Origin: Bdellovibrio bacteriovorus
GTDB taxonomy: Bacteria; Bdellovibrionota; Bdellovibrionia; Bdellovibrionales; Bdellovibrionaceae
Direction: 5' to 3'
Assembly (NCBI RefSeq): GCF_001592755.1
Contig: NZ_LUKF01000003.1
Coordinates: 1-64,000, forward strand
DNA: 64,000 nucleotides
Shown: piece after piece, positions 1 through 64,000 of the stretch
Layout of the letters: every line of letters starts with the position of its first letter
Position numbering within the stretch: the stretch's first letter is position 1
The notes under the pieces: generated by a model
The model's database searches: none
The model's input: only the letters and a program-made list of their open reading frames with translations
Told to the model about the DNA's origin: nothing
Made by a program: the position numbers and the translations under genes

Positions 1-532
1 TTCTATCTTTCTATCTTTCTTTCTTTTATGTTTTATCTTTTATCTTCCCTCTTTCTTACTTCCTTCGCTTATTACTAATCTCAGCCTCTCTGATAGAAAC
101 ACTCAGCAACTACTCATTCACGAACAAGCTCTATAAGAACTCACTCACTCATCACCACAACAAAAACACCACAAACACTCACCTCACTCATCAAAAACCC
201 CACACTTCCCCCATCCCCGCTCTCCGCACGGCTCCCAGAGCCGTCAACAAGTTCACCACTTCACCCGCAATTCCCAAAAAATCGCCTACTTACCGCGCAG
301 CTAAATTGGGAATCCCTCGCAAACTGTCCAAAGGTTTTACGCCAGAAAAATATTTTTTCATTACATGATTTTTGTGAAGCCAATTATTCCAAGCACTTAC
401 AATGTCTCAGGACTAGACGCCCAAAAAAATAAAAAACAAAATCACCGAGTTATGTCAAATTTCAGTTTCCAGTCTTTTTGAACGAAACTGGATTCAACGA
501 AGCAATGGTGGGGCTCAGGAGGGCATAACCGT
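1..532 (+). promoter_or_regulatory. G-poor, C-rich leader upstream of the gliding-like operon
   Basis: No gene was found here. The first 220 bases hold about 77 C and only 10 G; they begin as a T/C tract and become A/C-rich near base 120. A perfect 7-bp inverted repeat with a 3-base loop lies at 228-244, without a T-run. The rest is AT-rich and ends in a good ribosome binding site (AGGAGGG, 517-523) nine bases before the ATG at 533. A long C-rich, G-poor stretch is the known signature of Rho loading on RNA, so it could be the end of an upstream transcript or a Rho-sensitive leader. I saw no convincing -35/-10 pair. Confidence 0.45.
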
Positions 533-1606
533 ATGTATAATCAAGTCGCACGCAAAGCAATTATGATGGCTTCAGCTGTGGCAATGTTGGCTAGCTGTAG
601 TAAAGGCACTGACTCTTTCTCATTGTTGAAAGACGGTGCAGATTACAAGCAGCAAGCTGTGTTCATTCCGAAAAAGATCGACATCCTTTGGGTTATCGAT
701 AACTCCGGCTCTATGGAAACATCTCAAAACAACCTTGCTTCGAATTTCCAATCGTTCATCAATCGTTTCAACCAATACAACTATGACTTCCACATGGCGG
801 TGACAACGACTGATGCTTGGGAAAAACAATTTGATTCTTCAAGCGTTAAAGCTCGCATCAGGGATGGCGCGAGACTTGAAACGTCTCCAGGCAACTATGT
901 AACGACATCTTCAGGCGTGTTTGTTATGGATAAACAAACCGCAAACCTCAGCAACGTGTTCTCGACAAATATCAAGCAAGGAACGCTTGGTAACGGTGAC
1001 GAAAGAGCGTTTGAAAGCTTTAAGCAATCCTTGCTTGAGCCTTTCAACTCAAACTTCCGCCGTGAAGAGGCTTTCTTAGCCGTGATCATCGTGAGTGACG
1101 AAGAGGACTTCTCAGGCTCTTCACAGTCCGCTTTCGAAGACGCTTCTAAGAACTACACAGTACAAAGCTACGTGGACTTCTTGGATAGCTTCACGAACGC
1201 CGCTACAAACGGTAAAAACTATTCTGTGAACGTGATTTCAGTTCCAGATTCCGCTTGTAAAACGCAGCTTTCAACAGACGGCTTCCAACGTAAGATTTCA
1301 ACTCGCTTGCCACAACTTGCGGATCTTACTGGCGGAGTAAAAGGTTCATTGTGCTCAAACTTCGGTGATACGCTCGAGTTGATCTCAGACTCTATCATCC
1401 AGTTGTCAGCGGTGTTTAAATTAAGCCGTGAACCACAAGTAGATACAATCAGAGTGACTGTCGATGGTGTGGCAGTAAGCAATGATGTTAACAATGGTTG
1501 GACGTACAACGCCAGTGATCTAACAATCACTTTCCACGGAACTTCGGTTCCGGGCGCCAACGCCAACATTCAGATCGACTACTATCCTAAGTCGATCAAA
1601 CTGTAA
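533..1606 (+). CDS. VWA-domain lipoprotein, CglB-like surface adhesin candidate
   Basis: A 357-residue lipoprotein. The N-terminus has a short hydrophobic stretch ending in lipobox LASC at about residue 22, so it should be lipidated and sit in the outer membrane. A von Willebrand factor A domain follows (about residues 48-285), with the metal-site motif DNSGSM (DxSxS) at about 56-61. The C-terminal ~65 residues look like a small beta domain. The start is fixed by AGGAGGG nine bases upstream. It is first in an operon of motor, TPR and barrel genes. In Myxococcus the VWA lipoprotein CglB is the gliding adhesin, so this is a positional and domain-level counterpart; that function is inferred. Another VWA lipoprotein role is possible. 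Confidence 0.85.
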   Translation: MYNQVARKAIMMASAVAMLASCSKGTDSFSLLKDGADYKQQAVFIPKKIDILWVIDNSGSMETSQNNLASNFQSFINRFNQYNYDFHMAVTTTDAWEKQFDSSSVKARIRDGARLETSPGNYVTTSSGVFVMDKQTANLSNVFSTNIKQGTLGNGDERAFESFKQSLLEPFNSNFRREEAFLAVIIVSDEEDFSGSSQSAFEDASKNYTVQSYVDFLDSFTNAATNGKNYSVNVISVPDSACKTQLSTDGFQRKISTRLPQLADLTGGVKGSLCSNFGDTLELISDSIIQLSAVFKLSREPQVDTIRVTVDGVAVSNDVNNGWTYNASDLTITFHGTSVPGANANIQIDYYPKSIKL

Positions 1607-1618
1607 GGGGTTATTTGT

Positions 1619-2239
1619 ATGGGTGGGGTACAAACAGCAACGAATACAGTTCAGTGGTACATTCTTCGTGGGGAAATGAAATATGGTCCCTACGAATATA
1701 AATCCCTGATCACGATGATCCAGAATGGCGAGCTCTTTGACTACAACTACGTCTGGGCTCCGCACATGGAAAATTGGACTCTGGTGGGTGACCTTCAAGA
1801 GTTTTCCAAAGACCGCCTTTGCCGCCTGATCGAGACGAAAGATCACCTTTCCGGCGCATTCAAAGAGCGTAAGTTCCCACGCGTAGACTTGGTAACTCCA
1901 GTTTACGCTCACAATGACCATACATTTTTTGACGGCAACACATTAAGTGTGAGCGAAAACGGAGCCTTGGTTCTTTTGAATGATCCTTTGCTTCAACTCG
2001 GTCAGAAAATCATGATTAATTTTAGAGTCTCTGAGAACAACCCTCAGACATTCAATGCTCTTTGCGAGATTGTTCGTAAGAACTTTTCAAAGCAAAGACT
2101 CAACGTAAAATCTGGTTTGCATTATGCAGTTCGTTTCCTCCAAGTGCAAGATCAGGGCATGGCGCAGTTAACAAAATGGACACGCGGTGGCGTTTCCAAG
2201 GAGGAAACAAATGATGGCATTCTTAAAGTTCATGAATGA
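1619..2239 (+). CDS. GYF_2-PilZ fusion protein, predicted c-di-GMP sensor
   Basis: A 206-residue cytoplasmic protein. Residues about 12-60 match the GYF_2 (DUF4339) domain pattern: WYI, GEMKYGPY, then VW and W. Residues about 80-195 look like a PilZ domain, with RKFPR (RxxxR) at about 83-87 and SVSENG where DxSxxG is expected, so Ser replaces the usual Asp/Asn. PilZ domains bind cyclic di-GMP; GYF domains bind peptides, and the myxobacterial gliding protein GltJ carries one. It starts 12 bases after the VWA gene behind an AAGGGG-type site, and its 3' end overlaps the motor gene by 29 bases. This suggests co-translation and a regulatory role on the motor. Ligand binding is not shown. Confidence 0.8.
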   Translation: MGGVQTATNTVQWYILRGEMKYGPYEYKSLITMIQNGELFDYNYVWAPHMENWTLVGDLQEFSKDRLCRLIETKDHLSGAFKERKFPRVDLVTPVYAHNDHTFFDGNTLSVSENGALVLLNDPLLQLGQKIMINFRVSENNPQTFNALCEIVRKNFSKQRLNVKSGLHYAVRFLQVQDQGMAQLTKWTRGGVSKEETNDGILKVHE

Positions 2240-2921
2240 TTCCGGCTTTGTCGGCTGGTGTATTCTAGTAGTTGGTATCGGTTCTTTAGTTCTTGTAGCG
2301 GAACGCGCACGCGCTCTTTATAAAGAGTACGGCATGAACGTTGAAGAATTCATGGGTAAAATCCAGAACATGATCCTGGCTAAAAAACTTGATGAAGCTT
2401 TACTTCTTTGTGCTCAACTTGAAGGGAAACCTCTTGCAAAAGCATTCAAAACTATCATCGAGAAAGCCGATCGTGACGACGATACTATTTTCCAAGCGCA
2501 TGACATTGCGTTGAGCGAAAATATTCCGCTCTACACAAAACGTCTGCACTATCTTTCGATGTTAGCCAACGTTGCGACTCTTCTTGGTCTATTGGGTACG
2601 ATCCACGGTCTGATCCTTTCGTTCCAAGCGGTAGCAACAGCCGACCCCGCTCAAAAACAAGCGTTGTTAGCACACGGTATCTCGGTATCGATGTATACGA
2701 CGGCTTTGGGTCTTGCGGTGGCGATCCCAGCGATGGTGTTCTTCTCTTTCTTGACAGCCCGTCAAAACCAATTGATCGAGCAAATGTCAGAGAAGTGCTC
2801 TAAGCTGACTGAGCTACTTACAAGCGCTCACATCCCTAACCTGACTCGCCAGAACGTGTTCCCTGATCACGTTGCGGCACCGATGGCTACTCCTCCTAGC
2901 CCAGGCACAAAGGTTTCCTAA
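2211..2921 (+). CDS. MotA/TolQ/ExbB-family proton-channel subunit (AglQ-like)
   Basis: A 236-residue inner-membrane protein of the MotA/TolQ/ExbB family. An N-terminal helix (about residues 8-24) is followed by a cytoplasmic segment and a pair of helices (about 116-139 and 162-183). The intervening stretch carries the family signature LLGLLGTIHGLILSF, and the last helix carries TALGLAVAIPA. I chose the ATG at 2211 (ATG 2214 is also possible) because AAGGAGG at 2198-2204 lies six bases upstream; an upstream GTG at 2187 has no such site. With the next two genes it should form an ion-driven stator. No tolA, tolB, pal or TonB-receptor gene is nearby, which favours an AglQ-like gliding motor over Tol-Pal or Exb. 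Confidence 0.88.
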   Translation: MMAFLKFMNDSGFVGWCILVVGIGSLVLVAERARALYKEYGMNVEEFMGKIQNMILAKKLDEALLLCAQLEGKPLAKAFKTIIEKADRDDDTIFQAHDIALSENIPLYTKRLHYLSMLANVATLLGLLGTIHGLILSFQAVATADPAQKQALLAHGISVSMYTTALGLAVAIPAMVFFSFLTARQNQLIEQMSEKCSKLTELLTSAHIPNLTRQNVFPDHVAAPMATPPSPGTKVS

Positions 2922-2971
2922 CGGAAACCTTTTCCCGGCGCGGTGGATCTTTTTCAAGGATGGGATAATTT

Positions 2972-3517
2972 ATGAGCAGACGCATTCGTAAGATTAAAAT
3001 TGATCACAATGGTGAGTTTGAGCTCGACTTAGCTCCGCTTCTTGCCGTGATGGTAAAACTTGTACCGGTACTTCTGGTTTCGTCAGCCTTCGTGCAAATG
3101 ATGGTGATCGAGTCTGAACTTCCGCAAGTTGTGAATGAAGCGATTCAACGTCAGGAACAACAGCCAACACCAACGAATATTTCCATCGAGCTGGAAACAT
3201 CAGGCATTAACATCGTCGTGACTGACAAAGGCCAGGACAAAGTAGAAACCATTCCCATGAAGAATGGTGCTTACGACTACGAGACACTGCACGCAAAACT
3301 TGTGGCCGTTAAGAAAGCTCATCCTGATATTTTCAAACTTGAGTTGCACCCGGATGGCAAAGTTCCGTATGACGAAGTGGTGAAGGTAATGGACGCTGCT
3401 CGTCAGGCGCGCGATACGAATGTGAAATTCCCTGTGTTCGACACCAAGCAAGGTAAGAACGTGGAAACAAACTACATGTTTCCAGAAATCGTTTTCGCCA
3501 ACATGATGGAGGGCTAA
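2972..3517 (+). CDS. TolR/ExbD-family protein lacking the membrane aspartate
   Basis: A 181-residue protein with a basic N-terminus, one membrane helix (about residues 20-42) and a periplasmic domain, as in TolR/ExbD. ExbD-type subunits carry an Asp near the start of the helix that couples proton flow. Here the matching residue is Ala25 (APLLAVMVKL) and a Lys sits in the helix at residue 29. The next gene keeps the Asp. The site AGGATGGGA precedes the ATG, and the gene follows the TolQ-like gene by 50 bases. It is probably a structural partner in a heteromeric stator, matching one of the paired AglR/AglS subunits of myxobacteria. That assignment is inferred. Confidence 0.85.
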   Translation: MSRRIRKIKIDHNGEFELDLAPLLAVMVKLVPVLLVSSAFVQMMVIESELPQVVNEAIQRQEQQPTPTNISIELETSGINIVVTDKGQDKVETIPMKNGAYDYETLHAKLVAVKKAHPDIFKLELHPDGKVPYDEVVKVMDAARQARDTNVKFPVFDTKQGKNVETNYMFPEIVFANMMEG

Positions 3518-3520
3518 AAC

Positions 3521-4024
3521 ATGTCACGCCGTCGTAGATATGAACTACCGACCAAGAAAAATTCGACTTTCACTTTGAATATCACATCAATGACCGACAT
3601 GTTCACAATCATGCTTGTGTTCCTGTTGCAGACATATTCAACGGCGGAAGTCCAAATCACTCCCGACAGTTCGCTACGCTTGCCGTCTTCGGCATCTATG
3701 GTGAATGCGACGGAGTCAGTTAAGATCTCTCTTTCCAGAGAAGCTCTTAAAATTGATCAAACAAAAATCGCAGACGTGAAAAACGCTGATTTTCTTCCGC
3801 AGGATCTAGAAGATAAAGATTCAAACTTTATCAAACCTCTTTTCCAAGAGCTGGATCGTTTGGCGAAGTCAGAGTCTGAAAAAGACAAAGCTTTCATTAA
3901 AGAAGGTCGTATCCTTCTGCAAGCCGATAAGGAGCTACCTTATGCGACCTTGCGCAAGGTTATGTACACAGCCTCTATGGCTGGCTTTCCTCAGTTGAAA
4001 CTTGTCACCTTAGTTGGAGAGTAA
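3521..4024 (+). CDS. TolR/ExbD-family proton-coupling subunit (AglR/AglS-like)
   Basis: A 167-residue TolR/ExbD-like protein. It has a basic N-terminus, one membrane helix (about residues 19-40) with the conserved Asp at residue 26 (SMTDMFTIML), and a periplasmic region. The helix is rich in Met, Phe and Thr. The start is three bases after the stop of the first ExbD-like gene; GGAGGG inside that gene's end serves as its ribosome site. This is the likely proton-coupling member of the pair. The last bases overlap the ribosome site of the long TPR gene, so the cluster is translated as a tight unit. Confidence 0.87.
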   Translation: MSRRRRYELPTKKNSTFTLNITSMTDMFTIMLVFLLQTYSTAEVQITPDSSLRLPSSASMVNATESVKISLSREALKIDQTKIADVKNADFLPQDLEDKDSNFIKPLFQELDRLAKSESEKDKAFIKEGRILLQADKELPYATLRKVMYTASMAGFPQLKLVTLVGE

Positions 4025-4028
4025 GTTT

Positions 4029-7000
4029 ATGATGCGCACAGTGGTTCTACTTCTAGCATTTCATCTGTTTTCAATGTATTGCTTCGCTGCGGATAAAAAC
4101 GCCAAAGGCCTGTTGCCGGAAGTGCGTTTGAATAGTTCGAACGAAACAGAAAACGAGAAAAAAGCTTTCAGCAGTGAGGTGATGATCACCCGCTCTGAAA
4201 ACAAGGCCATTGAATCACTGCAAAGTATCATCAAAAAGAAAAAAGGCTCTAAAGACGAGGCGGATCTATGGTATCGCCTGGCCGAGCTTTACATGCGCCG
4301 CTCAAAATCCGGCCGTTTCTTTGACTTACACCAAGACACTCGCCTAGCAAAACTTTCTCCGTTCCCAGTAGCCAATGAAAAAGGTTCTGAGGCGGTTAAA
4401 AGAGCTATTAAAATCTATACGAAAATTGAATTGGACTTCCCAGGCTTCAAACAAATGGACGCCGTCCTTTTCAATAACGCCTTTGCAAATCAGCAAGTGG
4501 CGCAATACAAGCAGTCGCATCTTCTTTACGAGAAGCTTTTGACTCGCTTCCCAAAATCTCCATTGATTGCTGACGGTACATTGGCTGTCGGCGAGCTTCT
4601 TTATGACCAAGGGAAATTTAAAGAGGCTTTAGAGCATTTCTTAAAAGTAGAAAAATTCCCAAACAGCCGCGTTTACTCTTACGGTATGTATAAGGCCGCT
4701 TGGACTTACTACAATCTTCGTGACAGTGATAACGGTATTAAAAAACTTGTTGAGGTGGTTAGAACAAATCCTCCTCTTCAAGATGGTGAAGTTCCAACAA
4801 ACAGACACAATCTTCGCCGCGAAGCTCTTCGCGACTTAACTGTATTTATTGGTGACTCCTACCCTGCAAATAAACTTTATTCTTTCTTTGAAGACATCAC
4901 GACCGAAGACGAAATGGGTCAATCAATGATTGATCTAGCGAAACTGTATGAATCACACAGTCGTCAAAAAGAGATGAACACGTTCTTGGGTGAATACATC
5001 GACAAGCGTCCTTCAGGACCTGAAGTCGTTCGCGCCCATCTTTTCTTGGTGGATGCCAACGAAGATCTTAAAAAACGTGACCTTGTGATCGACCATATGC
5101 ATATGGCGAGCGACCTGTGCCGTCGCGATTCGACTTGGAGAAATCTGCAAAAAGCCGACGTCGCTAAAGAATCCTGCGATACGTCTTTCCGCACGACAAG
5201 TTTGGAAATGGCGAAAAAATGGTGGGAGATCTGGCTTAAGAACAAACAAAATGCTGAATTCTCGGATTTGACTCTGCGTTTGTTCAAATTGATGTTGGAT
5301 AACGAAGATCCGACAAAACCTGATTTAAAAACTCGCTTTGCTTACGCCGAGCTTCTGTTCCAATTAAACAGATTTGACGAAGCAAGTACTCAGTACAAAA
5401 TGGTCGGCGATAAATCCACTGACGAAACTATGCGCCATGACGCGAACTACGCGACTCTTTACGCCAAAGAAAAGTCTATTGAAAAGGGCAAAGATCCTTT
5501 GAAAGAGGCAGAACGCAAGGAATTGGCTGCCAATTATTTGGCGAAGCACCCGACAGGCAAGTTTGCGACTTTGGTGAAATTCAAAATGGGCCACATTGCC
5601 TATGAAGAAAGTAATTACCCTGAAGCTGAAAAATGGTTGAAACCCTTGGCTCAGCTTAAAGGCAATGAGAATGCGGATATCAAAAAGAAATCCGAAGACT
5701 TGATCTTGGATATGTTGAACATCCGCAAAGACTACGCGGGAATCAAAAACTTCTCGAAACAAGTGATGACTTCAACAGCGGATGAAGACCGCAAGAAGAA
5801 CATGAATAAAATCATGGAAGAGGCTCACTTCACTGAGATTCAAGAGTTCGCAAAAACCGGCAACAAAGATCAAGCTTCACAAAAGCTGATCGCGTTCGCC
5901 AAAGAACATGAGTCTTCAAAACTTTCACAAGATGCCTTGTGGCAAGCCCTGAGCCTTCTTTACTCTGAAGGTAAAGTCTTTGAAGCCGCAGATCTGTCTT
6001 TGAAATTCGTGGAAAAATATCCTAACGACAAACGTAACTTGGATGCTTTAAAAGAAGCCGCAAAAGCTTACGCCGATGTAGGACAGATTTCTAAATCAGC
6101 TGAAACTTTGGTGAAAATCGCGGACCTTGATAAAAAAGGTCGCAACACTCACCTAGAGCTTGCGGCAGACATCTATCTTCTAGAAAAGAAGATGAAAGAA
6201 GCCCGTGCTGCTTATAACGGGATCTTGGCTGCGGCGGACAATAAAACATTGAGCCGTATCTACGGAAAGCTTTTAGATTCTTATAAAGGTGAAAACCGCG
6301 GATCTGAATACGATAAGTTGCAAAACCAAATCATGGCAAAAGGTATTGAACCTTATACCACTGAAATCATGATTGACCGTGCAAAAGCGCTATTGGATTC
6401 AGGCAAAACTACGGCCGCATTTGAACTTTCCATGAAAGCCAATGGCCGTGATGTGCCGGCGGAAGTGCGCGCGGAAGCTCGCTTGATCCAGGCTCGCGTC
6501 CTTGAAAAAGAGTTGGTAGCTCAAAGCGTGAAAGCCCGCGAAGAAAAATTCGCTCTGGTACTTTCAATGAAGACAGAAAAGTTGGATAAAGCCCACACGG
6601 CTTACTTCACGACTTTGAAAATGTCGAAAGATCCTTACCAACAATTGGAAGCCATGCGTGGTATCGACCGTTGTTACGCAAACTTCATTGATAGCTTAAC
6701 AACAATGCCACTTCCGGCGTCTCTTTCCCCTGCCGATCAGGAAGCTCTTCGTGGTGAAATCGCGAAGTTGACAGCACCGATCCAGGAAAAGAAAAACGAA
6801 AACGAAGCGAAGTTGAAAGTGTTGGCGGCGTCAAAAGGTCAAACTGCAGAAAGCGAACGCTCTTATGCAAGTTTGCGTGTCGATCAGACCGTAAGTCCGA
6901 TGGCACAATATCCTGAAGCTAGCAAAATGACAGCCTTCTTGCCGGCGTCTATGGATATGACGATCGGGAAAGTGTCTCGTTATGAGACTTCCAAAGCGAA

Positions 7001-7742
7001 AAATTGCAATCGTTCCGCAATCATGACGGCTCAATTGCAGAATTTGAATCCGCTCGAAGTTGCAGGAAATTGTTATTCTTCTAGACAGTACGAAATGGTC
7101 GAAAGACTCGGTTTGGAACTTGCGAAGAATAAGGACACACGGGCTCTTGGTTTGTTCTATGCAAGCTTGGGCGCGGAAGGTAAGGGTTTTGAAAGCAAAG
7201 CTTTGTGGATGATTGAAGCCGCGATGAAAGTACAACCGGAAGTTTCTCCGTTCGTGTACCAAAAAGCACGCTTGATTTACAAAGCTGATGGCTTGAATGA
7301 AGCAATGCCGTTTTTCGAAAAAGTTTTAGACATGCAAATGCCTTCAACAGAAATGCAAACTTTCGCTGGAGTGAAGGCTTTCTCAGAGGGAGATTTTACT
7401 AGAGCAATTGAAAAATTCTCTTCTCTGAATAAAGAACAGTTGTATACTTTAAATGTGGGAACCTTGATGAGTGAGTCTTACGCTCAGAAGGGCGAAGTCG
7501 ATAAAGCTCTCAGCACTTTGAAAGATTTGTTGAGCTTTAAAAAGGACAACGCAGACTTCTTGTTGCAACAAGCACATATCTTCGAGACCTACAAACAGAG
7601 TCCAACGCTTGCGCTGGATTCTTATGAAAGAGCTTTTAAAGCCAGTCAGAAAATGGATATGAGAGACTGGTTAGGTAAGAAAATACAATATTTGAAAACA
7701 CAAAACAAAGTCGGTCAGCACGTTATCTCGGGAGACTTGTAG
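4029..7742 (+). CDS. Large periplasmic TPR protein (GltD/AgmU-like candidate)
   Basis: A 1237-residue exported protein. The signal peptide is about residues 1-20 (MMRTVVLLLAFHLFSMYCFA). The rest is helical with many degenerate tetratricopeptide repeats across the length, for example around residues 140-235, 430-520 and 1040-1220. I chose the ATG at 4029 because GGAGAG at 4016-4021 lies seven bases upstream; a reading from 4014 would hide the signal peptide. Long periplasmic TPR proteins such as AgmU/GltD join the inner-membrane motor to outer-membrane parts in Myxococcus gliding. Size, export and neighbours fit that role, but the family match is by architecture only. Confidence 0.82.
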   Translation: MMRTVVLLLAFHLFSMYCFAADKNAKGLLPEVRLNSSNETENEKKAFSSEVMITRSENKAIESLQSIIKKKKGSKDEADLWYRLAELYMRRSKSGRFFDLHQDTRLAKLSPFPVANEKGSEAVKRAIKIYTKIELDFPGFKQMDAVLFNNAFANQQVAQYKQSHLLYEKLLTRFPKSPLIADGTLAVGELLYDQGKFKEALEHFLKVEKFPNSRVYSYGMYKAAWTYYNLRDSDNGIKKLVEVVRTNPPLQDGEVPTNRHNLRREALRDLTVFIGDSYPANKLYSFFEDITTEDEMGQSMIDLAKLYESHSRQKEMNTFLGEYIDKRPSGPEVVRAHLFLVDANEDLKKRDLVIDHMHMASDLCRRDSTWRNLQKADVAKESCDTSFRTTSLEMAKKWWEIWLKNKQNAEFSDLTLRLFKLMLDNEDPTKPDLKTRFAYAELLFQLNRFDEASTQYKMVGDKSTDETMRHDANYATLYAKEKSIEKGKDPLKEAERKELAANYLAKHPTGKFATLVKFKMGHIAYEESNYPEAEKWLKPLAQLKGNENADIKKKSEDLILDMLNIRKDYAGIKNFSKQVMTSTADEDRKKNMNKIMEEAHFTEIQEFAKTGNKDQASQKLIAFAKEHESSKLSQDALWQALSLLYSEGKVFEAADLSLKFVEKYPNDKRNLDALKEAAKAYADVGQISKSAETLVKIADLDKKGRNTHLELAADIYLLEKKMKEARAAYNGILAAADNKTLSRIYGKLLDSYKGENRGSEYDKLQNQIMAKGIEPYTTEIMIDRAKALLDSGKTTAAFELSMKANGRDVPAEVRAEARLIQARVLEKELVAQSVKAREEKFALVLSMKTEKLDKAHTAYFTTLKMSKDPYQQLEAMRGIDRCYANFIDSLTTMPLPASLSPADQEALRGEIAKLTAPIQEKKNENEAKLKVLAASKGQTAESERSYASLRVDQTVSPMAQYPEASKMTAFLPASMDMTIGKVSRYETSKAKNCNRSAIMTAQLQNLNPLEVAGNCYSSRQYEMVERLGLELAKNKDTRALGLFYASLGAEGKGFESKALWMIEAAMKVQPEVSPFVYQKARLIYKADGLNEAMPFFEKVLDMQMPSTEMQTFAGVKAFSEGDFTRAIEKFSSLNKEQLYTLNVGTLMSESYAQKGEVDKALSTLKDLLSFKKDNADFLLQQAHIFETYKQSPTLALDSYERAFKASQKMDMRDWLGKKIQYLKTQNKVGQHVISGDL

Positions 7743-7756
7743 TATGGAGGGTACAA

Positions 7757-8005
7757 GTGAAAACTATCATCACAGCGATGATCGCTTTCATTCTCTTGGG
7801 AACAGCGACTGCCTTTGCCAAACAAAGAACAGTCCGTAAAGTCCAGGAAGTCAATTTCGGTGAGATGAACCTTAAGGGAACGATTCGTAACCCTGATGGG
7901 GCCTATCTTGTGCAAAAAAGAGGTATCAAATTCATGCCTCTTTATGATGTGCAAAAAGATATGGATGGCCGCATCCGTGAATCCGCTCTCTATTTGAATA
8001 ACTAA
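7757..8005 (+). CDS. Small exported protein of the gliding-like operon
   Basis: An 82-residue protein with a signal peptide (about residues 1-21, ending AFA) and a mature part of about 60 residues with no Cys. It starts with GTG, supported by GGAGGG at 7746-7751 five bases upstream. It lies 14 bases after the TPR gene and 14 before the FHA/TonB-tail gene, so it is clearly within the operon. I do not recognise the family. The mature sequence has a polar beta-rich pattern (NLKGTIRNPDGAYLVQKRG), which could make it a small periplasmic accessory subunit. Confidence 0.75.
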   Translation: MKTIITAMIAFILLGTATAFAKQRTVRKVQEVNFGEMNLKGTIRNPDGAYLVQKRGIKFMPLYDVQKDMDGRIRESALYLNN

Positions 8006-8019
8006 TTCAGAGGTGTCAC

Positions 8020-9483
8020 ATGCTCACGTTGATTGTACGTCAGTCCCTGAAAAATGGGACGGCAAAAACTTGGAAGCTGCGCTCAAATAATACAACTCAC
8101 ACCTTCGGTTCATCCCGCTTGGCGGATGTGATTTCAATCGCTCCGGGCACCAAGGGTATTCAAGGTCTTTTTGAATACCGTGACAACCAATGGTGGTATG
8201 TCAATATGGACTTAATGACAAGTGCGAGTAGCGCTGACTCCCCGGCTTTGTCTTTGGATAAAGAAAAAAGTCTGCAACTTGAAGACTGCGAATTGAAGTT
8301 CACACCGGTGAAAAAAGAAACAGATCTTTATCTGCGTCTTGAAAAAGCGGGACAAGAACAACGTGAAGCGGCTAAGCAATTCCAACTTTATATCGTCCGT
8401 CAGGCCGGTAAAGTTGTTGAAACTAAAGTTCTTCCATTAAAAAAGAAATTTAAACCTGCTGTTGGTATCAACGTCGCAGCGATTGCCTGCGTGCCTTCAC
8501 AAGAATGGCACAAGCAAACTGTGGGCGAACTTGAGATCAGCCAAAGAACTGTTTCTTTGGAAGATGCCGCAAGAATGGGTCATATCACAGCAAGCCAATT
8601 GGTCGACGAAGAGTCCAAACGCGGTCTTTACATCGTGTTGGGCGCGGCGTTCTTCCTTGTGACTGTGGGTATCTTTTCGCCGAAGCAAGAGACGATGGAA
8701 ACGGTGGCAACACCTCCCAAAGCAGCACAAAAAATCATTGTAAAAACAGAATTGAAACCCAAGCGTAAAAAAGCAGAAGCTCCACAACAAGTCGTTGTGA
8801 AAGAGTCTGCACCAGCAGCGGCTCCGAAAGTGGAAATGCCAACAAACGGCAGCCAAAGCAAGGTTTCAAAAATGATGAAATCCCTGACTGGCGGTCGTAT
8901 TTCTCAGTTGATCGGAAAAGTTTCCGCTCAAGCTGCAAAGAGCGGCAACGTCGTTTTTGCTAACGGCGTAAAAGCTGGTAACGGTGCTTCAGGTCGTGCC
9001 TTGGCCGCTGTTGGCGGGATGGAAAGATCCGGCCGTGACTGGGGTCAAGAAGGAACAGGCGCTGGCGTCGTGATTTCCACGGCTGGTAAAGGCGGCGGAA
9101 AAAGCGCTACGGGCATGGGTGGTTTGGCTGCAGGTAGCACTGGCAGTGCCGGTGTAGGTTTGATCGAAGAGGAAGGCGAAATCACTGGCGGTCTGGACCG
9201 TGAAGTGATCGCTCAATACATCAAATCAAAACTAGGTCAGATCCTTTATTGCTATGAAAGACAATTAAGTGCCAATCCGGATTTATTCGGTAAGGTCGCA
9301 GTGAAGTTTACAATCGGCCCATCTGGCGCCGTAGAACAACAACTTATTGGAGACACAACACTTAAGAACGCAACCGTTGAGGGATGTATATTGAATAGGG
9401 TTGCCGCATGGAAGTTTCCGAATCCACAGGGGGGAACTCGCGTGCTAGTGACATATCCATTCTTATTCAAGAGTACAAACTAA
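8020..9483 (+). CDS. FHA-like / TM / TonB-C-terminal linker protein (GltG-like)
   Basis: A 487-residue inner-membrane protein spanning the envelope. Residues about 1-100 look like a cytoplasmic FHA-type beta domain (GSSRLADV, then a WWYVNM strand). One membrane helix lies at about 206-222 (YIVLGAAFFLVTVGIF). Next come a Lys/Pro/Ala-rich linker (about 230-275), a Gly-rich stretch (about 310-390), and a TonB-like C-terminal domain (about 398-487) with LYCYERQL and a closing YPFLF strand. This order equals that of myxobacterial GltG, and the tail matches the AgmX/PglI C-terminal type. The protein should carry motor movement to the outer membrane. The Gly-rich stretch could act as a flexible tether. 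Confidence 0.85.
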   Translation: MLTLIVRQSLKNGTAKTWKLRSNNTTHTFGSSRLADVISIAPGTKGIQGLFEYRDNQWWYVNMDLMTSASSADSPALSLDKEKSLQLEDCELKFTPVKKETDLYLRLEKAGQEQREAAKQFQLYIVRQAGKVVETKVLPLKKKFKPAVGINVAAIACVPSQEWHKQTVGELEISQRTVSLEDAARMGHITASQLVDEESKRGLYIVLGAAFFLVTVGIFSPKQETMETVATPPKAAQKIIVKTELKPKRKKAEAPQQVVVKESAPAAAPKVEMPTNGSQSKVSKMMKSLTGGRISQLIGKVSAQAAKSGNVVFANGVKAGNGASGRALAAVGGMERSGRDWGQEGTGAGVVISTAGKGGGKSATGMGGLAAGSTGSAGVGLIEEEGEITGGLDREVIAQYIKSKLGQILYCYERQLSANPDLFGKVAVKFTIGPSGAVEQQLIGDTTLKNATVEGCILNRVAAWKFPNPQGGTRVLVTYPFLFKSTN

Positions 9484-9497
9484 GGCGGGGGTAATAC

Positions 9498-10247
9498 ATG
9501 TTGAAGAAAACACTTTTAATGATCATCTTGGCTGCATCGCAAGCATTCGCACAGCAAGGCGCTGACACGAAACCAGCTACGAACGCAGACCAAAGAGGCA
9601 GCGATAAACTGGACATTAAAAAACTAGAACAAAAATACTGGGCGGCGAAAGATGACGACTTCAGTGTCGTACAAAACCGTCGTTACACGAAAGCGGACAG
9701 ATTCTATCTAACCCTGGCTGGCGGTGTTCCTATCAATGACCCGTTCGGTAAAGGTTCGATCACGGGAGCTCAGTTGGGTTACTTCTTCAACGAACGTTGG
9801 GGCGTTGATGTGAGTTACCAAAAAGTGAACATGGAAGACAACGACAGTACGAAGCAGTTCAAAGAAGACAACTTAACTTCTCCGAACTACAACTTCATTG
9901 ATTCATCAACAATGTTGTCGGTCACCTATGTTCCTCTTTACGCAAAAATGAGCTTCGTTGACAAAGCCATCATCTATTTCGATATGGGTATTTCTTTGGG
10001 TGTGGGTACGACAGATTACCTCATCAAAAAAGAAGAAGGCGATGAAAAGAAAAACGGCATGACTTACCAAATCGGTATCAATCAGCAGATTTTCTTCTCG
10101 GAGCACTTCGCGATTCGTGCGGACTTCATCAATAAGTTCACAAACGAAGAGCGTATGAAATACAGCACGATCGCACCAGACCGCGATATGGGGTCTAAAA
10201 TGGTGAACGATACGTCTTTAATGGTGGGTATCACGTATTGGCATTAA
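9498..10247 (+). CDS. Outer-membrane beta-barrel protein (GltA/GltB-like candidate)
   Basis: A 249-residue exported protein. The signal peptide is about residues 1-18 (ending AFA). After a charged N-terminal segment, alternating strands typical of a small outer-membrane barrel run from about residue 62 to the end (FYLTLAGGVPI, GAQLGYFFNERWGVDVSY, LMVGITYWH), with an aromatic-rich last strand as expected for barrel insertion. It lies 14 bases after the TonB-tail gene, behind a GGGGG site. Myxococcus gliding uses small barrels (GltA, GltB), so this is the likely outer-membrane terminus of the complex. Barrel type is seen; partner identity is inferred. Confidence 0.8.
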   Translation: MLKKTLLMIILAASQAFAQQGADTKPATNADQRGSDKLDIKKLEQKYWAAKDDDFSVVQNRRYTKADRFYLTLAGGVPINDPFGKGSITGAQLGYFFNERWGVDVSYQKVNMEDNDSTKQFKEDNLTSPNYNFIDSSTMLSVTYVPLYAKMSFVDKAIIYFDMGISLGVGTTDYLIKKEEGDEKKNGMTYQIGINQQIFFSEHFAIRADFINKFTNEERMKYSTIAPDRDMGSKMVNDTSLMVGITYWH

Positions 10248-10270
10248 TTTTCTCCATGGGTGGGGGATTT

Positions 10271-12403
10271 ATGTTTAAGCCTTTAAAAATTTCGATTGCT
10301 GTAAGCCTGGTGTGTGGGACTGCTTTTGCAGACCCCGCACTGACTGTGAAAAAATCAGGCCGTGCTCCAGCAAGCACTCTCAAAGTAAAATCAAGCCTTG
10401 TTCCTACTTTTGATGTGTATCAAAAGAAAGTCGTTAAAGGAAAAGTGGAAGTTTTTAAAGTTAAAAACATTCCTCTTTTAGACTTGGGTGAAGAGCGCGA
10501 GGTTCAAGCGTCGGTGTTAAGTCCGCTGCGCCTCCCCGCTTCCCGCGAAGTGGAACTTAAGGAAACACGTCGTCGTGAATCTTTGAATGTCATGCAAATC
10601 CAATTGGCTCCGTACAACGAAGTGGTGAATGCTCCGAAGGCAGTCACTTCTGCGGAAGCCTTTAACAAGATTCCGGATATAAAAATCTTGAATCCTGTGA
10701 TGGAGCCTGTCACTAAAGATCCTTTGGTGCAATTGGCGAAAATGGACGACATGCAGCCAAATGACTACAAACTTTTGCAAGCTTTGATCTTCTTGGAAAT
10801 TCAAAAGAAGTATGAACTTGCCATGGGTCTTTTTGCCGAGTTGATGGAAGATCCTGAACATCGTATTCAGGCTCTTTATAACTATGCCATGACGGCCAAA
10901 GGCATGGGTTTAAACTCGGAATTCCGTCAGTACATGATTCAGTTGGCGCAAGAGACTAAAGACAAGATGTGGCAGCAAAAAGCCACGGAAGCTTTGGTGA
11001 AGCATATCAATGTGCTTGAAACTTCTGACATCGCTTTGATTGATCCTTTGGTGATCAAATACGAAATCGATGTGACGAAGAATGAAGAGTATCAATTGAC
11101 ACGTGCGAAGCACTATTCAGACAAGGGCCAATTGGGCTTGGTTGAAGATGCTTTGATGTACATCTCTGAAAAGTCCCCTCTTTATCCGGATTCACTTCTT
11201 TTGACGGCGTTGTTCAACTACCGTCAAGGTAAAGTGGACGACGCGACTATTCAGTTGGAAAAACTGATGGCCGCAACGGATGGCAACAAAACTTTGCAGC
11301 TTCGTTCCGTCGCCGCACTGACTTTGGCGCGCATCCAGTTCCAAAAAGGTGACTATAAAGATGCGTTCCAATCTTACTTGAAAGTCGATAAGTCCAACCC
11401 TCTTTGGTTGCAAGCGATGGTTGAAAGCGCTTGGACACAAATCTTGGGTGAAGACTATGAAGGTGCTGCTGGGAATATGTTCTCGTTGCACACAGACTTC
11501 TTTAAGAATGCCTTTTCGCCAGAGTCTTACGTTGTTCGTACCGTCGGTTACTTGAATCTGTGCCAATACGGTGACGGCGTGCAAGTGCTGAACGAGATGA
11601 ACAAAAAGTATGCTCCTTGGAAGAAGAAATTAGAAGACTACCAAAAAGCTCACAAAGACTCTTTGACGTATTATGATACGGTGAAAAACTGGATCAAAAA
11701 CTCAGATCTTAAAGAGGTGGATGGTCTTCCCCGCTCTTTCATCGTTGAATTGGCTCGTCACCCGGCTTACATGAGCGTGCAAAAACAAATCAATGCTTAT
11801 GAAGACGAAATCGTTCGCTTCAACAAGATTGCTTTGACGCTGATTAAAATGGAGCGCGAGTTGATCGCAAAACAAAATGAAGCGAATAAAGACTTGGCTT
11901 CCGCGAAAAAAGGTATCAAAGGCGACTCTCCTTCTGAAAGCGCTATCGCCAGCGTTCAAGAAGCCGAGAAAAAACTTTTGAGCTATCGCATCCAATACCA
12001 CATCGCTAAAAAAGCGCGTGTGTCGATCAAGAATTTAAGATCACAAGGTATTGCGCGAATTGAAAAAGAAAAATCCGTTCTTCGTGCCCAAGCTTCTCAG
12101 GCCCTTGCTGGTCGTTTCAATGAAATGCTGGCAGGTTTGAATAAGGTTTTGGATCAAAACGAAGTCTTGCAATACGAATTGTATTCCGGTGCCGGTGAAC
12201 ATCTTCGCTACCAAATGGCAGGTGGAGATGTGAACGAAAAAGAACGTCCCGAGTTGAAAGTTCAAAAAGAAAAAAGTTTGAACTGGAAATTCAAAGGTGA
12301 AATCTGGGAAGACGAAGTGGGTCACTATCGTTCTTCTTTGAAAAATGTCTGCCCGCAAGAGAATGGCTCTAACGGCGGCGTAGCTGGTTTGTCTGAACAA
12401 TAA
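10271..12403 (+). CDS. Periplasmic TPR/coiled-coil protein (GltE-like candidate)
   Basis: A 710-residue exported protein. The signal peptide is about residues 1-20 (ending AFA). A middle region with TPR-like helices (about 150-420) is followed by a long charged coiled-coil stretch (about 500-640). I chose the ATG at 10271 because the GGGGGA run ends three bases before it and the signal peptide then sits at the N-terminus; the open frame begins earlier at 10238 and overlaps the barrel gene. It is the second exported TPR protein of the operon, as in Glt clusters where GltD and GltE are both periplasmic. No catalytic motif was seen. Confidence 0.78.
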   Translation: MFKPLKISIAVSLVCGTAFADPALTVKKSGRAPASTLKVKSSLVPTFDVYQKKVVKGKVEVFKVKNIPLLDLGEEREVQASVLSPLRLPASREVELKETRRRESLNVMQIQLAPYNEVVNAPKAVTSAEAFNKIPDIKILNPVMEPVTKDPLVQLAKMDDMQPNDYKLLQALIFLEIQKKYELAMGLFAELMEDPEHRIQALYNYAMTAKGMGLNSEFRQYMIQLAQETKDKMWQQKATEALVKHINVLETSDIALIDPLVIKYEIDVTKNEEYQLTRAKHYSDKGQLGLVEDALMYISEKSPLYPDSLLLTALFNYRQGKVDDATIQLEKLMAATDGNKTLQLRSVAALTLARIQFQKGDYKDAFQSYLKVDKSNPLWLQAMVESAWTQILGEDYEGAAGNMFSLHTDFFKNAFSPESYVVRTVGYLNLCQYGDGVQVLNEMNKKYAPWKKKLEDYQKAHKDSLTYYDTVKNWIKNSDLKEVDGLPRSFIVELARHPAYMSVQKQINAYEDEIVRFNKIALTLIKMERELIAKQNEANKDLASAKKGIKGDSPSESAIASVQEAEKKLLSYRIQYHIAKKARVSIKNLRSQGIARIEKEKSVLRAQASQALAGRFNEMLAGLNKVLDQNEVLQYELYSGAGEHLRYQMAGGDVNEKERPELKVQKEKSLNWKFKGEIWEDEVGHYRSSLKNVCPQENGSNGGVAGLSEQ

Positions 12404-12419
12404 GGAAAGGATTTTCAAG

Positions 12420-13067
12420 ATGAAATTCTCTAAATCAATTTTAACAGTTGGCGTTTTGATGAGTCTTAGTACTGCGGCTTTTGCGCAGACAACCGCTAAA
12501 GAAGGTTTGGATCGCATCAAAGCCAACTTGAATAACTCCAAAGCCAATCTGACGGAATACGAAAAGAATCTGAAAACCGTTGAAGGCAATATTCAAGAAG
12601 TTGGCAAAGCCAAATCCCAAGTAGAAGGACAACAAAAACAAGTTCTTCAACAGGTCGAAGAAAACAACCAGGCAATGACGAAAATCAGCAGCCAGGAAAA
12701 AGAACTTCAGGCTTTGATGAATGAAGAAAAAACGAAGACAGCGCAGGAAAACCAAAAGATTGCTGAACTTGAAGCGATGATTGCTAAGATCAAAGAGAAT
12801 CAGAAAAAACGTGAAACGAATGTTTCTGACTATCAAATGCAAATGAATCAGCTTCAGGAAGAAAAGAAAATCTGGCATTCGCGCGCGGGCAACCTGAAAG
12901 AGCAAAACGATCAGGTGAACCAACGCCTTCGTTCTTTAGCGAGCGAAGAAAAAGAATGGCAAGCGAAGCAAAAAGGTTATCAAGGCGAAGTGAAACGTTG
13001 GAGCAAAGAAGTCGAAAGACAGCAGAAAATTAGTGATAGTTATAATTCACTAGCTGAAGTTAAATAA
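12420..13067 (+). CDS. Periplasmic coiled-coil protein
   Basis: A 215-residue exported protein. The signal peptide is about residues 1-21 (ending AFA). Nearly all of the rest is a continuous coiled coil rich in Gln, Glu and Lys, without Cys. An AAGGAAAGGA site precedes the ATG by nine bases, and the gene starts 16 bases after the TPR gene. It is the last gene of the operon and is followed by a strong terminator. A rod or spacer role in the envelope complex is plausible. I do not recognise a named family. Confidence 0.78.
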   Translation: MKFSKSILTVGVLMSLSTAAFAQTTAKEGLDRIKANLNNSKANLTEYEKNLKTVEGNIQEVGKAKSQVEGQQKQVLQQVEENNQAMTKISSQEKELQALMNEEKTKTAQENQKIAELEAMIAKIKENQKKRETNVSDYQMQMNQLQEEKKIWHSRAGNLKEQNDQVNQRLRSLASEEKEWQAKQKGYQGEVKRWSKEVERQQKISDSYNSLAEVK

Positions 13068-13095
13068 GAGTCTTTTCACATTCACATCTTTAAAC

Positions 13096-13130
13096 AAGCC
13101 GTTTCCCCAAGGAAACGGCTTTTGTTTTTT
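13096..13130 (+). terminator. Intrinsic terminator of the gliding-like operon
   Basis: A perfect 11-bp stem (13096-13106 with 13111-13121) closed by a CCAA loop and followed by a T-rich tail to 13130. It lies 28 bases after the coiled-coil gene and ends the operon that begins at 533. Confidence 0.92.
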
Positions 13131-13231
13131 CAACACGCCTCGCTTTCGAGCTTACATTCATTTTTGGCCCTTTATTAACAGTCCTAAGATTCCGAAATAT
13201 TGAGACATTATTTTTCAAAAGGAAAACTGGT

Positions 13232-14857
13232 ATGTCTCTAAAGTCATGGTTTCAAGGTATCCGCGGAAAATTGCTCTTTGCAGCTGTTCTTCCGATGATC
13301 GGCTTTACAACAATTTATTTTATCTCTCACTCGGGAATGTCGGACTTGGGTAAAGGCATCGAAACTGCCAACAACGACGTCATTCCTAGCATTCAAGGGC
13401 TGGGCGATATGCGCCAAGCGCGCAATGCTTTCGGTTATCAGACCTATGCCGCTATGGCACAGCATGATCCGAAAAAGCGTGAAGCCCATATCACGATCGC
13501 CAAAGAAGCCGTCGCAAATTTAAAGAAAGCGATCGACTTCTATGAGTCTTTCCCCTTCACTCCCGAAGCCGAAAAACTCTGGGCTCCCAGTCGCCCGATT
13601 CGCGCAGACTACTTTGCGACGCTAGAAAAAGTTACGCAGCATCTGGATGAAGGTGCGAACGACAAAGCCATGGCTCTTATGCAGGGACCTGTCTGGGATT
13701 ACGGTACAACCATCAATAAAGTGACTTCAGATTCTTTGAACTACTATCGTGAAAGAGTCAAAGTAGAAACAGCTCGTGCCACTGAAACATTGTCTCGTGC
13801 TGACAAAATGTTAATGACGATCACTTTAGTTTCTTCATTCGCGATCTTCGCCCTTTTATTATGGTTAGCAGCAAAAATTGCGAACTCAGTAGCTTCGATT
13901 GCAAGTCGTTTGAGTGGCGCGGGCAACCAAGTGGCTTCGGCGGTGGAACAGTTGAACGAAGCTGGCAATAGCCTATCACAATCTTCAACTGAAGCAGCGG
14001 CTTCTTTGGAAGAAACAGTGGCCGCCCTTGAAGAAATGAGCTCGATGGTACAAATGAATTCCGACAACGCGAAGCAAGCAGCGGCCCTTTCTGCTTCGTC
14101 AAAAGATGCCGCGGAAAGCGGCGAACGCGAGATTCAAACACTGATCCAATCCATGACAGAGATTTCAAAATCTTCTAAAAAGATCGAAGAGATTATCTCT
14201 GTGATCGATGACATCGCCTTCCAAACAAACTTGTTAGCTTTGAATGCGGCCGTTGAAGCGGCTCGTGCTGGTGAACAAGGTAAAGGATTCGCGGTTGTGG
14301 CTGAAGCCGTTCGCACATTAGCCCAAAGAAGTGCGGCAGCAGCAAAAGACATCACAGTGCTTATTAAGGATTCCGTTTCTCAGATTGATCACGGTAGCGA
14401 CATCGCAGATAAGAGCGGCGCGGTTTTAACGAACATTGTAAGCTCGGTTAAAAAAGTATCTGATCTTAATAATGAGATTGCGGCGGCAAGTTCCGAGCAA
14501 ACAACTGGAATTCAGCAAATTAGCAAAGCGATGAATCAGCTCGATCAAGCAGCTCAGTCCAACGCCGCTTCTGCTGAAGAAATCGCAGCGACAAGTGGTG
14601 AGATCAATAATCTTGCAGCGACGAACCAGAACTTAACTGTTGAGCTGAATACCGTTATCTTAGGTGGAGACGCGACGGTGGCTTCGACTCCTGCTGAAGC
14701 GAAGGTTAAAGGCGCCACAAGAATGAAGACCTCAAGCAAAGTTATTCCCTTTAAATCGGCAAAACCGATGGCGGTAGCGAAGAAGTCTGAATCTCAAGCA
14801 ACAATCCCGTTCGACGATGATGAACGGGCTAAAGTCGGAAGTACCGACGGATTTTAA
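13232..14857 (+). CDS. Methyl-accepting chemotaxis protein 1
   Basis: A 541-residue transmembrane receptor. The first helix is at about residues 14-32, followed by a four-helix-bundle-type periplasmic domain (about 33-190), a second helix (about 192-212) and a cytoplasmic coiled-coil signalling domain. The hairpin tip motif ([20 protein letters not shown]) binds CheA and CheW in this family. No clear HAMP domain is seen between the second helix and the signalling region. The protein ends in a Lys/Pro-rich tail closing with STDGF. AAGGAA lies upstream of the ATG. It is one of three adjacent paralogues; the periplasmic parts differ, so they probably sense different ligands. Confidence 0.95.
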
Positions 14858-14883
14858 TACTTCTCAATAAAGTTAACTTTACA

Positions 14884-14913
14884 AACCCCTCACTTCGTCG
14901 AGGGGTTTTTTAT
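14884..14913 (+). terminator. Intrinsic terminator after MCP 1
   Basis: An 8-bp GC-rich stem (AACCCCTC pairing with GAGGGGTT) and a TTTTTTATTTT tail, 27 bases after the stop codon. Confidence 0.9.
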
Positions 14914-15029
14914 TTTCGAAACACTAGTTATCAAGATTCAGTAAAACTGGACTCCCTGTTTGACCCTAAAATCCGATTAAAATTCTACGAATTATTAAGG
15001 CACGCTAACAATTGATGGGAGTCAAAACA

Positions 15030-16661
15030 ATGAATCAAAACAAACTTGCAGCCTGGTTTAGTGGCATACGTGGTCGCTTACTTTTAGCGGCGTTCGTACC
15101 GATGATCGGATTCACCATCGTGTTCAGTGTGGCACTGAATGGCTTGGATAAAACCAATGTCATGCTTGAAGATGCTCACTCCCTTATCATTCCGAACTAT
15201 AAGTACATCGGTGAAATGCGCCAAGCGCGTAATAAATTCGGTTATCGCAGTTGGGCTGCCATAGATGCAGTGAACGAACCGCAAGTGCGCACGAAACAGT
15301 TAGATACCGCGAGCGAAGGTGTCGACGAATTCGAAGCCGCTTATAAGCACTATACAGAGGCGCGCTTTCTTCCGGGCGAAGAAAAGATCCATGACACTGT
15401 CAAAGACACCATCCCCCATTTTTTAAAGGTACAAAGAGACATCATCGCCTTATTGCGCACGGCAGAGCCCGATAAAGTCGCCGAAGCCAAAAAACTTTTG
15501 AATGGAAAATTTGGCGAACTCAACACCATTGTACGTGATTTCAATGATAAAATCGAAACCGTCTATCACCAACGTGCCGATGACGATAGCAAGCTTGCCA
15601 AAGAAACCCGCGCGCAAGTTTTCAATATCCTTCTGGCTGTTTCATTATTTTCCGCACTGGGCATTTTTGGATTGATGGTGTGGATGTCTTCGCGTATTGC
15701 CAACTCCGTGAGCTCTATCGCCGACCGTCTGACGTCGGCAGCGACTCAGGTAGCCACTTCCGTTGAACAGCTGAATGAAGCCGGAAATAGCCTATCGCAG
15801 TCATCTACCGAAGCCGCAGCTTCGCTAGAAGAAACCGTCGCTTCATTAGAAGAAATGACATCCATGGTGCAAATGAATTCCGATAACGCAAAACAAGCAG
15901 CGGCTCTTTCGGCAAGCTCCCGAGAGTCCGCTGAAAACGGCGAAAAAGAGATTCAAAACTTGATTCAATCCATGACCCAAATATCTCAATCATCGAAGAA
16001 AATTGAAGAAATCATTCACGTCATCGATGACATTGCCTTTCAGACCAACCTTCTCGCGCTGAACGCGGCCGTCGAAGCCGCCCGCGCTGGTGAACAAGGC
16101 AAGGGATTTGCGGTCGTAGCTGAAGCAGTTCGATCATTAGCGCAACGAAGTGCCGCTTCGGCAAAAGATATCTCAAGCCTTATTAAGGACTCTGTATCGC
16201 AAATCGAAACTGGAAGCGAAATCGCCGATAAGAGCGGTGCTGTTCTAACGAATATAGTAAATTCCATTAAAAAAGTTTCGGATCTGAACACAGAGATCGC
16301 GACAGCCAGTGCGGAACAAACAACAGGTATTCAACAAATCAGTAAAGCCATGAACCAGTTAGATCAAGCCTCACAGTCCAATGCCGCTTCTGCAGAAGAA
16401 ATCGCGGCGACCAGCGGAGAGATCAACAATCTGGCAATAACATCGCAAAAACTCACAGTCGAGTTAAACACCGTGATCCTGGGTGGCGCCGCTTCGTCGA
16501 CGCCTCCAGCAGAAAATAAACCGACTGCAAAATCGTCGGTAACAAAATTTACTAAACAAACTTCGAAGATAAACAAAACTATCACCTCGACTGCCGCAGC
16601 TTCAGTGATCCCATTTGAGGACGACGAACGGGGTAAAGTTTCTTCTGTTGACGGATTTTAG
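15030..16661 (+). CDS. Methyl-accepting chemotaxis protein 2
   Basis: A 543-residue MCP with the same plan as its neighbours: TM1 at about residues 18-36, periplasmic four-helix-type domain, TM2 at about 196-214, no clear HAMP, then the signalling coiled coil with the conserved tip ([20 protein letters not shown]). The tail ends SSVDGF. I chose the ATG at 15030 because GGGAG (15017-15021) lies eight bases upstream and the N-terminus then lines up with the other two receptors ([11 protein letters not shown]); an upstream TTG at 15012 adds six residues. Codon choice in the signalling region differs from MCP 1 although the protein is nearly identical there, so the duplication is not recent. Confidence 0.95.
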
Positions 16662-16696
16662 TTCGGTCTCCACCCTCCATGCGATGGAATACTTGT

Positions 16697-16728
16697 AAAT
16701 ATCTCGGGGCAACCCGAGATATTTTTTT
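16697..16728 (+). terminator. Intrinsic terminator after MCP 2
   Basis: A perfect 12-bp stem (16697-16708 with 16713-16724), GCAA loop and T-run to 16728. Confidence 0.93.
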
Positions 16729-16797
16729 GACCGGGTCTTGAGCTTTTTTCAGAACAACCGAAAACGTTGGCTCCGATAGTTAAAGGAGCTTAACAAA

Positions 16798-18414
16798 ATG
16801 AATTTCGCGTCTTGGTTTCGTGGTATTAAAGGTAAATTATTATTCGCAGCGGTTCTTCCCGTCATTGGTTTTGGCGTGATGGGCTTCATCTCATTTAACG
16901 GTGCAAACCGTTTAAATGCGCTTTTAGAGAGTTCACACAAGAATTTGATCCCCAACCTTCAGATCTTAGCTCAAATGCGTCTTGCCCGCGCGAATTTCGG
17001 TTACCATGCGTTTGCCTCCGTAACGACATTGCAACAGCCTGAAATCTTCGCTGATGAACTAAAACAAACAAAAGACGCTATTGCGCTCTTTTCTGACGGA
17101 TACAAAGATTATGAAGACTCTTCGTTCATGCCAGAAGAAGAAAAGAAGTTCTTGAGCGTGAAGGAGTACTATCCTCAGCTCATCACAACGATGGAAAATA
17201 TCGTCCAACTGCTTGAGACCAAAGACCAACAGAATATCGACAAAGCTCATAAAATGTTGTTAGGTGAATTCTATAAGCTGGGTTTACCAATTGGGTCTTT
17301 CAACCGCGAAACAGTGGCTCTTTACAACACACGCGCTAAAGAGGAAAGCGTGAGTGCTGAAGCGACTCAGGCCTCTGTTGTTCAATGGACACTGGTAGTG
17401 ACTTTGACGGCAACGTTTGCAATCTTCGGTATTCTGCTGATCATTGCAGCTCGCGTATCGAGCTCTGTGTCGTCTGTGGCGTCCCGCCTTTCTGTGGCTG
17501 GTGGTCAAGTGACTTCGGCGGTCGAACAATTAAATGAAGCTGGGAACACGCTTTCTCAATCTTCAACGGAAGCAGCGGCTTCTTTAGAAGAAACTGTGGC
17601 ATCACTCGAAGAGCTTTCTTCCATGGTGCAAATGAATTCCGACAATGCAAAACAAGCGGCGGCCCTTTCAATGACTTCTCGTGAAGCCGCTGAAAAAGGC
17701 CAAGCAGAAATCGGCAACTTGATCCAAGCTATGTCGACGATTTCATCTTCGTCTAAAAAGATCGAAGAGATCATTTCCGTGATCGACGATATCGCTTTCC
17801 AAACAAACTTGTTGGCCCTGAATGCCTCCGTAGAAGCGGCTCGTGCTGGTGAACAAGGTAAAGGTTTCGCGGTTGTTGCTGAAGCGGTTCGTGCCTTAGC
17901 ACAAAGAAGTGCCGTGGCCGCCAAAGACGTTGAAGTTTTGATTAAACAATCTGTCGTGCAAGTTGAAGACGGAAGCCGTATCGCCAACCAAAGTGGCGAA
18001 GTGCTAACAACAATTGTTAATTCCGTCAAAAAAGTGTCGGATCTGAATAATGAGATTGCAACTGCAAGTTCTGAACAGACAGCAGGTATTCAGCAAATTA
18101 ACAAAGCTATGAATCAGTTGGATCAAGCAGCCCAAGCCAACGCGGCTTCTGCTGAAGAAATCGCAGCAACAAGTGGAGAAATCAACAACCTTGCCGTGAC
18201 TTCACAAAATCTAACAGCGGAATTGAGCCATGTTGTCAATGGCGGCGCGCAAGAAACTACTTTCACCGCGCCTCCTGCTGGCAAACCTTCAACAACGAAG
18301 CACAATGTGGTTTCATTTAAACCGAAGGCCAAAGCAAAAACGGCTTCAGCCAAAGAAACTATTCCGTTTGATGAAGAGACTAGAGCCCGCGTCGGAACAA
18401 CGGACGGATTTTAG
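16798..18414 (+). CDS. Methyl-accepting chemotaxis protein 3
   Basis: A 538-residue MCP with TM1 at about residues 12-32, a periplasmic four-helix-type domain, TM2 at about 198-218, and the conserved signalling tip ([20 protein letters not shown]). Here one usual Ala is Ser, the only visible change in that motif among the three paralogues. The tail ends TTDGF. AAAGGAG lies about ten bases upstream of the ATG. Unlike its neighbours it has no terminator; its last 35 bases overlap the convergent 3' end of murJ. Confidence 0.95.
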
Positions 18415-19957
18415 AAAATTCAGGACTCTTTAAAAGCGCGGCGATCGCAAAATAAATCGCCGCGGCTGCAAGAATCGCAACGAAAAGGGCCAGCATCTGC
18501 GGGCCTTTTTCCATTTCTGACGACACCAACGAATAGGTTTTCAATACGAATACCATCCCTACTCCCGCCGCCGTCATCTTCACGATGGATTGAAGGACCC
18601 CATCCCAGTTAAACGAAAGCTTCCAAAAAGGAAGGCCCGTTAAAAGTAAGAGCATATTTATTGAAGCTCCTAAAAGACTTGCGACCACAAGCCCTTGCAG
18701 TCCATGAGTTTGCATCAACCAAGGCGCTAAGGCGATGTGCACTGCTAAACTCAAAACGGAAACTGCAGCGGGATACCAGGTATTCTGAGTGGCATAGTAA
18801 AGCGGCATCAGAACTCGGCTGCAGGAGACCACCAACAAACTGATCGCATAAACTTTTAACACTGTCGTCGTTGCCAAAACATCGCTCATGGAAAACTGCC
18901 CGCGATAAAAAAGGACTTCCACGATGGGTTGAGCTAAAAAGAAAAGACCTAATGATGCCGGCCACGCCAAAAATAAATTCATCAAGAAGCTTTCTTGCGA
19001 AGCTTCTTTAAAAAGCTTCGTGTCTTTGCGCGCAGCAAACTCACTTAATGTCGGCAGAACTGCCGCCCCAAGACTGACTGAAATCAAAGATAGCGGTAGC
19101 TCTAAAAGACGGTCCGCCCAATAGATATAAGAGATGGATCCTTCGCTCAGGGAGCTTGCAAAATGCAGATTCACCAAAGTAGAAAACTGCGCAAGTCCCA
19201 TCCCGGCCAGTCCCGGAATCATACTGCGCAGAACTTTTGCGACGTCGGGACTCCAAAAAGAAATTTGCAAACGCGGCAGATAGCCTCGCGATTTTAAAGC
19301 CCACCACAGAAGGGCCGCTTGCATAAGACCGCCGACAAGAACTCCCCAGGCCAGCCCGTCTCCTATTTGCGGGAACCAAGCTGCAGGCATAAATGTAAAT
19401 ACCAGCATCGAAATATTTAAAAGCGCTGCCGCGAGCGCGGGAAGACCAAAACTCCCCAGCGCATTTAAAATTCCCATGAAGTAAGCGTAAAGGCAGACAA
19501 AGAAAACGAAGCCAAACATAATGCGCCCCATGCGCAACGTGAGCTCCCACTTTTCTAAATTTTGCGTGTAGATATCGGTCACTAAAAGTTGAAAAACATC
19601 TTCGGTGCGAAGAATTCCCCACAGCGCAAGAACCCCAAAAGCGATCAAAAAAAACGTATAAAGGCCGTTGATTAAATTTCGAGCACGAACACCCGAAGCA
19701 TCCTCCCCTTGCGCCTGCATAAAGACGGGAATAAAGCTGACGGAAAGTGAGCCTTCCCCGAAAAGGCGGCGAAAGAGATTAGGTAAACGGAAAGCCGCGG
19801 TCCACGCATCCGTCACCATGCGATCAAAGAGAGCCCCCAGCGCCATGTCCCTTAAAAGCCCCAAGATGCGGCTAGTTAAGGTCCCCGTCGCCATAGAAAA
19901 AGCCCTTTTGAGGACCTTTTTGCGATCTTCTTTTAATCCGCTTGCGTTATCAGACAC
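18380..19957 (-). CDS. murJ: Lipid II flippase MurJ (MviN)
   Basis: A 525-residue polytopic membrane protein of the MurJ/MviN family, which flips lipid II across the inner membrane for peptidoglycan synthesis. The N-terminal signature is clear: [10 protein letters not shown] at about residues 28-37 and the stretch [20 protein letters not shown] at about 56-75. Hydrophobic helices cover the rest, in keeping with the usual 14 segments. It is divergent from rpsT with only 55 bases between them, a neighbourhood also seen in other proteobacteria. Its 3' end overlaps MCP 3 by 35 bases. Confidence 0.96.
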
Positions 19958-20012
19958 CCTATGTTAATCCCTTTGGTTCTCGTTTTAAAAAGATTACTTT
20001 GGAGGATATCCC

Positions 20013-20276
20013 TTGGCAAATCATAAGTCTGCAGCAAAAAGAGCTCGTCAAACTGTTCGTAAAACTGCTGTTAACAACGCTCGTAAGAGCACTGTAAAAA
20101 CTGTTGAAAAAAACTTGGTAAAAGCAATCCAAGCTAAAGACATCAAAGCTCTTCCTGAGTTGTTGAAGAAGTTCACTGCTCAAGTAATGAAAGCTGCTAA
20201 ATCTGGCGTTATCAAAAAAGAAACGGCTTCTCGTAAAATCAGCCGTCTTTCTACACGCGTTTCTGCAACGAAGTAA
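20013..20276 (+). CDS. rpsT: Small ribosomal subunit protein S20, TTG start
   Basis: An 87-residue basic protein matching bacterial S20 (MANHKSAAKRARQ at the start), which binds 16S rRNA in the 30S subunit. The initiator is TTG at 20013, supported by GGAGG at 20001-20005 seven bases upstream and by the expected N-terminus; no ATG is available there. In E. coli rpsT also starts with UUG, and that weak start is part of S20's control of its own translation, so the same control may operate here. It is convergent with the PilZ gene 14 bases away, and no terminator is visible between them. Confidence 0.98.
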   Translation: MANHKSAAKRARQTVRKTAVNNARKSTVKTVEKNLVKAIQAKDIKALPELLKKFTAQVMKAAKSGVIKKETASRKISRLSTRVSATK

Positions 20277-20290
20277 TCTGAATTGAAGTT

Positions 20291-20656
20291 TTAAGTAGTG
20301 CCCGGCGCGATATCAGTTCGTGCCGACACGAAAGAACGAATCTGTCTTTTGATAGAAAATTCGATTTCATTGAAGCTAAGACCATGGGTGACTCTTTCGT
20401 CACCCTGTTTTTTTTGTGTCGATCGCACCACCGCTCTCAAGAACACAAATTCCCCGGCCGGAACTTGAAAACTCACCACCAGTGAGTGCCCTTCCGTCAG
20501 AACATAATCCGAAATAATAGACATTCCCCCTTCACCGATCTCGCCTGATTCACAGACGAAATAGGATCCGTCACAAAGCACACCGATTTTGCGCTTCATA
20601 GCCCGTCTTGGATATTGACGGCGGAAATAACCTTTATCTTCAAATGATTTGTCCAT
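20291..20656 (-). CDS. PilZ-domain protein
   Basis: A 121-residue single-domain protein. Residues about 10-20 hold RRQYPRRAMKRK, fitting the RxxxR cyclic-di-GMP motif. The second motif (DxSxxG) reads EIGEGG, so Asp and Ser are replaced and binding may be altered. I chose the ATG at 20656 because ATAAGG lies about six bases upstream; a start at 20674 would add six residues. It follows holA by 33 bases on the same strand, so lptE, holA and this gene probably form one transcript. Confidence 0.82.
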   Translation of the reverse strand: MDKSFEDKGYFRRQYPRRAMKRKIGVLCDGSYFVCESGEIGEGGMSIISDYVLTEGHSLVVSFQVPAGEFVFLRAVVRSTQKKQGDERVTHGLSFNEIEFSIKRQIRSFVSARTDIAPGTT

Positions 20657-20689
20657 CAGAGACCTTATCGGCATCTGGGACGGAAAACT

Positions 20690-21712
20690 CTAGTTCAGAG
20701 CGAAGTTTTGAGACGATCCGCAGGTTTTTAGGACCATGTTTTCAAGCCAGATGTGGCTAGACAATGGTGAGGACTTAAGGGCCTTATCCGTCTCAGACAG
20801 AACCACCAGTGTTTGTTCCAACTTTTTCGCAGTCCAAAGTCGGGCTTGATCCAAGTAGCTTTCCAGGAAATAAGGCGGAATCTGCGCATAGTGAGCGAGC
20901 TTCGCGCCATGCAAGCCTTCATCCATGCCGCGCTTTAAAGTCAAAAGCACACGCACGTGACGGGCCACCAAAGAGACGATACCGATCTCGTTCTGCCCTT
21001 GATCCAAAAGATGAACCAAGTGCTCTAAAGCCTTTACGCGGTCGTTTTGACCGATGGCTTTCGTGAAATCAAAGACGTTTTCTTCTTTTGAGCGAGACAC
21101 GGCTTGCGCCACATCTTGCATTTCGATGCGACGTTGGCCGCCGACGAAATCACCGAGTTTTTTTAGCTCGGCTTCGATCTCTGTCAGATGATGTCCTACA
21201 AGCTTGTGCAGCAAGTGAATGGCGTCGTTGCTGATCGTAAGACCCAAAGTTTGCGCGATGTAATTGATCCAAGAAGGGATCTGATTTTCGTAAGGCTTTT
21301 TAAATTCCACGCAGTCTGCTTTTTCAAGCAGCTGACGGATTTGTTTTTTACGTTTGTCGACTCTGGAAGCCAGAATCACAAACACCGTGCTTTCCACTGG
21401 GGACTCAATCAGGCTGTCAAATTCGGCCCACTCTTTGTCCGTAAGCTCTTGGGCTTCTTTCAAGATGACCAGACGACGAGCCGCCATCATCGGCAGAGTC
21501 TCCACCGCATCGCGAACTGCGACGACGTCGGCGTCACTGGCATAAAAAAGGCTGTAGTTAAAATCCACCGCGCCTTCTGTCAGAACGGCGTATTTAAATC
21601 TTTCAACACTTTGATTCAGAAGATAAGGCTCTTCACCGAAAAGAAAGTACATTGGCGCAAGATGACCTTTTTCGAGGTCTTTATAGAATTTTTGCGCATC
21701 AATCAGTGCCAT
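20690..21712 (-). CDS. holA: DNA polymerase III subunit delta
   Basis: A 340-residue protein of the HolA family, the clamp-loader subunit that opens the sliding clamp. The N-terminal region shows the typical YFLFGEEPYLLNQSVERF, followed by the AAA+-like fold and a helical C-terminal part (RSKEENVFDFTKAIGQND). I use the ATG at 21712; the open frame extends to a TTG four codons earlier. It lies downstream of lptE on the same strand, the same order as in E. coli (lptE-holA), which supports both calls. Confidence 0.94.
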   Translation of the reverse strand: MALIDAQKFYKDLEKGHLAPMYFLFGEEPYLLNQSVERFKYAVLTEGAVDFNYSLFYASDADVVAVRDAVETLPMMAARRLVILKEAQELTDKEWAEFDSLIESPVESTVFVILASRVDKRKKQIRQLLEKADCVEFKKPYENQIPSWINYIAQTLGLTISNDAIHLLHKLVGHHLTEIEAELKKLGDFVGGQRRIEMQDVAQAVSRSKEENVFDFTKAIGQNDRVKALEHLVHLLDQGQNEIGIVSLVARHVRVLLTLKRGMDEGLHGAKLAHYAQIPPYFLESYLDQARLWTAKKLEQTLVVLSETDKALKSSPLSSHIWLENMVLKTCGSSQNFALN

Positions 21713-21754
21713 CGTTTTTCTCAAAAAAAGTCGTAAAGACCTTTTCCCCGGTGC

Positions 21755-22339
21755 TTAAAAATTTTCTGTAATACGATCATGGGCTTCGGCCATGATGTCG
21801 TTCGCCATGACGTCAATGTTCTGCCTGCGTGCAGAAAGATTGTAAAGAGGATTTACCGAGTTCACGCCTGCGAGCGTCACCTGAGGTGCTGCATAAGTAC
21901 GCTCTCCGCTGAAACTGCCGCTCCAAAGCTCGGTCCCATCAGCCTGTCGTACGACTTTGACAGTTACTGTAAGAAGAATCCGGTATTCCGTCGCGATGAC
22001 AGTTCCGTTAGGAAGATAGGCCGAAGACTGCTCACCGGCGACACGTTTGGCTCCGGGAATGTATTGAATATTATCGATCTGCCCGATCACTGCCACTTCT
22101 GACAAAGAGTTGTCCACAATACGAGCAATGCGCGAACGCTGAAACTCTAAAATCAATGCGTTGGTGAAGCCAACTTCTATGCCTGTTTCCTGGGTTTTAT
22201 TTTTGAAAATAGGGACCGAGATCTGCTTGTACCCACCTGGAATACTGCGACTCGCAGCGCCCATGCGGTAAGCGCATCCCGAGAGTAAAACCGAGAAGCT
22301 GACAGTCAGAATGAGAAGGCCTTTAAAGATTGCGTCCAC
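21755..22339 (-). CDS. lptE: LPS-assembly lipoprotein LptE
   Basis: A 194-residue lipoprotein with signal peptide and lipobox LLSGC at about residues 17-21. The mature part fits LptE, the outer-membrane partner of LptD in lipopolysaccharide export (YKQISVPIFKNKTQETGIE, VTVKVVRQADGTELWSGSF). I prefer the GTG at 22339, which gives a normal short signal peptide and leaves 44 bases between this gene and the divergent aminotransferase. An ATG at 22390 would run into that gene. The GTG lacks an obvious ribosome site, so the start is uncertain. Neighbouring holA supports the call. Confidence 0.87.
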   Translation of the reverse strand: MDAIFKGLLILTVSFSVLLSGCAYRMGAASRSIPGGYKQISVPIFKNKTQETGIEVGFTNALILEFQRSRIARIVDNSLSEVAVIGQIDNIQYIPGAKRVAGEQSSAYLPNGTVIATEYRILLTVTVKVVRQADGTELWSGSFSGERTYAAPQVTLAGVNSVNPLYNLSARRQNIDVMANDIMAEAHDRITENF

Positions 22340-22383
22340 GGGACCAGTTGAGTATAAAATACTGAAGATATCAAGGAAGAAAA

Positions 22384-23550
22384 ATGACATCTCTCAATGA
22401 CAATTACAGTTTGCTGGCGCCAGGTCCCGTGAATCTTCATCCTGAGGTGCGCAAAGTATTGGCACTTCCGATGATTCATCACCGCACCCCTGAATTTGAC
22501 GCCATTTTAAAGCGCGTTTTAAAAGGAATTAAAAGCGTTTTTCAAACCGAGCAAGATGTTTATCTTTTGACGTCCACGGGTTCTGGCGGCATGGAAGCAC
22601 TTTTAGTGAACGTGCTTTCTCCGGGCGATAAAGTGATCGCGATTGTTTCTGGAAAATTTGGCGAGCGCTGGGCCGACATGGCAAAAACTTTTGGCGCGGA
22701 AGTCACGATCGTCAATGTTCCTTGGGGCGAAGCCGTCAAAGTTTCTGAAGTTGAAGAGTTGCTGAAAAAAAATCCCGACACGCGCGCGGTTCTTTGCCAG
22801 GCCTGTGAAACTTCCACGGCGGTGGCGCATCCCATTCAGGAACTCGCATCTGTTGTAAAAAAATATTCCGAAACCTTGCTTTTGGTCGACGCCATCACCG
22901 CTTTGGGTGCCTATCCCCTGCCGATGGATGCTTGGGGTATTGATGGTTTGGTCGCCGGTTCGCAAAAAGCTTTTATGTTGCCTACGGGAATGACCTTCTT
23001 AGCTTTGTCACAAAAAGCTTGGAAGTTTGTCGATCAAGCAAAATGCCCTCGCTACTATTTTGATCTGCGCAAAGAAAAAAAAGCCAACAACAGCGGAGAA
23101 ACTTTTTATTCTTCAAACGTAGCCATCATTCGCGCCTTAGACACGGTCTTAGGCATGATCGAAAAACAAGGTTTGCAAGAGCTCTTCCGCATCATTCACC
23201 GCCGAGCTGAATTCACTCGCACCTTTGGATTGAAGCTGGGTTTCGGCCTTTACGCAAAATCTCCGAGCGATTCGGTCACGGCTTTGACCGTGCCTTCAGG
23301 AATGGACGGACAAAAAATCCGCCTTCATTTGGAAGAGGCTCATGCGATTACAATCATGGGCGGACAAGATCAAGCGAAGGGTAAAATCATTCGCGTCGGT
23401 CACATGGGTTATATTCAAGACGAAGAGCAAGTGCGTTTGATCGAGTGTCTGGGACACACTCTTCGTTTCTTTGATCCTGATTTTATATCTTTAGAGCACA
23501 TTTCAAATATCACCGATGAAGCGCGCGCGTGGTTAAGGGACAATCCATGA
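22384..23550 (+). CDS. Class V aminotransferase (serine/alanine-glyoxylate type)
   Basis: A 388-residue PLP enzyme of aminotransferase class V. It opens with LLAPGPVNLHPEV, then STGSGGMEALL and DAITALGAYPLPMDAWGID. The PLP lysine is in GSQKAFMLPTG at about residues 197-207. Substrate cannot be told from sequence; phosphoserine, serine-glyoxylate and alanine-glyoxylate enzymes share this fold. It overlaps the next gene by four bases (ATGA), and that gene is phosphoglycerate-dehydrogenase-like. The pair could therefore supply serine from 3-phosphoglycerate, an inference from context. Confidence 0.9.
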   Translation: MTSLNDNYSLLAPGPVNLHPEVRKVLALPMIHHRTPEFDAILKRVLKGIKSVFQTEQDVYLLTSTGSGGMEALLVNVLSPGDKVIAIVSGKFGERWADMAKTFGAEVTIVNVPWGEAVKVSEVEELLKKNPDTRAVLCQACETSTAVAHPIQELASVVKKYSETLLLVDAITALGAYPLPMDAWGIDGLVAGSQKAFMLPTGMTFLALSQKAWKFVDQAKCPRYYFDLRKEKKANNSGETFYSSNVAIIRALDTVLGMIEKQGLQELFRIIHRRAEFTRTFGLKLGFGLYAKSPSDSVTALTVPSGMDGQKIRLHLEEAHAITIMGGQDQAKGKIIRVGHMGYIQDEEQVRLIECLGHTLRFFDPDFISLEHISNITDEARAWLRDNP

Positions 23551-24533
23551 AGAAAAAAATTCTAATCACCGACCGCTTCGCGCAAGATAGTTTCTTATAC
23601 TTGCAACAACACAGTCAATTTGAAGTTGTGCGCAGTGATAACCCTCAGCACCTGCCGCTTGAGCATTTGGTCAGCGCCAATGCTTTGATCATTCGCAGTC
23701 GCACGACGGTGAACGAAGAACTTCTGAAAAAAGCCCGCCAGTTGCAGCTGATCATCACCTGCACCAGTGGTTTTGATCACATTGATTTGGATGCGACTCA
23801 AAAATGGGGCGTGACAGTGATGCACACGCCTTCAGCAAATATTGAATCCGCAGCTCAATTAACATGGGGACTGGTGCTAAATTGTGTGAACAACATTCCG
23901 CAGTCCCACAAAATGGTGAAGGCCGGCGAATGGAAGCGCGACTTGGTCACAGGCATTGAACTTTCCGGTCGCACCTACGGCATCGTCGGCTTGGGACGCA
24001 TCGGTTCGCGCGTGGCCGAGCTGGCGCAAGCTTTCGGCATGAACGTCGTTGCTTTTGATCCTTATCAGGACGACGAAGTTTTTGAACGCTTGAAAATACC
24101 CCGTTTAAGTTACGAAGAAGTTTTAAAAACTGCTGATATCTTAAGCTTCCACGTACCCAAGACTTTAGAAACAGAGCATATGCTCAACCGCTCCCACTTT
24201 GAATACATTCATCGCGGTTTGACCTTGGTCAACACGTCGCGCGGTTCCGTGATCAATGAAAACGACCTGTGCGAAGCCATCGAAAAAGGTTGGCTGCGCT
24301 CCGTCGGACTGGATGTCTTTGAAAAGGAACCTTTGTCCCGAAACTCAAAACTTCTCACGTATCCGAACGTGATTCTCACGCCGCATATTGGAGCCAATAC
24401 CGAAGATGCGTTCTTTAAAGCGTCTCAGGTCGCAGCTAATAAGCTTATGGCGTTTTTTATCGACGGGTCGACTTCTGACACCCTCCCGCCAAGGGCCCCC
24501 TGGTTTGGAGCCGCTCCATTTAAAGGAGAATAA
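23547..24533 (+). CDS. D-2-hydroxyacid dehydrogenase, phosphoglycerate-dehydrogenase-like
   Basis: A 328-residue NAD-dependent dehydrogenase. The Rossmann motif GIVGLGRIGSRVAE lies at about residues 143-156. Catalytic residues of the family are visible: Arg in TSRGSVIN, Glu in DVFEKEP and His in LTPHIGANT. There is no C-terminal ACT domain, so it should not show the usual serine feedback by that route. The ATG at 23547 is favoured: AAGGGA lies six bases upstream and the codon overlaps the aminotransferase TGA (ATGA), implying translational coupling. Serine synthesis is likely, but other 2-hydroxyacids are possible. Confidence 0.9.
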   Translation: MKKKILITDRFAQDSFLYLQQHSQFEVVRSDNPQHLPLEHLVSANALIIRSRTTVNEELLKKARQLQLIITCTSGFDHIDLDATQKWGVTVMHTPSANIESAAQLTWGLVLNCVNNIPQSHKMVKAGEWKRDLVTGIELSGRTYGIVGLGRIGSRVAELAQAFGMNVVAFDPYQDDEVFERLKIPRLSYEEVLKTADILSFHVPKTLETEHMLNRSHFEYIHRGLTLVNTSRGSVINENDLCEAIEKGWLRSVGLDVFEKEPLSRNSKLLTYPNVILTPHIGANTEDAFFKASQVAANKLMAFFIDGSTSDTLPPRAPWFGAAPFKGE

Positions 24534-24565
24534 AAACTTGCCTGACTGAATCTCTTGCGAGAAAG

Positions 24566-24597
24566 TTCGAAGGTACCAGGGGACTGGTACCTTCGAA
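24566..24597 (+). promoter_or_regulatory. Perfect 14-bp hairpin abutting the purA ribosome site
   Basis: Arms 24566-24579 and 24584-24597 are exact complements with a GGGA loop, and both contain the six-base palindromes TTCGAA and GGTACC. No T-run follows, so it is not an intrinsic terminator. It ends ten bases before the purA ATG, and the ribosome site AAGGGA (24596-24601) begins inside the right arm. Folding in mRNA could therefore hide part of the site. A palindromic protein operator is the alternative. Confidence 0.8.
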
Positions 24598-24607
24598 GGG
24601 AATTGCA

Positions 24608-25906
24608 ATGTCAGGTGTTGTTGTTGTCGGAGCCCAATGGGGCGATGAAGGTAAAGGTAAACTTATTGATGTCTTCGCTGAAAAAGCAGACATGGTCGTT
24701 CGCTACCAAGGCGGCGCCAACGCAGGCCACACACTCGTGGTCAACGGTCAGAAAACAGTTCTTCACTTGGTACCCAGCGGAATTCTTCGTCCCGAAACAA
24801 CCTGCGTGATCGCTCCAGGTGTTGTGATCGACGTGTTCTCTATCCGCGATGAAATCAACAAACTAAAAGCCACAGGTTATTTGCAAAATCCAAAGCAGTT
24901 GTTGATCTCAGACACAGCGACAATCATTCTTCCTTATCACAAAGCTTTAGATGCGGCTCGTGAAGCGGCATTGAGCGATAGCAAAATCGGTACAACTGGA
25001 AAAGGCATTGGCCCGGCTTACGAAGACCGCGCTTCTCGCCGCGCTGTTTTGTTCGGTGATATTTTCGATCGCGAAAGTCTAAAGGCCAAAGTAGAACTGG
25101 CATTGCGCGAGAAAAACTTCATGCTTGAAAACTACTACAAGGCGCCAACTTTCAAATTGGAAGACATCATGGCCGACCTTGAAAAAGTGGCGGAAGATTT
25201 AGCTCCGTATCGTTGCAAAGATTCTTCACTCTTCATCAACAAAAACTTGAAAGCCGGCAAACGCGTTCTGTTCGAAGGCGCTCAAGGTACGATGTTAGAT
25301 GTGATGCACGGAACATATCCCTTCGTAACAAGTTCTTCGACATTGGCCTCGAATGCTTGTGCCAGCGCAGGTATCAGCCCGATGAGCATTCAAAAAGTGA
25401 TCGGCGTTTTTAAAGCCTATGCAACACGCGTAGGAAGTGGTCCTTTCCCAACAGAGCTTAACGACGAAATCGGAAAGAAAATCCAAGCAGACGGCCACGA
25501 ATTCGGCTCAACAACTGGCCGCGCTCGTCGCTGTGGTTGGTTGGATCTAGTAGCGTTGAAATACGCGATCCGCGTGAACGGCATCACAAACCTTGCGATG
25601 ATGAAGTTAGACGTCCTAACAGGTCACGATCGCATCGGTGTCTGCACAGCTTACAAATTAAATGGCGAAACAATCACCGAGCTTCCAACATCTCCTTACG
25701 AGTTAGAAAAAGTGGAGCCCGTGATCGAATGGATTCCAGGTTGGAAAGAAGATTTAACGAAAGTAAAAACACTTTCAGATCTTCCGCGTCCAACAACAAA
25801 CTACATTGACTACTTAGGCTCACAATTGGGAACACCGATCGACGTAATCTCCGTCGGCCCGGGTCGCGAGCAGACATTGTGGGTCAAACCTTTGTTCAAT
25901 AATTAA
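24608..25906 (+). CDS. purA: Adenylosuccinate synthetase
   Basis: A 432-residue enzyme that joins IMP and aspartate using GTP in AMP synthesis. The N-terminal GTP site (GAQWGDEGKGKLIDVFAEKA) is complete, and GANAGHT, GTTGKGIGPAYEDRA, FEGAQGTMLD and TTGRARRCGW follow in the usual order. Length is typical of the family. A large hairpin ends just before the ribosome site, which may set expression. A strong terminator follows 20 bases after the stop. Confidence 0.98.
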   Translation: MSGVVVVGAQWGDEGKGKLIDVFAEKADMVVRYQGGANAGHTLVVNGQKTVLHLVPSGILRPETTCVIAPGVVIDVFSIRDEINKLKATGYLQNPKQLLISDTATIILPYHKALDAAREAALSDSKIGTTGKGIGPAYEDRASRRAVLFGDIFDRESLKAKVELALREKNFMLENYYKAPTFKLEDIMADLEKVAEDLAPYRCKDSSLFINKNLKAGKRVLFEGAQGTMLDVMHGTYPFVTSSSTLASNACASAGISPMSIQKVIGVFKAYATRVGSGPFPTELNDEIGKKIQADGHEFGSTTGRARRCGWLDLVALKYAIRVNGITNLAMMKLDVLTGHDRIGVCTAYKLNGETITELPTSPYELEKVEPVIEWIPGWKEDLTKVKTLSDLPRPTTNYIDYLGSQLGTPIDVISVGPGREQTLWVKPLFNN

Positions 25907-25926
25907 GCACAGTTAGCGAATTCACG

Positions 25927-25965
25927 AAGGGCTTTGCTTATGCCTTAAGCAAAGCCCTTTTTTTT
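25927..25965 (+). terminator. Intrinsic terminator of purA
   Basis: A perfect 14-bp stem (25927-25940 with 25946-25959), five-base loop and a run of eight T's. Confidence 0.95.
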
Positions 25966-26009
25966 ATAAAAAAATCGCAAAATTTTTTAAAAAACAGCAA
26001 GAAATCGTA

Positions 26010-26036
26010 TTGACTTTGCCCCCGCCTTACTACAAA
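26010..26036 (+). promoter_or_regulatory. Possible promoter of the tRNA pair
   Basis: TTGACT at 26010-26015 and TACAAA at 26031-26036, with a 15-base spacer that is shorter than ideal. The -10 ends 23 bases before tRNA-Lys. The spacing makes this tentative. Confidence 0.45.
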
Positions 26037-26059
26037 TTAGCACTTCCTAAACGGACAGT

Positions 26060-26135
26060 GGTTCGCTAGCTCAGCTGGTAGAGCACTTCACTTTTAATGA
26101 AGGGGTCGATGGTTCGAATCCATCGCGAGCCACCA
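26060..26135 (+). tRNA. tRNA-Lys (TTT)
   Basis: A 76-base cloverleaf including an encoded CCA. The acceptor stem is GGTTCGC with GCGAGCC (one T-G pair), the anticodon stem is CTTCA/TGAAG, and the loop CTTTTAA holds anticodon TTT at 26093-26095. GGTTCGAATCC forms the T arm. Confidence 0.97.
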
Positions 26136-26156
26136 TTTTCTGTTTTTTCTCTACAC

Positions 26157-26232
26157 GTTCCCATCGTCTAGGGGCCTAGGACACCTCCCTTTCACGGAGG
26201 ATACAGGGGTTCAAATCCCCTTGGGAACGCCA
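26157..26232 (+). tRNA. tRNA-Glu (TTC)
   Basis: A 76-base cloverleaf with encoded CCA. The acceptor stem is GTTCCCA with TGGGAAC, the anticodon stem is CCTCC/GGAGG, and the loop CTTTCAC gives anticodon TTC at 26191-26193. It lies 21 bases after tRNA-Lys, so the two are probably co-transcribed. Confidence 0.97.
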
Positions 26233-26315
26233 ACTTTTCTCACTACTCTTGCTTCATTTACATTTCGCCTGAACTCGAAAGGTTATGTTAGACCCATCGC
26301 TTCGCGACGGGGCCC

Positions 26316-26342
26316 TTTGGCGTTCCCATTGGGAACGCCAAA
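26316..26342. repeat. Palindrome containing a copy of the tRNA-Glu 3' end
   Basis: Two perfect 13-base arms separated by one base. The right half repeats 13 bases of the tRNA-Glu 3' end and its flank (TTGGGAACGCCAA at 26221-26233, again at 26329-26341), 108 bases apart. A repeat of a tRNA 3' end is the usual trace of site-specific integration, but the piece between holds no gene. A duplicated fragment or an RNA processing hairpin is equally possible. Confidence 0.7.
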
Positions 26343-26352
26343 TTTTGTAACT

Positions 26353-26396
26353 AAAAATAAAAAACCCGAATCGAAAGATTCGGGTTTTTTATTTTT
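26353..26396. terminator. Strong bidirectional terminator
   Basis: A perfect 20-bp stem (26353-26372 with 26377-26396) with GAAA loop, flanked by A-run and T-run, so it can act on both strands. It ends the tRNA transcript and may also end the minus-strand selO/SemiSWEET transcript. Confidence 0.95.
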
Positions 26397-26754
26397 ACTC
26401 ACAGTCTTGGTTCTCCCAAGGGGCTTTGAACTCAAAAGGTTGGCGCAAAAAAAATAATCCATCAAAGCTCGCGAAAAGCAACGGGCGCCGACAACAGGGG
26501 TTGTTTCGGGCTCCTGCCCTCAACCCCTTCGGGGCTGACGCATAAAAATAGCTTCCTGCTATTTTTATCATCGACGACGCAGGATGCGTCCTCGAAGGCG
26601 CCGAAGGCGGTCCAAAGGACCGAGGGCCACGACGGCCCGAGCCCAATCCCCTCCACGATCGAAGCAAAAGATGCGACTTGTGAGCAAAGCGAACAAGAAG
26701 CCAGAAAAAAAAAGCGAGTTTCAAGCGAAGCGAGAAACAAGCCAACAAAGGGAA
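26397..26754. other. Hairpin-dense non-coding block
   Basis: About 360 bases without a credible gene. Inverted repeats follow one another: 26496-26528 (8-bp outer stem enclosing a 4-bp inner stem), an overlapping CCCC-TTC-GGGG alternative at 26524-26534, 26542-26568 (11-bp AT-rich stem), 26576-26590, 26608-26622 (CGGTCC, AAA loop) and 26624-26638. The right end is purine-rich. It could be the 3' untranslated tail of the minus-strand genes, a structured RNA, or a decayed repeat element. Confidence 0.6.
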
Positions 26755-27042
26755 CTACTCTCTCTTCCCCTCATCCTTAAACTTCTTAGTAAAATAAAAT
26801 CCCGTGATATTCGTTAAGAGCAAAACCAAATTCAAAACCGTAAAAACCCAATTCCCCAAATTATAAGAATAAACCGCAAGTCCAAGACTAGAAAAAATCT
26901 GCCCCGCAAAAAGATAAATCGAAACTCCTTGCGAAGTCCGATCACGTATCTGCTTGCGTATCTGATTCACGATCGTAGCGATCAGAACAAGCGAGGCCAC
27001 CCAACCTAAAACATCATTGAAAGACACAATCAAGTCCCACAA
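26755..27042 (-). CDS. SemiSWEET-like small membrane transporter
   Basis: A 95-residue membrane protein with three helices (about residues 9-25, 40-60 and 64-84), matching bacterial SemiSWEET sugar transporters in size and plan. The first helix is followed by VNQIRKQIRDRTSQGVS, the usual position of the PQ-loop motif, with Asn in place of Pro. SemiSWEETs work as dimers; the substrate here is unknown. The start overlaps the selO stop by 13 bases, so the two are one transcript. Confidence 0.8.
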   Translation of the reverse strand: MWDLIVSFNDVLGWVASLVLIATIVNQIRKQIRDRTSQGVSIYLFAGQIFSSLGLAVYSYNLGNWVFTVLNLVLLLTNITGFYFTKKFKDEGKRE

Positions 27043-28466
27043 AAAGTTTGATAATCTTCATCATCAGCGGGACTCAAAAACTCTGCACCATCCTTAGGTT
27101 CGACGAAAGGATTTCGAACAACCTCGAGCAAACGATTCACAACGGAGTAGTCATTTTTTTCGACGGCGGCCGCCAGAGCTTTCTCGACCATATGATTACG
27201 AGGGATGACGGCTGGATTATGCTTAAGCATTAAGGCCAAGTCAGGATTTCGTGCTTGCCAAGCTTTGTGCCACTCTAAGAACTCGGCACTTTTAAAGAGC
27301 GGTTCATCCAACATCTTCCCATTGGCAAGAGCCCGGAAAGTATTCGTGTAGTCGGCCTGATTCTTCTCCATAAGTTCTAAAAGCGAATTAAAGAGAGGCA
27401 TATCGTCCTCTCCTGCTTGCATGACTCCTAGTTTACCGCGCATGCCCGTCACCCAGTGACGCTGCAAATGCTCGGCGTAAGTGTCGAGGGCTTCTTCGGC
27501 TTTCGCAATCGCCTCCTCTTGAGAAGCGCTAAAGAGTGGGAGCAAGGTTTCTGCGAAGCGCGCTAAATTCCATTGCCCGATCGAGGGCTGCTGTCCATAG
27601 GAATATCTGCCTTGAACATCGATGGAACTAAAAACCGTCGAAAGTGAAAAGCGATCCATGAACGCACAAGGACCGTAGTCGATGGTCTCCCCAGAAATAG
27701 TCATATTGTCAGTGTTCATCACGCCATGAACAAAACCCACTTGCATCCACTTAACAATCAACGACGCCTGACGTTCGATGACCGCCTTTAAAAGAGCGAC
27801 GTAAGGTTCAGGATGCGACACCAAATTAGGATAGTGACGACGAAGAGTGTAATCTGCGAGTTCGCGTAAGTTTTTACCTTGATCAAAACCCGCAGCATAT
27901 TCGAATGTTCCAACGCGCAAGTGGCTGCTAGCAACCCGGGTTAGCACGGCCCCCGGTAGGGGTGTTTCTCTGATAACTTGTTCTCCGGTTGTTACCACCG
28001 CAAGACTTCGCGTCGTGGGAATGCCTAAGGCGAACATCGCTTCGCTGATAATATACTCGCGAAGCATCGGGCCTAAAGCGGCAAGACCATCACCACGTCG
28101 AGAAAAACGCGTTCGGCCCGCCCCTTTTAGCTGAATATCAAAACGCTCGCCTTTGGGAGTCACGTGTTCACCTAAAAGATTCGCACGCCCGTCACCCAAC
28201 ATATTGATGTGTCCGAACTGATGACCGGCATAGGCTTGGGCGATGGGTTCTGAACCTTTAAAAAATTTGTTACCCGCAAAAAAATTCTGCCCCTGCTTCG
28301 CCAGTTCTGAAACGTTTAAGCCAAGATCTTGAGCTAGAGCTTCGTTAAACATCACCATCACTGGAGTACGCGCGGGCGTCGGATTCACTCTTTCAAAAAA
28401 GACGTCAGACAATCGCGCATAGGTGTTATCGAAATTCCAGCCAAATTGGTTTCTATCGTCACTCAT
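27030..28466 (-). CDS. selO: Protein adenylyltransferase SelO (YdiU/UPF0061)
   Basis: A 478-residue protein of the SelO family, pseudokinases that transfer AMP to proteins. Visible family signatures are YAGHQFGHINMLGDGRA, LKGAGRTRFSRRGDG, TTRSLAVVTTGE and VMNTDNMTISGETIDYGPCAF, the last holding the metal-binding Asn and Asp. It ends TFCGT, so Cys is third from the C-terminus, where eukaryotic relatives carry selenocysteine. It is co-transcribed with the SemiSWEET-like gene downstream. Confidence 0.95.
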   Translation of the reverse strand: MSDDRNQFGWNFDNTYARLSDVFFERVNPTPARTPVMVMFNEALAQDLGLNVSELAKQGQNFFAGNKFFKGSEPIAQAYAGHQFGHINMLGDGRANLLGEHVTPKGERFDIQLKGAGRTRFSRRGDGLAALGPMLREYIISEAMFALGIPTTRSLAVVTTGEQVIRETPLPGAVLTRVASSHLRVGTFEYAAGFDQGKNLRELADYTLRRHYPNLVSHPEPYVALLKAVIERQASLIVKWMQVGFVHGVMNTDNMTISGETIDYGPCAFMDRFSLSTVFSSIDVQGRYSYGQQPSIGQWNLARFAETLLPLFSASQEEAIAKAEEALDTYAEHLQRHWVTGMRGKLGVMQAGEDDMPLFNSLLELMEKNQADYTNTFRALANGKMLDEPLFKSAEFLEWHKAWQARNPDLALMLKHNPAVIPRNHMVEKALAAAVEKNDYSVVNRLLEVVRNPFVEPKDGAEFLSPADDEDYQTFCGT

Positions 28467-28685
28467 AAGAGTCGAAAGTAAGTTAAAATCGCATCCTCGT
28501 CCAGATGTAAAGCCGTCGAATGCCAGGGGCCAGGCCTGTTGTTTAACTCGTCTGAAAGTGAGAAACCCCGATCAACCCCGAACAAAATTTCATATTCATA
28601 ATGCATGTAAATCTATATAAAGACTGGACTTTTTCTTCTTGGAAAGACCTTTATTTCATCTTTAAAAAAGCCGAAAAGAACAAAG

Positions 28686-31600
28686 ATGGTCAACGTCGGT
28701 ACGTTCCTAAAATACAGCTTAACACTTTGGGTAGCCCTACTACTGACAAGTTGTAGTATGAACGCCTCGCTGACTCCATTATTTAGCGAAAATGAAATCT
28801 TAAGAAAGATCACAGTTGAGTCCGGTACGGCTGTCGTCCTTGAAGAAGGCATTGGTCATCAAATCACATTAAGCATCGAAACTCCCAATGTCTCGGGCAT
28901 GACTTTGAAGGCCGAAGATCTAGGTTGGACGTTGAACGATGTCGATGGGGACTTTGAGGCTTCCAATGGAACTTTGATTGTTCACCCCGGCGTTAGTTCC
29001 ATTAGTTTTATCATCAAACCCACTCGTGACACGAAAATTGAAAGTGATGAGACGTTTCAACTTCGTTTCACCGGAGAGCGCTTTTCTGACCTCGACGCGA
29101 ATTTCATTTCCTTCGTCGTAAAGGACAAAACAACACGCGCGAAAGTGACGGCGACGGCTGCGACTTTGGATTTCGGGGCTCAGCTTAAAGACTCCGTGAT
29201 TGAAAGATCGGTGACTTTGCAAAATAGCGAAGATGCGCCGGCAGAAAATTTAAACTTAAGCTCTTTGTCCGCGCCATTTGCTTTTAAAGGGGGTTCATTT
29301 CCGGGGACTGGGGGAACTTGTACAGGAACTCTTAACGGCCACTCTTCCTGTACACTGGTCATTACGTATTCTCCGACGGAAGTGAACACTCATGCACAAA
29401 CACTCTCTTGGAATTACACCAATCCCGATATCGCCGATAGCGGTTCTTTGAATATGTCAGGCATCGGGGTAGAAGTCGCAGCCGTATTGGGGGGGCGTCC
29501 TGCCAATCCGAGCAATGTTGACGATCTTGATATCACTGTTTCAGGGACAAACATCACTCACTATCGCTATAAACTCGGTGTCCAAGGCAGCACAGACTGT
29601 GCTGTTTCTTCGGGATACTCGAGTGAAATTGCGGTAGGAACGAAGATCACGGATTCTCTTCTTTCGCTGGCGAATCAAAATTTAAAGATCTGCGTGATTG
29701 GAAAAGACACTAACAACTTCTGGCAACCCTACTCGGCTTCGACAAACTACACTTGGAACTATGACACATTAAAACCTTCTGTCGTCATCAGCCAAAAGGC
29801 CGGCCAAGCAGATCCTACGAACACCTTGCCAGTGCGATTTACTTTGGTATTTAGTGAAGCCCTTGCCGAAAGTTCTTTGACTGATTCGGATGTCAGTTTT
29901 TCGGGTTCCGCTTTGGTGAACACGTACACACTGACGAAGATTGATTCCACTCATTATGAACTGACGGTTTCAGGTGTTGATAATAATGGTGTGATTCAAC
30001 CGGTAATTAACGCAGATAAATTTTCAGACCTAGCCGGAAACTTAAATACAGCATCAACCAGCTCCGATAGCCAGGTGACTTACGATACCAGCGCTCCTTC
30101 TTTACCGACAAGTTTGTCTTGGTTGCAAACCTCACCAACTAAAGCCTCTCCCGTATCGGCAACATGGGTGCTTTCTGATGCAACAGATATCGCTGAACAA
30201 AAGATCCAGTTTTATAAGGACTCTTCATGCTTAACTTTAGAAGGCGCGGCAATTTCTTTAGCCGCGTCCGCTGTCAATCGCTCCTTTACGGGAGCTGACG
30301 GAGACACTTACTCGTATAATATCACTGTCATCGATACTTCCGGAAATGTGTCGGTCTCTGCTTGCTCTACGGCACTGACCATGGACCGTACTGCTCCGAC
30401 TGTGGCTTCGTTCAATCCCGCAACTAGTGTTCGCTCAAGTCTTCCCGCCTCCGTCACGGTTCATTTCAGTGAAGCGATGTTACAAACTTCAATTGAGACT
30501 ACTTCAAACTGGAGTATCACATGCTCGGCGGGTGCCAACGTTTCTATCGCTGGTGCTTCACTTTCGAGTGCGACTTCGGCCGTTGTGAATTTGACGGTGA
30601 CGACCGCTCCGGCCAACGGCGAAGTTTGTACACTGACCGCAAAAACTTCTTTAACGGATTTAGCTGCTAATCCTTTACCGACGGCCGCCACTGTTCAATA
30701 TACTTTGGATCTTCCCGGTTCGGTTCTATCCGTCACTTCGTCCCTGGCAAATGGATCTTATAAAGCAGGTCAAGTGATTCCAATTTCAGTGCAGTTTTCT
30801 GAAAACGTCACTGTGACTGGCGGAACACCTGAGCTTTTAGTAGAGACGGGCTCGACGGATCAAGCAGCAACCTATCTGAGCGGTTCTGGAACCAACACCC
30901 TGATTTTCCAATACACCGTTCAAGCCGGAGACAACTCCAGCGATCTTGATTATGAATCTATCAATGCTTTGTCTTTAGCGGGAGCCGCCATCAAGGACAG
31001 CTTCGGAAACGACATGATCTTGAGCTTGCCTGCACCTGGTTTAACAGGTTCATTAGGCGCCAATAAGGCACTTGTGATTGATACGCAGGCACCAGCGGCT
31101 TTCGCTATCAGCGGTGTTACTGGCGGCACAGACACGACTGAAGATGAATGGCTGACAAATGGTTCCACGGCAACAGCTCATTGGGAAGCGTCTGCAGGAA
31201 GTGCTGACTATGTCGTTGAAATTAGAAACAGTGATGCCTCAGCAACAGTTTGTGCGGCACAAACTGTGACGGGAACCTCTTCGACATTTACAGGTTGCAC
31301 TTTAAACAACGGCACTCAGTACACAGTTCGAGTTTCTTCGCGTGATGCAGTCGGAAATACCACAACGGCGACGAACAACGATTTTATTTTCAACGTCAAC
31401 ACGTCGGCCGTAATTGCCACGATCACGGGCCAGCCTACTGGCAAAACAAATCAGACGGCCTTGAACATTGATGTTGCAGGCGCAGATGTTCAGACTTATC
31501 GCTACAAAGTGGGTGCCGCTGCTTCTACGAACTGTGCAGTCGCAACGGGGTATTCAGCTGACATTCCTGTCGCGACAAACATCACAGACTCGGTCAGTGG

Positions 31601-34600
31601 GCTAGGCAATACGGATATCAAGGTCTGTGTCCTTGGTAAAAACTCTGCGAGTGTTGAACAAGCTCTGACCTCTGCAACGAGTGTCACTTGGACTCAGGAT
31701 TTGACATCCCCTACTCTGACCATCAATCAAAAATCAGGGCAAGCAGATCCAACGAATACTTTGCCTGTTGAATTCACTATTGTTGCAAGCGAAGCCATCA
31801 CTAATTTTGTCGTTGCGGATATCAATCAGTCCGGCACAGCAACGGGAATTACCTGGAGTTTAACAACTTCAGACAACATCACGTGGTCTTTAAAAGCGAC
31901 CGCAATCACCGGCGCGGGAACTTTAATTCCTTCTATCACGGCCAATAAGCTGACCGACGTTGCCGGCAATAACAACACGGCAAGCACGAGCACGGACAAT
32001 CAAATCACCTATGAGACAACGAAGCCTTCATTGACTATCAATCAAAAAGCAGGACAAGACGATCCTACGAATACTTTGCCTGTCGAATTCACGATTGTAT
32101 TTACAGAAGCTATCAATCCAAGCACTTTCGCTATAGCAGATATCACTCAAGGCGGAACAGCATCAGGTATTACTTGGAGTTTAGCTACGTCAGACAACAT
32201 CACTTGGACTTTGCAGGCAACAGCGGTCACCACAGCTGGAACTTTGATTCCATCTATTACAGCAGGAAAAGTCAGTGATTCGGCTGGAAATACCAATAAC
32301 GCCTCCACTTTTACGGATGCGACTGTTACTTACGATATCACGGCTCCAGTGAGCGCTTCTTCACTTACGTGGCAGCAGACGACTCCAACTAATACCACGG
32401 CTATCGTAGCGCAATGGACAAAGTCGACAAGTACGGATCTGGCTTCACAGAAGGTGCGTCTTTATACAGGAGCTACTTGCAATACTTATACGGGAACAGA
32501 AAATACCGAGGCAAGTACGGCCACAACTTCCAGTTTCACTGGCGCGAATGGTACGACTTACTCTTATCAAGTCATCTCATTAGACTCTGCTGGGAACTCC
32601 ATCACGTCGGCTTGCTCCAGTGCCTTAGTGATAGACACAGCGGTTCCTACAATCACCAATGTCACGTCTAATAAAGCAAACGGCGCTTACACCGTTGGTG
32701 ACGTTATTGATGTTCGTGTTACTTTCTCTGAAAACGTGAATGTCACTGGTACCCCACTGCTCGCGCTGAACACAACTCCCGCTCGCTCAGCCTCTTATGC
32801 GTCAGGTACGGGAACGAATACATTGATCTTTAACTACACAGTTCAAGCCACGGATACGGCCGCAGATCTGAACTATACTGCGACTAACTCTTTAACAATT
32901 AGTTCTGCGACAATTCGAGATGCAGCTTCTAACAATGCGACATTAACATTGCCAGCCATTGCGGCGGCGGGATCTTTAGGAACAAATAAAAACATCGTCA
33001 TCGATACGACGGCTCCTAGTATCACTTCGTTCACGGTGACAAACGCGTCTCCGACGAACAGCACAAGCTTTGCTATCACATCTTCTGTCAGTGGTTCGCC
33101 AGCATCTTATTGTATTATGGAAAATAATACGGCGGTGGCTTCCTGCACATGGACAGCAGGAGCGACTTTACCTGCGACGTTTACGGTCAGCACCGTGAAT
33201 GAATCAAAAACGCTTTATGCCTGGGTGAAAGATGCCGCCGGAAACGTCAGTGCAATGGCTAGCTCCGCTTCGATTGTTTTTGATAACACTCCTCCGACAG
33301 CGACTCTTTCGGGACAACCTACAGGATCCAGCGCAAAATATGCACTTAATATCGACGTCAATGGAAGCGGCGTTGTCGGATATAAATACAAAATAGGTCC
33401 TGCCGCCTCCACAGACTGTACGGTGGCTACGGGATATTCAGCTTCAGAGATCGTACACACGACAAATATCACAGACAATATTTCTGCCTATGCAAACGGA
33501 AGTGTAAAACTTTGTGTCGTCGGTAAAGATGCCGCGGGAAATTGGCAGACCTATGCGGCGGCAACGACAGCGACGTGGACGAAAAATTCTCCGGCAATTC
33601 AATTTACTACTACGACTTCAACTGTTTCTGAGTACAACGACCCCACTCACACAGTCGCCGTCAGTATTCCGGCCGCTGTCGATATCGCTGTGAGTGTGAC
33701 TTACACTTACTCGAATGGTGCTGCTCCCACAGCGACAATGGGTAATGACTACACCGCTACGAACGGTACAGCCACCATTGCCGCAGGAAGTACTTCCGTG
33801 AATATCTCTATTCCAATTTTAGATAACAGCACCGAAGAAAATGCCGAAACTTTCAGAATCACCTTAAGCTCACCTGCCGGGGGTTCTTTAGGAGCTAACA
33901 CAGTTCACACGGTCACAATCACGGACGACGAAGAACCACCTTTGGTAACTATCCAGGACGTCTACGTCACTGAAGGTGCGACAACCAGTTTGATTGCGAC
34001 ACTGTCACATCCAACGGATAAGGGGGCGGTTGCCATTAATTGGACTCGCGACACTTGTACGGGAGTGGACTGCGCGACGGCGGGTACTGATTATACAATG
34101 GCCACCACGTCAGGCACGGCTTCGATTCCTTCAGGCTCTACGACGATAACATTTGGAAGTCTGACCAGTTTAGACAATGCCGTGGATGAACTCTTTAAAC
34201 GTGTTCCTATCAAAATCACCGGCATCACTGGTGGTACATCGTATATTTCAAATGCAGACATCATCATCAACGACAACGACTCACCTGCCGGAAAAGACGC
34301 TGTCGAAGTTCACGCTGCCGACAATCACACTTGTGCACGGACTAGCAGTGGAAAAGTCTATTGCTGGGGCATTAATAATTCAGGACAGCTGGGCCGAGGC
34401 AATTACATCGCCTCATCAACACCTGTGGAATTCACTCTCCCCGCGCCCGCAGTTAAAATATCTACTCGCTCATCCATCACCTGCGCCATCACAAATGCGG
34501 GAGCCCTCTACTGTGCAGGCGTGGGAGCTCATAACAACTACCCGGGGGCCGGCCTTTTGGGTAACGGAAGTCTTACAACTCGCTCAACCGCAACTTTAGT

Positions 34601-36425
34601 AACAGGAATGTCTTCTGGAGTCACATCTGTGAGTGTAGGTTATATGAACTCTTGTGCCGTCAAAGACGGAGGAGTTTATTGCTGGGGTGCTAAAGATTTT
34701 GGAATATTGGGTGATCCGTCGACGGCTTCGTCATCGGCAGTTCCGGTGAGTATTGCAGGTCTTACTTCCGGAGTTGGTAAAGTCATGATGGGTTGGACAC
34801 ATGCCTGCGCATTGAAAACTGGGACACTCTATTGCTGGGGAGTAAATACGAATGGGGAATTGGGCTTAGGCCACTTCAATCCTAGCTGGAGTATTTCTGC
34901 GGTTCCTGGCATTGGCACTGTGACAGACTTCTGGACGGGCTATTATGGTACTTGCGCTAAGAACTCATCCAATCAAGTTTATTGTTGGGGTAACAACGGC
35001 GACTACCAGATTGTCACTGGCTTAAGTGCTGATGTACCGACCCCTACTCTAATGAGCGAGTACGTCAATCTCACAGATATGACAATTGGCGTGCAAACTT
35101 GCGTGGTGATGGGTGGACAGGCGCACTGTCGCGGTCGCAACTACTTCGGTGAAGGCGGTATTAATCAACCCACGGGAACTTCTATCATTCCACTTTCGCC
35201 GGTCGTCGGTGGATCCGCGAATGTGACGGCTATCGCAGGCGGCCCGGGGGCCCACACTTGTTTCATACGATCTGGTCAAATCTATTGCACTGGTTTTTCA
35301 GGTTTCGGTCAGTTGGGAGATCAGCAAGTTCTGCAATCAAATGGTTTTTATCTGAGCCCTGATTTTGTAGGCGCCAGCGCCATTTCTATTTTCGACGAAC
35401 ATGCTTGCGGTGTTTATGGTGGCGGAGTCAAATGCATGGGCGATAACATCCATAACAAGGCCGGAAATATTTTAGCCGATCGTATGTATCTAGTTCCAAC
35501 TTCTATCAAAACGCTGGAAAGTAATATTGGTAAAATGATGACAGCGCCTAGCGGTGGATGTGCGATTCAACTAGGAGCTCTGAAATGCTGGGGACGTTCG
35601 TATATTCGAGCTAGTACATCGACTTCGGGAAATCCGAACACTCCGGCAGGCCTGACATCAGGTGTGACTGACTTCGCCATTTCTATGGGCAATGATTTTG
35701 CCTGTGCGATTAAAGGTGGAAAACTTTTCTGTTGGGGTAATTTAGCAACTTCCGAGATTTTTGACATGGCTATGGGACTTTATACAAACCCAGTTGAGAT
35801 CACATCAGCAGGAAGTGATAACAGTAAAATTGTTTTCGGTCGCTTTCACGCATGCCTAATCAAAACCGACAAATCCGTTTGGTGCTCAGGCTACAATGCT
35901 CAAGGTCAACTTGGATTGGGTGACACGACATTAAGACCAGGCTTGGTGCAAGTTCCTGCGTTTTCAAATGCAGATGAATTAGCGATGTCGAGTTACGGAA
36001 CATGTGCACGCTTTGGAACGTCGACAGTGAGATGCTTCGGTCAGCAGTCAGGAAATGGCAGCACCGGAAATGCCGTAGCTGCGCCGGTAGAACATACATT
36101 TACAAATATCAATAAGTTGGTGAGCGGATATACAAATCATTGTGTCATCGCTAGTGGCGCCGTTTCCTGCTGGGGTTACAATCGCTTTGACCAGCACGGA
36201 AATAATGATTACTTGACCAATGAATATCACTTATCCCCGACCCTTCTGACAACGCTGAACGCTTATGGTACGGTCACAGATTTTGATATCAGAAATGGCT
36301 ATGGATCTTGCGGTAAAGTAGGTACGAATTGGTACTGCTCTGGTGCAGATACTCAAGGTCAATTAGGTACGAACAAGAAGCCATTCCGCTTAGGGTCGGT
36401 TTCAGTGGGCCCTTTCCCGAATTAA
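28686..36425 (+). CDS. Giant Ig/Calx-beta/RCC1-repeat surface lipoprotein
   Basis: A 2579-residue lipoprotein. Lipobox LLTSC is at about residues 19-23, with SMNASL straight after. In order: a Calx-beta-like domain (about 40-150), a choice-of-anchor-D-like domain (about 152-262), many Ig-like domains to about 1635 including three YxYKxG modules at about 265-360, 908-1001 and 1538-1632, two Calx-beta domains (about 1635-1752 and 1753-1870), then 14 RCC1-like repeats (about 1872-2579). Each repeat carries a Cys pair (CAxxxGxxYCWGxNxxGQLG type), so two seven-bladed, disulphide-held propellers are likely. Ser/Thr content is high. Probably a long surface stalk with binding heads; partner unknown. 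No clear ribosome site precedes the ATG. Confidence 0.9.
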   Translation: MVNVGTFLKYSLTLWVALLLTSCSMNASLTPLFSENEILRKITVESGTAVVLEEGIGHQITLSIETPNVSGMTLKAEDLGWTLNDVDGDFEASNGTLIVHPGVSSISFIIKPTRDTKIESDETFQLRFTGERFSDLDANFISFVVKDKTTRAKVTATAATLDFGAQLKDSVIERSVTLQNSEDAPAENLNLSSLSAPFAFKGGSFPGTGGTCTGTLNGHSSCTLVITYSPTEVNTHAQTLSWNYTNPDIADSGSLNMSGIGVEVAAVLGGRPANPSNVDDLDITVSGTNITHYRYKLGVQGSTDCAVSSGYSSEIAVGTKITDSLLSLANQNLKICVIGKDTNNFWQPYSASTNYTWNYDTLKPSVVISQKAGQADPTNTLPVRFTLVFSEALAESSLTDSDVSFSGSALVNTYTLTKIDSTHYELTVSGVDNNGVIQPVINADKFSDLAGNLNTASTSSDSQVTYDTSAPSLPTSLSWLQTSPTKASPVSATWVLSDATDIAEQKIQFYKDSSCLTLEGAAISLAASAVNRSFTGADGDTYSYNITVIDTSGNVSVSACSTALTMDRTAPTVASFNPATSVRSSLPASVTVHFSEAMLQTSIETTSNWSITCSAGANVSIAGASLSSATSAVVNLTVTTAPANGEVCTLTAKTSLTDLAANPLPTAATVQYTLDLPGSVLSVTSSLANGSYKAGQVIPISVQFSENVTVTGGTPELLVETGSTDQAATYLSGSGTNTLIFQYTVQAGDNSSDLDYESINALSLAGAAIKDSFGNDMILSLPAPGLTGSLGANKALVIDTQAPAAFAISGVTGGTDTTEDEWLTNGSTATAHWEASAGSADYVVEIRNSDASATVCAAQTVTGTSSTFTGCTLNNGTQYTVRVSSRDAVGNTTTATNNDFIFNVNTSAVIATITGQPTGKTNQTALNIDVAGADVQTYRYKVGAAASTNCAVATGYSADIPVATNITDSVSGLGNTDIKVCVLGKNSASVEQALTSATSVTWTQDLTSPTLTINQKSGQADPTNTLPVEFTIVASEAITNFVVADINQSGTATGITWSLTTSDNITWSLKATAITGAGTLIPSITANKLTDVAGNNNTASTSTDNQITYETTKPSLTINQKAGQDDPTNTLPVEFTIVFTEAINPSTFAIADITQGGTASGITWSLATSDNITWTLQATAVTTAGTLIPSITAGKVSDSAGNTNNASTFTDATVTYDITAPVSASSLTWQQTTPTNTTAIVAQWTKSTSTDLASQKVRLYTGATCNTYTGTENTEASTATTSSFTGANGTTYSYQVISLDSAGNSITSACSSALVIDTAVPTITNVTSNKANGAYTVGDVIDVRVTFSENVNVTGTPLLALNTTPARSASYASGTGTNTLIFNYTVQATDTAADLNYTATNSLTISSATIRDAASNNATLTLPAIAAAGSLGTNKNIVIDTTAPSITSFTVTNASPTNSTSFAITSSVSGSPASYCIMENNTAVASCTWTAGATLPATFTVSTVNESKTLYAWVKDAAGNVSAMASSASIVFDNTPPTATLSGQPTGSSAKYALNIDVNGSGVVGYKYKIGPAASTDCTVATGYSASEIVHTTNITDNISAYANGSVKLCVVGKDAAGNWQTYAAATTATWTKNSPAIQFTTTTSTVSEYNDPTHTVAVSIPAAVDIAVSVTYTYSNGAAPTATMGNDYTATNGTATIAAGSTSVNISIPILDNSTEENAETFRITLSSPAGGSLGANTVHTVTITDDEEPPLVTIQDVYVTEGATTSLIATLSHPTDKGAVAINWTRDTCTGVDCATAGTDYTMATTSGTASIPSGSTTITFGSLTSLDNAVDELFKRVPIKITGITGGTSYISNADIIINDNDSPAGKDAVEVHAADNHTCARTSSGKVYCWGINNSGQLGRGNYIASSTPVEFTLPAPAVKISTRSSITCAITNAGALYCAGVGAHNNYPGAGLLGNGSLTTRSTATLVTGMSSGVTSVSVGYMNSCAVKDGGVYCWGAKDFGILGDPSTASSSAVPVSIAGLTSGVGKVMMGWTHACALKTGTLYCWGVNTNGELGLGHFNPSWSISAVPGIGTVTDFWTGYYGTCAKNSSNQVYCWGNNGDYQIVTGLSADVPTPTLMSEYVNLTDMTIGVQTCVVMGGQAHCRGRNYFGEGGINQPTGTSIIPLSPVVGGSANVTAIAGGPGAHTCFIRSGQIYCTGFSGFGQLGDQQVLQSNGFYLSPDFVGASAISIFDEHACGVYGGGVKCMGDNIHNKAGNILADRMYLVPTSIKTLESNIGKMMTAPSGGCAIQLGALKCWGRSYIRASTSTSGNPNTPAGLTSGVTDFAISMGNDFACAIKGGKLFCWGNLATSEIFDMAMGLYTNPVEITSAGSDNSKIVFGRFHACLIKTDKSVWCSGYNAQGQLGLGDTTLRPGLVQVPAFSNADELAMSSYGTCARFGTSTVRCFGQQSGNGSTGNAVAAPVEHTFTNINKLVSGYTNHCVIASGAVSCWGYNRFDQHGNNDYLTNEYHLSPTLLTTLNAYGTVTDFDIRNGYGSCGKVGTNWYCSGADTQGQLGTNKKPFRLGSVSVGPFPN

Positions 36426-36479
36426 CGATTTGTCCGTGTTTGGGGTAGAAAAGACTGCGTTCCGCACTTCGTAAGGTGC

Positions 36480-36502
36480 TTCACTGCCACCGTGGCAGTG
36501 AA
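36480..36502. repeat. Perfect 11-bp inverted repeat
   Basis: Arms 36480-36490 and 36492-36502 around one base, 55 bases after the giant lipoprotein gene. No T-run follows on either strand, so it is not a clear intrinsic terminator. It could still mark the transcript end or bind a protein. Confidence 0.6.
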
Positions 36503-36609
36503 CTGATACAAAAAAAGCCGCATCTTGAAAGAGCACGCGCCAGTTCGAGACTTTTTTACAAGTTTGTTAATCCACGAAATTCCATTCTTTTTCAAACACT
36601 TAGCATCCA

Positions 36610-36638
36610 TTGACAAAGTATTATATTGCAATTATATT
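36610..36638 (+). promoter_or_regulatory. Sigma-70-type promoter of the ArsR/AHSA1 operon
   Basis: TTGACA at 36610-36615 and TATATT at 36633-36638 with an ideal 17-base spacer, about 33 bases before the ArsR-type start codon. Confidence 0.85.
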
Positions 36639-36647
36639 TAACTTATT

Positions 36648-36659
36648 GGTTAATTAACC
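36648..36659. promoter_or_regulatory. Palindromic operator candidate for the ArsR-type repressor
   Basis: The 12-base perfect palindrome GGTTAATTAACC lies ten bases after the -10 box and 12 before the start codon, over the expected transcript start. ArsR-family proteins usually repress their own operon from such sites. Binding is inferred. Confidence 0.65.
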
Positions 36660-36671
36660 GAAAGGTAAATT

Positions 36672-37037
36672 ATGCAGGATCAACTCAGCCAAACATTCTC
36701 TGCCCTTGCGGATCCCACACGAAGAGCGATGCTCGCTCGTCTATCAAAAGGCGAAGCGAACGTGTCGGATCTCGCAGAACCTTTTTTAAAAGAGATGAGT
36801 CTGCCTGCGATCACGAAGCACTTAAAGGTTTTAGAAAAAGCAGGTCTGATCACAAAATCCAAAGAGGCTCAGTACCGCCCTTGCAAATTGAATGGCGAAG
36901 CCTTGAAGACCGCCTCCGACTGGATGGAACAATATCGGGTGTTCTGGGAAGAAAGTTTTGATCGCTTAGATGAATACTTAAAATCGGTAACGGCTAAAAA
37001 GAAATCGAAAGGAAAGAAAAATGGGCGCAAAAAATAA
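36672..37037 (+). CDS. ArsR-family transcriptional regulator
   Basis: A 121-residue winged-helix protein. SALADPTRRAMLARLSKGEA (about residues 10-29) and the recognition helix region LPAITKHLKVLEKAGLI (about 43-59) are typical of ArsR regulators that sit next to AHSA1/SRPBCC genes. No Cys metal-binding motif is seen in the recognition helix, so it is probably not a metal sensor. The last 13 residues are almost all Lys, Arg, Gly, Ser and Asn. It overlaps the next gene by 17 bases. A consensus promoter and palindrome lie upstream. Confidence 0.92.
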   Translation: MQDQLSQTFSALADPTRRAMLARLSKGEANVSDLAEPFLKEMSLPAITKHLKVLEKAGLITKSKEAQYRPCKLNGEALKTASDWMEQYRVFWEESFDRLDEYLKSVTAKKKSKGKKNGRKK

Positions 37038-37968
37038 ATCCAACGAACTTAAAATCATCCGCATCTATGACGCTCCCGTAAAATTGGTGTGGGATGCTTG
37101 GACAGATCCCAAAAAAGTCGCGAAGTGGTGGGGCCCGCGAGGTTTCACGATCACGACACACAGTAAAGATTTGAAACCCGGCGGGCACTGGGCCTACACC
37201 ATGCACGGCCCCGATGGCACAAACTGGGAAAATAAAACCATCTATCACGAAGTGGAAAAGCATGCAAAGCTGGTCTACGATCATGGCGGGAATGATGATC
37301 GCCCTCCCCTCTTTCGCGTGACCGTTCTTTTTTCAGAACTCCATAATGGCAAGACGAAAATGGATATGACGATGACACTGCCTACACCAGAAGCGGCAGA
37401 GCAAACTCGCAAGTTTATTAAACAGGCGAGCGGAAATTCCACTTGGGACCGCTTGGCAGAATATCTTTCTGACGAGATCGATCACAAAGAAAAATTCGTT
37501 ATCAATCGCACGTTCGAAACCGACATCAACACCATGTTTGAGATGTGGACGAATCCTCAACACTTTTCAAAATGGTTGGCGCCGACAGGATTTTCGATGG
37601 AGTACATTCGATCAGAAATCAAGCCGGGCTCTACGACTTTTAGCATGATGACCAATGGAGATATCAAGATGTACAACCACATCAAGTATCTTGAGATCGA
37701 GAAACCTCATCGCATCGTTTACACGACAGCCTTTGTGGATGAAAAGGAAAATAGATCTCACCACCCCGCTTTGCCGATATGGCCACAAATCATGCTTACG
37801 ACAATTCAGTTGGCGGAAGAGGGGCCTGAGGAAACTCGTGTGACCGTGACGTGGGAACCGCAGAACGCCACTCCGGAAGAGATAGCCATCTTTGTTCAAC
37901 ACAAACCAAGTATGACCATGGGCTGGACAGGATCTTTTGATAAGTTAGAGGAACTTTTACAGAAATAG
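37021..37968 (+). CDS. Tandem AHSA1/SRPBCC-domain protein
   Basis: A 315-residue cytoplasmic protein with two START-like (AHSA1/SRPBCC) domains in tandem. The first begins IIRIYDAPVKLVWDAWTDPKKVAKWWGP (split here as IIRIYDAPVKLVWDAWTD and WWGPRGF, about residues 12-45). The second begins VINRTFETDINTMFEMWTNP at about 160. Single-domain proteins are the norm, so this is a fusion of two. SRPBCC domains hold hydrophobic ligands; the ligand is unknown. The start overlaps the ArsR gene by 17 bases with GGAAAG just upstream. Confidence 0.9.
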   Translation: MGAKNKSNELKIIRIYDAPVKLVWDAWTDPKKVAKWWGPRGFTITTHSKDLKPGGHWAYTMHGPDGTNWENKTIYHEVEKHAKLVYDHGGNDDRPPLFRVTVLFSELHNGKTKMDMTMTLPTPEAAEQTRKFIKQASGNSTWDRLAEYLSDEIDHKEKFVINRTFETDINTMFEMWTNPQHFSKWLAPTGFSMEYIRSEIKPGSTTFSMMTNGDIKMYNHIKYLEIEKPHRIVYTTAFVDEKENRSHHPALPIWPQIMLTTIQLAEEGPEETRVTVTWEPQNATPEEIAIFVQHKPSMTMGWTGSFDKLEELLQK

Positions 37969-37973
37969 TAACT

Positions 37974-38005
37974 AAAAAGCCCGCTTTCTAGGCGGGCTTT
38001 TTCTT
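37974..38005. terminator. Bidirectional terminator between AHSA1 and DJ-1 genes
   Basis: AAAAAGCCCGC (37974-37984) pairs with GCGGGCTTTTT (37992-38002), with A-run and T-run on the two sides. It serves both convergent genes. Confidence 0.92.
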
Positions 38006-38762
38006 ACCTCAGAGTTTTTGCCAATTCGACGATCTTCTTAGCAACACTGTGACCAGACTGAGGATTCTGACCGGTTACCAATCTTTCAGAAACACTGCTT
38101 TGATCCGACCAGTTCTTCGCGGGATGCATCTTCGCCCCACGACTGCGCAGCTTCGACTCAAGTAAAAACGGAACTGTTTTCGCTAGCCCCACTTCGGCTT
38201 CTTCCGCATCCGTAAAGGCACTGACATCTTTTCCCTCCACGAGGTACTTCCCATTCGCCAACTTGACATCCACTAAGGCTGCAGGCCCATGGCAGACCGC
38301 TGCGACAATCCCGCCGTTGTCATAAACTCCCGCTGCCACCTTATTGACCGCCTCGTTTCCAGGGAAGTCCCACATCGCACCATGGCCCCCGGCAAAGTGA
38401 ACGATTTGATAGTCCTTAGGAATTACGTTAGCTAAAGCCAGTGTATTCTGTGTTTGAGCCATCAGCTTTTTGTTTTCAACGAAACGTTTGTTATCCGCAT
38501 CTTTGAGGTCACGGCTTGATTCATCCATAGGTGCGATACCACCTCGAGGACTTGCGAAATCGACTTTATAGCCCGCTGCCACCAAGGGATAATAAATATG
38601 TGTTACCTCCGATAGAAACCATCCGGTTTGTTGTTTCGTGTCACCTTTTTGATCATGGTTCGTAATAACGATAAGAGCCTTTTTCATAACGGCTTCTCCT
38701 TTTGTGGCAGCCCCTGTTGTCTGAAAATTAAAAATGAATGCAAGTAAAGCGATATAGCGCAT
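38004..38762 (-). CDS. DJ-1/PfpI (Hsp31-like) family protein with signal peptide
   Basis: A 252-residue protein of the DJ-1/PfpI superfamily. The nucleophile Cys is in AAVCHGPAALVDV with the expected elbow, and HFAGGHGAMWDFP precedes it. Hsp31-type relatives act as glyoxalases, deglycases or holdases. Two starts are credible. ATG 38762 has GGAGG five bases upstream and adds a signal peptide (MRYIALLAFIFNFQTTGAA). ATG 38687 has GGAGAAG upstream and gives the standard cytoplasmic protein (MKKALIVITNHDQKG). The LysR-type gene is divergent, 97 bases away. Confidence 0.88.
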   Translation of the reverse strand: MRYIALLAFIFNFQTTGAATKGEAVMKKALIVITNHDQKGDTKQQTGWFLSEVTHIYYPLVAAGYKVDFASPRGGIAPMDESSRDLKDADNKRFVENKKLMAQTQNTLALANVIPKDYQIVHFAGGHGAMWDFPGNEAVNKVAAGVYDNGGIVAAVCHGPAALVDVKLANGKYLVEGKDVSAFTDAEEAEVGLAKTVPFLLESKLRSRGAKMHPAKNWSDQSSVSERLVTGQNPQSGHSVAKKIVELAKTLR

Positions 38763-38813
38763 AAAGCCTCCGATACACAAATCATGCCCCTAAACCTTTT
38801 ATAAATCCAATTC

Positions 38814-38851
38814 ATAGCTTTCATATTAGCTATCTGATACATTCATATTAG
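38814..38851. promoter_or_regulatory. LysR-type operator candidate in the divergent intergenic region
   Basis: A perfect inverted repeat ATAGCT-N8-AGCTAT at 38814-38833 fits the LysR-type binding pattern. The ten bases TTCATATTAG occur at 38820-38829 and again at 38842-38851, 22 bases apart, about two helical turns. The location between the DJ-1 gene and the LysR gene suggests control of both. Confidence 0.65.
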
Positions 38852-38859
38852 GGAGTTTT

Positions 38860-39768
38860 ATGAAACCAAACCTAGACACCAATTTGTTCTTTATTGCCGA
38901 AAGCCTTTACCGAACGCTCAATGTTTCACAAACAGCTAAAGAACTTCATATGAGTCAGTCTGCCGTCAGTCACGCGCTTGCAAGACTTCGCGCCCATTTT
39001 GATGACGCTTTGTTCGTCAGAGTCTCTAAAGGCATGGCAGCAACCGACACAGCAAAAAAACTAAGGCCGTCCGTTGAGGAATTCGTAAAACAAGCTCGGG
39101 ATCTTTCGCAAAAATTAGAACGCTTTGATCCTGTCAAAGCGAAAGGACGCATCACCATCGCCACAACGGACCTCGTAGAGGTGATGATCATGCCTGCTTT
39201 GTTGAAACGCTTGAAAAAAGAAGCTCCCCTGCTGCAAATCTCCATCAGGCCCACCGGCGGAGAACTCCCCGTCAAAGATTTGGAAAGAGGGACTTACGAC
39301 TTTGCCATTGCTGGATTTTACAAAGATCTACCCGAAGGATTTTATCAGAAAAAACTTTGGGAAGGCGGATTTTCAACAGCCTTCAGAAAAGGCCACGGAT
39401 TTATTCGCGGAGAGCTTTCGCCGTCTCAGTTTTATCAATGCGATCATGCTTTGATCACTCTTCAGGGAGATTTTAAAGACGGATTGAAAAGAAAAGTCGG
39501 CACTAAAATTCAAGAACGACACATAGTCCTGGGTTCGTACAGTTTTACCGGACTCGCATGGACGCTAGCAAACACAGACATAGTGCTCACAGGTCCGACG
39601 GCGCTACTAGAAAAGTACAAAGAATACTTTCCGATCCACATTCAAAAACCACCTGTGGAGATGCCTAAAATCACGCTTCAAATGATCTGGCATGGTATCA
39701 CGCACAAGGATCCTCTGAAGCAATGGTTTAGAGACGTACTGACAAGTGAGTTTCAAAAGCTTAAATAA
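38860..39768 (+). CDS. LysR-family transcriptional regulator
   Basis: A 302-residue LysR-type regulator. The N-terminal helix-turn-helix is clear (SLYRTLNVSQTAKELHMSQSAVSHALARLR split across about residues 14-43; key part TAKELHMSQSAVSHALARLR). A substrate-binding-like effector domain follows from about residue 90 (GRITIATTDLVEVMIMPALL). It should regulate the divergent DJ-1/PfpI gene, as LysR regulators often do. The inducer is not evident. Confidence 0.94.
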   Translation: MKPNLDTNLFFIAESLYRTLNVSQTAKELHMSQSAVSHALARLRAHFDDALFVRVSKGMAATDTAKKLRPSVEEFVKQARDLSQKLERFDPVKAKGRITIATTDLVEVMIMPALLKRLKKEAPLLQISIRPTGGELPVKDLERGTYDFAIAGFYKDLPEGFYQKKLWEGGFSTAFRKGHGFIRGELSPSQFYQCDHALITLQGDFKDGLKRKVGTKIQERHIVLGSYSFTGLAWTLANTDIVLTGPTALLEKYKEYFPIHIQKPPVEMPKITLQMIWHGITHKDPLKQWFRDVLTSEFQKLK

Positions 39769-39770
39769 TT

Positions 39771-40346
39771 TTATTGAGGACGCGGGCAAAGACCGTCTTT
39801 TTGACAATGAATCACTTGATCACGCAACTGAGACATCTCGTCCAAAGTGTGCTCAAGCTCGTAATCAAAACCGACAGCTTTACCACCTTTTTGAGAGACA
39901 GAAATAAATTGAGTCACGTATTGGAATTGTTCGTAATCGTATTTTTCTCCACTCGACGTATTCACGAAGTCGATTTTTTGCCCCGAGCCTAACACCGTCA
40001 AGAATCGTTTTCTTTGTTGCTTGGCTTTTTTAAGACCGTTTTTGAGATCCGTGTAGCATTTCACTTCACCGACCATCGCCACTTTCTGCGTGTTCTTATC
40101 CATCAAAACCATATCAAGCTCGCCCACCGTGCGGCCTTTGACGTTGTAAGCAACTCCGACAATCACTTCGTATTGAGGCGCAGGATAAAGCTCTGAAAAT
40201 TCGATTTGCGCCACTTCTTCACACACAGCACCGGGATCACGATAATGGCGCGCATGAGATTTGATCTTTTCAAAGCTTTCTGCCAAATCTGCAAACGCCG
40301 ATGATGAAGCTATAAGAAGAAAAACAAATACCGCGAAGTTACGCAT
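39771..40346 (-). CDS. Exported PD-(D/E)XK nuclease-like protein
   Basis: A 191-residue exported protein with a signal peptide of about 19 residues (ending AFA). The middle holds GELDMVLMD (about residues 76-84) and VGEVKCY (about 92-98), the pattern Asp...Glu-x-Lys of the PD-(D/E)XK nuclease core. Three Cys pairs could be disulphides in the periplasm or outside. No closer family was recognised. A predator that digests prey DNA would have use for an exported nuclease, but activity is inferred from the motif only. It is convergent with the LysR gene, two bases apart. Confidence 0.65.
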   Translation of the reverse strand: MRNFAVFVFLLIASSSAFADLAESFEKIKSHARHYRDPGAVCEEVAQIEFSELYPAPQYEVIVGVAYNVKGRTVGELDMVLMDKNTQKVAMVGEVKCYTDLKNGLKKAKQQRKRFLTVLGSGQKIDFVNTSSGEKYDYEQFQYVTQFISVSQKGGKAVGFDYELEHTLDEMSQLRDQVIHCQKDGLCPRPQ

Positions 40347-40481
40347 AGAACCCCCAATAGGTAGAGGGACTTTACCCGCAAACCCGTGAGAGCTCTAGCT
40401 AGGGTTTTTATCTTAGAAAAAGGTGACCCAGCGTAAAATCTTTCGACACTGTCCAGAACTTCAAATTCAACCAATGCGCTT

Positions 40482-40516
40482 ATAAGAAAAACCCGAGGAC
40501 TCAAAGAATCCTCGGG
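40482..40516 (-). terminator. Intrinsic terminator of the pirin gene
   Basis: An 8-bp stem (40492-40499 with 40509-40516) followed, on the minus strand, by TTTTTCTTATA. It lies 35 bases after the pirin stop codon. Confidence 0.88.
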
Positions 40517-40550
40517 CCGTCCAAAACGTTCCCTGAAACGATTATATAAA

Positions 40551-41435
40551 TTATCGAACAACTTCTTGAGCCAACTGACCCATGCGGCCGAGTTGATAAT
40601 CGGTGATAGCTTGCATGATCTCGGCTTTCGAGTTCATCACAAAAGGTCCGTAACCTACCACGGGTTCATGAATGGCTTCACCACCCATGAAAAGAACCTT
40701 CGCATCACTTTCCACGGCTAAAGAAAAAACATCTCCAACCGGATCAAGAGCGGCTAGCGAGGCTTCTTGTAAAACCTCACCTGTTCCTAAACGCACTTTC
40801 CCGCTAAGGACAAAGACCGAAGCCGTGTGTCCTGCAGGCACTTTGAATTCTGTCGTATGACCCGCTTTCAATCTAAGATCCCAAAGATTGATTGACGTGA
40901 AAGTCATAGCCGGGCCTTTATGCCCGTCAAAATTTCCAGCGATAATTCGGGCAACCCCGGCCCCATCCGCCAACTCCACCGAAGGAATGTTTTTTGAGAT
41001 GATTCCTTGATAACGAGGAGAAGACATTTTGTAGGCGCGAGGCAAGTTCACCCAAAGCTGAACCATCTCAAATCGTCCGCCCTGTTTCGCAAAGTCGGGA
41101 CCATGAAACTCTTCATGTACCAAGCCTGAAGCCGCCGTCATCCACTGTACGTCGCCGGGACCGATAATGCCCCCACCACCAGCAGAGTCGCGATGTTCTA
41201 CCTGACCTTCGTAAACTATGGTGACTGTTTCAAAGCCACGATGAGGGTGTTCGCCCACGCCACGACGTTCTTTTTGAGTCGCCGCTGGAAAAACCGCCGG
41301 GCCCGCATAGTCCATCAAAAGAAATGGTGACATTTCCTTTGCGCGGTCATTGTAGGAGAAGATAGAACGAACCGGAAATCCATCACCAACCCAATGACGC
41401 TGTTCTGTGGTCTGAGAGAAGAGAAGTTTTTTCAT
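40551..41435 (-). CDS. Pirin-family protein
   Basis: A 294-residue bicupin of the pirin family. The metal-binding N-terminal cupin has HPHRGFETVTIVYEGQVEHRDS at its core (His residues at about 63, 65 and 80s in order), followed by MTAASGLVHEEFH with further ligands. The C-terminal cupin is present. Bacterial pirins include quercetinase-like enzymes and redox-linked regulators; role here is unknown. AAAGGA lies upstream of the ATG. It stands alone, with its own terminator. Confidence 0.93.
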   Translation of the reverse strand: MKKLLFSQTTEQRHWVGDGFPVRSIFSYNDRAKEMSPFLLMDYAGPAVFPAATQKERRGVGEHPHRGFETVTIVYEGQVEHRDSAGGGGIIGPGDVQWMTAASGLVHEEFHGPDFAKQGGRFEMVQLWVNLPRAYKMSSPRYQGIISKNIPSVELADGAGVARIIAGNFDGHKGPAMTFTSINLWDLRLKAGHTTEFKVPAGHTASVFVLSGKVRLGTGEVLQEASLAALDPVGDVFSLAVESDAKVLFMGGEAIHEPVVGYGPFVMNSKAEIMQAITDYQLGRMGQLAQEVVR

Positions 41436-41676
41436 AAGGACATCCTTTCGTTAAGGTACAATATAGCACTCCTAACTGAATGTGGGTTCGGGACACAATA
41501 AGGACAGATTGTTGCGAATATAGAACAATCATTTTTGAAGAACCAGGGCCTTTCTGACCTCAAATTCGGGTTCGCTTTTTTGTATCTTTCGGCACGGTTA
41601 TTGGATATATCCGCTTGGCTGACCGAATGCCGCCCTTTTGGGGTCGAAATGGCCCTTCGGTCGCCAGGGGGAAATC
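41436..41676. other. Intergenic region with a 7-bp palindrome
   Basis: About 240 bases between the divergent pirin and subtilase genes. GATTGTT (41507-41513) and AACAATC (41524-41530) form an inverted repeat with ten bases between, a possible regulator site. A strong ribosome site (AGGGGGA, 41666-41672) closes the region. No clear promoter was found. Confidence 0.5.
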
Positions 41677-44600
41677 ATGAAACTTCAGTCATTTGCAGCT
41701 AGATCGTCGTTAATTTCGCTTCTTCTTTCATTGGGGATTGCGGGTTGTACGGCATCCAAAACGGCTCCGGGAGAAATTTCAAATAACGGCTTTTTAGATG
41801 GTCTTTACTCGACTCGTCCTCAAGTGGAAGAGCCGTTTATCGCGATTCTAAAACTTCAAAACCCTGCTCTTCTGGAATCCGCTCAACGTAAGGACGGAAA
41901 ACTGCAAATTGACAAAAGACTTTTGGCGGCTATCGAGGCCGAACAAAAAGCCACGATTGAAGAGCTTGCCGCGATTTCTCCAGACATTCGAGTTCTTATT
42001 CGCTATCGTCTTGTTCTAAACGGCATTGCGATCTGGGCTCCTGCTAAAGCCTTTGATGCGATCAAGGGCTTGCCTAATGTGGTGATGACTGAAAAATCAG
42101 GTCATTTCTCTCGTCCTATTATTCAAGCCACAGAAACGGCGGGCCGGTTGGGGGCTAACACTTCAGTTAAATTCATTGGCAGCGAAGCCGCTCACGCTTT
42201 GAACATTCGCGGTCAAGGGATGAAAGTGGGAATCATCGATACCGGCATCGACTACACTCACGCCATGTTCCTAGGTAAAGGAACCGAAGAAGCGTACAAA
42301 GCGAACAATCCTTCTGTAGCCAATGCAGGATTTCCAAATAAAAAAGTCGTCGGTGGAATTGACCTTGTAGGAACTGAATACAACTCGGGCTCTCCTAATT
42401 ATGAAAAACGCATTCCTCGCCCTGACGTCAATCCGTTGGATGAAGGTGGACATGGTACCCACGTTGCTGGAACTGTTGCGGGTATCGGTGACAATGTAAA
42501 CACCTACAGCGGTGTTGCGCCTGATGCAGATCTTTATGCAATCAAAGTTTTCGGAGCGAAAGGTTCGACAAGTGACGAAGTCGTTATTGCAGCTTTAGAA
42601 TACTCTGTTGATCCAAACGGAGACTTGAACTTCGATGACCAATTAGATGTTGTGAATCTTTCCTTAGGAAGCGGTTACGGCAATCCGCACATCATGTATA
42701 ATCACGCGATCAAAAATACTGTTCTGGGCGGCACTGTCGTTGTCGCAGCGGCGGGTAATAACGGAGACAAGAGCTACATCGTAGGGGCTCCTGGTGTGTC
42801 CGATGATGCGATCTCTGTCGCTTCCGTGATTGATGATTCAAATCAAAACGTTCAATTTCCCGCAGCGGCGTTCGTGACTTCCAGCGGAGTTCTCAAAGAA
42901 GAATTCTTGGAAGGCGCGATCACAAAACCTTTGGCCGATGTGACGGAGCTTAAGGGCGAGTTGATCTTCCTGGGCGTTGCCGACAAAGACTTCGACGAAG
43001 CGACAAAAGCGCAAATCAAAGGCAAAGTGGCGTTCATCGATCGTGGCGTTGTCGCGTTTGCGGATAAAATAAAAAGAGCTCACGAGGCTGGTGCTATTGC
43101 GGTGATCGTTGCGAACAACGCTGACGGCGAAATGATCGTCATGGGCGGTGAAGGTTCTTATGACATTCCCGGAATCATGATCACGAAGAAAAGTGCAACT
43201 GCTGTTAAAACGGAAATGGCAAAAGGTGCCGTGATCGTCGATTTGAAATCGGGTGCCATTATTGAAAAGCCGTGGTTAGCGGATACGGCCTCCCCGTTTT
43301 CTTCTCGCGGACCGCGCTCTGAAGACGGCATGATTAAGCCCGAGATCTCATCACCAGGTTCGAATATCATCTCTGCGGATATGGGTTTGGGAGCTAAAGG
43401 TGTCGCTAACTCTGGCACATCCATGGCGGCTCCTCATGTGGCTGGCGTGATGGCCCTTCTAAAACAAAAGTTCAACACTTTGACCCCAGCAGAACTAAAA
43501 TCCGTTCTTTTAGGTCATGGTAAAGTGATTTCTGATGCGAATAAAAAAATCTATACGATCAGTCGCCAAGGCGCAGGCCGCGTGCAAGTTGCCGAATCAT
43601 TGAAAGCCCAAGTAGTTTCAATTCCAGCGACAGTGTCATTGGGTATCACCGACGTAGAAAAACAGAAAACTTTAAGCCGTCAAATCACTTTGAAAAACAT
43701 CAGTGACTCGGCTTTAACTTTGACTCCGGAATGGTCAGGCTCTGCTGCTTTAAAAGTGACGGTTTCTTCTGTGACTTTGGCTGCCGGCGAATCTAAAACT
43801 ATCACGGTGACAGCAAAGATCATCGGCTCTTTGATGCAAAATCAAACCGATGAGTTAGATGGTTTCCTGAAGTTTAAAACTTCGGAGGCGGTGGCATTAA
43901 AACTTCCGACGTTGGCAGTAGTCCGTCAAATTTCTCAGGTGAGCGCAAAATCTTTGACGGTCCATGCAACGTCAGCGGCAGATGCTGCTGGCAGCGTAGC
44001 GACTCTTGAAATTCAAAACAAAGGTGTGAACACGGGTTACGCTTATCTATTTAACTTGCTGGGTTCTGATTCCCGCAAGAAAGACCCAAAACCAGATTTA
44101 GCACACAACCGCAACTGCGACATGCAGTCTGCTGGATACCGTATTATCGAAAAAGACCGTGTCAAAAAACTGCAAGTGGCCATCAAGCTTTTTGAAGGCA
44201 TGACGACGTGGAATACTTGCGAAGTGAATGTGCAACTCGACGCTGACGGAGACGGTGTTACGGATCAGGAACTTGCAGGCCTACCGGCTGAAGACGTTCC
44301 GGGTTTGACTGGCGAACAGTTTGCAACTTTGCTTCTTGATGGTGCGAAAGCCCGCGAACTTCGTAAAAAGTTTGAAACCGACTTTGCCGCAAATCCAGAA
44401 AAAGCGAAAGAAGACTACTCTGCTGCGGTTTTAGATCAGCAAGCTATGTATGTTTTCGATAATTCGACATTAGCAATTATCGAAGCCGATATTTCGGCGC
44501 TAGCTTTAGCCGAAACTGGAGAGCTCAATATCAAAGTCTCTACCACTCACCAAGACAACGGTGTCATTGAGTACGACGACTATTTGGAAAATCAAGATAC

Positions 44601-44823
44601 GAAATGGCAGAAAGTCTCTGTCAATTCTTTGGCTCAGGCGTATGCCGAATTGCCAGAAGAAATAGAACTTGCTGGCGGCACAAGCCAAAGCCTTTCTTTA
44701 GTTAAAGGTTATGGCGCGGAAAGCATGGTTCTTTACGCTCCACAGAACAGAGCGGTTCGTGACACTGTTCTTGAAGACTCTCAGTCTCAGGTGGTGCCTG
44801 TGACTTACAATTCCGAAGATTAA
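41677..44823 (+). CDS. Subtilisin-like (S8) lipoprotein protease with PA domain
   Basis: A 1048-residue lipoprotein. Lipobox IAGC is at about residues 20-23. An inhibitor-I9-type prodomain (about 45-135) is followed by a peptidase S8 domain: Asp in VGIIDTGIDYTH, His in GGHGTHVAGTVAG, Ser in GTSMAAPHVAG. A PA domain is inserted before the Ser (about 390-520). After the protease are beta domains and an EF-hand-like calcium loop (DADGDGVTDQEL, about 855-866). I chose the ATG at 41677 for its AGGGGGA site and intact lipobox. Likely displayed on the surface to cut prey or environmental proteins. Confidence 0.93.
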   Translation: MKLQSFAARSSLISLLLSLGIAGCTASKTAPGEISNNGFLDGLYSTRPQVEEPFIAILKLQNPALLESAQRKDGKLQIDKRLLAAIEAEQKATIEELAAISPDIRVLIRYRLVLNGIAIWAPAKAFDAIKGLPNVVMTEKSGHFSRPIIQATETAGRLGANTSVKFIGSEAAHALNIRGQGMKVGIIDTGIDYTHAMFLGKGTEEAYKANNPSVANAGFPNKKVVGGIDLVGTEYNSGSPNYEKRIPRPDVNPLDEGGHGTHVAGTVAGIGDNVNTYSGVAPDADLYAIKVFGAKGSTSDEVVIAALEYSVDPNGDLNFDDQLDVVNLSLGSGYGNPHIMYNHAIKNTVLGGTVVVAAAGNNGDKSYIVGAPGVSDDAISVASVIDDSNQNVQFPAAAFVTSSGVLKEEFLEGAITKPLADVTELKGELIFLGVADKDFDEATKAQIKGKVAFIDRGVVAFADKIKRAHEAGAIAVIVANNADGEMIVMGGEGSYDIPGIMITKKSATAVKTEMAKGAVIVDLKSGAIIEKPWLADTASPFSSRGPRSEDGMIKPEISSPGSNIISADMGLGAKGVANSGTSMAAPHVAGVMALLKQKFNTLTPAELKSVLLGHGKVISDANKKIYTISRQGAGRVQVAESLKAQVVSIPATVSLGITDVEKQKTLSRQITLKNISDSALTLTPEWSGSAALKVTVSSVTLAAGESKTITVTAKIIGSLMQNQTDELDGFLKFKTSEAVALKLPTLAVVRQISQVSAKSLTVHATSAADAAGSVATLEIQNKGVNTGYAYLFNLLGSDSRKKDPKPDLAHNRNCDMQSAGYRIIEKDRVKKLQVAIKLFEGMTTWNTCEVNVQLDADGDGVTDQELAGLPAEDVPGLTGEQFATLLLDGAKARELRKKFETDFAANPEKAKEDYSAAVLDQQAMYVFDNSTLAIIEADISALALAETGELNIKVSTTHQDNGVIEYDDYLENQDTKWQKVSVNSLAQAYAELPEEIELAGGTSQSLSLVKGYGAESMVLYAPQNRAVRDTVLEDSQSQVVPVTYNSED

Positions 44824-44826
44824 TTC

Positions 44827-45363
44827 TTAAGAAACTCCGTGGGTGAAAATTTCATTCCACTCACGGAGGGTTCTGACGTAAATCACTTTTCCTTTTAAAT
44901 TCTCTCGAGCGAAGATCCTTAAAAGTTCAGGACGCATCTTGGTGTGCACCTGCCACAAGGTTTTATAGAGCTTCTTTGTATGCGCCCAAGTAGCTTCGTT
45001 ACAGCCTTCTGGCAATTCTTCACGGCAAGACCACAGATTTTGAATTTGCCTTTTCGTGCACCACCAATAGTGACGCCACAAAGGAAAGTCGATAAAGATC
45101 ACGCGATCTGAGGCTCGAAAACGCGTTTCGATAATATCCAATGGTCCATAACCGTCGATAATCCAAGATTCCTTATTTTGAACATCTGTCAGTAAAGAAA
45201 TGGATTCTTTGTGAGGGCGTATATTCATACCCGCTACAAATTGAATGCTATCGACATGAGTCAACGGCAACTTGTGGATTTCCGCAAGGCGACGACTGAG
45301 CGCGGTTTTACCCCCACCCGCATTTCCGACGACAGAAATTTTTTGGATAATAGGTGTATTCAC
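44827..45363 (-). CDS. Small P-loop NTPase, topology-modulation/adenylate-kinase-like
   Basis: A 178-residue cytoplasmic protein. The Walker A motif is GNAGGGKTALSRRLAE at about residues 13-28. WIIDGYG (about 67-73) and VIFIDFPLWRHYWW (about 88-101) match the group annotated as FlaR-like DNA topology modulation proteins, which are really nucleotide-kinase-like. Substrate is unknown. It is convergent with the subtilase gene, three bases apart. No ribosome site is evident at the ATG. Confidence 0.82.
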   Translation of the reverse strand: MNTPIIQKISVVGNAGGGKTALSRRLAEIHKLPLTHVDSIQFVAGMNIRPHKESISLLTDVQNKESWIIDGYGPLDIIETRFRASDRVIFIDFPLWRHYWWCTKRQIQNLWSCREELPEGCNEATWAHTKKLYKTLWQVHTKMRPELLRIFARENLKGKVIYVRTLREWNEIFTHGVS

Positions 45364-45420
45364 GAAAAAAGAATGTCATCAAACGACTTGCGCTTCAACA
45401 CATATTCCCTAGGAAGGGCT

Positions 45421-45699
45421 CTAGCCATTGCCTAAAAGATTTTTTAAAGCTTCACGGTCTTCAGGATCTGGCACCAGCCACTCCGGCGGAAGATGTTCAA
45501 CTGCATACTTCCAAGAAGCCAGGACCATGGGTTTTGCCAGTGGCTTTCCATGCAAGTCCTTAAGAAGGTTCAAATGGCGAAGCAGAATAGTGCGCGTGGG
45601 CTTATAAAACCCCTCGGCGTCTTTACCGGCATTGGTCACCACGTCGTCGGACTCTTCGACTTTTTGAATCAAACCTTGGAAAAACTTATCAAGACTCAT
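45421..45699 (-). CDS. Uncharacterised 92-residue protein
   Basis: A 92-residue protein without signal peptide or membrane helix. It is acidic at the N-terminus and contains PEWLVPDPEDREALKNLL near the C-terminus. I do not recognise the family. It lies 57 bases upstream of the P-loop gene on the same strand, and codon use looks like that of its neighbours. The ribosome site is weak, so the start is not certain. Confidence 0.6.
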   Translation of the reverse strand: MSLDKFFQGLIQKVEESDDVVTNAGKDAEGFYKPTRTILLRHLNLLKDLHGKPLAKPMVLASWKYAVEHLPPEWLVPDPEDREALKNLLGNG

Positions 45700-45818
45700 G
45701 CTTTCATTGGATCAAAAATTTAAGAATTCTCCAAGCATTAACTCTGGCTTGTATTTTAACGAGGGTCTTCCCGCGCGGAAATGGGGCACATAGAATACGA
45801 CAAAACCAGGAGGAATTT

Positions 45819-46271
45819 ATGGATAGAAAAGCCACGGCCGTATGGAAAGGCAATATTCAAAATGGAAAAGGTGAATTGACGACAGAAAGCGGTGCTTTAA
45901 GAAATACACCCTACACTTTCAACACTCGTTTCGGTTCCGAGTTGGGAACAAATCCTGAAGAATTGATTGGCGCAGCCCATGCCGGTTGCTTCACAATGGC
46001 ATTAAGCGGGGCTTTGATGAAAAAGGGTTTCACCGCGGATCGCCTAGAAACTTCTGCTGTGGTGTCTGTTCAAAAAGAAGGCGAAGGTTTCACTATCACC
46101 TCTTCAAAGTTGAAACTTATCGCCGAAGTTCCAGACATTGATTCAAAAACGTTTCAAACAATTGCTGAAGAAGCCAAAACGGGCTGTCCTGTTTCGAAAC
46201 TTCTAAAAGCGAACATCACTTTGGATGTAGAGTTCCGCTCATCACAAAGAAGTGCTAGCGCGACGACGTGA
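45819..46271 (+). CDS. OsmC-family peroxiredoxin
   Basis: A 150-residue OsmC-type hydroperoxide reductase. It has the two catalytic Cys of the family: GAAHAGCFTMALSGAL (about residue 57) and TGCPVSKLLKANI (about 127). The N-terminus has TGALRNTPYTFNTRFG-like residues typical of OsmC. AGGAGGA lies upstream of the ATG. It reduces organic hydroperoxides in related bacteria. Confidence 0.95.
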   Translation: MDRKATAVWKGNIQNGKGELTTESGALRNTPYTFNTRFGSELGTNPEELIGAAHAGCFTMALSGALMKKGFTADRLETSAVVSVQKEGEGFTITSSKLKLIAEVPDIDSKTFQTIAEEAKTGCPVSKLLKANITLDVEFRSSQRSASATT

Positions 46272-46353
46272 TTTTTTTGTTAAAGCGCAGAATCTTCCGT
46301 TGCTTTCGGGGAAAGTCTTAATCGATAATAATTCCTAAAAGAAGGAATTCATC

Positions 46354-46866
46354 ATGAGACTTTCCCTAGGAATTTTAGGCTGTTTATTTCTTAGCTCTTG
46401 TGCCATGACGGGTAAAACCATCAAAGACGTTCCGGCGATCAAATCCGAGAACATTCAAGTGTCCCCGATGAGCGGACTTGCAAAAAGAACTGTTTCGTTG
46501 AGCGTGATTGATGCCCGCGCTGAAGAAATGAAAACTCAATCCACAGAATTACGTGCTGAAGTCGCTCGCGCCGTGACAGAGGCTTTAGCTCGAGAAAATA
46601 TTAAAGTTCAAACATCGGGCGCTAATTCTTTGGTACTGACAATCCAAGATTACTCTACCGGTCAATTTAAAGAAGGCTGTGTGAAAATCGTCAGTCATTT
46701 GACGATTCCGCAAAAGGCAAAACTCAACGCCGAAGCAGCCAGTTGCTTTGAGATGAAACATCCCTTTGGATTTAAGTTAAGTGCCGATGTCACGAAGGCT
46801 TACGAAGAAGCATTGAGCCTGACCTTTAAGAACTTAGATCAGGCTTTAGGAAAACTGAACTTATAA
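46354..46866 (+). CDS. Small uncharacterised lipoprotein
   Basis: A 170-residue lipoprotein with lipobox LSSC at about residues 13-16. The mature part has the pattern SLSVIDARAEEM followed by alternating helices and strands, somewhat like YajG-type lipoproteins, but I cannot assign it firmly. AGAAGGAA precedes the ATG. It ends 10 bases from the convergent end of the large cadherin-like lipoprotein gene. Confidence 0.75.
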   Translation: MRLSLGILGCLFLSSCAMTGKTIKDVPAIKSENIQVSPMSGLAKRTVSLSVIDARAEEMKTQSTELRAEVARAVTEALARENIKVQTSGANSLVLTIQDYSTGQFKEGCVKIVSHLTIPQKAKLNAEAASCFEMKHPFGFKLSADVTKAYEEALSLTFKNLDQALGKLNL

Positions 46867-46876
46867 TTCGATTTTA

Positions 46877-49800
46877 TTAGCGGTAGGCTTTACCGCGACC
46901 GTTATTCCAAACACGGACACTGCTTGGAGCATTCACGCTTTGTGCAGCGGTTGAAGAGAACGTCAGTGTTCGTGTGTTGACATCGCTATCCCCTGTTACG
47001 CCTGTCAGATATCTTTGAGAAATATCATTCCACACGCAACCTGCGATCTGTGATCCTGCTTCAGGAAGAATCACGATATTCACATCTCCCGGATTTACAA
47101 CGGAGCTCGGCACTTGAATTGCGGCCCCACCGTTACCGCCATTATAACCATTCACGTCGGTGTTCACATTTGCTCCATCGCTGACATCGGAAAGACCACC
47201 GGATCCACCGCCACCACCAAAGTAGCCGCCACCACCGCCGCCGCCGTAAGAAAGAGAGCATGTTCCAGCTCCACCACCGAAACCGGCACCAAAACCACCG
47301 CGACCGAATTTTGCCTGGCCGGGATCGTTCCCTAACGCTGATCCGATCAAACAGCTGCTTCCACCTTGACCTCCAGAAGCATTTATTTGCGCAGAACCAT
47401 TTGAAGGGATGTAGTCGTGAACCGTCGCCCCAACGGCAAGTGCGGTTGCGGCTCCACCACCGACGCCACCACCTGAAGCTCCGGCACTTCCTGCGACAGC
47501 CGCAGCAAGGGGTCCTTCGCCGGCCCCACCTTGCCCTTGAGCACCGTCATTGTTGTCGGTTCCTCCACGACCGCCTCCGCCACCGCCTCCGAAGATAAAA
47601 CCTTCGTTGATGATCGTGACATTAGCGTGAAGCGCGTAAACTTGGAAAGCTGTGCCTCCGTCTTGTCCTTGACGTAAATTACCTGGGGTCGCGGCAGATG
47701 GAGCACCTCCAGAACCACTGGCTCCAATAATACTTCCTTCATTTATAAGGCGAACCCGCGCGGTTGTTGACAGTGCACCTGAGGATGTACCAGTCATCAT
47801 CGCAGCTATTGCCGGATTATTGCTGTAAACTTTAACCCCTGGATTTACACGCACAACGAAAGTTCGATTCGAGTTGGCGATCGCCGTGCTGTATTCGGTA
47901 ACAGCCCTATCCCAAATATCATAGTTCGTGGTATCCGCTGCAATAGGCGCCAAAACCACAGCATCTGTCAATGATACGTTGATTGTCGCAACGGCAGATT
48001 CATCCGTACCACCGGCATCATCTTTTACTTTCACCGTCACAACGGCAGATGAATCCACACCAGGAGTCGCTGTCAATACAATATTCACACTGCCATCGCC
48101 GACTCGTGTCGCTGAACAGTTGACGTTAAGTCTTGTCGGATTTGAATTTGTACAAATAAGCGAGGCCGTTTGCGCGCTCTCATTTGCCGGCCCCACCGAG
48201 AGAGTTAATGGGACGTTTTCGACTTTATTGCCGGAAGGATCTAATAAAATTTCCCATGTTGTGGGAACACTTGTGATCGTCGGAGCATCATTCACCGGAT
48301 TCACAATGATCTCGATTTCTTGATCCACGATGGAATTTCCAGCACCGTTGCCATCGTTAAAGCGAATTTTTGCAAAGCAAGATCCAAAATAATGAGCGCG
48401 AGGCTTAATACTCACCGCACCCGTTGTGGTGTTGATCAGAATATCTGATGCCGGAGTTGCAACGACACTGGTGTCATTACATGCTGTACCCGAAAGACCT
48501 GTGTAAACTAAAGAGTATAGGCCTTGTCCTTCATCCAAAGAACTTACGTCGGCATTTGAAAGCACTTCAACAACACTGCTCGCAAAACTCGGATCATCTT
48601 CGGTCAGAACATCAGGCGTCGCAATCGACAATGTGGGCGCTGCGTTCGCAACAGTGATTGCCAAGGACTGCATATGTGAAGCCGCATTCGGATCGGTAGC
48701 GCGTATTTCTAACTGACATCCTCCGACGTTGCTATTATCGGGCGTTCCCGAGATAGTGACTGTTCGACCATCCGCGGACGGAGTTTCAGTCAACCAAACA
48801 CAATCGTCAGAGCCATCACGAATGACTGTGAGATTTTCTGGATCGGGATCTGTGATCGCAACCGTGCAGGAATACGCAACGTCTTCCGTCGCGGATGCAG
48901 AACAGGGTGTAAGGTTTGTCGCGACCACCGGAGCATCCTGAACATTTGTTACGGTCAATGCAACTTCCGTATATCCCGTTGAAGGAAAGCCATCCGTTAA
49001 CGCGATACGAATATAACAGACACCTTGATAATCCGGCGCCGGTCTAAAAGAGACCTCGCCTGTCGAAGCGTCAATAGTCAGATTCGAAGCCGCTGGAGCC
49101 GCCGCATGATCCACGCAATGATCGCCAGAAGCCGTCGGCGTTACTAAACTGTAAGTGCTTCCACTTTCTTCAATCGAAGAGACATTTGCTCCTGGAATAA
49201 TCACGGCAAAAGCGGCATCTTCTAAAAGACTGTAAGGTCCGCCCGTCACATTAATAATAGGGGGAGAGTTCGTGATTGAAATGTTCCATGAAAAACGAGT
49301 GCTCTGCCCCGCCACATTGTCTTCAGCATAAACGTCAACCTGACAGCTCGTTCCCACTTCAGCGGCACCTGGAATTCCACTGACTTCACCAGTATTGGCA
49401 TCGATTGACAACCAGCCTCCGCAGGTCGTCGTGCCATCGAGATGATAAGTTAAAGTCAAAGGACTTGGAAGATCCACGTCGGTCGCGGCAATAGTACAGG
49501 AGTAATTGTAGTTTTCGCCAATCGTTGTCGGGCAAGCCAAAGTTTGAATAACGGGAACATCATTCACCGGTGTCACATCTAAGGTCACTGTGGCTACCGC
49601 TGATTCATTGCCGGCACGATCGACGATTTTATAAGTGAAACCGTCATCCGCTTCATTATTTAAATTTGGAGAATAGTGACAATTCAGTACGTTTGAATTT
49701 GCCACACAGCCCGTCAAAGTTCCGCGCGTGGGACTGGATACAAAGACAATGCGGTACTGGTCGTTTTCGGTAGGAGCATTCAAAGTAAAGCTTTGTGGTG

Positions 49801-50221
49801 TATCTTCAGTCACTACTACTGTTTGATCGGCACCAACAACAGGAACTTGGTTGTCGAGAAGAAAACTTCCGACTTCAACGATATCTTGGGATGCGCGAAT
49901 CACGGCGGTCAAACGAACGCTATACACTGTCGGCGTCAGCGTCGAAATATTCCAATCATACTCTCCGTCGTTTTCAAGTCGCGATTCAACAACGGTCCAT
50001 GTCGAACCACCGTCGGAGGACATTTCTAATGTTAAGTAGTCAGGTTCCATGGTGCCGTGGGCTGTTGCCCAACGAATGGGAACTGTGTCGGAAGGTTTAT
50101 ACGCAGGTTGCAGTGATCCCGTCGCTCTCAACTGAGAACTAAAAGCTTCTAGACTGGCGTTCATACAACTCGCCAGAAACAGAGGGACTGTTAGTAGCAA
50201 AACAAGACGTTCCAGATGCAT
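46877..50221 (-). CDS. Cadherin-like lipoprotein with Gly-rich fibre-tip domain
   Basis: An 1114-residue lipoprotein. Lipobox LASC is at about residues 16-19, followed at once by MNASLEAF. An N-terminal beta domain (about 35-125) is followed by tandem cadherin-like/Ig repeats with recurring VNDxPV linkers (about 130-790). The last 270 residues are of another kind: RLINEGSIIGASGSGG, then INEGFIFGGGGGGGRGG and long Gly/Ala-rich stretches (about 870-1085). The pattern IxNxGxIxGxGGxGG is known from phage tail-fibre tips with polyglycine helices. So this looks like a stalk plus adhesive tip on the cell surface. It is divergent from the first pentapeptide/HTTM operon, 69 bases away. Confidence 0.85.
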   Translation of the reverse strand: MHLERLVLLLTVPLFLASCMNASLEAFSSQLRATGSLQPAYKPSDTVPIRWATAHGTMEPDYLTLEMSSDGGSTWTVVESRLENDGEYDWNISTLTPTVYSVRLTAVIRASQDIVEVGSFLLDNQVPVVGADQTVVVTEDTPQSFTLNAPTENDQYRIVFVSSPTRGTLTGCVANSNVLNCHYSPNLNNEADDGFTYKIVDRAGNESAVATVTLDVTPVNDVPVIQTLACPTTIGENYNYSCTIAATDVDLPSPLTLTYHLDGTTTCGGWLSIDANTGEVSGIPGAAEVGTSCQVDVYAEDNVAGQSTRFSWNISITNSPPIINVTGGPYSLLEDAAFAVIIPGANVSSIEESGSTYSLVTPTASGDHCVDHAAAPAASNLTIDASTGEVSFRPAPDYQGVCYIRIALTDGFPSTGYTEVALTVTNVQDAPVVATNLTPCSASATEDVAYSCTVAITDPDPENLTVIRDGSDDCVWLTETPSADGRTVTISGTPDNSNVGGCQLEIRATDPNAASHMQSLAITVANAAPTLSIATPDVLTEDDPSFASSVVEVLSNADVSSLDEGQGLYSLVYTGLSGTACNDTSVVATPASDILINTTTGAVSIKPRAHYFGSCFAKIRFNDGNGAGNSIVDQEIEIIVNPVNDAPTITSVPTTWEILLDPSGNKVENVPLTLSVGPANESAQTASLICTNSNPTRLNVNCSATRVGDGSVNIVLTATPGVDSSAVVTVKVKDDAGGTDESAVATINVSLTDAVVLAPIAADTTNYDIWDRAVTEYSTAIANSNRTFVVRVNPGVKVYSNNPAIAAMMTGTSSGALSTTARVRLINEGSIIGASGSGGAPSAATPGNLRQGQDGGTAFQVYALHANVTIINEGFIFGGGGGGGRGGTDNNDGAQGQGGAGEGPLAAAVAGSAGASGGGVGGGAATALAVGATVHDYIPSNGSAQINASGGQGGSSCLIGSALGNDPGQAKFGRGGFGAGFGGGAGTCSLSYGGGGGGGYFGGGGGSGGLSDVSDGANVNTDVNGYNGGNGGAAIQVPSSVVNPGDVNIVILPEAGSQIAGCVWNDISQRYLTGVTGDSDVNTRTLTFSSTAAQSVNAPSSVRVWNNGRGKAYR

Positions 50222-50290
50222 ATATATACGTATCGGATTCTACTGAAAATTCTCCATTGTTTCTGATTAAAAAATCGGTATTATTGTTCC

Positions 50291-50836
50291 ATGATGAGAC
50301 ATTGGCACATTTTCTGGACCGTCTTCATTTTCATTCTGACAGCTGTGCAATCTAGCTCTGGACTAACATTGAGTGCATCACCCTTAAGTGGAAAAACTCA
50401 TCCCGGCTTCGACTATAGCGAAAAGCCCCTAGCTCTATCTCAAGTGATCAATGCTCAGTTTACCAAAAGTTCTTTTAATTTGAACAACTGGTTTCAAGTC
50501 TCTTTTAGGAACGTGGCTTGGAAAGAGACAAATCTCACAGGCACCCGGGCCACGAAGGTCGAGTTTGATAGTGTTGAATTTAAAAACTCGGATCTATCTG
50601 GTTTTAAGTGCACTCATTGTGGTTTTAAAAATGTGATTTTTGAAAATGTGAAAATGGACGGTGCTCATTTTCTAGGAGCCGTCTTCACAAATACGCACTT
50701 TATTAAAAGCGATCTTCGCCGCGCAGATTTTATTTCCAGTTCTTTCCAAAACTGCACCATAGATTCTGACACCGCAAAATATCTGTCGGCTGAAAAGCTG
50801 CAAAAATGGAAACTTCAAGTGAAGGAGACGCCGTGA
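50291..50836 (+). CDS. Exported pentapeptide-repeat protein 1
   Basis: A 181-residue protein with an N-terminal signal or anchor (about residues 1-24). About residues 50-155 are pentapeptide repeats of the A(D/N)LxF type (FKNSDLSGFKCTHCGFKNVIF, then MDGAHFLGAVFTNTHFIKSDLRRADF), forming a right-handed square beta-helix in this family. Three Cys are present. Its TGA overlaps the GTG of the HTTM-like gene (GTGA), so translation is coupled. A similar but shorter protein is at 56698 in the same position relative to a second HTTM-like gene. Confidence 0.82.
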   Translation: MMRHWHIFWTVFIFILTAVQSSSGLTLSASPLSGKTHPGFDYSEKPLALSQVINAQFTKSSFNLNNWFQVSFRNVAWKETNLTGTRATKVEFDSVEFKNSDLSGFKCTHCGFKNVIFENVKMDGAHFLGAVFTNTHFIKSDLRRADFISSSFQNCTIDSDTAKYLSAEKLQKWKLQVKETP

Positions 50837-52005
50837 GATATTTTCAGTCTCAACTTGAAGAAATAAAAAATTCACGTGCCTTGCAAGTCTATGGCGCCCT
50901 CTTGGCACTGACACACTTATTAAGTGCCTATTTCTGGATGGATCGGTCTTTAGATCTGGTTACGAAGGCCTCACCCATCTCGGCCTCTTTGTGTTGGCCG
51001 TTTTTCCCGGCATGTGATGCGATTCGTTTTTCTTCCACCGGCCAAGCGTCGATGTTTTTAGAGGTCTATGCCGTCGCTTCTATAGTGGTTGCAGGGCTTT
51101 TTTTATTCCGCCGTTTGCAGTCAGCTTACTTTGGGCTGATAGGATTACTGATTTTAAAAATCTTCTTTACGAGTTTGTCTTACGGGCTGATGGGGAACTA
51201 TCATTATATGACGTTCTTCACACATCTCGCGTTTTTGTTTCTTCCTACAAAAATAATAACTATTCCTTTTTTTATCGGTGTTTTCTATTGGGGCGCTGGC
51301 ATTCTGAAGTTTGATCCTGAGTGGTTAAGCGGTACTGCTTTAATCACTCCAAGTTTTTTGCCTTCAGCCGTCGAGCATATCAGTCTTATTTATGCCGTTA
51401 TCTTAGAGTGTATTTTTGTCTTTGGTTTATTTAGCAAAAAAAGATGGCTTCGCGGACTGGTTCTTTTGCAGTTTGTCGCGTTTCACGCTTTTTCCTGGCA
51501 CATTGTCGGTTATTTCTATCCCATGACGATGTTTTTGCTATTGGGAATTTTCGCCTTAGTCCCTCTTTATAAAGAAAGATGGCAAGCGGTTATAGATTCC
51601 AGACTTTGGCAAAAGAAAAGCACTCTGTTGCCGGTGATGCTTCTTATTCTTCTGCAAATCGTACCGAGCCTTCTTGCCGGTGACCCTGCCGCTAGTGGTG
51701 CGCCAAGAATTCTTTCCTTAAACATGCTTGATGCAAAAATGGAATGCGAAACTCTTTTAATTCGCCATGCTTCTTTGTCTGAGGAAACTTACGATCCCTT
51801 TGTGAAAGCGCCGTCAACACGCACGCAGTGCGATCCGTTAGTGTTTCTGTCGCAGATTCAATTGGTTTGTAAAGATCGCTCAGAAAAAATGGACTTCTGG
51901 CTTTCTTCAAGACGAACGACAGCCGACGTTTTTAAAACACGTCTTTTCCTTCCTGACGTTTGCTCTAAGTCACAAGCTGAAATTCTTTGGGCGGAAATTT
52001 TATGA
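50833..52005 (+). CDS. HTTM/gamma-carboxylase-like membrane protein 1
   Basis: A 390-residue polytopic membrane protein. I chose the GTG at 50833: AAGGAG (50822-50827) lies five bases upstream and GTGA overlaps the previous stop. Features shared with its paralogue at 57132 are SLCWPFFPAC, GNYHY, AGILKFDPEWL, FGLFSKK, FHAFSWH and FFYPMTM-type motifs. The AG-x-LK-x-x-P-x-W stretch resembles the AGVKKLDADW region of vitamin-K-dependent gamma-glutamyl carboxylase, where Lys is the active base. The C-terminal ~100 residues are outside the membrane and carry four Cys matched in the paralogue. Enzyme activity is inferred. The next gene starts within its stop codon (ATGA). Confidence 0.65.
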   Translation: MRYFQSQLEEIKNSRALQVYGALLALTHLLSAYFWMDRSLDLVTKASPISASLCWPFFPACDAIRFSSTGQASMFLEVYAVASIVVAGLFLFRRLQSAYFGLIGLLILKIFFTSLSYGLMGNYHYMTFFTHLAFLFLPTKIITIPFFIGVFYWGAGILKFDPEWLSGTALITPSFLPSAVEHISLIYAVILECIFVFGLFSKKRWLRGLVLLQFVAFHAFSWHIVGYFYPMTMFLLLGIFALVPLYKERWQAVIDSRLWQKKSTLLPVMLLILLQIVPSLLAGDPAASGAPRILSLNMLDAKMECETLLIRHASLSEETYDPFVKAPSTRTQCDPLVFLSQIQLVCKDRSEKMDFWLSSRRTTADVFKTRLFLPDVCSKSQAEILWAEIL

Positions 52006-53270
52006 TGAAGTATGCTTTCGTCCTTTACAGTGTCATCGTTTTAATATTCCTAGCCCGCGCCGAGATAAAAACCTGGTCGATGCTGGACAGCGATCTTCGT
52101 CTGCAAAAGCCGAAAGATCCCGTTCAATCCGAAGTTCTGCAGTACCAATTGAGTGCGGAAGAAAAAAAAGAAAGTTCATCGACCTATCGCCGCGACAGCC
52201 GACGCTCTGGTCATCATGAAGTCGAAGCCGCGCAATTCACACCTTTCCAAATTCTTTGGCAGGTGGCGGAAGTGAATAACGGCATTCATCGTGCAAGTAA
52301 AAGTTCACCGGCCGCCGATGACCAAGGATTTTATATTGCGGATGATACGGGTTTTTTAAGAACCTACGACTGGCAAGGACGCTTGCGCTGGCAGTTTTAC
52401 AGTGGTGTCAGCCCCCGCGGAATGCATTCAACGCCGCTCACGGATAAAGACAGTGTCTATATGGGCGATTACGCGGGCTACCTCTATTCGTTGAATAAAG
52501 AAAATGGAAAGATTCGTTGGATCACGAAAGCCGGGACCACTGTGGGCTCTTCGCCATTTATGCATAATGGACTTCTTTACGTCGGCATCGAGCTTCCAGA
52601 GCCAAATGGCTTTTTGTTGGCCCTAGAGGCACGCACGGGAAAATGGGTTTGGACTTCACCTTTAATTGGAAATCATCCCCATTCCTCTCCCACTCTGGAT
52701 ATTTCTAATGCGCAGATCTTGATGGGCTCAAACACCGGGGCCTTGGTGGCCTACGACCTTAAAGATGGAAAACCAAAATGGTCCTTTGCGACGAATGACG
52801 ACATAAAATGTGCAGCCGCGCTTTCGGGAGCCAATGCTTACTTCACTTCTTGGGATGGTTTTCTGTACTCCTTAAATACAACGACAGGCCTTTTGCAATT
52901 CCGTTTACCTTTAGATGGATCAGCAATGAGTTGTCCGTCCATTAATAAAGACGGAACCCTTATTGCCGTTACTGGCTTTAATAGAAACTTTGTCGTACAC
53001 GGACCTTCCGGCAAAGTCCTTTGGTCCTCGGAAATCAAAGGACTTAAATCACGAGCACAATCAAGCCCTCTGATTATTAGCTACGCCCACCAAGAGGTGG
53101 CGGTTTTTCTTTGCGAAGAAAAAGCTTTGTGCGTGCATGATCTTCATTCAGGAAAAGTCTTACAGGAAATAAAAATGGAGAGCGCATTTTCAGGCTCTCC
53201 CGTTTATTTTAAGAATCATCTTTTAATTTCGACATCGGGAAAAGACGGACTCTTGGTCCTTAAAAACTAA
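52002..53270 (+). CDS. Membrane-anchored PQQ-type beta-propeller protein
   Basis: A 422-residue protein with an N-terminal membrane anchor (about residues 3-20), a charged linker (about 45-75) and a beta-propeller of PQQ-like repeats (about 95-422). Repeats show the usual pattern: LYSLNKENGKIRWITKAG, LLALEARTGKWVWTSPLIG, LVAYDLKDGKPKWSF, LYSLNTTTGLLQFRL. No PQQ-enzyme catalytic motif is seen, so it is more like BamB-type scaffolds. The ATG at 52002 overlaps the HTTM-like stop (ATGA). It may present or hold the substrate of the HTTM-like protein. Confidence 0.85.
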   Translation: MMKYAFVLYSVIVLIFLARAEIKTWSMLDSDLRLQKPKDPVQSEVLQYQLSAEEKKESSSTYRRDSRRSGHHEVEAAQFTPFQILWQVAEVNNGIHRASKSSPAADDQGFYIADDTGFLRTYDWQGRLRWQFYSGVSPRGMHSTPLTDKDSVYMGDYAGYLYSLNKENGKIRWITKAGTTVGSSPFMHNGLLYVGIELPEPNGFLLALEARTGKWVWTSPLIGNHPHSSPTLDISNAQILMGSNTGALVAYDLKDGKPKWSFATNDDIKCAAALSGANAYFTSWDGFLYSLNTTTGLLQFRLPLDGSAMSCPSINKDGTLIAVTGFNRNFVVHGPSGKVLWSSEIKGLKSRAQSSPLIISYAHQEVAVFLCEEKALCVHDLHSGKVLQEIKMESAFSGSPVYFKNHLLISTSGKDGLLVLKN

Positions 53271-53278
53271 GGCGCGGC

Positions 53279-53911
53279 TTACTCCACCGTCGCGCCTACA
53301 GGTCCCATCAATAACTTATAGCCGTTTTTCTGAGCGACCACTTTGTCGTACTGAGTTCCCACCGTGGCGGTCATACGCCAACCTTTAGGATTCGATGCCT
53401 CGTGAGTGCCTCCGCCCCCGCCGCCACCAACACCGACAGTCGTGGTTTCTTTTGCTGGAGCATTAAACACGACATCTTTTTCGGGATGGAAGTCCGCTAG
53501 ATTTTCATAGCGAATGGATTTCACACCTGAATCAGTGGCTTTCATAGCACAGATCGAAACCCCGTAGCTGTCACTCAAGCTACAATCGGCTTTCACAACG
53601 CCTGTGCCTTTCGTGACAGAATAGTCAGGGCGATATCCCTGCACGACAGTGTTATCTGAATTCATCAAGCGCACAACAACCAAAAGCTGAGAATTTCCGT
53701 CTGAAATGCCGTGCGAACCCACCAGGACTTCTGTATTTTCAAAATCGGCTTTTGATGGATCTGTCACCACACCCGCAATAGGTCGCTCTGGCAATACAAT
53801 GCCAGGAGGAAGTTTGGGACCAGAAAGTCCCGCAAGATTTTCAAGACTGGCTTCGATTCCGCAACCGGCAAGAAGAAGCGTAAGTAAAGGCGCAAAGACG
53901 TACCAAACCAT
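53279..53911 (-). CDS. Lipoprotein with Gly-rich insert, EASLE motif
   Basis: A 210-residue lipoprotein. Lipobox LAGC is at about residues 14-17, followed by GIEASLENL, which resembles the start of two much larger lipoproteins in this window. A beta-rich region (about 45-150) is followed by a short Gly run (VGVGGGGGGGTHE, about 160-172) and a final beta part. The ATG at 53911 has GGAGG upstream with five bases between; an open frame to 53923 starts with TTG. Family unknown. It is convergent with the propeller gene, eight bases apart. Confidence 0.78.
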   Translation of the reverse strand: MVWYVFAPLLTLLLAGCGIEASLENLAGLSGPKLPPGIVLPERPIAGVVTDPSKADFENTEVLVGSHGISDGNSQLLVVVRLMNSDNTVVQGYRPDYSVTKGTGVVKADCSLSDSYGVSICAMKATDSGVKSIRYENLADFHPEKDVVFNAPAKETTTVGVGGGGGGGTHEASNPKGWRMTATVGTQYDKVVAQKNGYKLLMGPVGATVE

Positions 53912-54036
53912 ACCTGCCTCCAAAATATCTATATATTATTATCGGCCCGGGTCTGGGATTTCTTAAATGACAGATTTTCAACTCTTCTATATGCGACTTT
54001 AGTTCTTCTGAAGATCAGCCGAAGTATTATAATGAT

Positions 54037-54672
54037 ATGAATATCCGGAACGTCCTCCTTATTATATTGGGAACTGTGGTTGTCTCTGTTACAACCGCAT
54101 TAGTAACCGTGCGTATGATCCAATCGGATCTTGCCTCTTCAACTCTCAAACAAGTCGATCCAAATCTTACGCAAACAACGACTCCCCCATCGACGATGAT
54201 AAAGCTGTCACCGACGGCTCAAGTTCCGCCACCACCTCCACCCGCTGTGCCGGCTCCCGCACCTGTGCCTAAGTTGGCTGCCGATCCAGCGGGCCCAAGT
54301 ATCGAATCTCTACTTCCTCCGAAAGAATTTGATCCTAATTATGACGCTCGGAAACCTCTTCGACCGGAAGAGGTCGTAAAAACTCTTTTAAAGAATACGC
54401 CTGATTGTGAAGACGATTATAAAGAGCTCTGCACAGGCAATCGGTTTCTGGCTGAACATCCTTTGGCATGTTTGCGTTCTCAAAAAGAGAAGATCTCGCG
54501 AGCCTGTGCCAACCAGGTCAGTGCCGTTCAAGATAAGTTTAAGACAGACTGCTCTTCGGACATTCAAAAATTCTGTCCTGAGCAACGTCGTTACTTTTCA
54601 TGCCTCAAAGCGAAATTCAATGAACTCTCTAAAGTCTGTCAGGCGAATATTAAAGAGTATTCTCGCAAGTAA
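54037..54672 (+). CDS. Membrane-anchored Cys-rich GLG1-repeat-like protein
   Basis: A 211-residue protein with one N-terminal membrane helix (about residues 5-27), a Pro-rich linker (about 60-85, with PPPPPPAVPAPAPVP), and a C-terminal part with two Cys-rich repeats of four Cys each (about 128-165 and 176-207; C-x6-C, then C, then C). The spacing fits the GLG1-type cysteine-rich repeat. Function is unknown. The Pro-rich linker suggests it reaches across the periplasm. A TATAAT is only three bases before the ATG, and no ribosome site is evident. Confidence 0.75.
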   Translation: MNIRNVLLIILGTVVVSVTTALVTVRMIQSDLASSTLKQVDPNLTQTTTPPSTMIKLSPTAQVPPPPPPAVPAPAPVPKLAADPAGPSIESLLPPKEFDPNYDARKPLRPEEVVKTLLKNTPDCEDDYKELCTGNRFLAEHPLACLRSQKEKISRACANQVSAVQDKFKTDCSSDIQKFCPEQRRYFSCLKAKFNELSKVCQANIKEYSRK

Positions 54673-54817
54673 TCGTCTCAGATTCATACGTTTACGATAA
54701 AATTTTGTAATTTTTTGCGTGTCTACTAATATTTTCGGCCAGTTTATCCGATATGTTTTGGTAACGAGGTAATTTGTTGTTCTTTGTTCTGTACGTAACT
54801 TTAACAAGGAATTTGGT

Positions 54818-56698
54818 ATGCTCTCGATTAGAAGCACTCTGGAAATAACTACGGCACTTCTACTAGCAGTCCCCGCTTGGGCACAGATGTCTGTGTCAGA
54901 GGTTCCTCAAGGCCTGACGATTCAAGGGCGAATTATTCAGCCTGATGGCCTTCCTTTAGAAGATTCCAACGTCCACTTCAATATCAAGGTCCTTTCGCCA
55001 GGTGCGGAAGCCTGTGTGTTATTTGAAGAAAACCGGGTCGTTAATATGACCAATAGTAAAGGTGTTATCAACTTTGCTATCGGGGCCGGCGAAGCGGGAG
55101 CGACAGTGGTGCCTGCAGGGCATACTTTGCCACTTCATAAAATTCTTAAAAACTCAGGAACGATTGCAGGCCTTGCAAGCTGTGCCGGGGGCCAGACAAG
55201 CTATGCGCCGAATGCCGGGGACTCCAGAAAAGTCCGTGTGACTTTCACCGTGGGTTCTGAAACTGTGGCGCTGTCTCCGGACTTTGATTTACGTTCGGTT
55301 CCTTATGCCATGGAATCTGAAAATGCCGTGGCTTTGGAAGGAAAAAAAGCGGCGGACTTTATTCAAGCTTCGGCCAATGTCACACAAAATCGTGTTGAGA
55401 CGCTTTTATTACCTGCTAACTTCGACGGACTTCTTGCGCTTTTAAATCCCAGTGCGAGCTCTCCGACAACAGGCTCTATCGGTATTCCATCTTCCGATGG
55501 CACCGCGACGGCTCCAGTGCGTGACGGTCTTATGCGCTACGATGAAGCCACACAGACAGTTCAAGTTTCTATCGGAGGAACTTGGCAAAATGTGGTGACT
55601 GGAAATACGGGTGTGGGTTCAAGCAATATCGAAGACGGTTCTGTGGGATCTGCAGATATTGCAGACAATGCGATTTCTGGTGGAAAAATTCTTAATAACG
55701 CCGTGACAACTGATAAGTTGGCTGACGAATCCGTTACCAGCGACAAGCTTATGAATAACTCGGTAACGAACGGCAAAATCGCTGACGGCGCGATTACATT
55801 TAATAAAATTGCAAATGGTGCTATCAGTACAATCAAAATCGTTGATGGCGCGGTGAACTCTGCAAAAATCCTAGATGGAAGTATCGCGACGGCTGACTTG
55901 GCAAATAGCGCGGTGACGACAGCTAAGATTGCTGACAGTAATATTACTACGGCGAAAATTGCAGACCAAAACGTAACAACAGCCAAGATCGCTGATAGCA
56001 ATATCACGACTGCTAAGATCGCGGATCAAAACGTGACCACAGCGAAAATTGCCGATGGCAATGTCACGACCGCTAAGATCGCCGATGCCAACGTGACCAC
56101 AGCAAAGATCGCTGATGGAAATGTGACTGACGCCAAGATCGCTTCAGTTTCTGGATCCAAAGTCACAGGAAATATTCCTGGTAACGCTGCGGGCTTCTAT
56201 GGAGCTTTGGCCGGTGACGTCGTCGGCGGACAAAGCGGTACCACAGTTCAACGTATGCAAGGTCGCTGGGTGGCCAACGTGAATCCAGGTGTAGGCCAAG
56301 TATTAAAGTGGGATGGTGGCCAGTGGGTTCCTCAAACAGATAATAACTCTGGTGGTACTATCACGAGTGTGAGTGTAGGCCCAGGCATGTGGGGTGGTGG
56401 CTCCTCAGGTGGCGTTTCCATCGGACTCAACAATACAGGTGTCGGTGCAGGTTGGTATGGTAATGGTTCTTACGTTCCACAATTCTATGTCGATGCTTCC
56501 GGACGTATTACGGCCGTAAATAACGTCGCCGTAAACGCGGGTTATGCTTCTTGCGGTGGAAATCTGCACGGAAGAGCCTGGATTTCGTCAAGCGGTTGTA
56601 GCAGCGCCACAATCGCTCAGTGCGTGAATGGAAGCACAGTCACAGTTGGAACCTTCTCAACAGGCGGAAGCTGTGACGGAGATGGCGACGGGTTCTAA
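54818..56698 (+). CDS. Trimeric fibre-like protein with decapeptide shaft
   Basis: A 626-residue exported protein. The signal peptide is about residues 1-22 (ending AWA). An N-terminal beta domain (about 30-170; LTIQGRIIQPDGLPLED) and a linker are followed by a shaft of exactly 17 decapeptide repeats (about 274-443), such as NVTTAKIADG. The C-terminal ~180 residues are Gly/Ser-rich with four Cys near the end and close with DGDGDGF. Such shafts are typical of trimeric phage-tail-like fibres. Bdellovibrio uses fibres of this kind (mosaic adhesive trimers) to recognise prey, so this is a candidate. AAGGAA precedes the ATG. The stop overlaps the next start (TAATG). Confidence 0.85.
   Translation: MLSIRSTLEITTALLLAVPAWAQMSVSEVPQGLTIQGRIIQPDGLPLEDSNVHFNIKVLSPGAEACVLFEENRVVNMTNSKGVINFAIGAGEAGATVVPAGHTLPLHKILKNSGTIAGLASCAGGQTSYAPNAGDSRKVRVTFTVGSETVALSPDFDLRSVPYAMESENAVALEGKKAADFIQASANVTQNRVETLLLPANFDGLLALLNPSASSPTTGSIGIPSSDGTATAPVRDGLMRYDEATQTVQVSIGGTWQNVVTGNTGVGSSNIEDGSVGSADIADNAISGGKILNNAVTTDKLADESVTSDKLMNNSVTNGKIADGAITFNKIANGAISTIKIVDGAVNSAKILDGSIATADLANSAVTTAKIADSNITTAKIADQNVTTAKIADSNITTAKIADQNVTTAKIADGNVTTAKIADANVTTAKIADGNVTDAKIASVSGSKVTGNIPGNAAGFYGALAGDVVGGQSGTTVQRMQGRWVANVNPGVGQVLKWDGGQWVPQTDNNSGGTITSVSVGPGMWGGGSSGGVSIGLNNTGVGAGWYGNGSYVPQFYVDASGRITAVNNVAVNAGYASCGGNLHGRAWISSSGCSSATIAQCVNGSTVTVGTFSTGGSCDGDGDGF
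55637..56146 (+). repeat. Seventeen 30-bp (10-residue) repeats in the fibre shaft
   Basis: A run of 17 units of 30 bases with no interruption. The protein pattern is x-x-(V/I)-x-x-x-K-(I/L)-x-(D/N), for example SNITTAKIAD. Units 10-17 are nearly identical in protein but vary at third codon positions. Early units are degenerate. Confidence 0.93.
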
Positions 56699-57135
56699 TG
56701 AAACGCCTGGCTTTTTACTACTCTGGATTAATCACCTTCGTGGGACTTTTGCAGCTGACCCATTTGGGTCAGCGCGTGTTCCCTCCTCCGAAAGTAAATC
56801 GACTTTATTTTCCATCAGAAGAGCAGGTATTCACACCTGCTTTTCCTATTTTAAATCCTGGGGTGCAGCCTTTGTTCCCTGCTTCTGAAGTGATCTTGCA
56901 AGAGCGACTGTACGCCCCGTTCGTCAGTTTGCGTGAAACCGATCTTTCGAATCGAAATCTTTCCAAAGCGCATTTAAGTTTTGCTGACTTGCGCGGAAGC
57001 AAGCTTTTAGGAACGGATCTTTCGCAGGCCTTGCTTTATGGCGCGCAGTTAGAAGGTGCGCTGTTTGATAAAAACACCCGCCTTCCCTTCTCTTATGAAA
57101 CGGCACTGGCGCTAGGAATGAAAGAACAGCTATGA
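56698..57135 (+). CDS. Exported pentapeptide-repeat protein 2
   Basis: A 145-residue protein with an N-terminal hydrophobic helix (about residues 4-22), a Pro-rich stretch (about 28-65), and pentapeptide repeats (about 78-125; LSNRNLSKAHLSFADLRGSK, then LLGTDLSQALLYGAQLEGALF). The ATG shares one base with the fibre stop (TAATG), and the fibre's final codons supply a GGAG-like site. Its own TGA overlaps the HTTM-like ATG (ATGA). It is the positional counterpart of the protein at 50291. Confidence 0.83.
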   Translation: MKRLAFYYSGLITFVGLLQLTHLGQRVFPPPKVNRLYFPSEEQVFTPAFPILNPGVQPLFPASEVILQERLYAPFVSLRETDLSNRNLSKAHLSFADLRGSKLLGTDLSQALLYGAQLEGALFDKNTRLPFSYETALALGMKEQL

Positions 57136-58373
57136 AGTCCTTGCTTCAAGAATTAAAAACCTATCCTCAGTTGCTTTTTGTCGGAGTGATTTTAAGCTTC
57201 GAACATCTGATCACTTTGTTTTTCTGGCTGACAGAAAGGCCTGTGCAATGGGTGCTCTCACCGTCAAACCCATCGGTATGCTGGCCCCTATTTTCAGCGT
57301 GCGCCGACTTTAAACCGTCTTCTGTCGTCTTAGGAATTATCTTAGCCGCGTACGGAATCATCGCTTTAGCGGCGATGTACTTCTGGATACGCAAGAATTT
57401 TCGCTGGGGCATTATCGCTCTTTGGGTGTTGGTCGCTATTAAATGCCTGATCATTCTTCAAGATTATCGTCTGACCGGCAACTACCATTATCTTCCGACT
57501 CTTATCACTGTTTGTTTCTTGCTTATTCCCGGGCGCGCTTACGCATTAACATTTAGCTTCTTTGTCATCTATTTCACAGCCGGTGTCCTCAAGTTAAATC
57601 CGACCTGGGTTAATGCAGAGGCTATTAATGAACGCCTGCTACCACTGATCGTCAATAAAATCGGCGTATGGTATGTGTTGGTCCTTGAACTTGCCTTCAT
57701 CTTTTTCTTATTCAGTAAAAAGAACCGCTGGTTTTATTTCATCTTTGCGCAATTGGTTTTATTTCATCTTTACTCTTGGCATCTCACTCGTTTCTTTTAT
57801 CCGACGGTGATGCTGACTCTTCTGGGAATCTTATTAGTCGTTCGCTCCACGGCGCCGGCCCTGGGTTTTAAAGAAACATTCAAAAGAGTTTTCTCTTCTG
57901 CTGAAGCCAAACTTTTAACAACATTTTTTATTCTTCTGCAGATTCCTCAATATTTAATTCCCGGCGATGCCGCCTTAACCGGCGAAGGCCGTATGTACGC
58001 TATGATCATGTATGATGGCCGAACTCAATGTCAGCCTTATTTGACTTTGTGGAAGAAGAATAAAGAAAAAGAAGAGATGCCTTTACAGCCCCCTTGGCTG
58101 ATCACACGCACAAAATGCGATGCCATGGTTTACTGGCGTTTGGCTCAAAACATCTGCAGCTGGACAAAGAAAGACGCTTCCATCGTGCAAGTCGATTTAT
58201 ACGTCCCCGTTCGCTATGAAAACACCGATGAGTGGCAGCCCCTGGTCGCTGCCACGGATGTCTGCAACAAAGAGCTGACGTATTCAAGTTTCTTCCCGAA
58301 TACGTGGATCAATAAAGTCACTCGCGAAGTGAGTCATCATGGCGACGGCTCCATGAATCCCGAAGAGGATTGA
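57132..58373 (+). CDS. HTTM/gamma-carboxylase-like membrane protein 2
   Basis: A 413-residue polytopic membrane protein, paralogue of the protein at 50833. Shared motifs: SVCWPLFSAC, LTGNYHY, AGVLKLNPTW, FFLFSKK, FHLYSWHLTRFFYP and a juxtamembrane GEGRMYAMIMYDGRTQC. The AGVLKLNPTW stretch lines up with the Lys-containing active region of gamma-glutamyl carboxylase. The C-terminal soluble part has four matched Cys. Start by ATGA overlap with the pentapeptide gene. The last 37 bases overlap the convergent Rieske-FAD gene. Function is inferred only. Confidence 0.67.
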   Translation: MKSLLQELKTYPQLLFVGVILSFEHLITLFFWLTERPVQWVLSPSNPSVCWPLFSACADFKPSSVVLGIILAAYGIIALAAMYFWIRKNFRWGIIALWVLVAIKCLIILQDYRLTGNYHYLPTLITVCFLLIPGRAYALTFSFFVIYFTAGVLKLNPTWVNAEAINERLLPLIVNKIGVWYVLVLELAFIFFLFSKKNRWFYFIFAQLVLFHLYSWHLTRFFYPTVMLTLLGILLVVRSTAPALGFKETFKRVFSSAEAKLLTTFFILLQIPQYLIPGDAALTGEGRMYAMIMYDGRTQCQPYLTLWKKNKEKEEMPLQPPWLITRTKCDAMVYWRLAQNICSWTKKDASIVQVDLYVPVRYENTDEWQPLVAATDVCNKELTYSSFFPNTWINKVTREVSHHGDGSMNPEED

Positions 58374-59938
58374 ATCCTCTCAAAACGATGCTCATACTCT
58401 GCCAAAATCTCGTGAACTTTTTCATCATCTAAATGCGAAAGAGCTTCTTCCACTTTTAGATTTTCTTGATCACGTCCGACAGTAAGCAGCGCTGCGATTC
58501 TTTGATCTTCATAATAAGCCACGGCAAAATCCACTTGCTCCATGTCGCCTAAAACATCCATGCGATCAAAGCGCTCGGAGTGACCAATGTAACACAAGGT
58601 CAGACCATAGTGAGTTGTCCAAAAGAACGGAACATCTTGAAAGCGCACCTTATCGCCCATCATATTTAAAGCCGCAACCTGTCCTTGGCGTTCGGCCACT
58701 TCCCAGTGCTCGACACGAATCGGCCTTTGACTGCGAGGATCTGGCCAGCGCGCGATATCCCCCGCGGCAAATATTCCAGGCATACTTGTTTCCAAATATT
58801 CATTTACCAATATGCCGTTATCAGTAAAACAACCTGCTTGTTCCGCAAGCTCGGTGTTAGGTTGTATTCCCGCGCCGACGACAACAAAGTCCGCATCTAT
58901 ACTTTGTTTGTTATCTAAAACAACACTGCGATCACGGATTTCTTTAATCCCGTGTCCTAGATGAAATTTGACCCCATGCTGTTCATGCAGTTTCTTAAGA
59001 TAGCTTCCGACATGAACGCCGACGACATTCATTAACGGCATTTCTTCAGGCGCGACAACATGAACTTCCATGCCGCGCAAGCGCAAAGAAGCTGCGACCT
59101 CAAGACCAATAAAGCCCGCTCCGATAATGACGACCCTTGAAGCCCAAGAAGTGCGCGCAATAATACGGCGGCTGTCTTTCAACGTGCGTAGCAAATACAC
59201 GTGGCCCTTATCAATACCTGGAATGCGCGGTTTTCGTGGAGTCCCCCCTGTTGCGATTAAGCAGCGATCAAATTTCAAAGATTTGCCATTAGAGATAAAA
59301 ACAGAGTTTCGGTGCGAATCGATTTTTTCAACTTTGACACCTAATTCAAGACGGATCCGATTTTGTTTGTAAAAATCCTCGGTAAAAAGAGGAATCCATT
59401 CTTCCGGCGCATTCCCTGCCAAAAAGTCCTTCGAAAGATTGGGACGGTCGTAAGGAAGCTCTTTGTCTTCACCGATGAGAGTGATGCTTCCCAAAAATCC
59501 CTTTCTTCTTAGCATCACCGCCGCTGCAGTTCCCGCAGCCCCCGCGCCGACAATAACGTAGTGTTGAGTTTCAGTTCCTTTGCGAGGCGCCACCACCGGA
59601 TTTTTCTTATCAGTGACGTAAACTTTATTGTCGCGAACCTCGACATGCCAGGCAGGAATGGGACTTAAAGCAGGTGCTTTAAGAGCTTCGCCCGTTCTTA
59701 AGTCAAAACACGAGTGATGCCACGGGCACATGACTTTATCACCGGTTACAATACCTGCCTCTAACGGCCCCCCGTAATGAGAACACTTCGCCCCCACGGC
59801 AAAATAATCACCCTCATGACGAACCAACAGAACAGGTTCATCGCCGATATGACCAAGCAGGCTTTCATCGTCTTTAAGTATTTCTTCAGAAACTCCTTTA
59901 GAGAAATCTGGTCCGCTGACTTTTGCACTTACAGCCAT
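58337..59938 (-). CDS. Rieske-FAD oxidoreductase (AIFM3/ferredoxin-reductase-like)
   Basis: A 533-residue cytoplasmic flavoprotein. An N-terminal Rieske [2Fe-2S] domain (about residues 1-100) has CSHYGGPLEAG and CPWHHSCFDLRTGE, giving C-x-H and C-x-x-H ligands. A pyridine-nucleotide-disulphide type oxidoreductase follows, with FAD motif VIVGAGAAGTAAAVML (about 120-135), an NAD motif VVIIGAGFIGLEVAASL (about 260-276) and the FAD ATG/GD motif FAAGDIARWPD. The plan matches AIFM3-type and dioxygenase-ferredoxin-reductase-type proteins. The ATG at 59938 has AAGGAG upstream with seven bases between. Electron partner unknown. Confidence 0.92.
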   Translation of the reverse strand: MAVSAKVSGPDFSKGVSEEILKDDESLLGHIGDEPVLLVRHEGDYFAVGAKCSHYGGPLEAGIVTGDKVMCPWHHSCFDLRTGEALKAPALSPIPAWHVEVRDNKVYVTDKKNPVVAPRKGTETQHYVIVGAGAAGTAAAVMLRRKGFLGSITLIGEDKELPYDRPNLSKDFLAGNAPEEWIPLFTEDFYKQNRIRLELGVKVEKIDSHRNSVFISNGKSLKFDRCLIATGGTPRKPRIPGIDKGHVYLLRTLKDSRRIIARTSWASRVVIIGAGFIGLEVAASLRLRGMEVHVVAPEEMPLMNVVGVHVGSYLKKLHEQHGVKFHLGHGIKEIRDRSVVLDNKQSIDADFVVVGAGIQPNTELAEQAGCFTDNGILVNEYLETSMPGIFAAGDIARWPDPRSQRPIRVEHWEVAERQGQVAALNMMGDKVRFQDVPFFWTTHYGLTLCYIGHSERFDRMDVLGDMEQVDFAVAYYEDQRIAALLTVGRDQENLKVEEALSHLDDEKVHEILAEYEHRFERIQSSSGFMEPSP

Positions 59939-60174
59939 GACAAATCTCCTTGATGCCTTTGATGATAGTCCCAATCAAGAAGCCCCGCAGGTTGTGTCGG
60001 GAAGTTGTGCATAAAAACAACAATGCGTTCTGAAAATCACTCTTGAGTCGTGGCAACTGTGTTGATTGTCTCAGTCTGAAACAGGACTCTCGATTAAAAA
60101 TCGGCTGGGGCCTTCAATCAAGACCTCATAATTCCGATGAGAAAGGTGGTTGTTTAGTCGCCAGGAGGCCACGT
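59939..60174. other. Divergent intergenic region
   Basis: About 236 bases between the Rieske-FAD gene and the diguanylate cyclase gene. It holds the two ribosome sites (AAGGAG on the minus strand, AGGAGG at 60163-60168 on the plus strand). I found no convincing promoter, repeat or RNA in it. Confidence 0.5.
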
Positions 60175-61287
60175 TTGAAACAATGGATGAAAAAACTTGT
60201 TGAGCAGTTTGATATGGACTGGGGCACTTCATCCCATGAAAAAGGAGCTTCGTCAGCCGGTCCCTCTTTGACGGAGGATCGCGCAACTTTGCTCTATATC
60301 CTTGATGTTTACAACAAGCACCTCTTTGAAATTCAAAACCACTCGGTGCGCAAAGTGCGCGCGAAGTTAGATACGTTCGCTAAAGAGCTGGTACAGGCCG
60401 ACACGGAAGCCACCGAAAAAACTCTGTTCCGTCTTCGTCAGTTTATTTCTAGCTACCGTATTGATGAATACACCTACGTGCAAAACACATTTGATGACTT
60501 TAAACGCATCATCTGGGATTTCGCTGATCATTTAAGCGAAGAAGCCCAAGTTGAAGATGCGTCACAAGCCGATATCAATCAAAGCCTTGAAGGCTTGCGC
60601 GAGGCCGTTGAATCCAACTCTATTGAAGAGCTGCGGGCGCGCTCTAGAGAATTCATTAACTTCTATTTAAAGCATCAGAACTCGACGAACGAACGCCGTT
60701 CAAAGCGCATGGAATCCATCAAAAAGAATCTGACTACGGTCAAAAAGCAATTGATGGAAGCCAATCAGACAATGCGTCGGGACCATATGACGGGGGCTCA
60801 CAACCGTCGTAGCTACGACGAACAAGTGCGTCGCTATTTGCAGTTGCATGATATCGACAAGGATCCAATGACCTTGATTCTTTTAGACATCGATTTCTTT
60901 AAAAAGATCAACGATGCCTACGGACACGACATCGGAGACTTCGTGCTAAAAGAATGCGTGCGTCTGCTTCAAGAAAGCTTTTCGCGCGAAGAGGACTTTA
61001 TTGCCCGCCTGGGTGGTGAAGAGTTTGCCGTGATTCTGCCGGGCTGTAATACCGAGGCGGCCATCAAGATGGCGGAAGAAGCGATGAACCGCATCCGCAA
61101 AGAAGTCTTCGTGCAAGATAAACTGGAGATTCGTTTTACAATCTCCATGGGGATTGCTGAAATCACCCCGGGTGAGTCCGCTGATAGCTGGTACAAACGC
61201 GCCGATGAAGCCCTTTACGAATCCAAGCAAACGGGCCGCAACAAATACTCATTAGCCAAAGCCCCGGGAATGAAACGGGTCGCTTAA
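60175..61287 (+). CDS. Diguanylate cyclase (GGDEF) with I-site, TTG start
   Basis: A 370-residue cytoplasmic protein. An N-terminal helical region (about residues 1-205) is followed by a GGDEF domain (about 205-365): RDHMTGAHNRRSYDEQ, ILLDIDFFKKINDAYGHDIGD and ARLGGEEFAVILPG. The signature GGEEF is intact, so it should make cyclic di-GMP. REED five residues before it fits the product-inhibition I-site (RxxD). The TTG at 60175 is chosen because AGGAGG is six bases upstream; the next ATG (60187) is 18 bases away. It could feed the PilZ proteins encoded earlier in the window. Confidence 0.93.
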   Translation: MKQWMKKLVEQFDMDWGTSSHEKGASSAGPSLTEDRATLLYILDVYNKHLFEIQNHSVRKVRAKLDTFAKELVQADTEATEKTLFRLRQFISSYRIDEYTYVQNTFDDFKRIIWDFADHLSEEAQVEDASQADINQSLEGLREAVESNSIEELRARSREFINFYLKHQNSTNERRSKRMESIKKNLTTVKKQLMEANQTMRRDHMTGAHNRRSYDEQVRRYLQLHDIDKDPMTLILLDIDFFKKINDAYGHDIGDFVLKECVRLLQESFSREEDFIARLGGEEFAVILPGCNTEAAIKMAEEAMNRIRKEVFVQDKLEIRFTISMGIAEITPGESADSWYKRADEALYESKQTGRNKYSLAKAPGMKRVA

Positions 61288-61309
61288 ATAAGAATGCTCC
61301 TGAAACTTC

Positions 61310-61338
61310 AAAGGATCCGCAAGGATCCTTTTCTTTTG
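61310..61338 (+). terminator. Intrinsic terminator of the diguanylate cyclase gene
   Basis: A 9-bp stem (61310-61318 with 61323-61331), GCAA loop, and tail TTTCTTTT. Confidence 0.85.
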
Positions 61339-61547
61339 GCGTTCGCCTCTAGCTCCTTAAAAAGACTCAAGAATCACTGTCCAAACTTTAGACAGTTGCC
61401 CAGAAAATTCTAGTGACTGGAAATTTCTGATCACACGCCGTGATTTTCGGGGTGTTCTGAAAAATCTAAACACTCGCAGCGAATTTCAAAACGAAATCGA
61501 AATCAGCGCGTGCAGAGTTGGCTTTCACTTTGCTTTGTACGTCAGTC

Positions 61548-62477
61548 ATGATGACGACAACACTTCCAAAAAAACTTTTAGTCCTTTTTCTTTTTGTAAA
61601 TCTAGCGGCACAAGCGCAAGCCGACACGAACGCTCTCAAAGATCGCGACATCGTTGTTGCGATCATCGATACGGGTGTCGACGTCAATCACCCCCTTATT
61701 CGCGATCACCTGTGGGTGAACCCGAATGATCAGAAAAATACGATAGATGATGATGGCAATGGATATGCCGATGACCTCCATGGATGGAACTTTGTTTCAA
61801 ATAATAGTGATATTTCGGATAACCACGGGCATGGAACCCATGTGGCAGGAATTATTCTGCAAAAAGCGAAAACTCAAAAAGTAAAGTTTATGATTTTAAA
61901 GTACTACGACCCGCTTCAGTCAGGGGATGACAACTTGCTGGCGACGGTAAAAGCCATTCGTTATGCGACGAAAATGAAAGCGGACATTATTAACTATTCA
62001 GGTGGTGGCGACTCAAGAAGCCCGCTGGAAGAAGCTGCTATTCGTGACGCTCAAAAACAGGGAATCGTTTTTGTGGCGGCGGCCGGCAATGAAGGGCGCG
62101 ACACCGACCGCGTCGGCTACTATCCAGCGGGCTACCGGTTGAGCAATATTATTTCTGTCGCCGCCGTCGATTCGCGCAAACGCCTATTGGCAAGCAGTAA
62201 CTATGGTTCAAAGTCCGTGGACATAGCGGCTCCGGGTAAGAACGTTTTCTCATCCCTCCCCGGAGGCCGTTATGGATTTATGACGGGAACATCTCAGGCG
62301 ACGGCTTGGGTGAGCGGGCTGGTAGCTTCTTTGCTGGCTCGTTCGGAAAAGTCTCTGCGTCCCGAAGATATCAAAAGATATCTGGAGCAGAGTGCGACGA
62401 AAGATCGCATGCTGACGAAGAAAATTCGCACTCAGGCGCGTATTTCCACCCTCGCCTCCTTGCACAGCACGCCTTAG
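61548..62477 (+). CDS. Secreted subtilisin-like (S8) protease
   Basis: A 309-residue protease with a signal peptide (about residues 1-25, ending AQA). The triad is clear: Asp in VAIIDTGVDVNHP, His in HGHGTHVAGIIL, Ser in GTSQATAWVSGLVASLL. Asn of the oxyanion hole is in AAAGNEGRD. An Asp-rich loop (IDDDGNGYADD) could bind calcium. No prodomain is visible between the signal peptide and the catalytic domain. The start is uncertain: ATGs at 61548 and 61551 lack a ribosome site, and a TTG at 61518 is open. Confidence 0.9.
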   Translation: MMTTTLPKKLLVLFLFVNLAAQAQADTNALKDRDIVVAIIDTGVDVNHPLIRDHLWVNPNDQKNTIDDDGNGYADDLHGWNFVSNNSDISDNHGHGTHVAGIILQKAKTQKVKFMILKYYDPLQSGDDNLLATVKAIRYATKMKADIINYSGGGDSRSPLEEAAIRDAQKQGIVFVAAAGNEGRDTDRVGYYPAGYRLSNIISVAAVDSRKRLLASSNYGSKSVDIAAPGKNVFSSLPGGRYGFMTGTSQATAWVSGLVASLLARSEKSLRPEDIKRYLEQSATKDRMLTKKIRTQARISTLASLHSTP

Positions 62478-62513
62478 TTTGACGGCTGACAAAACAGAAG
62501 ATAGGCTTAAATC

Positions 62514-62990
62514 ATGAGATTTCACCTTCGACTTATCTTCTGCTTTGTCATCACGTCTGTCCCCTTTGCTTCGGGGGCTCAAGTTTGTCTTCACGATGAC
62601 ACGACATTTCGCTGTGTGAAGGTTTTAAAGAACTATGATGGTGATACGTTGACCGTGAATATCCCCAATGTCCCCGCCTTGATCGGTAAAAATATTTCGG
62701 TGCGAGTTTCTGGTATCGATACACCTGAAGTGAAAACAAAGAACCGCTGCGAAAAAGAAGCCGGGAAGATCGCCCGCAATTTAGTCGCAAACACCTTGAA
62801 AAATGCGAAGACGGTTGAGCTTCACAATGTTCAACGCGATAAATATTTTCGCATTCTTGCGGATGTCATGGTGGATGGTCGTTCGCTGAAGGAAATCCTG
62901 CTAAAGAACAATCTTGCGTACACCTATGACGGTGGAACAAAGAAACATCCTGATTGGTGCAAAGTTCTGCGTCAGCCCGCCAATCACTGA
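62514..62990 (+). CDS. Secreted thermonuclease (SNase-like)
   Basis: A 158-residue exported protein with a signal peptide of about 22 residues. The SNase fold motifs are visible: NYDGDTLTV (about 42-50), VRVSGIDTPEV (about 63-73), CEKEAGKIARN, and RDKYFRILADVMVDGRSL (about 108-125), with catalytic Arg and Glu in the expected places. It lies 36 bases after the secreted protease gene, so prey nucleic acid and protein digestion may be co-expressed. Three Cys are in the mature part. Confidence 0.9.
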   Translation: MRFHLRLIFCFVITSVPFASGAQVCLHDDTTFRCVKVLKNYDGDTLTVNIPNVPALIGKNISVRVSGIDTPEVKTKNRCEKEAGKIARNLVANTLKNAKTVELHNVQRDKYFRILADVMVDGRSLKEILLKNNLAYTYDGGTKKHPDWCKVLRQPANH

Positions 62991-63049
62991 TTCCTTGCAT
63001 AGCGAAGACGAAACCTTGACTGGTCCGACGGTCCAAGGAAAATGGGCCC

Positions 63050-63424
63050 ATGAGAATCAATGGCGTGCCCCAAAACCTTTACTCTTGGTATCAACAAAAC
63101 TTAGGCCTGATGAGGGATTCTGACGGTGCTTTTGTCATCCCTACCGAGCGGCTTTTAGAAAATTCGGTGCAAGTCAGCTTCTTTCCTTATGACACAAGTT
63201 ATATCTCACCTTCCCACACACGATGTCTTTTTAATTTCCAAGTGGACAACCTTGCCGCCCTACTGACTTCTATGGCGGAAAAAGGCGTGCGCATTGATGA
63301 TCGCATCGAAGAAACAGAACACGGCCTGTTTGCCTGGGTCTATGATCCTGCCGGCAACAAGATTGAACTTTGGGAGCCGGCTCACCACAAAGAAAACCTG
63401 ATCAATTTGCCAGAAGCCGAATGA
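63050..63424 (+). CDS. VOC (glyoxalase/bleomycin-resistance) family protein, short N-terminus
   Basis: A 124-residue protein of the vicinal-oxygen-chelate family. SWYQQNLGL near residue 12, RCLFNFQVDNLAALLTSMAEKGV and FAWVYDPAGNKIELWEP fit single-domain VOC proteins. The usual first strand with its metal His or Gln (GIGGIFFK-type) is missing; the frame is open upstream only to a stop at 63017-63019 and does not restore it. So the gene is either short or has lost its start. Substrate unknown. Confidence 0.75.
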   Translation: MRINGVPQNLYSWYQQNLGLMRDSDGAFVIPTERLLENSVQVSFFPYDTSYISPSHTRCLFNFQVDNLAALLTSMAEKGVRIDDRIEETEHGLFAWVYDPAGNKIELWEPAHHKENLINLPEAE

Positions 63425-63443
63425 GCGGTTTAAGATGGGAGTC

Positions 63444-64000
63444 ATGGAAAACCACACCCCCACAATTCTAGACGAAAAAAAATGGTTTCAGCTTTTCAGC
63501 AATAAAGCGCGTGTCTTATATCCACCGACAGACCCAGCCCACGATTATTTGCATATCATGCGTGTCGTGAACACAGCGAAGAATCTTTGTTTGCACGAAA
63601 AAGCGGATTGGAATGTGGTTTTACCGGCAGCTTTTTTTCACGACTACATCAACGTACCCAAAGGGGATCCCCGTCGTCCCTATGCCTCTCAGCTTTCAGC
63701 GGAAGCGGCCATAGAGTACTTAAAGTCCGTCGGCTATCCAGAGCAGTACTACGAAGCCATTCGCCACGCGATCGAAGCCCATAGCTATAGTGCGAACATC
63801 AAAGCGACGACATTAGAGGCTCAGATTGTTCAGGATGCAGATAGGTTGGATAGTTTAGGCGCTATTGGCATTGCCAGATGCTTTGCTACTTCGACCATGA
63901 TGAGCCGACCGTTTTATGCAGAGGAAGATCCGTGGGCGCAATCCCGCAGCTTAGATGACAAAAGCTACGGTATTGATCACTTCTTTCAAAAGCTTTTCAA
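63444..64000 (+). CDS. HD-domain phosphohydrolase, cut by window end
   Basis: At least 185 residues; the frame runs off the window without a stop. It has the HD-domain pattern: HDYLHIMRV (about residues 33-41), AAFFHDYINVPKG (about 63-75), AIEAHSYS (about 103-110) and QDADRLDSLGAIG (about 125-137). HD proteins of this size hydrolyse nucleotides or other phosphoesters. The ATG at 63444 or 63435 is possible. It lies 19 bases after the VOC gene, so it may share its transcript. Confidence 0.85.
   Translation, partial: MENHTPTILDEKKWFQLFSNKARVLYPPTDPAHDYLHIMRVVNTAKNLCLHEKADWNVVLPAAFFHDYINVPKGDPRRPYASQLSAEAAIEYLKSVGYPEQYYEAIRHAIEAHSYSANIKATTLEAQIVQDADRLDSLGAIGIARCFATSTMMSRPFYAEEDPWAQSRSLDDKSYGIDHFFQKLF

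Follow-up and report, generated by a model that had tools for sequence, protein, structure and literature searches.

In Bdellovibrio bacteriovorus HD100, deletion of dgcA abolishes gliding (PMC3271064), and the movement requires cGAMP made by DgcA/Bd0367, a Hypr enzyme, c-di-GMP alone not being enough (PMC9140294). A gliding operon of this strain spans Bd1473-Bd1483 (PMC2797640), and the PilZ gene at its 5' end, Bd1482, was named as a candidate receptor for DgcA (Hobley 2012, PMC3271064). Bd1483 is a MIDAS lipoprotein, deletion of which leaves predation unimpaired (PMC11003981), and bd1480, which is aglQ, is surface-induced and reduced in bd0367 mutants (PMC9140294). The VWA gene bd3099 is also reduced in bd0367 mutants (Lowry 2022, PMC9140294), and Bd3100 is a PilZ gene (PMC2797640). 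A different gene set, Bd0828-0838, has been preferred as the gliding apparatus, and GltJ, a GYF protein of the Myxococcus machine, has been reported absent from Bdellovibrio (PMC3169522). Flagellar MotA/PomA stators are targets of YcgR and PlzD, two PilZ proteins with RxxxR (PMC10653909).

The proposal of Hobley 2012 (PMC3271064) for Bd1482 is exactly the cyclic-di-GMP control of the motor that the original prediction on the present DNA did not know to be described. Within the literature searched, Bd1482 is named in that paper only, and the searches returned no bd1482 mutant, no identified receptor for the DgcA/cGAMP gliding signal, and no paper holding both "GYF domain" and PilZ; subscription papers lie mostly outside this literature, and they may include work on a mutant or on binding. 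The link to the motor had thus been proposed before, and what is new is a conservation reaching far beyond HD100, together with a putative docking site.

The GYF-PilZ gene and its operon

The window is a stretch of 64,000 nucleotides of B. bacteriovorus (contig NZ_LUKF01000003.1), and the operon under study lies near its start:

533-1606, + strand: VWA/MIDAS lipoprotein (Bd1483-type; CglD-like VWA), with lipobox LASC and DxSxS motif DNSGS; partner of GYF-PilZ
1619-2239, + strand: GYF-PilZ gene, 206 aa; by operon order the equivalent of Bd1482 in HD100
1655-1804, + strand: GYF_2 domain, residues 13-62 (Pfam; profile match to the GltJ/AgmX GYF 7z3c)
1868-2182, + strand: PilZ domain, residues 84-188 (Pfam)
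1868-1882, + strand: RxxxR motif, R84-R88 (family alignment)
1946-1963, + strand: second motif SVSENG, residues 110-115, its first residue S and not D/N
2211-2921, + strand: AglR stator subunit (MotA/TolQ/ExbB family), overlapping GYF-PilZ by 29 bases, with its own ribosome-binding site
2844-2918, + strand: AglR C-terminal tail, rich in proline, with APMATPPSPGTKVS at its end; putative GYF ligand
2972-3517, + strand: AglQ (ExbD/TolR family; Pfam), counterpart of bd1480 by order
3521-4024, + strand: AglS (ExbD/TolR family; Pfam)
4029-7742, + strand: GltD-like TPR protein (Pfam, operon HMM)
7757-8005, + strand: CglF/GltF-like small protein (NF033764, 3.7e-4)
8020-9483, + strand: GltG-like protein (NF033760, 1.7e-42) with an AgmX/PglI TonB-type C-terminal tail (NF033768, 3.7e-31)
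9498-10247, + strand: outer-membrane beta-barrel (OMP_myx_plus, 1e-26)
10268-12403, + strand: GltC-like TPR protein (NF033756, 1.5e-30)
12420-13067, + strand: coiled-coil protein at the operon end (sequence)

The predicted GYF_2-PilZ fusion with RxxxR is borne out, since both domains score above the curated Pfam cut-offs: GYF_2 (PF14237) with E 3.8e-10 and 39.8 bits against a gathering cut-off of 25.8, and PilZ (PF07238) with E 3.6e-12 and 47 bits against 22.5. The GYF_2 signature residues W, GP[FY], and W are present, and RxxxR reads R84-K-F-P-R88. The second PilZ motif is indeed modified as described, S110-V-S112-E-N-G115 standing in place of the canonical [D/N]xSxxG, so that an SxSxxG form remains with S and G retained. 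Membership of the PilZ family rests on the Pfam score, and the change in the second motif weakens no more than the case for canonical c-di-GMP binding; the replaced D/N could mean weaker or altered binding, a point against a receptor role. Across 101 aligned family members, both arginines of RxxxR are invariant (101/101), S112 is kept in 94 and G115 in all 101, and the conserved GYF positions are W13 (95/101), G23 and P24 (100/101), and W53 (99/101). The nearest named match is a protein of B. bacteriovorus strain kdesi at 86% identity, and the single-protein scan with the window GYF-PilZ reached three Bdellovibrio loci only.

Against the PDB, the family profile matched the AgmX/GltJ GYF 7z3c best (E 5e-6), followed by the BcsA PilZ domain (0.013). 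Bacterial GYF_2 structures may be few, so this match speaks for GYF homology and not for special kinship with GltJ. The parallel with the GYF domain of GltJ therefore stands at the level of domain homology and not for GltJ itself, whose reported absence from Bdellovibrio (PMC3169522) makes the parallel an analogy. Identity with GltJ was rejected: the protein has 206 aa with GYF and PilZ only, gives no NCBIfam GltJ match, and lacks the transmembrane segment and TonB-type SS tail. Assignment as a YcgR-type regulator was also set aside, GYF_2 preceding PilZ and no YcgR domain being found in Pfam. An AlphaFold2 model built from four sequences reached a mean pLDDT of 33 and was discarded.

The 29-base overlap with the next gene runs, as predicted, from ATG 2211, which is preceded by AAGGAGG, to the stop at 2239. 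Of the label "TolQ/AglQ-like" given to this overlapping partner, the TolQ-like part is upheld by a MotA_ExbB match (5.9e-26, Pfam), and the gene is assigned as AglR, AglQ being the gene that follows. The lipoprotein at 533-1606, taken by operon order as the Bd1483 counterpart, has a weak VWA match in Pfam and NCBIfam matches to a MIDAS adhesin (2.6e-15) and CglD (3e-12), neither of which reaches its equivalog cut-off. The equation of the window gene with Bd1482 draws on HD100 gene order and content pieced together from papers, not on the HD100 sequence. An FHA-like region at the N-terminus of the GltG-like protein was judged from the alignment alone. Scans for promoters, terminators, and RNA families gave no signal above chance, a mir-2943 match falling far below its gathering score. 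Directly after the operon, at 13232-18414 (+), lie three tandem genes whose translations resemble methyl-accepting chemotaxis proteins. Another PilZ domain, encoded at 20327-20623 (-) of the window in a 132-aa open frame, is unrelated to the operon.

Genomic linkage across the class and phylum

A search for the fusion in other genomes, as the original prediction had suggested, found a homologue (E<=1e-3) in 58 of 59 relatives. A family profile matched 132/143 class genomes at 1e-8 and 254/368 phylum genomes at 1e-15, and the relatives and class genomes together show that GYF-PilZ is not a chance occurrence. Neighbourhoods were picked by their GYF-PilZ matches, not by the neighbours, and were then searched with HMMs built from the operon. 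In 58 of 79 sampled genomes and 15 of 19 family groups, a GYF-PilZ copy lies less than 4 kb from Agl/Glt core genes; counted per gene (n=101), 61 stand within 4 kb of the Agl/Glt core, 60 have a VWA gene less than 2 kb away, and 87 are near at least one of the two. By this conserved linkage with the aglRQS/glt core (61/101 genes, 58/79 genomes), the protein classes as an Agl/Glt component.

The gene order varies around this association. Bdellovibrionaceae (f1) show VWA, GYF-PilZ, AglRQS, GltD and onwards; many other families of the class show GYF-PilZ, VWA, AglRQS, GltD; in f27 GYF-PilZ is divergent from VWA-AglRQS-GltD, and in f22, f23, and f25 it is placed after GltG. Other classes show PilZ-VWA-AglRQS-GltD (L132, L133) or OMP-GltC-GltD-GltG-PilZ (L135, L136, L143, L147). 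In three f10 genomes (G046, G051, G058) the operon falls into two halves, PilZ+VWA+GltD and PilZ+AglRQS+GltG, with GYF-PilZ in each (L068/L093, L070/L095, L069/L094). In f12 and f26, GYF-PilZ lies beside VWA, where VWA was found at all, with no core genes nearby, and at several loci of f10, f4, and f8 no VWA gene was detected. One ORF encodes GltD at most Bdellovibrionaceae loci, against two adjacent ORFs outside that family (L058, L061, L072, and others). Families f20 and f21 (L129, L130, L131) carry tandem GYF-PilZ genes, and the second tandem gene at L129:7153-9787 encodes 515 aa with two GYF domains and one PilZ. Other GYF proteins include a 1026-aa GYF-TPR protein in this genome (L169:2407-5484, -) and double-GYF proteins of 530-570 aa in other families (L170:6595-8184, L171:6862-8571).

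Among 143 class genomes, 108 hold both GYF-PilZ (E<=1e-30) and core GltG (E<=1e-80), 12 have PilZ without GltG, 3 have GltG without PilZ, and 20 lack the two (Fisher 2e-13), the fragmented GltG of G132 being counted as present; for genomes at least 90% complete the counts are 90/4/2/9 (Fisher 1e-8). The tally was made by hand with cut-offs set after the tables had been viewed, and these Fisher values ignore phylogeny. Eight small genomes (G108-111, G127-130) have neither gene. Conservation of the linkage extends over the class and partly over the phylum, and the linkage is very probably functional.

This genome has four Agl/Glt-type clusters, and GYF-PilZ occurs only in that of the window. The C14 cluster (L172) beats the window cluster on the Myxococcus models, with 248.5 vs 145.8 bits for GltG and 189.9 vs 106.5 for GltC, in line with the preference for Bd0828-0838 as gliding apparatus (PMC3169522). 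Bdellovibrio gliding may thus be driven by another cluster than that of the window, although bd1480 of the window-type cluster is surface-induced (PMC9140294), and both the restriction of GYF-PilZ to one cluster of four and the better fit of C14 count against a motor receptor.

Docking site, ligand, and partner of the putative receptor

GYF domains bind proline-rich peptides, and the AglR encoded next to GYF-PilZ is extended at its C-terminus, where the window protein ends in APMATPPSPGTKVS; by TolQ/ExbB topology this extension is presumably cytoplasmic. A PP occurs in the last 25 residues of 33 of 47 linked AglR proteins (24/24 in f1) and in none of 50 distinct tails of AglR paralogues from clusters without GYF-PilZ in the same genome set; these paralogues, taken from HMM-chosen ORFs, end soon after the last helix. 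The difference gives a Fisher value of 4e-15, which overstates the evidence, the proteins being related and PP having been picked with the tails in view. In f4, PP is found in 3/7 linked AglR, four linked and two unlinked proteins having none, and f5, f9, f10, and f27 have AglR without PP although GYF-PilZ is linked; these linked genes count against docking. The tail is thus a candidate GYF ligand, and docking of GYF upon it is a tentative idea, held with well under even confidence.

The reading favored here, somewhat better than an even bet, is that GYF-PilZ belongs to one Agl/Glt gliding-type machine as its dedicated receptor subunit for a cyclic dinucleotide. Its PilZ domain would bind c-di-GMP or 3',3'-cGAMP via RxxxR and xSxxG, and its GYF domain would anchor it to a proline-rich target in the cytoplasm, the likeliest being the C-terminal tail with PP of AglR, made from the overlapping next gene. 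Bound ligand would change how the AglRQS stator engages GltG and the VWA adhesin complex, and active DgcA would in this way permit surface gliding. Ligand binding, GYF-AglR docking, passage of the signal through GYF-PilZ, and the permissive direction of control are all presumed steps. On this view a second messenger probably switches surface movement by way of GYF-PilZ. That the window protein binds a cyclic dinucleotide at all is judged likely. Weighing against the model, the effects seen in bd0367 mutants could act by transcription without GYF-PilZ, and deletion of bd1483 causes no predation defect.

Part of the prediction on the partner was right, in that a PilZ gene is tied to the Agl/Glt motor by conserved linkage; the VWA lipoprotein is equally a partner. 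This genome has a second pair (L031), a GYF-GYF-PilZ protein with a VWA lipoprotein (30% identity to that of the window, 1e-43) and no motor beside. By locus numbers alone the pair is probably bd3099/Bd3100 of HD100, and if so, bd1480 and bd3099, both lower in bd0367 mutants, each lie in a GYF-PilZ locus. The tree sets the motor-linked f1 clade (support 100) apart from the solitary f1 clade (97), which joins the motor-linked genes of other families at 87, the deeper branching order being weak; the solitary Bdellovibrionaceae copy as the original and the motor copy as a later paralogue was considered, a history that may hold and that the tree does not settle. GYF-PilZ thus goes with the VWA/MIDAS lipoprotein no less than with the motor, for the duplicated pair stands in this genome once with the motor and once without, and the motorless paralogue counts against a motor receptor.

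Of the readings that compete over the partner, an accident of position, by which one of 19 PilZ genes in the genome (3.66 Mb, 20 contigs) came to precede a motor operon, would fit the lack of any such gene near the other three Agl/Glt clusters; it is refuted by a linkage kept in 15/19 family groups despite changing gene order and operon splits, and its likelihood is close to nil. The lipoprotein as the true partner, with GYF-PilZ controlling how a surface adhesin is exported, assembled, or activated and the motor linkage being secondary since the adhesin is part of the machine, is taken more seriously, though still as rather unlikely. Duplication of the pair away from any motor points that way, as do the VWA neighbor of 60/101 genes, the genes of f12 and f26 and one copy each in f20/f21 beside VWA with no core gene found nearby, and the lower expression of bd3099, numbered next to Bd3100, in bd0367 mutants. 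Direct contact is nevertheless impossible between a cytoplasmic protein and an outer-membrane lipoprotein, the split operons retain GYF-PilZ with AglRQS-GltG alone, and genes of f4, f7, f8, f22, f23, and f25 stand with core genes and no VWA detected beside them.

As for the ligand, the c-di-GMP input of the prediction keeps its motor-tied PilZ receptor and may have the wrong name, given the need of HD100 gliding for cGAMP (PMC9140294), which makes cGAMP a serious, if unproven, alternative. Position 110 is E in 45, S in 21, N in 4, and D in 3 of 77 class members, and D in 14, S in 5, and N in 2 of 24 outside the class, so D/N amounts to 7/77 vs 16/24 (Fisher 6e-8, phylogeny ignored). The DgcA-type protein of this genome reads HDHLFGS, its Ser taken, by reading of the motif, to be the PleD D344 position, and the Hypr serine (HLFGS) was read in the DgcA orthologue of 27/30 genomes searched (f1 and f3-f10); of the other three, G037 gave no match at the cut-off, and in G054 and G142 the motif was missed by the pattern. 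A specific 3',3'-cGAMP receptor for Hypr DgcA, in which loss of D/N would admit adenine and echo the Asp-to-Ser change of the cyclase, would agree with these counts, with the insufficiency of c-di-GMP alone, and with the contacts of the D of DxSxxG to base and pentose (PMC7288161). The correlation, however, comes from one class split, with DgcA Hypr status known inside the class only; position 110 is also E and N, the cGAMP effect may be transcriptional, and the literature searched yielded no cGAMP-selective PilZ receptor, so this specificity is unlikely. The fuller claim, GYF-PilZ as the missing Hypr-GGDEF/cGAMP receptor that licenses gliding, GYF-docked on the proline-rich stator tail and with D/N replaced to read cGAMP, is more doubtful again. 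Just as improbable is a PilZ that no longer binds nucleotides and acts as an adaptor between proteins, like the PilZ of FimX-PilZ-PilB, with GYF docking: the first residue of the second motif is not D/N in 70/77 class members, non-binding adaptor PilZ proteins exist (PMC7288161), and the RxxxR of YcgR is also part of a MotA-binding patch (PMC10653909), another possible cause of conservation. Yet both arginines, Ser, and Gly are kept (101/101, 101/101, 94/101, 101/101), E or S could still hydrogen-bond, and most relatives outside the class keep D/N.

Two further observations concern cyclases. HLFGS of DgcA occurs in nearly all class families tested (L243-L272), so cGAMP synthesis may be ancestral there. 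The window also holds a GGDEF domain at 60778-61245 (+), whose frame has 417 aa and whose motif reads GGEEF; the whole genome gave only four GGDEF matches, this one included.

Comparison with described systems

For the gliding switch of predatory bacteria, DgcA has been identified as the cyclase and cGAMP as the messenger, and GYF-PilZ adds one conserved receptor candidate, with the PP of the AglR C-tail as a specific docking-site candidate. The solitary paralogue, by numbering Bd3099/Bd3100, may be a backup that could mask single deletions. If the receptor model is true, PilZ control of stators would extend from flagella to the Agl/Glt family.

The closest described gene, Bd1482 of HD100, is likewise a PilZ gene at the 5' end of a gliding operon, after the VWA lipoprotein Bd1483 and right before the Agl genes; it differs in having received a candidate mention only, the literature searched containing no description of its GYF domain, its conservation, the AglR tail, or the paralogous pair. 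The DgcA/Bd0367 Hypr GGDEF pathway controls HD100 gliding and has a Hypr-serine orthologue in this genome, but DgcA is a cyclase and not a receptor. GltJ (AgmX) of Myxococcus xanthus shares a homologous GYF domain (7z3c) and membership of an Agl/Glt machine, whereas it is a membrane protein with a TonB-type tail (PMC3169522) and no PilZ. YcgR and PlzD share the RxxxR PilZ domain, and the putative target here is also a stator of the MotA/TolQ/ExbB superfamily; unlike them, the window protein carries GYF in place of the N-terminal YcgR domain and belongs with an Agl/Glt motor. The sense of the signal differs as well, being needed for movement in HD100 gliding, whereas YcgR and PlzD slow their motor.

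What the first reader, a model, noticed from the sequence alone, without database searches (positions are those of the whole stretch)
50291..58373. Duplicated pentapeptide-repeat/HTTM module tied to a fibre and to a beta-propeller
Two operons share an exported pentapeptide-repeat gene followed, with a 4-nt overlap, by a polytopic membrane protein of the same family. One is pentapeptide-HTTM-propeller (50291-53270); the other is fibre-pentapeptide-HTTM (54818-58373). The membrane proteins share CWP...C, GNYHY, AGxLKxxPxW and FHxxSWH motifs. The AGxLK region resembles the catalytic Lys region of gamma-glutamyl carboxylase. I infer a dedicated modification or assembly system for surface proteins in which the pentapeptide protein is substrate or adaptor.
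Basis: partly seen in the sequence, partly recalled or inferred. Interest (0 to 1): 0.88.

Follow-up and report, generated by a model that had tools for sequence, protein, structure and literature searches.

The report
Carboxylase-like enzyme beside predator adhesion fibre
A predatory bacterium related to Bdellovibrio carries membrane proteins predicted to fold like human vitamin K-dependent carboxylase, with its catalytic lysine kept, in conserved operons with a pentapeptide-repeat protein, a BamB-like propeller and a prey-recognition fibre, which suggests (not yet tested) a dedicated machine that modifies or matures its surface adhesins.

Summary
Two operons are present at the stated coordinates: PPR-HTTM-propeller (50291-53270) and fibre-PPR-HTTM (54818-58373). 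The fibre is a mosaic adhesive trimer (MAT), the prey-recognition fibres described in 2024. A third copy elsewhere in the genome reads MAT-PPR-(HTTM fused to propeller), and the arrangement recurs across Bdellovibrionota. The carboxylase guess, which sequence models barely support, gains strong structural support: a confident model of the membrane protein significantly matches only human gamma-glutamyl carboxylase (GGCX) in the PDB (Foldseek E 8e-8; Z 19.4 over 363 residues, next unrelated Z 8.8). The catalytic base K218, quinone-pocket residues and both cysteines of the C99-C450 disulfide align to conserved residues; the Glu-binding residues align only in part. The propeller is BamB-like and follows the GGCX-like part in six fusions. 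The genome encodes MenD, so menaquinone is likely available. Best explanation: a menaquinol-using, GGCX-like enzyme module that modifies exported adhesins, at least the linked MAT fibre. The chemistry and the substrate are not shown. Nothing here proves gamma-carboxylation, and four genomes carry the module without a detectable MAT. New variant of a known kind.

The parts
50291..50836 (+). PPR1: exported pentapeptide-repeat protein, first gene of operon A
   Evidence: Pfam PF00805 57.1 bits (cut-off 20.2), PF13599 60 bits; hydrophobic N-terminus read from sequence
50833..52005 (+). HTTM1: GGCX-like membrane protein (start GTG 50833 or ATG 50806)
   Evidence: 32% identity to HTTM2, E 7e-50; no Pfam hit alone; same motifs and cysteines
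52002..53270 (+). PROP1: membrane-anchored BamB/PQQ-like beta-propeller
   Evidence: PF13360 84.6 bits, TIGR03300 87 bits, below its cut-off 285; fused homologue folds like BamB
54037..54672 (+). Cys-rich protein (weak Cys_rich_FGFR match) between the operons, syntenic in the genus
54818..56698 (+). MAT-family fibre, 626 aa; decapeptide-repeat shaft, variable tip, invariant C-terminus CDGDGDGF
   Evidence: NF053851 Bdello_MAT_N 167.5 bits, cut-off 60; tail-fibre PHROG E 8e-44; tag in 10 of 10 orthologues
56698..57135 (+). PPR2: pentapeptide-repeat protein of operon B
   Evidence: PF00805 53.3 bits
57132..58373 (+). HTTM2: GGCX-like membrane protein; K154 aligns to GGCX K218, W159 to W223, F211/H212 to F286/H287, C50/C342 to C99/C450
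   Evidence: AF2 model pLDDT 90.4, pTM 0.88; Foldseek and VIA-align to GGCX; alignments
46877..50221 (-). Divergent 1114-aa Ig/cadherin-like lipoprotein beside operon A, syntenic in the genus; possible client
   Evidence: Pfam Big_9 5e-12, He_PIG 5e-8

Best explanation
The module is an envelope-protein maturation machine. The HTTM protein is an inner-membrane enzyme of the GGCX fold that most likely uses reduced menaquinone: its K154 acts as the base, as K218 does in GGCX, to activate the quinol with O2 for chemistry on acidic or neighbouring side chains of an exported protein, perhaps carboxylation. Its cysteine-rich periplasmic domain matches part of the GGCX luminal domain. A BamB-like propeller, encoded next to it or fused after it, stands where GGCX has the rest of its luminal domain and would dock the client and hand it towards the outer membrane. 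The pentapeptide-repeat protein is a dedicated periplasmic partner or adaptor. In operon B the client would be the MAT fibre just upstream. Shown: gene order, conservation, predicted fold, conserved pocket residues, MAT identity. Inferred: enzyme activity, cofactor, client and order of steps.
For: Only significant PDB matches of the HTTM2 model are GGCX (ten chains, E 8e-8 to 9e-7, next E 0.35). Z 19.4, 363 residues, 3.8 A, next unrelated Z 8.8. Profile alignments put AGVLKLNPTW on AGVKKLDADW (hhalign E 2.5e-4; MAFFT). 12 of 20 GGCX active-site/disulfide positions fall on the 49 of 413 most conserved columns (P 1e-7; biased upward because aligners favour conserved columns). Residue roles from PMC12589487. 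PPR beside about 38 of 61 HTTM loci, propeller in most; six HTTM+propeller fusions, one in this genome directly after MAT-PPR. MAT in operon with two of this genome's three modules, with 21 MATs in the genome. MenD over cut-off. A separate, more BamB-like protein exists, so the propeller is a dedicated paralogue. The tag DGDGDGF-stop occurs once in each of nine sampled genus genomes with operon B and in none of 13 without.
Against: Pfam HTTM score is under cut-off (15.1 vs 27.7 bits). GGCX Y395 aligns to Arg, K217 to Leu, and H160 is matched only within one residue. The GGCX luminal domain is covered only in part (confident part of the model ends near GGCX residue 504), so much of the propeptide site has no counterpart. 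No Glu-rich Gla-like stretch was noticed in the fibre or PPR. Four of 26 genomes with PPR-linked or fused modules have no detected MAT. Only two of 21 MATs here are linked. Quinone use and activity were not testable.
Confidence: 0.5

Rival explanations
1. Non-enzymatic assembly factor: the GGCX-like protein has lost chemistry and serves as a membrane chaperone or platform, with the BamB-like propeller and PPR, for folding and delivery of fibres and other large surface proteins.
For: BamB-like propeller fused or adjacent; a pgsA-linked sister group has lost most pocket residues but keeps four cysteines, W159 and the propeller, so a non-catalytic role probably exists in the wider family.
Against: In the PPR-linked group K154, N117, H119, W159, F211, H212 stay at 96-100% among 23 non-redundant sequences, which a pure scaffold would not need.
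Confidence: 0.22
2. The client is not the MAT fibre: the module modifies the pentapeptide protein itself or other exported proteins (divergent Ig lipoproteins, pseudopilin-like proteins), and the MAT link is secondary.
For: Four MAT-less genomes carry the module; operon A has a divergent Ig/cadherin lipoprotein, and pseudopilin-like or large secreted genes adjoin HTTM genes in L075, L077, L100, L102; PPR is a commoner partner than MAT.
Against: MAT sits in operon with the module in operon B of ten genomes and in a third copy; no invariant Glu in PPR; neighbours outside MAT vary.
Confidence: 0.2
3. SdpB-like peptide maturation: the HTTM protein works as the HTTM protein SdpB does in Bacillus, maturing a small secreted toxic peptide.
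For: Profile similarity to the genome's own classical HTTM proteins (hhalign E 3e-5), which occur in SdpA/SdpB-like pairs (the SdpA/SdpB reading is from my own knowledge).
Against: No SdpA-like partner or small peptide gene noticed in either operon; the extra four-cysteine domain matches GGCX instead.
Confidence: 0.05

Closest known systems
Vitamin K-dependent gamma-glutamyl carboxylase (GGCX)
   Same: Predicted fold of membrane domain and first part of luminal domain; catalytic Lys, Trp223, Phe286/His287, Ala214 and C99/C450 positions
   Different: About 400 vs 758 residues; Glu-binding Tyr395 and Lys217 not kept; rest of luminal domain absent, BamB-like propeller instead; pentapeptide partner; activity unknown
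Mosaic adhesive trimer (MAT) fibres of Bdellovibrio (PMC10769870)
   Same: The window fibre scores 167.5 bits to the MAT N-domain (cut-off 60); same length (626 aa) as HD100 Bd2872
   Different: The MAT paper does not mention pentapeptide, HTTM or propeller in its main text; this fibre has a divergent N-domain and an invariant CDGDGDGF end
BamB (outer-membrane assembly factor)
   Same: Propeller fold, best Foldseek hits E 1e-21
   Different: Scores 87 bits against a 285-bit cut-off; membrane-anchored or fused to the GGCX-like protein; a separate BamB-like gene exists
SdpB/HTTM proteins
   Same: Weak profile similarity around the Lys and His motifs
   Different: Different neighbours; extra cysteine-rich periplasmic domain; below Pfam HTTM cut-off

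Membership tests
GGCX / vitamin K-dependent carboxylase | Fold of membrane plus luminal domain | tested here: met
   Only significant PDB hits; Z 19.4 over 363 residues, model 6-401 on GGCX 58-539. Predicted model; the rest of the GGCX luminal domain is not covered
GGCX / vitamin K-dependent carboxylase | Catalytic base Lys218 | tested here: met
   Aligned to K154 by hhalign and MAFFT, 96% in 23 non-redundant PPR-linked sequences
GGCX / vitamin K-dependent carboxylase | Glu-binding N159, H160, Y395 | tested here: inconclusive
   N117 aligns to N159; H119 lies within one residue of H160; Y395 aligns to R287
GGCX / vitamin K-dependent carboxylase | C99-C450 disulfide | tested here: met
   C50 (91%) and C342 (100%) align to them; the bond itself not seen
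GGCX / vitamin K-dependent carboxylase | Gamma-carboxyglutamate formation with vitamin K hydroquinone | not testable with these tools
   Genome encodes MenD; no biochemistry available
HTTM (PF05090) | Score over Pfam gathering cut-off | tested here: not met
   15.1 vs 27.7 bits for HTTM2, none for HTTM1; 11 of 60 relatives match weakly
MAT fibre | Conserved N-terminal domain after signal peptide | tested here: met
   NF053851 167.5 bits over cut-off 60
MAT fibre | Trimeric surface fibre | not testable with these tools
   Not modelled as a trimer
Pentapeptide-repeat protein (PF00805) | Score over cut-off | tested here: met
   57.1 and 53.3 vs 20.2 bits
BamB (TIGR03300 equivalog) | Score over cut-off | tested here: not met
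   87 vs 285 bits; fold alone matches

The most novel reading that the evidence does not exclude
Predatory bacteria carry a menaquinol-dependent, GGCX-like protein-modification system, perhaps true carboxylation, with a pentapeptide adaptor and a propeller docking domain, that modifies prey-recognition fibres.
Probability: 0.25. Interest if true: 0.9.

Novelty: new variant of a known kind. Interest (0 to 1): 0.72.

Why it matters
How MAT fibres are anchored and matured is open: the 2024 paper says the surface element bound by the MAT N-domain awaits identification. A conserved operon with a GGCX-like enzyme gives a directly testable candidate for a maturation step. The fibre is probably the orthologue of Bd2872, which a transposon screen found to be required for predation. 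If the enzyme is active, it would extend vitamin K-type chemistry to bacterial adhesins and offer small bacterial relatives of a human clotting enzyme for mechanistic study.

Tried and rejected
GGCX was not found by PDB sequence search with the family profile; only fold comparison found it. MauE/DoxX: 6 and 3 of 60 relatives give weak Pfam hits, fewer than HTTM; MauE/DoxX chains were not among the PDB fold matches, which does not exclude them. Futalosine menaquinone route: no match; the MenD route is present. VKOR: one protein, but fused to a DsbA-like domain, so probably for disulfides and no evidence for a vitamin K cycle. PPR as Gla substrate: no invariant Glu. The upstream gene in family f2 looked like a pentapeptide or membrane partner but reads as a CDP-alcohol phosphatidyltransferase (pgsA-like) from its motif; that group has a degenerate pocket. 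Viral fold library: no significant match. Anti-phage library: nothing for the membrane proteins; a hit on the fibre repeat shaft is taken as repeat similarity. A scan of 84,980 species genomes returned only Bdellovibrionota-type records, but it used two short patterns and can miss relatives. One locus (L073) gave a 313-aa ORF with a partial HTTM match, not pursued.

Full report
What is there. The six genes lie as described. Operon A is PPR1-HTTM1-propeller (50291-53270), operon B is fibre-PPR2-HTTM2 (54818-58373). Between them lie a lipoprotein on the minus strand (53279-53923) and a Cys-rich protein (54037-54672). HTTM1 can start at GTG 50833 (4-nt overlap) or ATG 50806. The pentapeptide proteins score over the Pfam cut-off. 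The propeller matches PQQ_2/BamB models. HTTM2 matches the HTTM model only weakly (E 0.018, below cut-off) and HTTM1 not at all.

The fibre is a known kind. NCBIfam places it in the mosaic adhesive trimer (MAT) family, 167.5 bits against a cut-off of 60. MATs are surface fibres for prey recognition (PMC10769870). This genome has 21. That paper's main text does not mention pentapeptide, HTTM or propeller and says the surface element binding the MAT N-domain is unidentified.

A third copy. The only other relative of HTTM2 in the genome besides HTTM1 sits in MAT-PPR-(HTTM fused to propeller). So MAT is in operon with two of three modules, though only 21 genes in the genome are MATs.

Conservation. 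Of 291 Bdellovibrionota genomes, 42 have the membrane protein; 34 of these also have MAT, against 69 of 249 without it (Fisher P 7e-11, not corrected for kinship). Neighbourhoods: operons A and B together in ten genomes of the genus; PPR-HTTM-propeller alone in other genera and families; HTTM+propeller fused in six loci; a second group in family f2 with pgsA-like-HTTM-propeller. Genes there were identified by home-made profile searches and a crude repeat score. On the tree the genus's operon A proteins, its operon B proteins and the pgsA-linked proteins each form one supported group, so the two window operons are old paralogues. The nearest relative of the operon B group is a fusion, which suggests operon B lost its propeller. 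Among 26 genomes with PPR-linked or fused modules, four have no detected MAT. A pattern scan of 84,980 species genomes gave only Bdellovibrionota-type records.

Fold. From 60 relatives, AlphaFold2 gives HTTM2 pLDDT 90.4 and pTM 0.88. The only PDB matches under E 0.001 are ten chains of human GGCX (E 8e-8 to 9e-7; next 0.35). VIA-align gives Z 19.4, 363 residues, 3.8 A; the first unrelated entry has Z 8.8. The membrane part of the model ends near residue 275, so some 75 or more aligned residues lie in the periplasmic domain. A shared fold shows no function.

Pocket. The GGCX sequence was written from memory and then checked against the PDB chain (one residue differed and was corrected). hhalign places AGVLKLNPTW on AGVKKLDADW and the FH motif on FH286/287 (E 2.5e-4). 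MAFFT adds C50 on C99, C342 on C450, N117 on N159, M293 on M401. In GGCX, K218 is the base, W223/F286/A214/M401 line the quinone site, N159/H160/Y395 hold the Glu, and C99-C450 ties the domains (PMC12589487). Among 23 non-redundant PPR-linked or fused sequences these columns are nearly fixed, and 12 of 20 mapped sites fall on the 49 most conserved of 413 columns (P 1e-7; the alignment itself favours this). Differences: Y395 to Arg, K217 to Leu, H160 matched within one residue. The pgsA-linked group has lost most of the pocket and keeps four cysteines and W159.

Propeller. The natural fusion (763 aa) was modelled from 49 rows (pLDDT 85, pTM 0.68, so domain placement is uncertain); its propeller matches BamB best (E 1e-21). 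A separate BamB-like gene scores higher (212 bits) elsewhere in the genome. By position the propeller follows the domain where GGCX continues with the rest of its luminal domain; that it takes over substrate docking is inference.

Cofactor. MenD is present over cut-off, so menaquinone synthesis is likely. The VKOR homologue is fused to a DsbA-like domain and is no evidence for a vitamin K cycle.

Clients. Ten operon B fibres share a variable tip and an invariant end, CDGDGDGF. DGDGDGF-stop occurs once in each of nine sampled genus genomes with operon B and in none of 13 without, so it is specific to this fibre; it may bind calcium (inference). Whether it is modified is unknown. In the genome with a 3,782,950-base contig, which I take from memory to be B. 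bacteriovorus HD100, the fibre is 626 aa, the length given for Bd2872; Bd2872 was required for predation in a transposon screen (PMC6561027). Identity with Bd2872 is therefore likely but not proved.

Verdict. The feature is real and conserved. I rate an enzymatic, menaquinol-using maturation module at 0.5 and actual modification of the fibre by GGCX-type chemistry at about 0.25.

Noticed in passing
window 53279-53923 (-), and L118, L085, L116: Lipoproteins near MAT genes share an N-terminus of the type C-x-(M/I)-E-A-S-L-E after the lipobox; an exact DNA pattern found three places in the genome, two of them beside MAT genes.
   Followed up: partly
L093, L094, L096-L098, L101, L105-L111: In family f2 the membrane protein and propeller follow a pgsA-like gene; their GGCX-type pocket is degenerate while four cysteines stay invariant.
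   Followed up: partly
L100, L102, L075, L077: Pseudopilin-like or large secreted proteins adjoin HTTM-type genes, hinting at other clients.
   Followed up: no
L127, L128, L129: The genome has three classical HTTM proteins over the Pfam cut-off, each after an SdpA-like gene.
   Followed up: partly
window 54818-56698: The fibre shaft is a tandem decapeptide (TTAKIADxNV-type) repeat whose copy number varies between orthologues (601-694 aa).
   Followed up: partly
window 46877-50221: Divergent Ig/cadherin-like lipoprotein with a glycine-rich end, syntenic beside operon A in the genus.
   Followed up: partly
window 54037-54672: Cys-rich protein with a sub-threshold Cys_rich_FGFR match, between the two operons in the genus genomes examined.
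   Followed up: no
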